33,878 bases of DNA from Chloroflexota bacterium. GTDB taxonomy: Bacteria > Chloroflexota > Dehalococcoidia > Lucifugimonadales > VXLM01. Under the pieces are notes generated by a model, which was not told the origin of the DNA, ran no database searches, and saw nothing but the letters and a program-made list of their open reading frames with translations. The stretch's first letter is position 1. The number at the start of each line of letters is the position of its first letter. The stretch spans positions 1 to 33,878 of the forward strand of contig JAPOPA010000305.1 of the NCBI GenBank assembly GCA_026713145.1, given 5' to 3'. Positions 1 through 33,878 of this stretch are shown here, one piece after another. A program made the translations under genes and the position numbers.

Positions 1-2
1 AC

Positions 3-2567
3 GTCGGGTCGAAGTACGAACAGCCGGGAAGAACGGGGTTCGCGCACCTCTTCGAGCACATCATGTTCGAGGGGTCGAAGAACCACAACACCGACTTCTT
101 CGAGCCGCTGGAGAAGGTCGGGGCGAATATCAACGGCTCGACGACCAACGACCGCACGAACTACTGGACGACCGCGCCTTCGAACAACCTCGAATTGATC
201 CTGTGGCTGGAGTCCGATCGCATGGGGTTCCTTCTGGAGGCGCTCGACCAGGAGAGGCTTGATCTCCAGCGCGACGTTGTGAAGAATGAGCGGCGGCAAA
301 GCTACGAGAACCGACCGTACGGGAAGGCGTACCTGGCGATGGAGACGGCGGTCTTCCCGTCTCCGCATCCCTACAACTGGCCCGTCATCGGGTCGCAGGC
401 GGACCTGAATGCGGCGTCGCTCGACGACGTGAAGAGCTTCTTCCGAACCTACTACGCGCCGTCGAACGCGAGCCTGAGCATCGCAGGCGACTTCGACCCT
501 GATGAGGCGAGACGACTTATAGAGAGTTACTTCGGCGACATCCCGCCCGGTCCGGCCATCGACCGGGTTGGCCGCATGAACTCAGGCCTTTCGGGCGAGG
601 TGCGGATGGACATGCGCGACAAGGTTCAGCTTCCGCGTCTGTCTCTCGTGTGGCCGACCGGCCCCATGTTCGACGACGACGAGGCGCCGCTGGACATCCT
701 GGCCTCGATCATGGGCGACGGCAAGAGCTCCCGACTGCACAAGACTCTGGTTTACGACATGCGAATCGCGCGCGACGTGACGGTTGCCCACTACACGAGG
801 GAGATCGCAGGCGAGTTCATCGTGCAGATCACGGCGAACCCCGGCCAGAGCCTCGAAGAAGTAGAGGAGATCGTGCGCGAGCAGCTCGAGGGGATTCACC
901 GCCAACCTCCAACCGAGCGAGAGGTCGGGACAGCTCTCAACCGGTTCGAGGTCGACAACGTGCGAGGTCTGGAGAAGATCGGTGGCTTCGGTGGCAGGGC
1001 CGACCAGTTGAACCTGTACCACACGTTTGGGGGCGATCCGAACCTCATCAACACCGACATCGAACGGTACCGCACAGTGACCGCCGAGGACGTGACGCGC
1101 GTGGCTGCTATGTCTCTCGGTCCCAACCTCGTACGTATGACAGTCTTGCCAGAGGATGCGGTCGAGGTGGGGGCAGGCGCGGACATCGACCGGTCGACGA
1201 TGCCTGGCAGCGCATCGCCCCGGTCATTCAGCCCGCCGGTGCCGCGACGCGATAGGCTGGACAACGGCCTCAATATTCTCTACGTGGAGGATTCCCGACT
1301 GCCAGCAGTGTCGATGAGCCTAATTGTCGATGCAGGAGCAACCGGCGACCCACCGGATAAGGCCGGCCTCTCCCACCTTACGGCCGCCATGCTGCCTGAG
1401 GGAACGCCGACGATGACGAGCCAGGAGATCGCCGAGGAGATGGAATTCATCGGCGCGCATCTGAGCAGCTCCGCCGGATACGAACAGGTGTCGGCTTCGA
1501 CGTCTGCACTTACGCAGCACCGCGGCAGGGCAATGGAAATCCTCGCAGACGTTGTGACTCATGCGAACTTCCCCGAGCACGAGTTGGAGCGAGTACGCAA
1601 GGAGCGACTGGTAGACCTCCGACGCATCGCGGACGACCCCAATATGATCTCGCAGCGGGCCTTCCGCGCGCTCCTGCACGGGAAGGGAACTCCCTACGGC
1701 AGTCCGCTGACAGGCACGGAAGAATCCATAGGCGCCATAGCACGCGATGAAATCGTAGAGCAGTTTCACCGCACATACGTCGCGAATGCCGCTACTCTTG
1801 TCGTCGTAGGAGACACGACGAGGGACGATGTCCTGAGCATGGCCCAGGCCCGGTTTGGCCACTGGTCACAGGGGGCCGAGTTCCAAACGGCAGGCACCCG
1901 GCACCCAATACCCAGCACGGAGGCTCCCGTAGCCACGACCATCTACCTTGCGGATAAGCCTGGAGCGGCGCAGTCGGTCATCAGGGCAGGCCACCTCACA
2001 ATCGACCGGCACAACCCCGATTACCACGCACTCAACCTGCTCAACTACCTGTTCGGCGGCCACTTCATGGCGCGGATGAACCAAAACCTTCGGCAGGACA
2101 AGGGCTACAGCTACGGCTTCCACTCCGCCGTAGACTGGGCGACGGGGCCGTCCATGCTCGCGGCATGGGGGTCGGTGCAGACGGCGGTCACGAAAGAGTC
2201 GGTTATCGAGGTGCTCAAGGAATTCGAGGATATCCGCACCGGCCGTCCGGTTGAAGAAGACGAGTTCGCTGACGCCAGGAACGGCCTGCTCAAAGGGTTT
2301 CCTGGCCAGTTCGAGACTCAGACTCACTTGCTCTCTCAGCTTGGACGCATCGTCATGTTCAGGCTGCCCGACGACTACTATTCCACGCTCGAGTCCCGAT
2401 ACGAGGCGCTTACCGTCGACGATCTTCGACGCGTCGCTATCGAGCGCGTCGACAACGAGCAGTTGTCGCTACTGGTCGTGGGCGACAGGTCAGTCGTCGA
2501 GCCGGGCCTGGAGGAGTTGGGGTATCCAATCGTTCACATAGACTATGAAGGGACCGCCGTCGACTAG
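3..2567 (+). CDS. M16 family zinc metallopeptidase (pitrilysin/insulinase-like, two lobes), 5'-truncated by window edge
   Basis: The frame is open upstream of the listed ATG at 63 and encodes ...GFAHLFEHIMFEGSKNH, which contains the M16 HxxEH motif. A second M16-like lobe begins near RRDRLDNGLNILYVEDSRLPAVSMSLIVDAGA. Confidence 0.93.
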   Translation, partial: VGSKYEQPGRTGFAHLFEHIMFEGSKNHNTDFFEPLEKVGANINGSTTNDRTNYWTTAPSNNLELILWLESDRMGFLLEALDQERLDLQRDVVKNERRQSYENRPYGKAYLAMETAVFPSPHPYNWPVIGSQADLNAASLDDVKSFFRTYYAPSNASLSIAGDFDPDEARRLIESYFGDIPPGPAIDRVGRMNSGLSGEVRMDMRDKVQLPRLSLVWPTGPMFDDDEAPLDILASIMGDGKSSRLHKTLVYDMRIARDVTVAHYTREIAGEFIVQITANPGQSLEEVEEIVREQLEGIHRQPPTEREVGTALNRFEVDNVRGLEKIGGFGGRADQLNLYHTFGGDPNLINTDIERYRTVTAEDVTRVAAMSLGPNLVRMTVLPEDAVEVGAGADIDRSTMPGSASPRSFSPPVPRRDRLDNGLNILYVEDSRLPAVSMSLIVDAGATGDPPDKAGLSHLTAAMLPEGTPTMTSQEIAEEMEFIGAHLSSSAGYEQVSASTSALTQHRGRAMEILADVVTHANFPEHELERVRKERLVDLRRIADDPNMISQRAFRALLHGKGTPYGSPLTGTEESIGAIARDEIVEQFHRTYVANAATLVVVGDTTRDDVLSMAQARFGHWSQGAEFQTAGTRHPIPSTEAPVATTIYLADKPGAAQSVIRAGHLTIDRHNPDYHALNLLNYLFGGHFMARMNQNLRQDKGYSYGFHSAVDWATGPSMLAAWGSVQTAVTKESVIEVLKEFEDIRTGRPVEEDEFADARNGLLKGFPGQFETQTHLLSQLGRIVMFRLPDDYYSTLESRYEALTVDDLRRVAIERVDNEQLSLLVVGDRSVVEPGLEELGYPIVHIDYEGTAVD

Positions 2568-2602
2568 CGCGGGGCCGGGGAAATGGAGGAAGGACACCTA
2601 AA

Positions 2603-3133
2603 ATGGATCAGAAATTCGAGACGAAGGTAATCGAAGCACAGCCGATACTGGGCATCCGAGTTACGACCACCATGGAGCAGGTGGCTGAAGTAATGGGGCC
2701 TCTGTTCGGAGAGGTGTATGGGTACATCCAGCAGAGCGGACAGACACCGGCCGGGATGCCCCTGACGATTTATCATGCAATGGACGGCGTCGCGGTCGAT
2801 CCGGAGCGAATAGCCGGTGGTCATGAAGATGATCCCGAATGCGAGGTAAAACCGGGTACGATGGTTATGGAGTGTGCGATGCCCGTAGCCTCTCTCTTGG
2901 AAGGAGCGGGGCGTGTTCAGGCAAGCGAACTGCCATCGGGAGAGGTGGCGACAGTGACGCACATGGGTCCGTACCACGAACTTCCCCACTCGTGGTCGGC
3001 GCTGACGGAGTGGATGGGGCAACAAGGCCTCCAGCCGGCCGGGGCTCCGTGGGAGGTTTACGTGACTGACCCTGGCGCGGAGCCCGATCAGTCCAAGTGG
3101 CGTACAGATATCTTCTTCCCTGTGCGTCAATGA
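2603..3133 (+). CDS. GyrI-like / AraC effector-binding domain protein
   Basis: 176 aa ORF with the pattern FETKVIEAQPILGIRVTTTMEQVAEVMGPLFGEV...VATVTHMGPYHELPHSWSALTEWM...WEVYVTDPGAEPDQSKWRTDIFFPV, typical of GyrI-like domains. Confidence 0.8.
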   Translation: MDQKFETKVIEAQPILGIRVTTTMEQVAEVMGPLFGEVYGYIQQSGQTPAGMPLTIYHAMDGVAVDPERIAGGHEDDPECEVKPGTMVMECAMPVASLLEGAGRVQASELPSGEVATVTHMGPYHELPHSWSALTEWMGQQGLQPAGAPWEVYVTDPGAEPDQSKWRTDIFFPVRQ

Positions 3134-3192
3134 GCGCAGAGTTGATGCTTTTGGACATAGTTGGGAGGCAGCTATGAAGGTTTGCGCTCGTG

Positions 3193-3201
3193 TGATATAA
3201 T
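3193..3201 (+). promoter_or_regulatory. Extended -10 promoter (TGATATAAT) upstream of the RRM gene
   Basis: TGa-TATAAT at 3193-3201 with a perfect TATAAT hexamer. The -35 region is poor. It implies a 5' UTR of about 120 nt. Confidence 0.55.
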
Positions 3202-3326
3202 GCGGTGCGACTCCGTAATCAGACGCAACCTCGTTCCGCTTCCGCGTTATTCCCAAGCTACATAGCCTCAGGACCGAATGTGACGCTTGCTACGATGAGG
3301 AGATTTCAGTACACAAGGAGTGTCGC

Positions 3327-3656
3327 ATGAATATCTATGTAGGCAACCTTTCCTTCGATGAATCGGATGAGTCCCTGGAGGCCGCATTTTCCCCTCACGG
3401 TGAAGTGCAGTCGGCCAGGGTCATAACCGACCGATACTCGGGCCGTTCGCGCGGTTTCGGCTTCGTTGAGATGCCGAACCAGGACGAGGCCGAGGCTGCC
3501 ATCGCAGCCCTGAACGGGACTGAGCTCAGCGGCCGTATGTTGACGGTCAACGAGTCCAGGCCGCGTGAAGGTGGTCGCGGCGGTGGCGGCGGCGGTCGCG
3601 GCGGCGGCGGGGGCGGTGGCGGTGGTGGTGGATACGGCGGGGGATCCCGCTGGTAG
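3327..3656 (+). CDS. RRM-domain glycine-rich RNA-binding protein
   Basis: RNP2 (IYVGNL) and RNP1 (RGFGFVEM) motifs plus a C-terminal RGG/poly-Gly tail. Confidence 0.95.
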
Positions 3657-3672
3657 GCTAGACCGAACCGAC

Positions 3673-3730
3673 TCGGACTATCGTCCTGCCCGCTAGGAAG
3701 AAGCGGACGGAGGGGCAGGCGATAGTCCGA
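3673..3730 (+). terminator. Long stem-loop downstream of the RRM gene, possible terminator
   Basis: TCGGACTATCG (3673-3683) pairs with CGATAGTCCGA (3720-3730) and CCTGCCC (3685-3691) pairs with GGGCAGG (3713-3719): 18 bp with one bulged T. It is followed by GATTTGG, not a proper U-tract. Confidence 0.6.
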
Positions 3731-3849
3731 TTTGGCGAACGTCACACAACGGTGTACTCGTGACATGTCGATGACACCCCTTTCTTAATGTTCTGATGGC
3801 AACGCGACATGCACGGGCGGGGTCGTTCAATTTGCTGGCTACTGGGCGG

Positions 3850-3877
3850 TTGTATGAACGATATTTCGTGTTAGAAT
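3850..3877 (+). promoter_or_regulatory. Candidate sigma70-type promoter upstream of the STAS gene
   Basis: TTGTAT at 3850-3855, 16-nt spacer, TAGAAT at 3872-3877. Confidence 0.45.
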
Positions 3878-3972
3878 GTTCGCGTTTGAGGACAGAAGAA
3901 TATATACGCACCTAACCCAGCCGCGTTTCAGGGCGTTTGGATGAGTGACGATAAAACAAGGAGACCGTTCGT

Positions 3973-4311
3973 ATGGAACTAAACGTTGAACGTGATGGCG
4001 GCACCGTAGTTGTAGGAGCAGGGGAACGGATTGACGGCACCAACGCCCGTGAATTCCAAAGTGCCCTCGAAGCTGCAATCGAAGAGACGGATCGTGCCGT
4101 GATTTTGGATCTAGCGGACCTTACCTACATCAGCAGCGCGGGTCTCCGGGCCATCCTCATGACTGCCAGGTCGCTTCGAAGACAGGACGCCGCACTTGCG
4201 GTCTGTTCCCTTACGGACTCCGTCCGTGAGGTCTTTGAGATTAGCGGATTCAACCAGATCATCCCCGTCCACTCCTCTAAGGACGAGGCGGTCGCTGCGC
4301 TTAACGGCTGA
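3973..4311 (+). CDS. STAS-domain anti-sigma factor antagonist (RsbV/SpoIIAA-like)
   Basis: 112 aa; LDLADLTYISSAGLRAIL contains the conserved phosphorylatable Ser motif. Confidence 0.93.
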   Translation: MELNVERDGGTVVVGAGERIDGTNAREFQSALEAAIEETDRAVILDLADLTYISSAGLRAILMTARSLRRQDAALAVCSLTDSVREVFEISGFNQIIPVHSSKDEAVAALNG

Positions 4312-4399
4312 TTCCTCCCGTAGACCTTCGTGCTTGTCGGGAACACCGCGCTGTAGTGGTGTATCACAGACCTTGATGTGAAGGCAGGGGACAGGAGCA

Positions 4400-4864
4400 A
4401 TGGCAGCACTGCACCGGATTTTGATCGTTGACGACGAACCTGATCTTGAGCCGTTGATACTACGACGCATGCGGCGCAAGATCAGGGCAGGGCTCTATGA
4501 GTTCCTTTTTGCTGCGAACGGAGTGAAGGCCCTCGAAGTTCTGAATGAACGTCCGGACATTGACATTGTCATCTCCGATATCAACATGCCGGAAATGGAC
4601 GGCCTCACCTTGCTGGAGCAGATACGGAAAGTCGACCCCAACATTCGGGCAATCATCGTATCTGCGTATGGTGACATGAAGAATATCCGCACGGCGATGA
4701 GGAGAGGCGCGGTAGATTTCATAACCAAGCCTATCGACTTCGAAGACTTCGAGGAAACTCTCGAACGGACGATAATTCAACTTAGAGAATGGAAGGTAGC
4801 GCTCCTTGCCCGAGACACCATGGTGTCCTCCCAATCGGAGAGCAATCCTGCTGCCGGTGCATAA
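4400..4864 (+). CDS. Response regulator, stand-alone receiver domain
   Basis: ILIVDDEPDLEPLIL...VISDINMPEMDG...VSAYGD...FITKP, with intact acidic pocket, phospho-Asp, Thr/Ser and Lys positions. Confidence 0.95.
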   Translation: MAALHRILIVDDEPDLEPLILRRMRRKIRAGLYEFLFAANGVKALEVLNERPDIDIVISDINMPEMDGLTLLEQIRKVDPNIRAIIVSAYGDMKNIRTAMRRGAVDFITKPIDFEDFEETLERTIIQLREWKVALLARDTMVSSQSESNPAAGA

Positions 4865-4910
4865 AGCGCAAGTCGGTGAAATGAGACTTGAAAGTGAAGC
4901 GTGAGTCACA

Positions 4911-6083
4911 GTGGTGGTGAAAAAGCCTTACCGGATTCTCGTTGTCGACGATGAGCCGGATCTCGAGCCGCTGATATTGCAGCGCATGAGACGAAAGATT
5001 CGGTCCGGTTCATACAGCTTCGAGTTCGCCCGCAACGGCGTCGAAGCACTCGAAATGCTGAACATCCATCAAGACATCGATATGGTGGTCTCGGACATCA
5101 ACATGCCGCAGATGGACGGACTTACTCTTTTGGAACAGATTCCGAAAGTCGACCCCGACATTCGCTCCATAATAATTTCGGCCTACGGCGACATGAAGAA
5201 TATTCGCACGGCGATGAACCGTGGCGCCTTCGATTTCGTTACCAAGCCGCTCGACTTCGAGGACCTGCAGGTCACAATAGACCGTACTCTTCGCCACCTC
5301 GAGGAGTGGCGCGAGGCGCTAGCGTCGCGCGATAAGCTTGTCGCCCTGCAAAACGAGCTCGACGTTGCGAGCAGCACCCAACAGTCGATCCTGCCGAAGG
5401 TGTTCCCTCGAAGTGCCGATTACCAAGTCTTTGGCCACATGGAGCCTGCCCGAAATGTTGGGGGCGATTTCTACGACGTTATCCGGTTGGAGGGCGGACG
5501 CATCGGTCTGGCCATAGCGGATGTCTCCGACAAGGGCGTGCCCGCAGCGCTGTTTATGATGTCCAGCCGTACGCTCCTGAAGGGCGCGGCTATCGGCACG
5601 GCAGATCCAGGCGAGGCTTTGCGCGAAGTCAACGAGCTGCTGTACGAAGAGAATGAGACCATGATGTTCGTCACCGTGCTCTACTCTATCTACAACCCGG
5701 AGACCGGGCGGCTGACGTACTCCAACGGCGGACATGATGCGCCGATGCTCGTACGATCGGATGGAAGTTCGGAACTCCTGCCGCTCACCGGAGGAGTCGC
5801 ACTTGGCGTTGCTCCGGATCTCGATTTTCCGAGCAGCACGGTAGACCTGGCACATGGCGACACCATTTTGCTCTACACCGACGGCATCACCGAGGCGATG
5901 AACGCTGATGGTGAACAGTTCGGAGTCGGGCGAATGCACGAGGTGTTCGCGGAGAATCCGCCGGAGAACTCGGAGCAGGCCGCCAAAGCTATGTTCGAGG
6001 CAGTGAAGGAATTTGTGGGAGACACCCCGCAGTCAGATGACATCACCTGTCTGGTAGTCCGACGCCACGAGGAAAGCTCGTGA
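4911..6083 (+). CDS. Response regulator with C-terminal PP2C/SpoIIE (RsbU-like) phosphatase
   Basis: N-terminal receiver (VVDDEPDLEP...SDINMPQMDG...TKP). C-terminal GGDFYDV, IADVSDKGVPAALFM, DTILLYTDGITEAMN and QSDDITCLVVR motifs. GTG start. Confidence 0.96.
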   Translation: MVVKKPYRILVVDDEPDLEPLILQRMRRKIRSGSYSFEFARNGVEALEMLNIHQDIDMVVSDINMPQMDGLTLLEQIPKVDPDIRSIIISAYGDMKNIRTAMNRGAFDFVTKPLDFEDLQVTIDRTLRHLEEWREALASRDKLVALQNELDVASSTQQSILPKVFPRSADYQVFGHMEPARNVGGDFYDVIRLEGGRIGLAIADVSDKGVPAALFMMSSRTLLKGAAIGTADPGEALREVNELLYEENETMMFVTVLYSIYNPETGRLTYSNGGHDAPMLVRSDGSSELLPLTGGVALGVAPDLDFPSSTVDLAHGDTILLYTDGITEAMNADGEQFGVGRMHEVFAENPPENSEQAAKAMFEAVKEFVGDTPQSDDITCLVVRRHEESS

Positions 6084-6499
6084 ACGAAACAATCGTCATT
6101 AATAGACTGGCCACGGAGGACGAACTCGAGGGAATCCTCGATGCGGTGGAAGACTTCGGAGAACGCCAGGACTGGCCACTCGCAGTGACCTTCAAGGTGA
6201 AGCTCGCCATCGAGGAGTTGGGACTCAACGTCGCTAAACACGGGCGAGTCGACAAGATTCCCGACCTTGAGATAACGGTCACCTCTCAACCGGAAGTACT
6301 CACAATAGATATCGAAGATGACGGGCGAGCGTTCGACCCGCTGAACGATGCGCCCGAGCCAGACTTGACATCTCCTATTGAAGACCGTCCAATTGGCGGG
6401 CTCGGCATCCACTTCGTTCGCGAGATGATGGATGAGATGACGTATCGCCGCGTGGACGGTAAGAACTGCTTGGCGCTAACCTTACGAAGAGTTGAGTGA
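6080..6499 (+). CDS. RsbW-type anti-sigma factor / serine kinase (HATPase_c_2)
   Basis: KLAIEELGLNVAKHG (N box), IEDDGRAFDP (G1) and GGLGIHFVREMMDEMTYRR (G2). GTG start overlaps the previous stop (GTGA). Confidence 0.92.
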   Translation: MNETIVINRLATEDELEGILDAVEDFGERQDWPLAVTFKVKLAIEELGLNVAKHGRVDKIPDLEITVTSQPEVLTIDIEDDGRAFDPLNDAPEPDLTSPIEDRPIGGLGIHFVREMMDEMTYRRVDGKNCLALTLRRVE

Positions 6500-7773
6500 G
6501 TCCAATGTTCGGTTGGCTTGGGGCTAGGGCTGCGAAGCTGGGGGTCGCGGGAGCCGTGACCCTCGCCTTAAATGTGGGAGCTGCCGGCTGCTTCATCTTT
6601 GATGACGGGGGTGAAGAGCCTACTGCCCCAAGCGGTCAAGTTGACCCCACCGCCCCTACTTTCGAGTCCTCCTCTCGACAGACTGACGGCGTCGCCGCCG
6701 ATCGTGTCCTGTTCGGGCAGTCCGCGGCGTTTACCGGACCGGCCCAAGAGCTTGGCAGGAACATGCGTCTCGGAATTCAGGCCGCATTCAACGAGGTCAA
6801 CCAGCGCGGCGGAGTCCACGGACGAAGGTTAGAACTGTCATCGCTCGATGACGCCTACGAGCCGGAGGCCGCGGTCACGAACACCATACGCCTTATCGAA
6901 CAGGACAGAGTGTTCGCGCTGATAGGTGAGGTAGGCACCCCGACATCGCGCTCGGCCACTCCGGTCGCGGCGGACGCTGAGGTCCCCTTTGTTGCTCCCT
7001 TCACGGGCGCCGAATTCCTGCGACATCCGGAATGGAACAATATCATCAATTTACGTGCGTCCTACTATCAGGAGACCGAGGAGATGGTCGCCCGCCTAAC
7101 GACGGATTCGGGTATAGACCGCATATCCGTGTTGTACCAGGACGACTCCTTTGGTCGTGCTGGACGAGACGGTGTCCAGATAGCACTCGATCGGCGTGGC
7201 ATGAAGCCTGCCTCCATAGGGCTGTATCCGCGCAATACGACTGCCGTAAAGACGGCCTTGCTCGACCTCATGCAGGGCGATCCCGAGGCTGTGATCATGA
7301 TTGGGGCTTATGAGCCGGTGGCGGCGCTCATTGAATGGGCGCGGCACACGGGGCTTGATCCTGTATTCATGACGGTTTCCTTTGTCGGCAGCAACGCCTT
7401 GGCGAGAGAGTTGGGTCCTGTCGGTGAGGGAGTCTACGTGACGCAAGTGGTACCCTTCCCGACAGACGACTCGGTGCCAATCGTCTCATCTTACTTGAAG
7501 GCGCTGTCCAGCTTCGCGCCTGATGCCATTCCCGGCTTCGTTTCTCTTGAAGGCTATCTTGCGGGCCGCCTTGCCATTGCAGCTCTTGAGGGCTGCGGTG
7601 CAGATGTCAATAGGTCCTGTTTCCTCGACAGCTTGCGCAGCGCCGACGTCATCGACATAGACGGATTCGAGCTCGTCTACGGGCAAGGCGATAACCAGGG
7701 ATCGGATGCCGTATTCCTTACCACGATAGGCAGTGACGGGACTTACCGGCCGGTAGAGACACTTCGGGACTAG
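6496..7773 (+). CDS. Lipoprotein periplasmic binding protein, type I fold (Leu/Ile/Val-binding / TorT-like)
   Basis: Signal peptide with lipobox (LALNVGAAGC). VLFGQSAAFTGPAQELGRNMRLGIQAAFNEVNQRGGVHGRRLELSSLDDAYEP is typical of the LivJ/LivK-like family. Overlaps the upstream CDS by 4 nt. Confidence 0.93.
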   Translation: MSPMFGWLGARAAKLGVAGAVTLALNVGAAGCFIFDDGGEEPTAPSGQVDPTAPTFESSSRQTDGVAADRVLFGQSAAFTGPAQELGRNMRLGIQAAFNEVNQRGGVHGRRLELSSLDDAYEPEAAVTNTIRLIEQDRVFALIGEVGTPTSRSATPVAADAEVPFVAPFTGAEFLRHPEWNNIINLRASYYQETEEMVARLTTDSGIDRISVLYQDDSFGRAGRDGVQIALDRRGMKPASIGLYPRNTTAVKTALLDLMQGDPEAVIMIGAYEPVAALIEWARHTGLDPVFMTVSFVGSNALARELGPVGEGVYVTQVVPFPTDDSVPIVSSYLKALSSFAPDAIPGFVSLEGYLAGRLAIAALEGCGADVNRSCFLDSLRSADVIDIDGFELVYGQGDNQGSDAVFLTTIGSDGTYRPVETLRD

Positions 7774-7777
7774 AGCC

Positions 7778-10018
7778 GTGAACGAGAGAGTACAACGCCT
7801 TTTCGAGAGCCGGTTCCGCATCGCAACCCAACTCTACGCGGGGATCGGAGGGGCCGTTGTCCTGACGGTTGGGGCCAGCCTCGTCGGCTGGTTTTCCTTC
7901 AACAGCGTGGGGGGAGCTCAGAGCCAGGTAAACGAAGAGAGTATCCCTGAGGTAGTGGCGGCATTCGGTGTCGCCCAGCACAGCGGCACGCTGGTGGATG
8001 CGGCTCCACGACTGATGGCTGCCACGAACCCCGGAGACTTGGCGCAGGTCTCGGCAAGCGTGGACGAGGCCCGCGAGAACCTCGAGGCAAACCTTGCCGA
8101 CCTTCTGGGAGGTGAGTCGTCGAACGACAACGGCGCAGTCGAAGGCCCCGGCCCGTCTGAGATTTCGGGACAGGGGGATGCACCAGAAGTCGGACGCTCG
8201 ACGCGCATCCGCGACAGTGTTGACATGCTGATCGTCAACATCAATGCCATTAGAGAGGACATGACAAGGCTCTATGAGCTGAACGTCCGCAGGGACGCAC
8301 TTCGAAGGGATCTCGAACAGCTGCGGGAAAAAATGGATGAAGTCATGGTCCCGGTCGTTGACGACCAACTCTTCTACACCATGACGGGTTACGAAAGTCT
8401 CGACACGTCGCCGGTAGCCCGCGAGGAACACTTCACGGAGACTGAGCTTGCCCGCTACCGCAACTTGGCCGGGCTTCACGCGGACGCCACAACGGCAAAC
8501 CAGCTGCTTGAGGGCGCGTTCTCCATATCATCCGCACCACTTCTGGAACCCCTGCGCGAACGTTTCGAGTCCGCAATCGGCAGCATCGAGCGCAGTGTTA
8601 CCGCCCTTACCGGTTCGCCGCTTCACGATGAGATAACTCCACTGACCACCCAGTTGTTGGACTTGGGTACAGGAGACGACAACGGCTTCGATTTGTTGGA
8701 AGAGCGGCTCCAACTCATACGGCATCAGCAAGACCTCTTAGAGCTAAACAGCGATATTGCCCTTGAGCTAGTCATCGATGTCAATTCGCTCGTGGACTCC
8801 GCGCGCACCAGTGCGGATGAGGCCACACAGGCCTCGTCGCAGGCGATATTTACCGGCAGAACACTACTGCTGGCCATCAGCGGGGTAGGTGTGGCTGGGG
8901 CCATCCTCATCTCTTGGCTCTTTGTCGGACGCGTAATTGTGCGTCGCATCCAATTGCTTTCGAATTGGATGCTGCGAATGGCAGGCGGCGACCTCGAAAC
9001 ACAAGTCGAACTCGGCGGGCGCGATGAGGTCGCGGACATGGCGGACGCACTGGAGGTGTTCCGCCGCCACGCACTCGAAGTGCAACGCCTGAACCTCGTA
9101 GAGCAACTGGCGGAAGAGCTGCAGGGTAAGAACGACCAGTTGGAAAGCGTGCTCGCCGACCTCCGCAAGGCACAGGAACAGATCGTCATGCGGGAGAAGT
9201 TGGCCGCGCTCGGCGAGCTAACTGCCGGCGTCGCCCATGAGATCAAGAACCCACTCAATTTCGTCAAGAACTTCTCCGAATCATCCAACGAACTACTGGA
9301 TGAACTGAAGGAAGTCCTGGATGAGAACGCGAACAAGATAAGCGAGGAAGACCAAAATTACATCAAGGAAATTTCAGGCGATCTCAATAGCAACCTTGAT
9401 CGGATCATTGCGCATGGCGAGCGCGCCAACCGCATCGTTCAGGACATGCTGATGATGGGCCGAGAGACGGGCGAAGAGCGCCCCACCGACATCAACGTTC
9501 TGCTGGATGAACACGCCCGGCTGGCCTACCACAGCGCGCGCGCAACCGATCCGGACTTCCAACTCCACATCGAACAGGAACTGGGCCCGGACGTGGGAGA
9601 GATCGTCGTCAAACCGCAGGACATCGGAAGAGTATTCTTGAACATCGTCGGCAACGCCTGCGACGCAACGGACGAGAAGCGGCGTAAGCTCCACGAATCA
9701 GGTGATAAGTCCTACATGCCGACGCTGTCGCTATTCACCAGCCGTGACGAGGAGAGTATCGCAGTCCGCATCAGGGATAACGGAGACGGAATACCCCCGG
9801 ACGTTGCCGACAGGATTTTCAACCCCTTCTTCACGACCAAACCCACCGACCGGGGAACAGGACTCGGCCTTGCCATCACCAACGACATCGTTCGTCAGCA
9901 CGGCGGCTCCATCTCAGTTAACTCTCAGCCCGGCGAGTTCACTGAGATGTTAGTAAGGCTTCCACTGGAGCCCACCCAGGCAGTTGGCCCGGCGGACGAA
10001 GAACTGCCTGTCGGCTAG
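7778..10018 (+). CDS. Sensor histidine kinase: TorS-like periplasmic helical sensor, HAMP, HisKA, HATPase
   Basis: TM helices near the N terminus and before HAMP (GRVIVRRIQLLSNWMLRMAGGDLETQVELGGRDEVADMADALEVFR). H box ELTAGVAHEIKNPLNFV; NIVGNACDAT; IRDNGDGIP; GTGLGLAI. Confidence 0.95.
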   Translation: MNERVQRLFESRFRIATQLYAGIGGAVVLTVGASLVGWFSFNSVGGAQSQVNEESIPEVVAAFGVAQHSGTLVDAAPRLMAATNPGDLAQVSASVDEARENLEANLADLLGGESSNDNGAVEGPGPSEISGQGDAPEVGRSTRIRDSVDMLIVNINAIREDMTRLYELNVRRDALRRDLEQLREKMDEVMVPVVDDQLFYTMTGYESLDTSPVAREEHFTETELARYRNLAGLHADATTANQLLEGAFSISSAPLLEPLRERFESAIGSIERSVTALTGSPLHDEITPLTTQLLDLGTGDDNGFDLLEERLQLIRHQQDLLELNSDIALELVIDVNSLVDSARTSADEATQASSQAIFTGRTLLLAISGVGVAGAILISWLFVGRVIVRRIQLLSNWMLRMAGGDLETQVELGGRDEVADMADALEVFRRHALEVQRLNLVEQLAEELQGKNDQLESVLADLRKAQEQIVMREKLAALGELTAGVAHEIKNPLNFVKNFSESSNELLDELKEVLDENANKISEEDQNYIKEISGDLNSNLDRIIAHGERANRIVQDMLMMGRETGEERPTDINVLLDEHARLAYHSARATDPDFQLHIEQELGPDVGEIVVKPQDIGRVFLNIVGNACDATDEKRRKLHESGDKSYMPTLSLFTSRDEESIAVRIRDNGDGIPPDVADRIFNPFFTTKPTDRGTGLGLAITNDIVRQHGGSISVNSQPGEFTEMLVRLPLEPTQAVGPADEELPVG

Positions 10019-10107
10019 TGATATCCCGGTTTCGGTAGATAAGGACCCACTAGTCAACCACTGTAGGACCACCGCACAGGCGGAGATGGTTCTTACGGGC
10101 GGTAGTA

Positions 10108-10848
10108 CTATTCAGATGTGGTCTCGAACCTACCGATCAGACCAAAATCCCTTTGTTCGACGGGCACCCTGGCCAGAGACACCGCTTCAGGTAGGACGAT
10201 ACCACCGGAGAAGACCAGCTTCATGGCGTCCTCCACCGTTATATCGGTCTCAATGATGTCGTCTTCGGGAATGAGTGCCATGTTGCCCGATGTGGGATTC
10301 GGAACAGTTGGAATATAGACCACTACGATCGATTCGTCGGTCTTGCTGGAGATGGCTCTTCCCGTAACGAACCCCATTGCCACCATGCCCTCACGCGGCC
10401 ACTCCACGAACACGACGCGCGTGAACTGGTACGGCGAGGTAAGAGAAGCCATCGCCTGTTTGGTCACTCCGAGAACCGTCTTTACCACTGGGATGTGATT
10501 GAGTATGGCATCCTTGAAATCCATGAACGCTCGGCCGATCCTTGTGGCGATGACAAGGCCAACCAGATAGAACAGGACGACCGCCACAATAGCCCCAATC
10601 CCCCAAAAGTCCCAGGGCTCGCCCTCTACCATTGGTAGCCCACGAATGGCGCTGTCGGCGTAGCCGATGATGACCACCAGCACAACCACTGTCACGATGA
10701 TCGGCACCAACTCGAAGAGTCCTGCCAGCACCGTGCCCTGGATGTGGCCCTCGAATCTGCTCCACAGGCCGGGTTCGCATTCCTCTTCTTCTGCCTCGGC
10801 GTCAGGCTGTCCGTTTCCTAGTAACCCCAATGCCCTCGCTCCTTCCAC
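10108..10848 (-). CDS. DUF502 family membrane protein
   Basis: GTVLAGLFELVPIIVTVVVLVVII...IPVVKTVLGVTKQAMAS...FTRVVFVEWPREGMVAMGFVTG...VVVYIPTVPNPTSGNMALIPEDDIIETDITVEDAMKLVFSGGIV is the DUF502 pattern. Confidence 0.9.
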   Translation of the reverse strand: MEGARALGLLGNGQPDAEAEEEECEPGLWSRFEGHIQGTVLAGLFELVPIIVTVVVLVVIIGYADSAIRGLPMVEGEPWDFWGIGAIVAVVLFYLVGLVIATRIGRAFMDFKDAILNHIPVVKTVLGVTKQAMASLTSPYQFTRVVFVEWPREGMVAMGFVTGRAISSKTDESIVVVYIPTVPNPTSGNMALIPEDDIIETDITVEDAMKLVFSGGIVLPEAVSLARVPVEQRDFGLIGRFETTSE

Positions 10849-10963
10849 TCGTCCAATGTCCGGAATTCCTCAATTGGGCGCCGTGCGAAGAGAACTTGCA
10901 CAAATGGCGCACTTGACAGAGAAAACCGACTACCGACTCCCAACCATTGCACTGATTACCATC

Positions 10964-10972
10964 AGTATAGCA
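10964..10972 (-). promoter_or_regulatory. Extended -10 promoter candidate (TGCTATACT) upstream of the DUF502 gene
   Basis: The minus strand reads TGC-TATACT about 115 nt upstream of the DUF502 start. The -35 is weak. Confidence 0.4.
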
Positions 10973-11050
10973 GGACGCTAATTGACACTTGATCCCATCT
11001 AATGGTCAAGTTTTCTGCTGAATTGTGGGTTGGAACGTTGAAGGAGGACC

Positions 11051-12001
11051 CTAAGCCCAGGCAGCCATTTCGGCGTGGAGCTCCGGCGACAGTTCCATTT
11101 CCATCGACTCGATGGCGTTGTCGACGTGGGAGGTTCTGCGAGCGCCGATAAGAACGGACGTGAGGCACCTATTGGCCATCACCCACGCCATCGCCAGCTT
11201 CACCATTGGCACGCCCATTTCATCCGACTTGTCCCGCAGCTTCTCGACGAGCTTGAAGTTGCGGTCTTCGAAATAGATGTCTGCGTGACCCGGCATCACG
11301 TCGAACCGCGTGCCCTTGGGAAACATCGACCGATCGGGAGTGTACTTGCCCGCGAGGAAGCCCGCGGCGAGCGGACTGTATGGAGTGATGCCGACACCCT
11401 CCTTTACGCAGAGCGGGAAAAACTCGGTCTCGGCCTCGACGCGGTCGAGGTGGGAAGGATTGTTCGAGCGCGCCAGGCTGTAGGGAGGCTGGGTGATCTG
11501 GAAGCGAGCCCAGCCGTTCTTGTCGCTCACATCAAGGGCATCTTGTAGTTGTCCGGCGCGGAAGTTGCTGCAACCGACCACGTCAATCTGCCCGGCCTCG
11601 ACTCCCTCGTTAATCGCGCCAAGGTACTCCTCCATTGGCGCATCCTGGAAAGCGGAGTGGGCCTTGTACATCTCAACCTTGTCGACCTGCAGCCTTTCGA
11701 GGCTTTGGGCAAGCGCGCGCTGCACGTTTTCCGCCGTCCCGCCCGAGCTTACCTTGGTGCATATCTTCACCTCGTCGCGCACGCCTCTCGACCGCATCCA
11801 GTTGCCAATGACAACCTCCGACGGGACTTCCCCCGAGGAGTACCCCTCTGCCGTATCGAAAAAGTCGATGCCGTTCTCCAAGGCGTGGTCCATAATCTCA
11901 AAGGCAGTATCCGGGTCGATCTCCCGCCCGAACGTGACGCATCCGAGTCCGATGGCGCTGACTGTTATTCCTGAGTTGCCCAAGGGTCGCTGTTCGATCA
12001 T
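11051..12001 (-). CDS. Aldo/keto reductase
   Basis: RPLGNSGITVSAIGLGCVTFG...FFDTAEGYSSG...VVGCSNF...GITPYSPLAAGFLAGKY...VLIGARRTSHVDNAIE. Confidence 0.95.
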   Translation of the reverse strand: MIEQRPLGNSGITVSAIGLGCVTFGREIDPDTAFEIMDHALENGIDFFDTAEGYSSGEVPSEVVIGNWMRSRGVRDEVKICTKVSSGGTAENVQRALAQSLERLQVDKVEMYKAHSAFQDAPMEEYLGAINEGVEAGQIDVVGCSNFRAGQLQDALDVSDKNGWARFQITQPPYSLARSNNPSHLDRVEAETEFFPLCVKEGVGITPYSPLAAGFLAGKYTPDRSMFPKGTRFDVMPGHADIYFEDRNFKLVEKLRDKSDEMGVPMVKLAMAWVMANRCLTSVLIGARRTSHVDNAIESMEMELSPELHAEMAAWA

Positions 12002-12152
12002 TACGTGTCTCCTTATTTCGTTGGCGGTATTCTACCATGCTCGAAGCCCCACCGAGTGTGACCGAATTTAGCGATAGGTGTACCCACGAGCCGACTGTTT
12101 GAGCGGCCCGCCGGGAAGCACCAAATGTACCTGTCGAAGCCTTGCGGTATCC

Positions 12153-12179
12153 TTGACACTGCTATAGCGATGTGATAAT
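12153..12179 (+). promoter_or_regulatory. Strong sigma70-type promoter for the ACIII operon
   Basis: Perfect TTGACA at 12153-12158, then TGTGATAAT (extended -10) at 12171-12179 with a 15-nt spacer; TAATTT at 12176 gives a 17-nt spacer. The listed ORF start at 12172 lies inside the -10. Confidence 0.6.
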
Positions 12180-12243
12180 TTTCAGCGAGCCGAATTCAAG
12201 GGCTTTTCGGCGTTTGCGCAGCGGCTATCGGAGAAAGGTGCAG

Positions 12244-12588
12244 ATGGACCCAGCAACGCTTTCCAATGCCGAATGGACCGGCATTGCCAACATGTTGACA
12301 AACCTCTGGGTCATGCTTCTTCTCATCATCTGCATCGGTACCCTGTATCTCGCCACTCATGTCGGCATTCCCTCGCTCGTGGCATCCCACCCCCTGCCAC
12401 AATCGGCGCAGCGACTGCGCCTTCCCCTGTACGTTCTCATGTTCGTTGGAATGGCGCTCTATGCGTATTTCGTCGCAGCAGCCATTGGCGAATCGAGTGT
12501 GCTCGGCGACATCTTCGACACGTATTGGATCAAGGGCGGCTCGATCGACCTTCTCGGTCACGGCGGCAACCCTCAGTCCGTGCACTAG
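12244..12588 (+). CDS. Small hydrophobic protein (two predicted TM segments), first gene of the ACIII operon
   Basis: The ATG at 12244 (MDPATLSNAEWTGIANMLTNLWVMLLLIICIGTLYLATHVG...) follows AGAAAGGTG. The upstream ORF extension overlaps the promoter. No family recognised. Confidence 0.75.
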   Translation: MDPATLSNAEWTGIANMLTNLWVMLLLIICIGTLYLATHVGIPSLVASHPLPQSAQRLRLPLYVLMFVGMALYAYFVAAAIGESSVLGDIFDTYWIKGGSIDLLGHGGNPQSVH

Positions 12589-12603
12589 TTAGGGTAGACG
12601 CAC

Positions 12604-13212
12604 TTGCTGCCAGGCGACTTTCAACCACCAAAAAGGCCGACGGGGCGTCGGATCGCCCTATTCGGTGCGTTGGGCCTCGGAGGAGTTGTTGGCCTCGTTG
12701 TAGTCGTCGTCATCGCAACGTTCGTCATCTCTGCGTGGCTTGGACTGCCGCTTGACGCATTCGGCTTGAACGAGGGCCCGGACCAGCCGATAGCGTTCCC
12801 CCACCCAACCCACGTTGAGGACCTCGGACTCGACTGCACCTTCTGTCACAGGAACGTGACCGTGGGCGCCGCAGCGACCATTCCTGCCGTCGGATTCTGC
12901 ATGAGTTGCCACATAACCGTGGGCGACGACAAACCCGAGGTCGAGAAACTGCGAAACTTCCACACGAGCGGTATCCCGGTCGACTGGGTGCGCGTCCATC
13001 GTGTGCCCGACCACGTGAACTTTGTGCACGAGCCCCACATCCGACACTTCTCGGAGCAGTACGGAGGCGCGTCGGGCACGTGCCAGTTGTGTCACGGCGA
13101 CGTAGGCAGCATGGTGAAGGTCCAGCAGGTGCGCTCACTGAAGATGGGCGATTGCGTAGACTGCCACCGCGATAACGAAGCGCCGACCGACTGCACGACG
13201 TGCCATTACTAG
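12604..13212 (+). CDS. actA: Pentaheme cytochrome c, ACIII subunit A
   Basis: N-terminal TM helix plus five CxxCH motifs (CTFCH, CMSCH, CQLCH, CVDCH, CTTCH). TTG start. Directly upstream of the ActB gene. Confidence 0.9.
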   Translation: MLPGDFQPPKRPTGRRIALFGALGLGGVVGLVVVVVIATFVISAWLGLPLDAFGLNEGPDQPIAFPHPTHVEDLGLDCTFCHRNVTVGAAATIPAVGFCMSCHITVGDDKPEVEKLRNFHTSGIPVDWVRVHRVPDHVNFVHEPHIRHFSEQYGGASGTCQLCHGDVGSMVKVQQVRSLKMGDCVDCHRDNEAPTDCTTCHY

Positions 13213-13257
13213 AGGAGATATTCCTCCGCAGAACGCGAGGGAAGTGAAATACAGGGA

Positions 13258-15504
13258 ATGTCCCTAACTCGAAGACAATTCTTGACCCTTATGGGTGGTT
13301 CGGCCACCGCGGTGGCCGCCGCGGCATGCGGCGTTCCCGAAAGGGAACTGCTCGTCCAGTCGCCTATCGAGATGCCCGAGGACATGGTTACCGGCCTCGA
13401 CAACTGGTACGCGACGATTGACCGGCAGAATCGCGCTCCCCTAGGCGTAGTCGTGAGGGTTATGGAGGGCCGCGCGAAGAAAGTCGAGGGCAACGTCGAC
13501 TATCCGGTCAACCGCGGCAAGCACAACGCCGTCGCCGAGGCAGGACTGCAGGGCCTCTACCACCCCGACCGCATCGGCTCGCCCCTGATCCGTACGGGTC
13601 AGCGCGGCGAGGGTAAGTGGGAGCAGCTTAGCTGGACAGACGCCGTCTCCCGCGTGGCCGAGCGACTAGGGGAATTGAGCGGTGAAGAGACCGTTTTCAT
13701 CACGAACCCTGTCAGCGCGCACACGGGGCTGGTCGTGAACCGGTTCGCTGAGGCGCTCGGCGCGAAGCACATGAGCTATGAGCCTCTCGAACGCACCGTG
13801 CTGAAGGCCTCAATGAAGCAGGTATTCGACCAGGAGGCAATGCCCGACTTCGATATCGAGAATGCGGCGTATATCCTGTCGTTCGGCGCGGACTTCCTGA
13901 ACACGTGGGAGTCTCCGGTCCGGTACGCCCGCGGCTACGGCCACTTCCGTCAGGGCGAAAATAGGAGTCGCGGCAAGCTTGTCCACTTCGATTCCCGCTT
14001 TTCGATGACCGGGGCTAACGCCGACGAGTGGGTCTACGTCAAACCCGGCTACGAAGGTGAGGTGGCTCTTGCCATCGCGAACGTCATGATCTCCGCTGGA
14101 CTGCCGGACTCGCCCGCGCTCCATAGGATCACGGGACAAGGCTCGAATAGTTTGGAGAGCTTCACTCCCCAAGCGGTCGGTAGCCGCGCGGGAGTCGATC
14201 CGGAAAAGATCGTCAGGATAGCTCGCGACTTCTTGGAGCACCCTCCTGGGCTCGCCATAGGCGGCGGCTCGGCCGGGGCCCATTCGAATGGGCTGTTCAA
14301 CCTCAACGCGATCTACGCCCTTAACTATCTGTCGGGGAGCGTGGACCAACTCGGAGGGATCACCTTCAATCCCTCTCCGCCAATTAGCGACCTTCCGACC
14401 GCGCCCGACGCAACCTCATTCTCGGATTTCCGGGACCTTGCGGGCCGGATGTCGGGAGGACAGGTCAAGGCGCTTCTCGTACGCAATGCGGACCCGTTCT
14501 ATGGCCTTCCGGAGAATACGGGAATCACACGGGCCAGCTTCAATGTGCCACTCATCGTCAGCTTCTCGAACCGTTTCGACGACACGACGATGCTGGCGGA
14601 CATAATTCTGCCTGAGAACCATTATCTCGAGGACTGGGGAACGGATATCCCCGATCCCGGCCCCGGCTACCAGACGATTGGCTTCCAGCAGCCGGTCGTC
14701 CGACCCTTCTTCGAGTCGAGAGGGCCTCACCTTGGGACGAAGAACTTCGGCGATGTGCTGATGACACTGGCACAGGTGCTGGAAAAGGACCTCGGTCTCG
14801 ACGCCGACAACTTCAAAGGACTCATGGAGAATGACGCCCGCAGACTGCGAGAACTGGACCGCGGTTCCGTTCGCGCGGCGAACGACAAGCTGTTCTGGAA
14901 CACCATCCTCCAGCGTGGCGGCTGGTGGGACACGAACGCGAGTGGAGATATTCACGACCCCCGGTCGGGCCAGTATTCGTTTCCGACGGCTGCCCAAGCG
15001 CCCTCGACGGGAGGCAGTGGAGAATTCCACCTCATGCCGTTCGAGACTACCGGGCTGACGGACGGCCGAGGCGCGGACCTTCCGTGGCTGCAGGCAACGC
15101 CCGACCCGATCACGACGGCCACGTGGCAGACGTGGGTCGAGATCAACTTGAAAAAGGCCGAGGAGATGGGAATTAACGAGGGTGACGTGGTTAAGGTGAC
15201 CTCGGAGCAAGGCTCGATCGAGGCGCTCGCTTACCCCCATCCCGGTATCTCGCCCGACGTGGTGGCGATACCGGTCGGACAGGGACACAAGGGCGGCGGA
15301 CGCTACTCGAAGGACCGGGGAGCGAACGTGCTGTCGATCCTCTCGCCGGTCACCGAAAGCGAGACGGGAGCACTGGCGTGGGCGGCGACACGTGTAAATC
15401 TACGGCGCACGGGCGAATGGATCCGTCTGCCGAAGTTCGAGAACACAGCGCCCGACCTCGCCGAAGACGGACATCGCCGGATAATCCCGCTGACATCAGG
15501 GTAA
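13258..15504 (+). CDS. actB1: ACIII subunit B, molybdopterin-oxidoreductase-like domain
   Basis: Tat-like TRRQFLTLMGG signal. Molybdopterin oxidoreductase fold signatures (GLYHPDRIGSPLIRTGQRGEGKWEQLSWTDAVSRVAERL; MLADIILPENHYLEDWGTD). No N-terminal CxxC iron-sulfur motif. Confidence 0.93.
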   Translation: MSLTRRQFLTLMGGSATAVAAAACGVPERELLVQSPIEMPEDMVTGLDNWYATIDRQNRAPLGVVVRVMEGRAKKVEGNVDYPVNRGKHNAVAEAGLQGLYHPDRIGSPLIRTGQRGEGKWEQLSWTDAVSRVAERLGELSGEETVFITNPVSAHTGLVVNRFAEALGAKHMSYEPLERTVLKASMKQVFDQEAMPDFDIENAAYILSFGADFLNTWESPVRYARGYGHFRQGENRSRGKLVHFDSRFSMTGANADEWVYVKPGYEGEVALAIANVMISAGLPDSPALHRITGQGSNSLESFTPQAVGSRAGVDPEKIVRIARDFLEHPPGLAIGGGSAGAHSNGLFNLNAIYALNYLSGSVDQLGGITFNPSPPISDLPTAPDATSFSDFRDLAGRMSGGQVKALLVRNADPFYGLPENTGITRASFNVPLIVSFSNRFDDTTMLADIILPENHYLEDWGTDIPDPGPGYQTIGFQQPVVRPFFESRGPHLGTKNFGDVLMTLAQVLEKDLGLDADNFKGLMENDARRLRELDRGSVRAANDKLFWNTILQRGGWWDTNASGDIHDPRSGQYSFPTAAQAPSTGGSGEFHLMPFETTGLTDGRGADLPWLQATPDPITTATWQTWVEINLKKAEEMGINEGDVVKVTSEQGSIEALAYPHPGISPDVVAIPVGQGHKGGGRYSKDRGANVLSILSPVTESETGALAWAATRVNLRRTGEWIRLPKFENTAPDLAEDGHRRIIPLTSG

Positions 15505-15526
15505 GGGGAAACGGAGCCGGAGCAAT

Positions 15527-16276
15527 ATGGCAAGTACGAATACGCAATGGGGAATGGTGATTGATGTCGACAAGTGCATCGGCTGTCAGGGATGCGTTGT
15601 CGCGTGTCAGTCCGAGAATAATATCCCCATAAACACCGAGGACCTCTTCAACCAGCGTCGAGCAATCGAGTGGATTCGTGTCGAGCGCTACTGGGAGGGC
15701 GAGTTCCCGGACGTCAAGGCGCGGTTCATTCCAATTCTGTGCCAGCACTGCAACGACGCTCCCTGCGAGCCGGTCTGTCCCGTGTTCGCCACGTACCACA
15801 ACAACGAGGGCATGAACGTGCAGGTGTACAACCGCTGTATCGGTACGCGGTTCTGCGCCAACAACTGCCCATACCACGTCCGGTTCTTCAACTTCTGGGA
15901 GCCGGAGTGGCCGGAGACTCTGACGAACCAGCTCAACCCGGATGTGACCGTGCGCAGTCGCGGGATCATGGAGAAGTGCACATTCTGCATACAGCGCATT
16001 CGCCGCACGAGTCGAGAGGCCGCGCGCGACGGCGAGGAGCTGTCCGACGACTCACGCGAGTTGAACCCGGCCTGCGTAAACGCATGTCCAACGGATACCC
16101 TGTTCTTCGGCGACTTGAATGACCCGGACAGCAAGGTCGCGAAGCTGGCGAAGGAAGAGATGAGTGATGACGGACGCGGCTACCACCTGATGCCGCAGTA
16201 CGGGACATCGCCCAACGTGATTTATCTGAAGAAGGTGGATGAGTCCACCAAGGATTCCAACGGCTCACATGAATAA
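15527..16276 (+). CDS. actB2: ACIII subunit B, 4Fe-4S ferredoxin-type protein (separate gene)
   Basis: CIGCQGCVVAC, CQHCNDAPCEPVCP, CIGTRFCANNCPYHVRFFNF, CTFCIQRI and CVNACPTDTLFFGDL, typical of the PsrB/ActB iron-sulfur part. Confidence 0.94.
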   Translation: MASTNTQWGMVIDVDKCIGCQGCVVACQSENNIPINTEDLFNQRRAIEWIRVERYWEGEFPDVKARFIPILCQHCNDAPCEPVCPVFATYHNNEGMNVQVYNRCIGTRFCANNCPYHVRFFNFWEPEWPETLTNQLNPDVTVRSRGIMEKCTFCIQRIRRTSREAARDGEELSDDSRELNPACVNACPTDTLFFGDLNDPDSKVAKLAKEEMSDDGRGYHLMPQYGTSPNVIYLKKVDESTKDSNGSHE

Positions 16277-17654
16277 CGGTGCACATAACGGGCACGGCGC
16301 GCTGATGACGCCTAAAGCCGTTGAGGACGACCTCCTCGACAAGGGCAGGCTGCGCGGCTCGACGTTCCGCATAGCGGTGATAGTCTTCGCCGTCCTGTCG
16401 GTTCTGGGGGTCGTCGGGTTCGTGATCCGCCTGGCCGACGGGTTCGGCAACACTCCCGTTTGGGGATACCACGCAGCCCTGTTCGCGTTCATCCTGACGG
16501 CGGCGCAGGGCGCTCCGATGGTGGCCATCGCCCCAAGGATTGCCAACGCCCACTGGCGGCGCTCGATATCCCGCGTCGCCGAACTCTTCAGCCTCGTGGG
16601 TATCGTGAGCTTCGTCATCTACATCCCCGTCGCGTGGGCCCTGCCCAGCATGGAGGACGGCAGGCGAACATTGTGGTTCTACGGTGAGCTCAATATGCCC
16701 GCACACATGCCGGAGATCACGACGACGCTCGTCCTCCTGGCGCTTACGGTCAACGGCCTCTGGCTATTGTGGGTGTCGGCGATGCCCGACTTCGCCATGC
16801 TGCGCGACCGATCGACCGGGAAGAAAAAGGTCTGGTTCAGCCGTCTTGCCCGAGGCTGGGTCGGAACGTCCGGGCAGTGGAACTGGCAAAAGCATCGGCT
16901 GGGCATCCTGGGGGCGTTCTACTTTATGATGCTGGTGACGGCCCACTTCGCATTCAGCTTGGACTTTGGCATGTCGCTGGTGCCCGGCTGGATAGACGCC
17001 CTGTACCCGGCCACACACGCCCACAACTCGCTGCAGGCCGGGGTGGCGATCACGCTAATCACGATGTACGTCTTGTACCGCTTCGGCGGCTACAAGGACT
17101 ACATCAATCTCGACCAATTCTGGGGCTTGGGCAAACTCCTGTTTTCCTTGTCGCTCCTGTGGTTTTGGTTTTGGTTCTCCAGCTTCATCATTTTCTGGTT
17201 CGGCGCGAAGCCTTCCGAGGAGGCGGTGCTCGACCTGCTCTTCGTAGGGCCGTATTTGCCAATATTCTTCATTGTATTCACGTTCGCGTTTCTCGTCCCA
17301 CTGTGGGCGATGATCTGGAACCCGCTGCGGAAGAGTGTGTGGGGGCCCGTCACTATCGCTTGTGGCGTGTTGATCGCGACGTTATTTGACCGAATCCGCG
17401 TCTATGTCGCGGCATTCTCTGTCTCGGAATCGACGAACAAGCACCTGATGGTTGAGATACCCGGCGCCGTGCTGCCCGACGTAGCGGACGTGCTCATATG
17501 GGTGGGCGGCATCTCCGCCTGTATCCTCATCTACATGCTGGGGACGAGGATCATCCCGCCGATAAACATCTGGGAACAGAAGGAAGTATTGCTGTACCGC
17601 ATCCACAAGCCGTTCCACCGGACCGAAGTGCAGGTGCTGGGCAAGCCGGAGTAG
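16269..17654 (+). CDS. actC: ACIII NrfD/PsrC-like integral membrane subunit C
   Basis: Multi-TM polysulfide reductase NrfD-like protein. The ATG at 16269 overlaps the previous stop and is more plausible than the listed 16239 start. Confidence 0.88.
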   Translation: MNNGAHNGHGALMTPKAVEDDLLDKGRLRGSTFRIAVIVFAVLSVLGVVGFVIRLADGFGNTPVWGYHAALFAFILTAAQGAPMVAIAPRIANAHWRRSISRVAELFSLVGIVSFVIYIPVAWALPSMEDGRRTLWFYGELNMPAHMPEITTTLVLLALTVNGLWLLWVSAMPDFAMLRDRSTGKKKVWFSRLARGWVGTSGQWNWQKHRLGILGAFYFMMLVTAHFAFSLDFGMSLVPGWIDALYPATHAHNSLQAGVAITLITMYVLYRFGGYKDYINLDQFWGLGKLLFSLSLLWFWFWFSSFIIFWFGAKPSEEAVLDLLFVGPYLPIFFIVFTFAFLVPLWAMIWNPLRKSVWGPVTIACGVLIATLFDRIRVYVAAFSVSESTNKHLMVEIPGAVLPDVADVLIWVGGISACILIYMLGTRIIPPINIWEQKEVLLYRIHKPFHRTEVQVLGKPE

Positions 17655-17673
17655 CTCGGCAGAACACAGAGCC

Positions 17674-19050
17674 ATGCAAGAACACGTTCAGCTAACACAG
17701 AAACAGATCAACGACGACCTCCTAAGCTCGGTGCTACACACGCCGAGGTGGTGGTGGCCGGCCGTGATCGTCACGGGAATAATCTTCCTGACCGGCATGG
17801 GCGCCTTCGGCTACATGCTCAACCAGGGAGTCGGAGTGACCGGCCTCAACCGCCCCGTGTTCTGGGGCGCTTATATGGTCAACTTCGTGTTCTTCATCGG
17901 CATCAGCCACGCTGGGATCATGATCTCGGCCATCCTGCGGCTCACCCAGGCGGAGTGGCGGCGTCCCGTTACTCGCGCTGCCGAGGTGCTGACGGTCTTC
18001 TCGCTCATGTCCGCGCTGATGGCCGCGCCGCTGGTGCACGTCGGCCGTCCCTGGCGTGCCGATCTGTGGGTATTCCCTTACGACTTCGCGCGCGGCATCT
18101 GGATCAACATCAGGTCCCCGTTCATCTGGGACCCAAGCGCCGTGATGACCTACCTGACGGCGAGTTCGCTGTTCGTCTTCATCGCGCTGATCCCCGACCT
18201 GGCTGTTATACGAGATAGGGCCAGTGGGTATACACGGAAGTTCTACGCGTTGATGGCAATGGGCTGGAGGGGCACGCCACGCCAGTGGAAGCTCCAGGCA
18301 ATCGCCGGAATTCTGCTGTCGGCCTTGGTATTGCCGGTCTTCGTCTCGGTCCACAGCATCGTGTCGTGGGACTTCGCGGTGCAGATCGCGCCGGAAGCGT
18401 GGCACTCGACCATTTTCGCTCCCTATTTCATCATCGGCGCGATCCACTCCGGCGTCTCCGCGGTGGCAACCCTCATGGTCATCATGGTCTGGGTATGGGG
18501 ATGGGACAAGTACCTCAAACCTGATCACCTCGACGCCATCGGGAGGCTGCTCATCATCGTGGCGACGACGTGGTTCTTCTTCTTCTTCCTGGAGTGGGTC
18601 TTCGCGCTCTATACGCTGGAGGACGCCGAGCTTGCGATGCGCGACCTCCAAGTGTTCCAGTGGCCGTGGAGCGGGCTGTTCATCCTGTTCCTCGTAACGG
18701 CCTACTTCATTCCGGTGCCCATGTGGCTGTTCAAGAGCATCCGGCGAAGCTATTTCTGGATGTTCGTTACAACGATCCTGGTCAACATCGGGATGTGGCT
18801 CGAACGCTTCCTCATCATCGTGCCGGGCACGATGAGGCGCGGCGAGTTCATCTTCGACTGGGGCAGCTACCATCCGAGCATCATAGAGATTTTGATGGTG
18901 ATAATGACGTTCGCCTGGGTCGTCCTGGGTATGTTGGTATTCACGAAGCTGTTCCCGCTCATCCCGCTCTTCGACATCAAGGAGGGGATGGTGGGACGCG
19001 ATGAGATACGAATCGGCAGGCGGATAGTACCCGCCTCGATAAGAGAGTAA
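17674..19050 (+). CDS. actF: ACIII second NrfD/PsrC-like integral membrane subunit
   Basis: RPVFWGAYMVNFVFFIGISHAGIMISAILRLTQAEWRRPVTRAAEVLTVFSL...SPFIWDPSAVMTYLTASSLFVFIALIPDLAVIRDR, NrfD-family pattern. Confidence 0.88.
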   Translation: MQEHVQLTQKQINDDLLSSVLHTPRWWWPAVIVTGIIFLTGMGAFGYMLNQGVGVTGLNRPVFWGAYMVNFVFFIGISHAGIMISAILRLTQAEWRRPVTRAAEVLTVFSLMSALMAAPLVHVGRPWRADLWVFPYDFARGIWINIRSPFIWDPSAVMTYLTASSLFVFIALIPDLAVIRDRASGYTRKFYALMAMGWRGTPRQWKLQAIAGILLSALVLPVFVSVHSIVSWDFAVQIAPEAWHSTIFAPYFIIGAIHSGVSAVATLMVIMVWVWGWDKYLKPDHLDAIGRLLIIVATTWFFFFFLEWVFALYTLEDAELAMRDLQVFQWPWSGLFILFLVTAYFIPVPMWLFKSIRRSYFWMFVTTILVNIGMWLERFLIIVPGTMRRGEFIFDWGSYHPSIIEILMVIMTFAWVVLGMLVFTKLFPLIPLFDIKEGMVGRDEIRIGRRIVPASIRE

Positions 19051-19064
19051 CGCGAGGTGATGCT

Positions 19065-19589
19065 GTGGCACTGCGAAGCGTCATAGGTCTGTACACGGAT
19101 GAGGACACGGCGGCGAACGCGCTCGACGCGGTAGCGGGCGCTGGCTACGGTCAGGGCGAGTACGAGATACTCACGGGAACGCCATACCCCGAGGGCACGT
19201 TCGGCGAAGAGGAGCCGGTGCACAAGCTCTACAGGTTCCCGCTGATCGGCGCGGCCTGCGGGTTCACGGTCGGCCTGCTGCTCACCACCGCCACCCAGCT
19301 TGCCTACCCGCTGGTCGTCGGCGGCAAGCCGCTGCTGTCGATCCCGCCGATGGCGATCATCATGTACGAAGGGACGATGCTTGGGGCCATTCTCTTCACG
19401 GTCGTTGGGATCATCTTCGAGTCGAGGTTGCCGCGCATGTTCATGGGAGCCTACGACACCCGCATTACCGAGGGCTACATCGGCATCACGATCACGGCGG
19501 ACGAGTCCAAGATGGAACACGCCGAAGAGACGCTTAAGAAAGCCGGGGCCGAGGAAGTCAAGCGGGGCTGGGAGCAGACCGATTTCTAA
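19065..19589 (+). CDS. actD: ACIII subunit D (DUF3341-like)
   Basis: 174 aa; two TM segments embedded in an alpha/beta sequence (VIGLYTDEDTAANALDAVAGAGY...YRFPLIGAACGFTVGLLL). GTG start. Confidence 0.85.
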   Translation: MALRSVIGLYTDEDTAANALDAVAGAGYGQGEYEILTGTPYPEGTFGEEEPVHKLYRFPLIGAACGFTVGLLLTTATQLAYPLVVGGKPLLSIPPMAIIMYEGTMLGAILFTVVGIIFESRLPRMFMGAYDTRITEGYIGITITADESKMEHAEETLKKAGAEEVKRGWEQTDF

Positions 19590-19625
19590 CTATTCTGAAC
19601 GCTGGACGACACGATAGAGCCAAGA

Positions 19626-20255
19626 TTGATGCATCGAAATTCGCGCCATATTGCAGCAGTTGCCCTCGCGGTGATCATGTCACTGTTTGCCATGGGGTGC
19701 TACAACGCCAAGTCGGGCGACACCGAGGTGTACGGCATAGCCAGGTTCAAGCTGCCCGTGGTCCCGGAGACTGGATCGCACAGGGTGATGGTCTTCTCCG
19801 AGATGCACTACCAGCCCAAGTTCGATTCGCAGGAAGTGCCGCGATTGCTTCCCGCGCAGGGCTCCGTTCCCATAACCGGGCGGGAGCCGCAGTACGATTC
19901 CCTCGACGAGTACAGGGAAGCTGCCATGCCCGAGCAAATTGCTCAGGGGTACGATCGGGCACACGCGGCGGAACTGTATAACGTCAACTGTCAGGTCTGT
20001 CACGGTGTGGGACTGGCCGGTGACGGACTCGTCGTGCCCTTCATGACCCGGGGCGTGGTACCGGCGAATCTCAATAGCGACGCAACTCAGAACTCATCCG
20101 ACGGGGAGTTGTTCGCCTTCATTGGCGAGGGAGGCCGTCAAGGGTACGCCCTCATCGAAGCCGGTCAGCCGTCAAACTCCCCGATGCCCGCTTTCAAGTA
20201 CCTGCTGTCCGAAGAAGAGCGCTGGGCACTGGTCAAGTTCCTCCGGGGCGAGTAA
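19626..20255 (+). CDS. actE: Monoheme cytochrome c lipoprotein, ACIII subunit E
   Basis: Lipobox (LFAMGC), the ActE-like motif MHYQPKFDSQEVPRLLPAQGSVPITG, and one CQVCH heme site. Confidence 0.87.
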   Translation: MMHRNSRHIAAVALAVIMSLFAMGCYNAKSGDTEVYGIARFKLPVVPETGSHRVMVFSEMHYQPKFDSQEVPRLLPAQGSVPITGREPQYDSLDEYREAAMPEQIAQGYDRAHAAELYNVNCQVCHGVGLAGDGLVVPFMTRGVVPANLNSDATQNSSDGELFAFIGEGGRQGYALIEAGQPSNSPMPAFKYLLSEEERWALVKFLRGE

Positions 20256-20360
20256 GGCTGCATCAGGCGGTTCCTTCCTACGACGAACATCCTCGCTCCC
20301 GCATTCCTTTTGGCCATTTGTGTCATTACCCTGAAAATGCCCCCCAGTCCAATCTCCCGT

Positions 20361-20384
20361 AGGGGCGATTCGCGAATCGCCCCT
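20361..20384. repeat. 24-bp perfect palindrome AGGGGCGATTCGCGAATCGCCCCT, repeat-like
   Basis: The sequence equals its own reverse complement, is intergenic, and sits in non-coding flanks. Confidence 0.8.
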
Positions 20385-20648
20385 GCCGCCACCTTCATGA
20401 CTGGTGGTGGCGGTGGCAACCGACATGAGCGATTCCATGCGTAGCGAGAAATGTAAACTGCTCTTCCGTCATCCTTGGGGCCCATTTGCCTACGAAGCTC
20501 CGCGTCGCTGCGTTCGGAATGACAGATTCTAAAGTTGGGTATAGACCTCCGAACGTCCGCATGAGATACGCCGTTCTGCTATCTTGTAGGCATCCCGTTC
20601 GTTTTCTCAATTAGGGCCTCCTTAAACTCCCGCCCCCAGCGAGTAGCC

Positions 20649-22274
20649 ATGCACATCCCATTCCTATCACGAACCATCTGGGCTGCCTCAACCGCGGCAA
20701 TACTGATCTTCGCGGTCGCCTGCGGTTCGAGCCCTGAGCCTCCGTCGCTTCCGACCGAGGAGGAACTCTCACCCCCGCCTCCCGCTCAGCCCGCCCCCCA
20801 GCAGCCGGTGAATACGCCCACGCCCCGCCCGACTCTCTCCGAGTCGAGCGAAGAGGAACCGACCGTCGTCCCCACAGCTGTGAGCATCAGGGGTTATGAT
20901 TCGGTGCTTCCCATGTCCAAGATATTCCAGGGGATCAGCAGCACCGTGTTCAATGAGTTCTCCCCAAACCCAGCCTTGGCCATCGATGGCATGGAAACGG
21001 CCCGCAATCATGGCGATAAGTCGATGGTCCCCGTCATCGTCTCGCTGATGAGGTTCATCAACAGGCAGGAGGTGTTCGAGAAGGCGGTCCTCACGCTCAA
21101 CGAGCTTACCGGGGAGGACTTCGGAGATACCCCCGCCGCCTGGCCACTGTGGTTCGAGTGGGTTGGCGCGAATCTAGACGACTATCCACCGCCGGACGGA
21201 TACCCTCAACTCAAGCGCCGATTCCTTGCGAGCATCCATCCGGGGTTCGAGCAGTTCCTGCTGGGCTACGAGGACACCTCGCGGATCGAGCCTTTCGAGA
21301 TCGAGTGGGGCGGCGTCGCCCCCGACGGCATACCGCCGTTGGAGTTTCCTCCCAACATCCCTGCGGAAGATGCCGACTACCTCGAGAGCCACGAGCGCGT
21401 CTTCGGAGTGTCGATCAACGGAGAGCACCGGGCATACCCCCTCCGCATCATGAACCCGCACGAGATGGCGAACGACGTGCTAGGCGGCGAGCCGATCTCG
21501 CTTGCCTACTGCACGCTCTGCGGCGCGGGCATCGCGTACAGCGGCAAGTTCGACGGTATCGAGACGACCTTCGGAACGTCCGGCTTCCTGTACCGCAGCA
21601 ACAAGATCATGTATGACCGTGAGACTCTCTCCCTCTGGAACCAGGAGTTGGGACAGCCGGTCATCGGCACCCTTGCCGACAGTGGCATCCAACTGGACTT
21701 CTTCCCCACTCTGCTGACCACGTGGGGCGAGTGGAAAGGCGCGCACCCCGACACGACAGTGCTTTCCCTGGATACCGGTGTGTACCAGCCGGGGCGTTAC
21801 TTCCCGGAGGACAACCCCAACGCCACGTACTACGAATACTTCCATACTCCCGGAACGATGTTCCCCGTCTGGATACGGGATGACAGGCTGGAGGATAAGG
21901 ACGTAGTGCTCGGCGTCAATGTCGGCGATGCTCAAAAGGCGTATCCCGTCCATGTGCTTCAAGTGGAGCGGGTCGTTAACGACACGTTGGGGGAGACCAA
22001 CGTCGTCGTCCTGGCTTCCGAGATATCGCAGGCCGCTATAGCCTACGAGCGCGGCGACAACGAGTTCGCCCGTCTGGAGGACGACACGTCAACTGGCGTG
22101 GCGATGAAGCTTGTCGACCAGAGCGGCCACGTGTGGAACGTCACCGAAGAGGCGCTGGTGAACGCCGCCGACTCCTCAGAAACCCTGCCGCGAATTCCCA
22201 CCCACTCGTCGTTCTGGTTCGGCTGGTTCGCCTTCTACCCGGACACCGAGCTCTACGAGGGTGGTGGGGGATAG
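20649..22274 (+). CDS. DUF3179 domain lipoprotein
   Basis: Lipobox (FAVACG). DUF3179 pattern: VFGVSINGEHRAYPLRIMNPHEMANDVLGGEPISLAYCTLCGAGIAYSGKFDG...FGTSGFLYRSNKIMYDRETLSLWNQ. Confidence 0.88.
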   Translation: MHIPFLSRTIWAASTAAILIFAVACGSSPEPPSLPTEEELSPPPPAQPAPQQPVNTPTPRPTLSESSEEEPTVVPTAVSIRGYDSVLPMSKIFQGISSTVFNEFSPNPALAIDGMETARNHGDKSMVPVIVSLMRFINRQEVFEKAVLTLNELTGEDFGDTPAAWPLWFEWVGANLDDYPPPDGYPQLKRRFLASIHPGFEQFLLGYEDTSRIEPFEIEWGGVAPDGIPPLEFPPNIPAEDADYLESHERVFGVSINGEHRAYPLRIMNPHEMANDVLGGEPISLAYCTLCGAGIAYSGKFDGIETTFGTSGFLYRSNKIMYDRETLSLWNQELGQPVIGTLADSGIQLDFFPTLLTTWGEWKGAHPDTTVLSLDTGVYQPGRYFPEDNPNATYYEYFHTPGTMFPVWIRDDRLEDKDVVLGVNVGDAQKAYPVHVLQVERVVNDTLGETNVVVLASEISQAAIAYERGDNEFARLEDDTSTGVAMKLVDQSGHVWNVTEEALVNAADSSETLPRIPTHSSFWFGWFAFYPDTELYEGGGG

Positions 22275-22331
22275 AGAAGCTGTCCATAACCTCTCGATAC
22301 GGCCCTGCATGAGGGTTACAGGTATATAAGC

Positions 22332-23336
22332 ATGAGGGAACGACAGGGCCGTCGCGAGGGGAGTGAGGAAGGCGCAAGTCCGCCACCGCCGGACCGAGGC
22401 GTCAGGCTTGACTGGGCGGACATGCCCGTGCGCGTGCGTGGCGAGATCGAACAGTGGCTGGGTGGAGCGGTTGTCCGCGCAGTTACCCAGCCCACCGGAT
22501 TTACGCCCGGGGTTGCCGCGCGGCTGACTGTGGATGACGGTAGCCGCGTTTTCGTCAAGGCTGCCGGCCCAGAGCCCAACCCTGATACGGCCGCCATGCA
22601 CCGACGCGAGGCAAGCATTGTGTCTGCTCTGCCGTGTGACGCGCCTGTTCCACGACTGCTGTGGTCCTACGACGAGGGTGAGGGCGGTTGGATCGCGCTG
22701 GTATTCGAGGATGTGGATGGCCGCCACCCAACGCAACCTTGGCAGACTGACGACCTCCATCGCGTGGGCGCGGCCATGGAGGATCTGAGTACGTTCCTGA
22801 CACCGTCACCATTGCCGGCAGCCACTGTCGGAACGGCAGGCTACAATTTCGCATCGAGAGGCTGGCGCCAACTTTGCGACGAACGGCCGTCACGGCTCGA
22901 CCATGTGGATGAGTGGTCGCGCCGTCATTTGCAGACGTTAATTGCGATCGAGGAAACTGTCGACGACGCGCTGGAGGGCAACACCCTGCTGAACAACGAC
23001 ATCCGGGCGGACAACATCCTACTCACGTCGAATCACACATGGTTCGTGGACTGGCCTCATGCAAGCGTAGGCCCGCCTTGGCTCGACGTTGTCGCGTTTG
23101 CTCCCAGCGTGACGATGCAGGGTGGCCCGCCCCCTGAGGAAGTGGTCTCCGCGCACTCCTCATCACACTCCGCCGAAAGCGACGCCATCACAGCGGCCGT
23201 GGTGACGCTGGCCGGTTTCTTCACGCACCGAGCCGCGCAGCCTCCACCGCCCGGCCTGCCCACGGTACGCGCATTCCAGGATGCTCAGGGCGTCGTCGCA
23301 CGGAATTGGGTCGCCCAACGCACGGGACTGTCTTGA
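22332..23336 (+). CDS. APH/choline kinase-family phosphotransferase
   Basis: VFVKAAG...REASIVSALPCDAPVPRLLWSYDEGEGGWIALVFEDVDG; catalytic-loop-like NTLLNNDIRADNILLT; WFVDWPHASVGPPWLDVVAF. Confidence 0.87.
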   Translation: MRERQGRREGSEEGASPPPPDRGVRLDWADMPVRVRGEIEQWLGGAVVRAVTQPTGFTPGVAARLTVDDGSRVFVKAAGPEPNPDTAAMHRREASIVSALPCDAPVPRLLWSYDEGEGGWIALVFEDVDGRHPTQPWQTDDLHRVGAAMEDLSTFLTPSPLPAATVGTAGYNFASRGWRQLCDERPSRLDHVDEWSRRHLQTLIAIEETVDDALEGNTLLNNDIRADNILLTSNHTWFVDWPHASVGPPWLDVVAFAPSVTMQGGPPPEEVVSAHSSSHSAESDAITAAVVTLAGFFTHRAAQPPPPGLPTVRAFQDAQGVVARNWVAQRTGLS

Positions 23337-23454
23337 GGGTGCGGGGAGGTGCAAGTCAACAAGATTGCGACCGAAACTGTGCAGCCGGACAGAATGGAAG
23401 CGTTGCTATATTTTTCAGCCGTGTAGAAAGCGACAAAACTTCGACAGTGTCCCC

Positions 23455-23766
23455 TCAGCCTCTCAACATCAATGCTTCGTTGGAGGACGCAACCGTGAGC
23501 CGGATTCCCAGTGTGTCTAAGACCTTCATCACGGTGCCGATTCGTGGGTTACGCTCACCGGACAGAGCCTTATAGAGGCTCTCACGGCCAAGCTGAGCTT
23601 CCTCAGCAACTGACGTCATGCCTTTGGCTCTTGCGACGTTGCCGACGGCTTTCATAAAGAACGCAGGATCGGTTTCTTCCAGCGCCACCTGCAAATACTC
23701 AATGATCGTCTCGTCATTAGTGAGAAACTCAGCGCTGTCCCACGGAGCGAAAGTTTCTTTGCTCAT
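23455..23766 (-). CDS. Antitoxin of a type II TA module (HigA-like addiction module antidote)
   Basis: 103 aa; ETDPAFFMKAVGNVARAKGMTSVAEEAQLGRESLYKALSGERNPRIGTVMKVLDTLGIRLTV, an HTH domain typical of this antidote family. Confidence 0.9.
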   Translation of the reverse strand: MSKETFAPWDSAEFLTNDETIIEYLQVALEETDPAFFMKAVGNVARAKGMTSVAEEAQLGRESLYKALSGERNPRIGTVMKVLDTLGIRLTVASSNEALMLRG

Positions 23767-23775
23767 GTCATCTCC

Positions 23776-24069
23776 TCAGAGTTCGGTTGCTATCTGTCGG
23801 GCACGTCTTATGTCCAGTTGCTGACTCGATTTGTCACCGCCACATAGCAGGACGATCACGACCTTGCGACGGATAGTGTAATAGACTCGATAGCCCTTGC
23901 CGACATCGATTCGGAGTTCACTGATACCACCGCCGACTGACCTGTGGTCTCCAAGATTTCCCTCCTCGATCCGGTCAATGCGAGCAATGACTCGCGCCTG
24001 GGTTCGTCTGTCCCGTAATCGTTCAAGCCAGCGGGAGAAAGTTTCACTTCTTACAACCTCGTACAGCAC
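23776..24069 (-). CDS. RelE/ParE-superfamily toxin (HigB-like addiction module killer)
   Basis: LYEVVRSETFSRWLERLRDRRTQARVIARIDRIEEGNLGDHRSVGGGISELRIDVGKGYRVYYTIRRKVVIVLLCGGDKSSQQLDIRRARQIATEL. The GTG at 24069 is preferred because the TTG at 24105 and ATG at 24078 coincide with promoter hexamers. Start uncertain. Confidence 0.88.
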   Translation of the reverse strand: MLYEVVRSETFSRWLERLRDRRTQARVIARIDRIEEGNLGDHRSVGGGISELRIDVGKGYRVYYTIRRKVVIVLLCGGDKSSQQLDIRRARQIATEL

Positions 24070-24076
24070 AGCCTGC

Positions 24077-24105
24077 ATTGTATCCAATTGAATACGGAGC
24101 GTCAA
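24077..24105 (-). promoter_or_regulatory. Sigma70-type promoter of the TA operon
   Basis: The minus strand reads TTGACG (24105-24100), 17 nt, TACAAT (24082-24077). Confidence 0.7.
24080..24095. promoter_or_regulatory. Palindromic operator candidate in the TA promoter spacer
   Basis: GTATCCAATTGAATAC is a 16-bp palindrome with one mismatched pair. A second CCAATTGG-centred palindrome lies at 24214-24225. Confidence 0.55.
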
Positions 24106-24267
24106 TCGACAAAAATAATCGTCACTCTCGCACGGATCCCGACGCGCTCGAGAAAAACGGTATGGACATCCTTTTACCGTCTAGGGTTGCTGCCCAGACA
24201 GGCGAGAGCGGTTGACCAATTGGTCTTGGTGACCCAGACCGCCCTAACTGGAGAAGGCCAAACGCCC

Positions 24268-25824
24268 TCAATCCCCATACGCGACATGAATGTCGACCGT
24301 ATTCACGATCAGCGGCACGCCGATGCGTGAGTCTCGGTTGACGAGGACGACCTTGACCGCGTGACTGCCCTTCGCTGCCTGAGCGGGCGTAAGATCCCAA
24401 ACGAGCCACTTGTTTTCCGAGACATCGGCCGGGTCTCCGCCGAGCGTTGCCGCATCCTGGATGTCAGGCTCGCCGAGCACGGCCCCGTCAAGGCTCACCT
24501 CCACCTTGTCGTCGGGACCCCAGTGCTCAAACTCGACCATGAGTCGAATCGTGTCTATGTCGTCGGAATGCGCCTCAACGTCGTCGTATACGGATACGTC
24601 GATGGTCGGGCCGTCCCGTGTGATCGACCTGAACAGGACGACGGCCGTCTGCCCGTAGATTCGGTCGTTGACGGCGTTGGTTTCTATGCCTTCAAGATAG
24701 GTCGGCCCCCTGTGCAGGGCGGTGTAGAGCTTGTTCCTGCCCTGGAGCGTGTCGGGCGAGCCGAGAGTCGTCAGCAGGCCGCGCCACGGCTCCTTGCCGG
24801 GGAACCAGTTGAACGTGTACATACCGTCCGCGCCCTGATCGTAGTACCCGGTCGCCGCGGCCCGAAGCCAGGCGTCGCGCCATTCGTCGTTTGACACCAG
24901 GCGCTCGGAATGCTGGCGGGATATGCTGTCGAACCCCCCATAGAGCCGGACGTTCGTTCCCTGCGTGAGCGCCTTGAACTCGCCGACCTCGAATCCCGGA
25001 TCGGTGCCTGAACCACCCGCCCCGATGATGATGTCCGCGAGGTCCTCCTCGACCCAGCGCTCCACGTCGTAGCCGATGTTCCGGCACGATTCGAGCGTCG
25101 TCGCCACGCGCGAGGCCACGTAGAACGGCCGCCCCCGCCTTTCGGCAATTTCGTCGGCCATCCGGCGAACGGCTCGCTGCAGGTCGGTCAGGGCATATCG
25201 CAGGCGGTACCCGTAGTTCTCCGGCACGTGGAACGGGTGCCTCTGCCAGTCCAATTCCACACCGTCCCAGTCGGCCTGCAGGCACGCCTCACGAATGTAC
25301 GACAGCTTATGCTCTTTCGCTTCGGGTATGGCCATGTTCCATGATCCGATGCCCCGCTGCTCCGGCACGTCGTCCACGTCCAGCAGCCATTCAGGATGGT
25401 CCTGCCTGAACTTCGTGCCGCGGTTCAGCCGCTTGAAGTCCTCCGGCCTCGTGCCGTAGAAGTGGTTGTCATTCATCCGCATGGAGACGTAGACGTCCAT
25501 CTCCCGTTCGTGCCCACGGTCGACCATCGCCTGAAAGGGGTTCTCGCCCCGCTCGAACATGCTCCGTATGTTCTCGGAGTGACGCATCGCCCGCATCGAC
25601 GAGTACACGCGCCCCTCACTTTCGCCGAGCCGCTCGTGGACCTCCGACGGCCACTCTGCCTCGTGGGAGCCGATGCTCCAGAACATGGCGTCGACCTGTG
25701 TACCCTCCAAAGGCCCGTATACCTGCTCCATGAGCCGGTCGGTCGACTGCGGGTGCTCGTCGTAGTCCAGCGGTGCGCCGTCCCAGTTGAAGATAATCCG
25801 GTAGTGCGGGGTTGCCTGCCTCAT
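24268..25824 (-). CDS. Glycoside-hydrolase-like TIM-barrel protein (putative GH10-like/uncharacterised)
   Basis: MRQATPHYRIIFNWDGAPLDYDEHPQSTDRLMEQVYGPLEGTQVDAMFWSIGSHE...WDGVELDWQRHPFHVPENYGYRLRYALTDLQRAVRRMADEIAERRGRPFYVASRV. Start reassigned to the ATG at 25824, which overlaps the upstream stop (ATGA). The longer listed ORF is out-of-frame over the neighbouring gene. Confidence 0.7.
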   Translation of the reverse strand: MRQATPHYRIIFNWDGAPLDYDEHPQSTDRLMEQVYGPLEGTQVDAMFWSIGSHEAEWPSEVHERLGESEGRVYSSMRAMRHSENIRSMFERGENPFQAMVDRGHEREMDVYVSMRMNDNHFYGTRPEDFKRLNRGTKFRQDHPEWLLDVDDVPEQRGIGSWNMAIPEAKEHKLSYIREACLQADWDGVELDWQRHPFHVPENYGYRLRYALTDLQRAVRRMADEIAERRGRPFYVASRVATTLESCRNIGYDVERWVEEDLADIIIGAGGSGTDPGFEVGEFKALTQGTNVRLYGGFDSISRQHSERLVSNDEWRDAWLRAAATGYYDQGADGMYTFNWFPGKEPWRGLLTTLGSPDTLQGRNKLYTALHRGPTYLEGIETNAVNDRIYGQTAVVLFRSITRDGPTIDVSVYDDVEAHSDDIDTIRLMVEFEHWGPDDKVEVSLDGAVLGEPDIQDAATLGGDPADVSENKWLVWDLTPAQAAKGSHAVKVVLVNRDSRIGVPLIVNTVDIHVAYGD

Positions 25825-26996
25825 CCGTCCTCCTTGATGTGTCCACTCATAAGCTCCTCGTACCTCTCCGTGCCGAAGACCTCTCTGCGGTTGATCCAGC
25901 GGTACGGCAGCGGCTCGACGCGGAGGCTGCGGTCTTCGAGAGGGAGCTTCACAGGGGCGTGACCACGCCGGTGAGACTCCCGGAGCGCAACTATGATTTC
26001 GAGCACCTTCGCCATGTTCTGCCCGCTGCACCTCGGAGGCACGCCAAGCTCGAGGCAATCGACGATGGCCTGGATGCTCTCCCTCATGCGGTTGCCGGGG
26101 TAGCGCCAGCCCCGCTCGTCGTACGGCATCTCGTTCAGCCCGGCCTCGGGAATTGCGTCCGTGACTTCCACGAGGTCGTCGATCTGGGGCGTCTCGCCCT
26201 TCATGTCCGTGCGCTTCCAGAGACGGAACTTGTTGAAGTCGCTGAACATCACGCCCTTCTCGGTAACGATCTCGATGCCGCGCATCGACTCCGCCCTCAT
26301 ATTGATGAAGCACTCGACGCCGTTCTCGAACCGGATGTAACCGCCCATCGCCTGGTCGACGTCGTCGAACGGGTCGCCGCGAACCCATCCGACCACCCAG
26401 TCCACGTCGGCATCGTCCGCGAACAGCCGGGCAACGCTCAGGTCCTGGCAGTTTGCGCCCCATATCTCGCCGCGACCATCTCCCACGCCGAGATAGATGT
26501 TAATCGACCTGACCGGCCCCAGCTCGCCGGAGTCGGCCATCTCCTTGACTTGCCAGAACTGGGGCAAGTTCCGCATCGCGTCCGCGGCCGCCCAAGAGAC
26601 GCCCCGCGAGTTTATCTCGGCGACCATCCGGTCGGCCTCTTCCAGGCTATCGCAGATCGGCTTCTCGCAGAAGACGGCGGGGATGCCCGCCCGCGCCGCC
26701 GCGATCACGGCATCCGGGTTCGGCCTCGCGGGCAGAATGGGTGCTGCGATATCGAGAGTCTCCAGCGAGAACATCTCCTCGTAGGATGCGTAGGTGGAAG
26801 TGATCCCGAACCGCCGGGAGAACCGTTCGAGGTTCTGAGAGTCTGAGTCCGCGACGGCGACGATCTCCGTACGGGGGTTGAGCATGTACCCGATACCATG
26901 GTTCGTCCCCATGATGCCGGTGCCGATCAGCCCCACGCGGTACGGACGGCCACCGCCGCCTTCCTGGCTCATGTCCGGCATCGTGGATGCTGCCAT
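25821..26996 (-). CDS. Gfo/Idh/MocA family oxidoreductase
   Basis: YRVGLIGTGIMGTNHGIGYMLNPRTEIVAVADSD...AVIAAARAGIPAVFCEKPICDSLEEADRMV. ATG at 26996 preferred; the upstream ORF extension covers the promoter. Confidence 0.93.
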   Translation of the reverse strand: MAASTMPDMSQEGGGGRPYRVGLIGTGIMGTNHGIGYMLNPRTEIVAVADSDSQNLERFSRRFGITSTYASYEEMFSLETLDIAAPILPARPNPDAVIAAARAGIPAVFCEKPICDSLEEADRMVAEINSRGVSWAAADAMRNLPQFWQVKEMADSGELGPVRSINIYLGVGDGRGEIWGANCQDLSVARLFADDADVDWVVGWVRGDPFDDVDQAMGGYIRFENGVECFINMRAESMRGIEIVTEKGVMFSDFNKFRLWKRTDMKGETPQIDDLVEVTDAIPEAGLNEMPYDERGWRYPGNRMRESIQAIVDCLELGVPPRCSGQNMAKVLEIIVALRESHRRGHAPVKLPLEDRSLRVEPLPYRWINRREVFGTERYEELMSGHIKEDG

Positions 26997-27009
26997 CACA
27001 CTCTCCCTG

Positions 27010-27088
27010 TCTCGTGCGACACGGCCATGCCTGCGTTCGACATCGAGCGCCTCGACCTTATAGGCGCGGGGTTCGGCCGTCAAGTGCG
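27010..27088 (-). promoter_or_regulatory. Promoter/leader repeat copy A (upstream of the Gfo/Idh gene)
   Basis: 79-bp element aligned without gaps to 28246-28324. The minus strand contains TTGACG (27083-27078) and TATAAG (27062-27057). Confidence 0.75.
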
Positions 27089-27171
27089 TGAGACGGCGGG
27101 GCGAGGGTCAAGGAGGTGGACTCGACGGCCGGTTTGCCCGCTGTGTCAGGGACCGAAAACGCCGCGCAGGA

Positions 27172-28227
27172 CTACCGGAACGTGAGCACCTCGGCAGGGT
27201 TGGAGACCAGGATGTCGTGGACTGCCTCGGGAGTGAAGCCCCTGTACAGCATCCTGGGAGCTATGTGTTCCAGTATGTACGAGTAGCCGTGGCCGCCGTA
27301 CTTATCCAGACGGTGCTTCGTGCATATGTCCTGCGCCACGACGACTTTTCGGCCGTAGCCTTCGGACGATATCCAGGCGATGCGCTCAAGGCGCTGGTCG
27401 TCGCTCGGCATATCGATGTCCAGGTTCTTGGCGTAGTACGACCCGCCCCAGCCGAACAGGTCCCACTCCATGTAGCAACCCGACTCCGCGATCTGTTTGA
27501 GCGTACCGCGTTCGAAGACCGTCCTGTCGAGGTGGCCCATAATCGTATGCGACAGATCGGCCCCGGCCCGGTCCAGGATATCGATGATCTCAAGTGGCGC
27601 CGTCTCGTCCCTGCCGGGATGTATGAGCAGCGGTGCGCCGGTCATGCGCTGTGCGCGCGCCGATGCCTTCAGCACCTTCCGTTCGTTGTCCGCCAGGGGC
27701 CAGTCGCAGCCGACCTCGCCTATGATGCCGGACCTTATGCCAGTCCCGTCGGCCCCTTCGGTGATGTCCCCCACTATCAGGTCGACCATTTCGTCCTCTG
27801 TCAGGTCGTCCATCCCCGGCGGGTGATGAGTGCCCACATAGTAGGAAGCGCCCATCACGATATTCACACCCGTGGCGTTGGAGACCCTCGCAAGGCCAAT
27901 CGGGTCGCGGCCTATTCCGATGCTCGTCGCCTCGACCAGCGTGCCCCCGCCATACTGCTTGAACAGCCCGACCTCTTCGATGGCCGTCTGGATGTCCTCA
28001 AGCCGTCCATTGTCTCGGTTCTCCTTCAACTGGTACCGTATCTTGCCCAGAATCTCCTGGGAGACCGGCTTCTCATAGAAGGCCTGGTCGCTCACGCTTG
28101 GGAACCACTTCTTGGTCCAGGAGCCGTCGAATAGGATGTGCTCGTGGGTAAACGTCTTGCCAAATTCACCGGGATCGACCGGCCCGAGTACCGTCTGCGC
28201 CCTCCCGGACAGTTCATTACTGGTCAT
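27172..28227 (-). CDS. Phosphotriesterase-family amidohydrolase (lactonase-like)
   Basis: GKTFTHEHILFDG (HxH-type metal motif); GEVGCDWPL; PLLIHPGRD; HTIMGHLDRT; VVVAQDICTKHRLDKYGGHGYSYILEHIAPRML. Confidence 0.92.
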   Translation of the reverse strand: MTSNELSGRAQTVLGPVDPGEFGKTFTHEHILFDGSWTKKWFPSVSDQAFYEKPVSQEILGKIRYQLKENRDNGRLEDIQTAIEEVGLFKQYGGGTLVEATSIGIGRDPIGLARVSNATGVNIVMGASYYVGTHHPPGMDDLTEDEMVDLIVGDITEGADGTGIRSGIIGEVGCDWPLADNERKVLKASARAQRMTGAPLLIHPGRDETAPLEIIDILDRAGADLSHTIMGHLDRTVFERGTLKQIAESGCYMEWDLFGWGGSYYAKNLDIDMPSDDQRLERIAWISSEGYGRKVVVAQDICTKHRLDKYGGHGYSYILEHIAPRMLYRGFTPEAVHDILVSNPAEVLTFR

Positions 28228-28245
28228 GGTAGCCCCCGTAGTCTC

Positions 28246-28324
28246 TCTCGTGCGACACGGCCGCGCATATCGTCGACATTCAGCGCCTCGACCTTATAGA
28301 CGGGGTGTTCGGTCGTCAAGTGCG
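28246..28324 (-). promoter_or_regulatory. Promoter/leader repeat copy B (upstream of the phosphotriesterase-like gene)
   Basis: Same 79-bp element as 27010-27088, about 66/79 identical by hand count. TTGACG at 28319-28314, TATAAG at 28298-28293. Confidence 0.75.
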
Positions 28325-28438
28325 GGCGCTTGGTCGAGTGGGGTGCATAGGGTGTGTGAGGAAGTAATCAGCTCACCAAACCGGACAGAACGAAGAACCA
28401 TCGTGTCGCGACTACTGCTGGACCTGTAGGGCTCCATT

Positions 28439-29206
28439 GTGGCAGGTGTGCTACTCTGCTCTACAGTCTTCCACCTGCAGAATCGGAGCAAGACATTGGA
28501 CACTGTTGTCAACGGCTTGGTATTTGACCTAGACAATACCCTGCTCGACAGACAGACCACTTTCATGAGGGTAGCCGGCAACTTCTACGAAGAGCACCTA
28601 TGTGCCACAACGTCAGTTACACGGGACGACGCTATAAGGAAGATAGTCCAGTGGGACGCTGACGGTTACGCCAACAGGGAAAAGATGTTTGCGCGGTGGC
28701 TTGGCGAGTGGCCTGAGGCTGGCCTCGACATGGGGACGTTGACCAAGTGGTATCGCTCCGCAATGGAGCGACAAGTGCAGCCTAGCATGGAGGTCAACGG
28801 ATTCCTCGCCTATCTGAACGATCGACAGGTACCGTGGGGAATTGTTACCAACGGGTCGAGAAACCAGCATCGCAAGTGTCGGGCGGCGGGCCTGGACCAA
28901 CTCGCCCCATTCATAATAGTTTCCGAAGAGGTCGGCTACGCCAAGCCTGACCCGAGGATATTCAGCGATGCCCTGAAGGCGACCGGACTCACGGGTCCCG
29001 AGCAGATCATGTTCGTCGGAGACAATCCTATAGCCGACATCGATGGAGCCAAGGGCTTCGGAATGAAGGTCGGCTGGATTAGGCGAGGTCGGCAGTATCC
29101 GGTCGATCTCCAACCCCCGGACCACGTCTTCGACTTCGTCACAGAAGTGCGACACATTGTCGACATGACTCCACAATCGCCTTGTGTGGGCAACGAACGG
29201 CGCTAA
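28439..29206 (+). CDS. HAD-superfamily hydrolase
   Basis: LVFDLDNTLLDRQ (motif I), WGIVTNGSRNQHRK (motif II), YAKPDPRIF (motif III), MFVGDNPIADIDGAKGFGMKVGWI (motif IV). Exact start uncertain; an internal TTG near 28495 is possible. Confidence 0.9.
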   Translation: MAGVLLCSTVFHLQNRSKTLDTVVNGLVFDLDNTLLDRQTTFMRVAGNFYEEHLCATTSVTRDDAIRKIVQWDADGYANREKMFARWLGEWPEAGLDMGTLTKWYRSAMERQVQPSMEVNGFLAYLNDRQVPWGIVTNGSRNQHRKCRAAGLDQLAPFIIVSEEVGYAKPDPRIFSDALKATGLTGPEQIMFVGDNPIADIDGAKGFGMKVGWIRRGRQYPVDLQPPDHVFDFVTEVRHIVDMTPQSPCVGNERR

Positions 29207-29250
29207 GGAAAGCTGCGGATTCAAAAAAAGCCTAAAGACAAGGCCCATCC

Positions 29251-30039
29251 ATGAAATATGGCGACCTGACATACGAAGAGATTCGAGACAGGGCCCGCCA
29301 GGACTGGCTGGCCATCATCCCAACGGGATGCACAGAGCAGCAGGGGCCACACCTCCCCGTGGACAACGATACTTGGTTCGTGGAGCGGGTATGCAATGCT
29401 GCTTCCTCAAAGGCTGACGCAGATTACGGCGTTCAATCATTAGTACTCCCGACCATTCCCTTCGGACCCACGCCGGAGCATAGAAACTACGGGGCAGGTT
29501 ACATCGACATCCCAGTCGAGCTTCATGACTCCCTCGTCCTGTCGACCCTGGAGTCGTTGACCGCACAGGGCTTCCGCAAGATAGTTGTGTGGCGCGGCTG
29601 CGGAGGCCACGACCTCCGGGAAACAGTGAAACGGTTCAACGAGACCTACAACGAACAATCCAGGGCATTCCTGCCCGGTCACCCGTACCATGAAGTCTGG
29701 CGCCGAATCGCCGATCTATCGGTACCGGGTGGTCACGCGGACAGCTTCACCACTTCTATCATGCTCCATCTGCGTCCTGAAGCCGTTCGCAAGGACAGAA
29801 TAGTCGATCCCGAACACGAGCCTGTGGACTGGGAGGATCCAGACCTCGACTTTGCAAACTACTCCTCCACTGGAGTTATTGGAGATCCAACGCACGCCAG
29901 TGCAGAACTCGGGGCCAAGCTATGGGACGCTGTGGTCGATGAGGTCGCCGCGACACTGCGTTCAATCGCCAGTTGCCCCGAAACAGTCCCCTCGGTCGAT
30001 GTGGACAAGCTACATTTCCTAAGACGTTCAAAGGCCTGA
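29251..30039 (+). CDS. Creatininase-family protein (creatinine amidohydrolase-like)
   Basis: AIIPTGCTEQQGPHLPVDNDTWFVERV...LPTIPFGPTPEHRNYGAGYIDIP...GHADSFTTSIMLHLRPEAV. Confidence 0.92.
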   Translation: MKYGDLTYEEIRDRARQDWLAIIPTGCTEQQGPHLPVDNDTWFVERVCNAASSKADADYGVQSLVLPTIPFGPTPEHRNYGAGYIDIPVELHDSLVLSTLESLTAQGFRKIVVWRGCGGHDLRETVKRFNETYNEQSRAFLPGHPYHEVWRRIADLSVPGGHADSFTTSIMLHLRPEAVRKDRIVDPEHEPVDWEDPDLDFANYSSTGVIGDPTHASAELGAKLWDAVVDEVAATLRSIASCPETVPSVDVDKLHFLRRSKA

Positions 30040-30166
30040 TCAACTCTCGCAATACCTGCCTGCCAAACGGTTAGGGACGAAGTCACCATTTTGGCTCGAC
30101 TGTCCCCTGGCAGTACCCGGACAGCCTCGCGACAACAACGACGACGTCCACAACCCAAGGGTTGAG

Positions 30167-32110
30167 TCAGGCGCTGCCCTCGACCTGGACCGTGACGATA
30201 TCCACGCCGTGGAACTTCTGGTGGCGCACGGCGGAGGTGTGGTGCCGCAACAGCCGGAGCGAAAGGTCGTCGAAGGTTGGTACGGCGGTTTCGTCGGCCA
30301 GATACGCCAAGAGGTCCTCGACGTTCTCCTTTCGCGTCGTGGCGACGAACTCCAATTCCACCATCGTCCCCTGTGGTCTTGCGTTGATGATCAGGCGGGG
30401 ATGCTCCGAACTGTCAGCATCGTCCTCCCGCGCCTGCAGGCTGGCGAGCGTCTCTTCTCCGGCTGCGCGCAGCCGGAGAGTAGAGGTCTCGTTCCACCCG
30501 AGTCTGGATGAAAGTCCGGTAAGAAACTCATCGATCGCAGGGAGCGAGTCCATGTCCAACGTGACCTCGAGACGCGACCGGCGCAAGCTGACCGCCTCGA
30601 GCAGGAGCGTCATGCCGACCGCAACCACAGCCCCGATCGTGACTCCATTGCCGAGCAGTCCACCAATCTCATCTCCAAAGACGTCCCCAATGATGGAGTG
30701 ATCGTGGAGCCCCAGGCCCAGTGCGCTGGCGAGCGCGACCACCAGTACGCGCTTGGGATCGAGGCCGTCGCGCAGGATCGTCTGCCAGCCGCTCACGAAG
30801 AGCATACCCATGGCGAGCATCAGGTAAGCACCCAAGACCGGACCGGGAATCATCAGCAGAAGGGCGGCAAGTTTTGAGAAGAAGGCCAGCACTACTATGA
30901 CGATTGCCACACCGATGCCGATTCTACGGGCGGCGACGCCAGTGAGGTTGATCAGCGAGAGACTGAATGAGGAATAGGACATCGGCGGAAGTGTGCCTGA
31001 GATGCCCGCAAACAACATGCCAATGCCGTTGACGCTCACCATGCCCTGGATCTGGCGGAAATCTATCGCTCGCGACCGTCGTCTGGATCCCTGCTGGATC
31101 GCAACACCGTCGCTGATGGTCTTGATCCCGATAACGAGAGTGAGGATCGCGAACGAGGGTAAGAGTGCCCAGAATTCCTTGCCGGGCGTTAGATCGAAAC
31201 TCAGAGGCGGAACTTTGGGGATGCCGAACCATCCGGCGTTAATGATGCGGTCCGCGTCGATCAGACCGAATGCGGCGGCGACTGCGCAGCCGGCCAGTAT
31301 GCTGATGAACGGACCCACGAGACGCCAGCGCCCGCTGGCGTACAGGGTAACGATGACCGAGACCAGCAGCGTTGTTCCGGCGACCAACGGACCCGAGACC
31401 GGAGCCGCGCCGTCGGGCAGGTCCTGAACGCTGTCGAAGGCGATGGGCAGCACGCTGACGGCGATCAGCATAGTCACCGTCCCCGTGACGACCGGCGTGA
31501 ATATGCGGCGTAGCGTTGGCAGCCACCAGGCGAGCGCTACTTGGACCACACAGCAGACAACCAGAAGGCTCATGAACGTGGATAGCCCGGCCGCCGAGAT
31601 CGTCGCCACCATGATCGCGATGAACAGCGCTGCAGGACAGGTGAGTACAATATGGCCGGCGCCGAACCGCCACATCTGGAACGCTTGCAGCGCCGTGATC
31701 CCCGCGCTGACCAGCAGTGCCGCGAAGACACTCCACGTCAAATAGGTGTCGTCGAGCCCGGACGAGCGAATCGCGACCGCCACATTCAACACCGTCGGCG
31801 CAAGTATGAGCGCGGCGCCCTGAAATCCAACCACCAGCGTGGTCGACAGAGAACAGGACTCCTCGGGCTCAAACCGTATAGGCTGTTCGGCGCTACCAGC
31901 AGTCAATTGGTTAACCAATCTCCCACTCTTGCAGGCTGACACTCCAATGACCTGACCATACCACACGCAAAACCTGCCCGTTACTCCCTGGGCGGTTTTC
32001 CTGCGACAAATGGTAATCTTCGCCAAGATAGGCACATGTGCCCCTGTCGGCCGCGAGTCCTGCGGAGCGCCAAGGCGGGAGCACCGAGAGCACCGTCTGC
32101 GTCGGCACAC
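30167..32110 (-). CDS. NCS2-family (xanthine/uracil permease-like) transporter with C-terminal degenerate RsbW-like domain
   Basis: NCS2-like multi-TM core (TTLVVGFQGAALILAPTVLNVAVAIR...FAGISGTLPPMSYSSFSLSLINLTGVAARRIG...), then about 150 aa soluble tail ending TFDDLSLRLLRHHTSAVRHQKFHGVDIVTVQVEG. The real start is probably downstream of the listed one, e.g. around 31950. Confidence 0.85.
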   Translation of the reverse strand: MCRRRRCSRCSRLGAPQDSRPTGAHVPILAKITICRRKTAQGVTGRFCVWYGQVIGVSACKSGRLVNQLTAGSAEQPIRFEPEESCSLSTTLVVGFQGAALILAPTVLNVAVAIRSSGLDDTYLTWSVFAALLVSAGITALQAFQMWRFGAGHIVLTCPAALFIAIMVATISAAGLSTFMSLLVVCCVVQVALAWWLPTLRRIFTPVVTGTVTMLIAVSVLPIAFDSVQDLPDGAAPVSGPLVAGTTLLVSVIVTLYASGRWRLVGPFISILAGCAVAAAFGLIDADRIINAGWFGIPKVPPLSFDLTPGKEFWALLPSFAILTLVIGIKTISDGVAIQQGSRRRSRAIDFRQIQGMVSVNGIGMLFAGISGTLPPMSYSSFSLSLINLTGVAARRIGIGVAIVIVVLAFFSKLAALLLMIPGPVLGAYLMLAMGMLFVSGWQTILRDGLDPKRVLVVALASALGLGLHDHSIIGDVFGDEIGGLLGNGVTIGAVVAVGMTLLLEAVSLRRSRLEVTLDMDSLPAIDEFLTGLSSRLGWNETSTLRLRAAGEETLASLQAREDDADSSEHPRLIINARPQGTMVELEFVATTRKENVEDLLAYLADETAVPTFDDLSLRLLRHHTSAVRHQKFHGVDIVTVQVEGSA

Positions 32111-32159
32111 CTGAATTCTTCAGTTGCCTAGCTAAGCGAAGGTAAAGCAAACGGTCTCC

Positions 32160-33617
32160 CTACTCAAACCCGAACAGCGGGGGAAAGACAACGACCACAA
32201 CCCCTGCCCACACGGCGTACACGGGCAAGTAGTTGCCCTGCCAGCGCACGAGGGCCGAGAACTCGCTTCTCCCTGCCAGAAACCGCGCGTAGAGCCACGC
32301 AGACCACACTAGGTTGCCAAACAGCACGAGGTTCCCACCCAACGCCGCTGTTCTGTTCGGTGTGAAGCCGAACTCGGAGATGCGTCCCACAATCGCTGAG
32401 AGCACCATGAGGTCGGCTGCGATGACGGCCACCACGAGGATCACTTGCATCGCGTCGAAGATACCGGGGCGTGCCTGAGGGTCGCGCGCCGAGATGGAGA
32501 ACAGCAGCATCCCGAGCACCAAGGCCAGCATGATATCGAAGCCGATAAGCATGTCGCGGTCCATGTCGACCCACTCGCCCGTAAAGACCATGGCCGCCAG
32601 GAAAATGGGGAGCATAGCGGCGAACAACGGCGTAAACACACGGGAGAGCATGGGCGCGATGTTTTGCGCGACGCCTTGTCGTGTCTCCACCAGCCACGCG
32701 CCTACGAGTACGGCCCCCATCGCTCCACACGGCAGCACCCATTCGGCTATGAAGTCTCCAATTTCAAGGCTGATGGCCTCGAACATGGCCCAAGTCAGAA
32801 GCGAGAATACGCTGCCTCCGAGTGCGATGAGCACGTAGTAGATGAACAACTCGCCGGTGAACCGCACGAAGTCCGTGCGCCGCTCGACGGAACGCCAGTC
32901 ACCTCCTACAAAGGCGAGCCCTACAACCAGCCATAAGGCGAAAGGCAGGTGGATCGCCGTCAGCGACTCGGTATGCGCTCCTTGCTTGAATGGGAAGATA
33001 TTGGCGAAGACAGCTGCCGCGACGAACGGTAGGAAAAGCCAAATCGATGCCCGTCCGGTTAGCCTTCGCTTCCAAGCAAAGTAGCCCGCGAGCATCGGCA
33101 GCACGAAGAGACTGAGATTCCGCGCGTATACTGCTTCGCCGTCGATGAGCCGGTAGCCGAATAGCTCGGGTACCTTTATCGCCAGCGCCGCAGCGATAGC
33201 TAGGCCAATGACGACGCCAAACTCAGTACGTGCGCTCCTCGCGCTTGTAACTGGAATGGCATCCGGCACGAGCAGCCCCAACATCCGCCCCCGGAACGGC
33301 AGCTCGATTTCACCTTCAACAGCGCCAGCGGGGTCGGGTACGCGTCGTTCCCATTGCTGCCCGAAGTGCTCAAGCGCAAAGTCGCGAGAGACGGGGTCGG
33401 TCTCTCCGACCCGTCTGACTGCTATGAGGAAGGCCTCGTCTTCCGTGAGGTTCGCGTCCCTTAGCGCGGCCACCTGTTCGCGTAGGAGACCCTCATGCTC
33501 TTCTACGTCAACGGCCCCATGACGGCGCAGGTGCACTCGCCATTCTGCAATGAGGCCCTCCAGCGTGCCTTCGCTAGTGTTAGGCATTCCTCGTTTGGCA
33601 CATCCCTTGCGCTGCAT
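32160..33617 (-). CDS. Polytopic membrane protein with N-terminal soluble prefix (permease-prefix-like; DUF4153-like C-terminal part)
   Basis: N-terminal EWRVHLRRHGAVDVEEHEGLLREQVAALRDANLTEDEAFLIAVRRVGETDPVSRDFALEHF, then about 10 hydrophobic segments including ISEFGFTPNRTAALGGNLVLF. Confidence 0.65.
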   Translation of the reverse strand: MQRKGCAKRGMPNTSEGTLEGLIAEWRVHLRRHGAVDVEEHEGLLREQVAALRDANLTEDEAFLIAVRRVGETDPVSRDFALEHFGQQWERRVPDPAGAVEGEIELPFRGRMLGLLVPDAIPVTSARSARTEFGVVIGLAIAAALAIKVPELFGYRLIDGEAVYARNLSLFVLPMLAGYFAWKRRLTGRASIWLFLPFVAAAVFANIFPFKQGAHTESLTAIHLPFALWLVVGLAFVGGDWRSVERRTDFVRFTGELFIYYVLIALGGSVFSLLTWAMFEAISLEIGDFIAEWVLPCGAMGAVLVGAWLVETRQGVAQNIAPMLSRVFTPLFAAMLPIFLAAMVFTGEWVDMDRDMLIGFDIMLALVLGMLLFSISARDPQARPGIFDAMQVILVVAVIAADLMVLSAIVGRISEFGFTPNRTAALGGNLVLFGNLVWSAWLYARFLAGRSEFSALVRWQGNYLPVYAVWAGVVVVVFPPLFGFE

Positions 33618-33780
33618 GGCGACAATCTCTCGGTCAGTGGCCAGTATACGTCACCGAATTGTTTGAGGCTGCGAACGGGAATAACGGGGTACAGCTGCCT
33701 TGTGGCATGGTGCATGTGCGTCGACAGTATTGGGGCGTAGTGATAGTCTAACGGCTTAGCAAATTGCACAGAGGCAGCGC

Positions 33781-33878
33781 ATGGCGTTTATAACCGAGCC
33801 GACTGTGAGACTGGTCTCGCGCACCGAGGTGAACTGGGAAGCGGTCTCGGCGTTTCTTGATCAAGAAGGAGTGCCGCC
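33781..33878 (+). CDS. Possible FAD-dependent thymidylate synthase N-terminus, truncated by window edge
   Basis: ATG at 33781 gives MAFITEPTVRLVSRTEVNWEAVSAFLDQEGVPP, resembling ThyX N-termini. Only about 33 aa are visible. Confidence 0.45.
   Translation, partial: MAFITEPTVRLVSRTEVNWEAVSAFLDQEGVP

Follow-up and report, generated by a model that had tools for sequence, protein, structure and literature searches.

The window, that is, the whole stretch of 33,878 nucleotides analyzed here, comes from a Chloroflexota bacterium and contains two adjacent genes read from the minus strand. One of these (25821..26996) codes for a 391-aa oxidoreductase of the Gfo/Idh/MocA family (Pfam PF01408, E 2.6e-21), whose ATG at 26996 is preceded by GGGAG and whose protein finds 33 matches in its own genome. 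The other, lying upstream of it (27172..28227), codes for a 351-aa hydrolase of the phosphotriesterase (PTE) family (Pfam PF02126, E 5.4e-80), with an ATG at 28227 preceded by GGGGG; its closest solved structure is 9efa, annotated as ‘Phosphotriesterase-related protein’. Each gene is headed by a version of the same minus-strand element: copy A, the promoter and leader of the Gfo/Idh gene, occupies 27010..27088, and copy B, before the PTE-like gene, occupies 28246..28324. Elsewhere, the window contains two perfect 24-nt palindromes of different sequences, at 20361-20384 and 30456-30479 (AGGGGCGATTCGCGAATCGCCCCT and TCTCCGGCTGCGCGCAGCCGGAGA).

The two copies align without gaps and are identical at 66 of 79 positions, as the preliminary description had estimated; its further statements that both lie upstream of minus-strand starts and have in common TTGACG, a 15-nt spacer and an exact 17-mer hold for both copies. 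In a BLAST comparison of the window with itself, 27007-27088 pairs with 28243-28324 at 82.9% identity over 82 bp (E = 1.4e-17), and the next-best match of either copy within the window, on both strands, reaches 40/79. The 15 nt separate a -35-like TTGACG from a -10-like TATAAG in copies A and B alike (in copy A, minus-strand positions 27083-27078 and 27062-27057, respectively). The copies are exactly alike over 18 nt of the -10 and early transcribed region, and they differ at 9 of 36 positions in the leader part and at about 5 of 43 in the core. Their genome, which comprises 3.46 Mb in 398 contigs, was examined by pattern, protein and DNA searches. Pattern scans place the 39-nt core, at up to three mismatches, in exactly two places in it, and the pattern TTGAC..TATAAGNTCGA likewise in two. 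The hundreds of copies by which a genome scan would betray a dispersed repeat are thus not encountered, and we reject that reading.

In its hexamers, the TTGACG-15-TATAAG arrangement is close to the housekeeping consensus, with a -10 hexamer ending in G and a spacer of 15 nt against the 16-18 usual in the genus. A strict sigma-70 scan of 26900-28500 returns no promoter and a terminator scan of the same region returns nothing. The arrangement departs from TTGACA/TATAAT-like hexamers set 16-18 nt apart, yet the element is conserved in sister species. In both genomes compared, TTGAC..TATAA pairs cluster at gaps of 17-19 nt, equivalent to 16-18-nt spacers, and exceed a reversed-pattern control (25 versus 13 and 33 versus 15), which makes a promoter of this type plausible in the genus; several of the pairs matched between the species keep both hexamers in both. 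The element can be aligned between the species, whereas the sequence upstream of it cannot, a contrast that fits a function for the element. We infer that the element is probably an active promoter. As a separate observation, TTGACxxACAAGAACATATAA, with an 11-nt gap, occurs several times in both genomes (G000 C119:258-278 and C177:3367-3387; G001 C39, C41, C80 and C110).

The family is represented by four genomes in the collection and the order by the 250 genomes that were searched; all are metagenome assemblies, and the junctions discussed here are known from the assembled contigs. To judge by the sample names, the hosts are probably sponges. The core occurs once each in two sister species, G001 (C19:21449-21481) and G003 (C469:2224-2256), which are about 95% identical to each other; the other 247 genomes of the order that were searched lack it. 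In both sisters, it lies immediately upstream of the Gfo/Idh orthologue at the same locus (87% identical in G001, 86% in G003), with the PTE gene absent from the site. When compared with the core of the sister-species promoter, copy B is identical to it at 41 of 43 positions and copy A at 39 of 43. The window is collinear with G001 C19 from 17551 to 27088 (85-90% identity in BLAST blocks), and the outer edge of copy A marks the limit of this collinearity and also of that with the shorter contig G003 C469. The fourth family genome, G002, has no close orthologue of either Gfo/Idh or PTE, its best matches being at 51-52%. The Gfo/Idh ATG of the window (26996, within 26980-27000) has no counterpart in G001, where the gene apparently starts a few codons further in, behind its own GGAG. 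The interval upstream of the Gfo/Idh promoter (28328-32092) differs among all three sisters: the window’s own interval features the PTE, a HAD hydrolase, a creatininase-family gene and a xanthine/uracil-type permease, G001 has an alpha/beta hydrolase, and G003 has an 80-bp permease remnant (L079 2364-2443). To judge by its gene content, this interval looks like a hotspot of gene exchange.

The PTE gene has orthologues in the same two sisters at a different locus; other relatives come from SAR202 genomes. In G001, the orthologue (89% identical in amino acids, 90% in nucleotides) lies on C123, adjoining pheS, and is preceded by its own leader in an upstream region without the element; this region and that of the window PTE have only the ribosome-binding region in common. 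In G003, a partial gene (C564, 91%) is carried by a short contig, which can be aligned with the same pheS-side island. At the pheS locus, the 5.6-kb island that contains the PTE in G001 has as its counterpart in the window’s own genome a stretch of 324 unrelated bases. A PTE locus in a further genome of the collection, G025, was considered as the source and rejected, its match being confined to the coding region. The G001 island also contains the 3' end of the PTE gene three times, as 141-185-bp copies (L078 5630-5814, 7266-7449 and 8347-8487; also in L080), with MFS transporter and PIN-domain genes between them, and the third copy stops at the island boundary. Beside the island, a short repeat (L078 9441-9641, G001:C123) has dozens of matches across the window’s genome, some of them near-tandem with a spacing of ~173 bp (e.g. 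on contig C275).

Hence, the claim in the preliminary description that the control element itself had been copied is borne out: the core is single in two sisters and double only beside the PTE. The repeat is confined to the one arrangement in which the PTE stands before Gfo/Idh, and the PTE is at different loci in the sister species. The pair is likely to be the footprint of the insertion of a single gene, the PTE, into the promoter region of Gfo/Idh, the element’s resident gene, in the course of which the target promoter was duplicated and captured.

The other course offered earlier was that the element is strongly constrained, and the 17-mer in the leader (GGCCGTGTCGCACGAGA; minus strand, 27010..27026 in copy A and 28246-28262 in copy B) was suggested to be an operator or a site of RNA or translation regulation. 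On such a view, two independent promoters would have been kept alike by a common regulator that binds them. We regard this as very improbable. In its favor, the 17-mer and the 18-nt run of the -10 and early transcribed region are both exact, and when 13 mismatches are placed at random among 79 positions, two identical runs of at least 17 arise just 2.5% of the time. The 17-mer alone is unremarkable, since at least one run of that length is expected in 42% of such placements. The likeness, moreover, extends over 79 ungapped bases, the variable leader included, and the element precedes no other gene in the genome. No third copy of the 17-mer, exact or with one mismatch, occurs in a pattern scan of the 3.46 Mb, and in the leaders of the orthologous Gfo/Idh genes of the sister species the 17-mer stretch has diverged and a 19-nt block is absent. 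Folding of the leaders of copies A and B is no better than that of shuffled sequence (z about 0), and an RNA-structure reading is rejected on that ground. As a mark of a regulon, the core leads to no wider set of sites in the own genome or the 250 genomes of the order; with two places in the own genome, one in each of two sisters and none in other genomes, a regulon operator is rejected as well. Nor is the spacer exceptionally conserved: its 81-88% falls inside the 67-100% range of 12 other TTGAC..TATAA pairs matched by similarity. There is no support for a special 17-mer operator.

The junctions show how the PTE gene sits between the copies. The relocated segment spans approximately 27134..28245 on the minus strand, comprising the ribosome-binding region, the coding region and a 3' tail of ~38 bp, and is 90% identical to the corresponding segment in the pheS-side island of G001. 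Homology to the PTE locus continues for 38 bp beyond the stop codon, to 27134, and is followed by 45 bp (27089..27133, minus strand) that match nothing in the G001, G003 or G025 loci, and then by copy A. On the other side, copy B comprises the promoter and the leader as far as the last base of the 17-mer, where it gives way to the native PTE ribosome-binding region, which reads GAGACTACGGGGGCTACC-ATG in the window and GGACACTATGGAGGCGACC-ATG in G001. BLAST stretches the segment to 28256, inside the 17-mer, via partial similarity. As the 17-mer and the native PTE leader have a short similarity in common, GTCGC-C-A, the junction may fall inside it, a faint hint of microhomology. On its minus strand, the 1.2-kb interval contains no gene-sized reading other than the PTE, and it has neither a transposase nor terminal inverted repeats as signs of an insertion sequence or transposon, the repeats that bound it being direct.

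Capture of the promoter by the inserted PTE has to be set against the possibility that the two-copy arrangement is ancestral and that in the sisters the 80-bp direct repeats recombined with each other, whereby the PTE was lost and one promoter restored. Divergence bears on this. Between the window and G001, the PTE differs at 9.6% of nucleotides and 21% of 4-fold sites, pheS at 9.8% and 29%, and Gfo/Idh at 13.4% and 35%. As the divergence of the PTE is broadly like that of the two other genes, it has the look of a gene that had long been part of the genus and then moved, rather than of a recent import from outside. The 9 differences in 36 positions of the repeat leader lie within the 4-fold-site range (21-35%), and therefore the event would be about as old as the species split, which is as finely as such dating resolves its age. 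An old event suits an ancestral arrangement, for which the direct repeats would have been a ready path of deletion, and a single loss would be enough, given the common ancestry of G001 and G003. However, it requires the PTE to have stood at two ancestral loci and then to have undergone opposite losses, and the leader sequence and 19-nt block common to copies A and B but absent in the sisters are more simply explained by a duplication on the branch of the window. We thus consider an ancestral pair unlikely, and infer that the insertion took place on the window’s lineage rather than that the sisters suffered a loss.

A third account would have a circular or linear donor, already bearing the promoter and the PTE, integrate by homologous recombination at the Gfo/Idh promoter and leave one copy per side. 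Integration of a circle by homology does leave a direct repeat on each side, the flanking repeats of transposed Arabidopsis genes have been ascribed to the insertion of circles (PMC2869330), and the mismatches between copies A and B could be differences between donor and recipient. Against it, no core occurs away from the Gfo/Idh locus in the 250 genomes of the order, the PTE orthologue of G001 has another upstream region, and copy B enters the native PTE ribosome-binding region right after the 17-mer, in the manner of a fresh junction. A donor of this kind is quite unlikely, and the integration of a promoter-bearing circle is less likely than illegitimate recombination, the presumed route.

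For promoter capture by insertion, we propose that a ~1.1-kb PTE segment, complete with the gene’s own ribosome-binding region and a short 3' tail, was joined on immediately downstream of the Gfo/Idh promoter and leader, and that a second copy of this ~80-bp region was left on the far side, where it would still drive Gfo/Idh. The duplication could have arisen by the fill-in of a staggered break, or by a replication fork switching to the PTE as a template and then back upstream of the promoter. Transcription of both genes would then start at copies of a single promoter of the housekeeping type, so that they probably answer to the same signal. As no terminator-like site was found between the genes, PTE transcripts probably also read into Gfo/Idh. 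A broader and quite doubtful extension is that individual catabolic genes change place again and again in this genus of SAR202-type Chloroflexota, by a process that duplicates 80-190 bp of flank each time. If so, a gene would on arrival already be fused to a promoter or gene end resident at the site, and the sister’s island with its threefold PTE 3' end would be another product of the same process.

Parallels to this kind of outcome are known. In the Cit+ variant of E. coli, the rnk promoter was copied before citT when the entire rnk-citG region underwent tandem duplication (PMC5918244). There, as here, a gene gains the promoter of another by local duplication and the original promoter keeps its own gene; in contrast, only ~80 bp is duplicated here and the recipient comes from another locus, whereas in Cit+ it is the neighboring gene. 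The transposed Arabidopsis genes are likewise non-transposon genes at a new site, with direct repeats on either side that are homologous to the target and present once at the orthologous empty site (PMC2869330). The present case differs in being bacterial, in having a promoter and leader as the repeat where theirs is mainly genic, and in that a circular intermediate is the less likely route. In laboratory E. coli and Bacillus, promoters have been captured by illegitimate tandem duplication (PMC11111574). In these selections too, a duplicated promoter joined with little or no homology activates a gene, although activation is only predicted in our case, which is natural and old rather than marker-selected.

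A literature search found no report on this locus, and the case is a tidy example of a known evolutionary process, not a new kind of regulator. Expanded catabolic gene families have been described in SAR202 bacteria (PMC6946804, PMC10444878). What the locus adds is an instance, in an uncultured and gene-rich lineage, of how a single step can bring a catabolic gene under a promoter already in place; the near-empty site can be read in the sequence, as can the junctions and what was probably the gene’s former site. It thereby bears on how these bacteria build new catabolic gene clusters, by a principle that was already known.

Follow-up and report, generated by a model that had tools for sequence, protein, structure and literature searches.

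What is the soluble domain at the end of a permease whose family is not expected to have one, and what does it do? SLC23 (NCS2) proteins are said to hold no carboxy-terminal domain. In SLC26 proteins a short linker joins TM14 to a STAS domain, and deletion of this STAS domain impairs transport (PMC6497670). The gene considered here lies on the minus strand of the window (the whole 33,878-nucleotide stretch of DNA that was analysed). The first-pass annotation described it as an NCS2 permease fused to a degenerate RsbW-like domain, and this description is borne out by the Pfam match of the core, by the AF2 and Foldseek results for the fold of the tail, and by hhalign profiles. As modelled, the architecture is almost certainly that of a permease followed by an RsbW-like (GHKL, HATPase_c_2-type) tail.

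The gene and its transport domain

The gene encoding the SLC23/NCS2-type permease with its RsbW-like tail is placed at 30167..31918 (minus strand) on the basis of its open reading frame, Pfam PF00860, 45 relatives and paralogues in the same genome. The open frame reaches back to a GTG at 32110, which would give 647 aa; the start codon is uncertain because likeness to the relatives sets in only near 31905. It is probably a TTG or GTG around 31951-31905. The gene had earlier been drawn at 30167-31960. The minus-strand frame is real and contains the permease, but position 31960 reads TAT, which is not a start codon. The tail sequence quoted at that stage is present letter for letter in the translation.

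Pfam Xan_ur_permease (PF00860) covers residues 41-418 (E=2.2e-38; 132 bits against a cut-off of 27). In the full-length AF2 model (mean pLDDT 83; alignment of 41 divergent members), residues 38-457 of the translated protein P0001 (30590..31849, minus strand) form a 14-TM transport domain with a predicted UraA/UapA fold, including the short strands in TM3 and TM10. The best Foldseek matches of the membrane part are UapA (5i6c, 1.5e-15) and UraA (8omz, 1.6e-15); SLC26 proteins come next. The permease thus shares with UraA, XanQ and UapA the PF00860 domain, the 14-TM fold with its TM3/TM10 strands, and the NAT-type Asp after the TM8 position. It differs from them in having a C-terminal domain and, in the main group of the family, in the replacement of the TM8 Glu by Lys.

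This replacement bears on the cargo. In a phmmer alignment to UraA, Lys280 (31121..31123, minus strand) occupies the position of Glu241, the nucleobase-binding substrate carboxylate of TM8, and Asp284 aligns with UraA His245 and is kept in 36/41 family members. Across the 41 members, the Glu241-equivalent is Lys in 28, Glu in 8, Gln in 4 and His in 1; a paralogue in the same genome (L056) keeps the Glu. The second substrate carboxylate of UraA, E290 in TM10, aligns with Ser, with a one-residue indel close by. With Lys in place of the TM8 carboxylate, the cargo of the Lys-type paralogues, which make up most Chloroflexota members, is probably something other than plain uracil or xanthine. Perhaps the Lys group carries anions; this idea takes its cue from a single residue swap. 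Tailed permeases with a TM8 Glu (L056, L106, L107, L109, L145, L111, L079 and L051) have ETIGD or ETVGD at this site, together with a UraA-like NTTY in TM10. The paralogue group with the classical Glu is likely to be nucleobase-type. We hypothesise from such residues that the tailed-permease family has diversified in substrate.

No conserved neighbour of the permease was found in the +-5 kb neighbourhoods of the 45 relatives, and gene context therefore gives no clue to pathway or substrate. The adjoining creatininase and HAD genes are not conserved with the permease. Directly upstream, on the same strand, a 485-aa membrane protein is encoded at 32160-33617; its N-terminus matches 'permease prefix domain 1' (NF038403) weakly, below the cut-off. 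Elsewhere in the window, 13258-20255 holds an Alternative complex III-like respiratory cluster (molybdopterin-type subunit, 4Fe-4S, NrfD, ActD and cytochrome c).

The fold of the tail and its ATP-binding boxes

The tail occupies residues 458-597 (30170..30589, minus strand) and is about 135 residues long. In the model TM14 extends to residue 457 and the tail opens with a strand at 462, leaving a linker of about 4 residues. The domain is therefore located where SLC26 carries its STAS domain, as had been proposed. Its predicted elements are strands (E) and helices (H) in the order E462-467, H470-487, H491-512, E522-530, E533-541, H547-556, H566-574, E577-583 and E586-594. An AF2 prediction made with 45 tails gives this E-H-H-E-E-H-H-E-E topology at a mean pLDDT of 78.6; the full-length prediction, made with the different alignment of 41 divergent members, repeats it. 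Model confidence drops to about 45-69 in the lid/G2 region.

Foldseek comparison of the tail model with the PDB gives 22 matches at E<=0.001, including B. subtilis RsbW, UsfX, SpoIIAB and the RsbW domain of Rv1364c. The best 19 of these 22 are anti-sigma complexes (top match 8ih8_C, 5.4e-8); the few remaining matches have RsbW-type domains or, in the case of 2 chains, come from an entry with the title LvrC response regulator. Against RsbW 6m37_C the TM-scores are 0.73/0.87. The predicted fold is thus RsbW-like and not a non-GHKL one, and none of the relatives identifies the tail as another known domain.

The sequence relationship is distant. No Pfam or NCBIfam model recognises the tail of the window permease by itself, phmmer and hmmsearch against PDB sequences return nothing significant, and pairwise BLAST against the RsbW encoded in the window yields no alignment at E<=100. 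When the 45 tails are run singly against Pfam, there is one weak HATPase_c_2 match (E=0.047). The likeness in layout that the first-pass annotation had drawn to the RsbW at 6080-6499 therefore went beyond the reach of ordinary sequence search. It holds at the level of fold and of profiles, but is invisible to pairwise BLAST and to Pfam/NCBIfam. In hhalign, a profile of 91 tails aligns with one of 29 true RsbW-type sequences at E=1e-5 and a probability of 82%, collinearly over 118 columns. Reversed tails and STAS, receiver (response-regulator) and PP2C profiles stay at background (0.05-2% probability); the STAS profile itself scores 0.15%, so the tail is not a C-terminal STAS domain of the SLC26 type. 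Pooling the Chloroflexota tails with proteobacterial ones (described below) raises the RsbW match to 8e-7 and 92% probability, with reversed and unrelated controls again at background. Chance likeness is ruled out by the reversed-profile and unrelated-family controls.

The RsbW encoded in the window (6080..6499, plus strand; Pfam HATPase_c_2, 1.8e-22) is canonical and serves for comparison: its N, G1 and G2 boxes are intact, with the invariant residues N50, D80, G82, G107 and G109. In the tail, the N-box-equivalent helix (residues 491-512; 30425..30490, minus strand) keeps Glu503, and Ser507 stands in place of the Asn. The strand before the G1-equivalent loop (residues 533-541, VELEFVATT; 30338..30364, minus strand) is followed by no DxGxG, and the G2-equivalent helix (residues 566-574, DLSLRLLRH; 30239..30265, minus strand) has no GxG. 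These replacements, which had been read from the single sequence, recur in the relatives. In 40/41 aligned sequences S, T, I or V stands where the N-box has its Asn, and the Chloroflexota tails listed show neither DxGxG nor GxG. The N-box Glu, which pairs with that of RsbW, is invariant (41/41); in SpoIIAB this Glu is the general base. All 41 aligned Chloroflexota-type members also share N546 and H580. With the Asn, DxGxG and GxG gone, ATP binding by the tail is unlikely, and we consider it very probable from the missing boxes that this ability has been lost. In summary, the tail shares with RsbW, SpoIIAB and UsfX (HATPase_c_2) the fold, the topology and the N-box Glu; it differs from them in lacking the other motifs, in being tethered to the membrane and in scoring below the Pfam cut-off.

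Relatives and distribution

A search of other genomes for the same architecture, suggested in the first-pass annotation, finds it in many Chloroflexota and some Proteobacteria. Relatives are encoded at 45 loci in public genomes, mostly metagenome-assembled genomes (MAGs) labelled Dehalococcoidia, SAR202 or Chloroflexi; identities are 65-84%, with one at 46%, and the sequences that extend as far as the C-terminus have the tail. The genome of the window has four more paralogues (33-48% identity), each with a tail, giving five copies. Among 201 sampled Chloroflexota genomes the tail is found in 21, most of which have 3-6 copies, and with few exceptions it forms the C-terminal part of a frame of roughly 520-720 aa. 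A Chloroflexota permease with an intact RsbW domain was also sought; the long frames with PF13581 that were read (L121-L124) show no permease. Over 820 pairs, mean identities of core and tail are 50.2% and 50.4% (r=0.88). The two track each other, so constraint on the tail is comparable to that on the permease.

Some copies and assignments deserve separate mention. Extra tailed-permease copies lie beside the main one at L020:2644-4707 and L045:7012-9072, which suggests tandem duplication; the extra frames seem to be composites, owing to a frameshift or to poor sequence (L045 has an X run). Family members also occur at L012, L027, L030 and L051, in MAGs that bear the labels Alphaproteobacteria, Acidimicrobiia and Opitutales. 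In the phyla to which the Opitutales and Acidimicrobiia MAGs belong, the tail was absent from the other genomes searched (0/194 and 0/246, respectively). Such members would represent either horizontal transfer or mis-binned contigs.

Divergent Alpha- and Gammaproteobacteria carry the permease with its tail as well. A plasmid tblastn search identified two SLC23 proteins, 568 and 595 aa long, on a plasmid of Candidatus Thiodictyon syntrophicum, with full-length relatives in Azospirillum thermophilum and Pseudoroseomonas cervicalis; RefSeq annotates these proteobacterial proteins as 'solute carrier family 23 protein' and does not mention the tail. The two Thiodictyon genes lie side by side and are divergently transcribed (L192:746-4755). 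One of their tails keeps a DYPGPG remnant resembling the G1 box, a feature seen only in Thiodictyon. By themselves the proteobacterial tails match RsbW in hhalign at 4e-5. One matches HATPase_c_2 over its whole length (E=0.0098) and another matches HPTransfase (E=0.0047), both below the Pfam cut-off. HPTransfase is the C-terminal domain of ChpT, a GHKL-like phosphotransferase without ATP binding. It thus offers a precedent for a GHKL domain that does not bind ATP; the tail differs from it in lacking the phosphotransfer His helix pair and in being attached to a transporter.

Whole-length profiles of the Chloroflexota and proteobacterial families are collinear across permease and tail (E=7e-48), but the two tail sets alone match each other weakly (probability 1.7%). 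One ancient fusion behind both families is therefore likely, though unproven. Derivation of the tail from the RsbW/SpoIIAB family, and joint evolution of permease and tail in several phyla, are supported.

The role of the tail

The tail is best read as a pseudo-GHKL domain with a regulatory or assembly role, attached to a secondary transporter of the SLC23/NCS2 fold and comparable to the STAS domain of SLC26 (probability roughly 0.6). It would act without ATP hydrolysis or phosphorylation, as a cytosolic protein-protein interaction module, and would stabilise the transporter dimer and/or set transporter activity, as STAS does on SLC26. The regulatory part of this reading is drawn by analogy with STAS. 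A role in dimerisation is not required, because NCS2 proteins dimerise without a tail. The tail looks like a counterpart of the human SLC26 STAS tail. SLC26/SulP proteins share with the window permease the class of 7+7 inverted-repeat fold and a cytosolic, regulatory-type domain directly after TM14; they differ in that the domain is STAS itself and not a member of the RsbW-like family that binds STAS, and the core of the permease matches SLC23 best.

The first-pass annotation had pointed to a STAS protein encoded in the window (3973..4311, plus strand; Pfam STAS, 1.5e-21) as a candidate partner of the tail. It opens a cluster (3973-10018) that runs on through a receiver, a response regulator-PP2C (SpoIIE) phosphatase (4911..6083, plus strand), the canonical RsbW, and a periplasmic binding protein (Peripla_BP_6) with a sensor histidine kinase (6496..10018, plus strand). 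If the tail mimics RsbW, it could be bound by the unphosphorylated STAS protein, and the sensor kinase and periplasmic binding protein would then control transport directly, in place of a sigma factor. Several observations speak for such an output. The cluster is collinear in 12/12 genomes examined, the free-standing receiver excepted, and its RsbW subfamily (at least 119 bits; next best score 91) occurs in exactly the 21/201 Chloroflexota genomes that have the tail. Genes for SigB/F/G sigma factors were absent from the genome of the window and two near-complete relatives, where only RpoD and ECF factors were found; the window-type RsbW therefore has no SigB-type target in these three genomes. 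STAS proteins with unknown non-sigma targets exist, such as SypA and RbaV (PMC8256260). Among 20 relatives with a patchy distribution, 7 have both tail and RsbW, 1 the tail only, 1 the RsbW only and 11 neither (Fisher p=8e-4, ignoring ancestry). Clade and genome size, however, confound this co-occurrence (p=0.024 when only genomes of at least 2.4 Mb are counted), which comes without a control gene and has exceptions: G412 carries the RsbW without the tail, and G416, which is 87% complete, carries the tail without the RsbW. Nor are the genes linked; the permease lies about 24 kb from the cluster in the window and does not adjoin it in the loci seen. The contact of RsbW/SpoIIAB with STAS is built around bound nucleotide, and the tail has lost the corresponding site. 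We therefore hold this reading to be unlikely. Much the same applies to its fuller form, a mirror image of SLC26 in which an SLC23 protein carries the STAS-binding (RsbW) fold and a sigma-free STAS/PP2C/RsbW switch competes for the tail and so controls nutrient transport; this would be a long shot.

The invariant residues allow another reading, in which the old nucleotide pocket has been remodelled to bind the cargo or a nucleotide, with the tail gating transport as a sensor. The N-box Glu, N546 and H580 would fit such a site, but the boxes of the pocket are lost, no known ligand-binding motif is present, and the proteobacterial tails do not show the HQK and ENxED motifs; a ligand sensor thus appears improbable. 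Loss of the enzymatic boxes would suit a structural remnant with a stabilising or folding role only. Such a remnant is hard to reconcile with a tail that is conserved like the transport domain down to about 33% identity and has several invariant residues, and it is the least probable of these readings.

A search of open-licence papers gave no account of a permease that carries an RsbW- or HATPase-type domain, which is weak evidence of novelty. SLC23 proteins have been described without soluble C-terminal domains, and the regulation of SLC26 by STAS is still debated. Under the preferred reading of a regulatory or assembly domain, the same membrane fold with the natural binding partner of STAS in the same place may amount to a second evolutionary experiment on cytosolic control. 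For orphan partner-switching systems, the tailed permease is also a candidate target other than a sigma factor.
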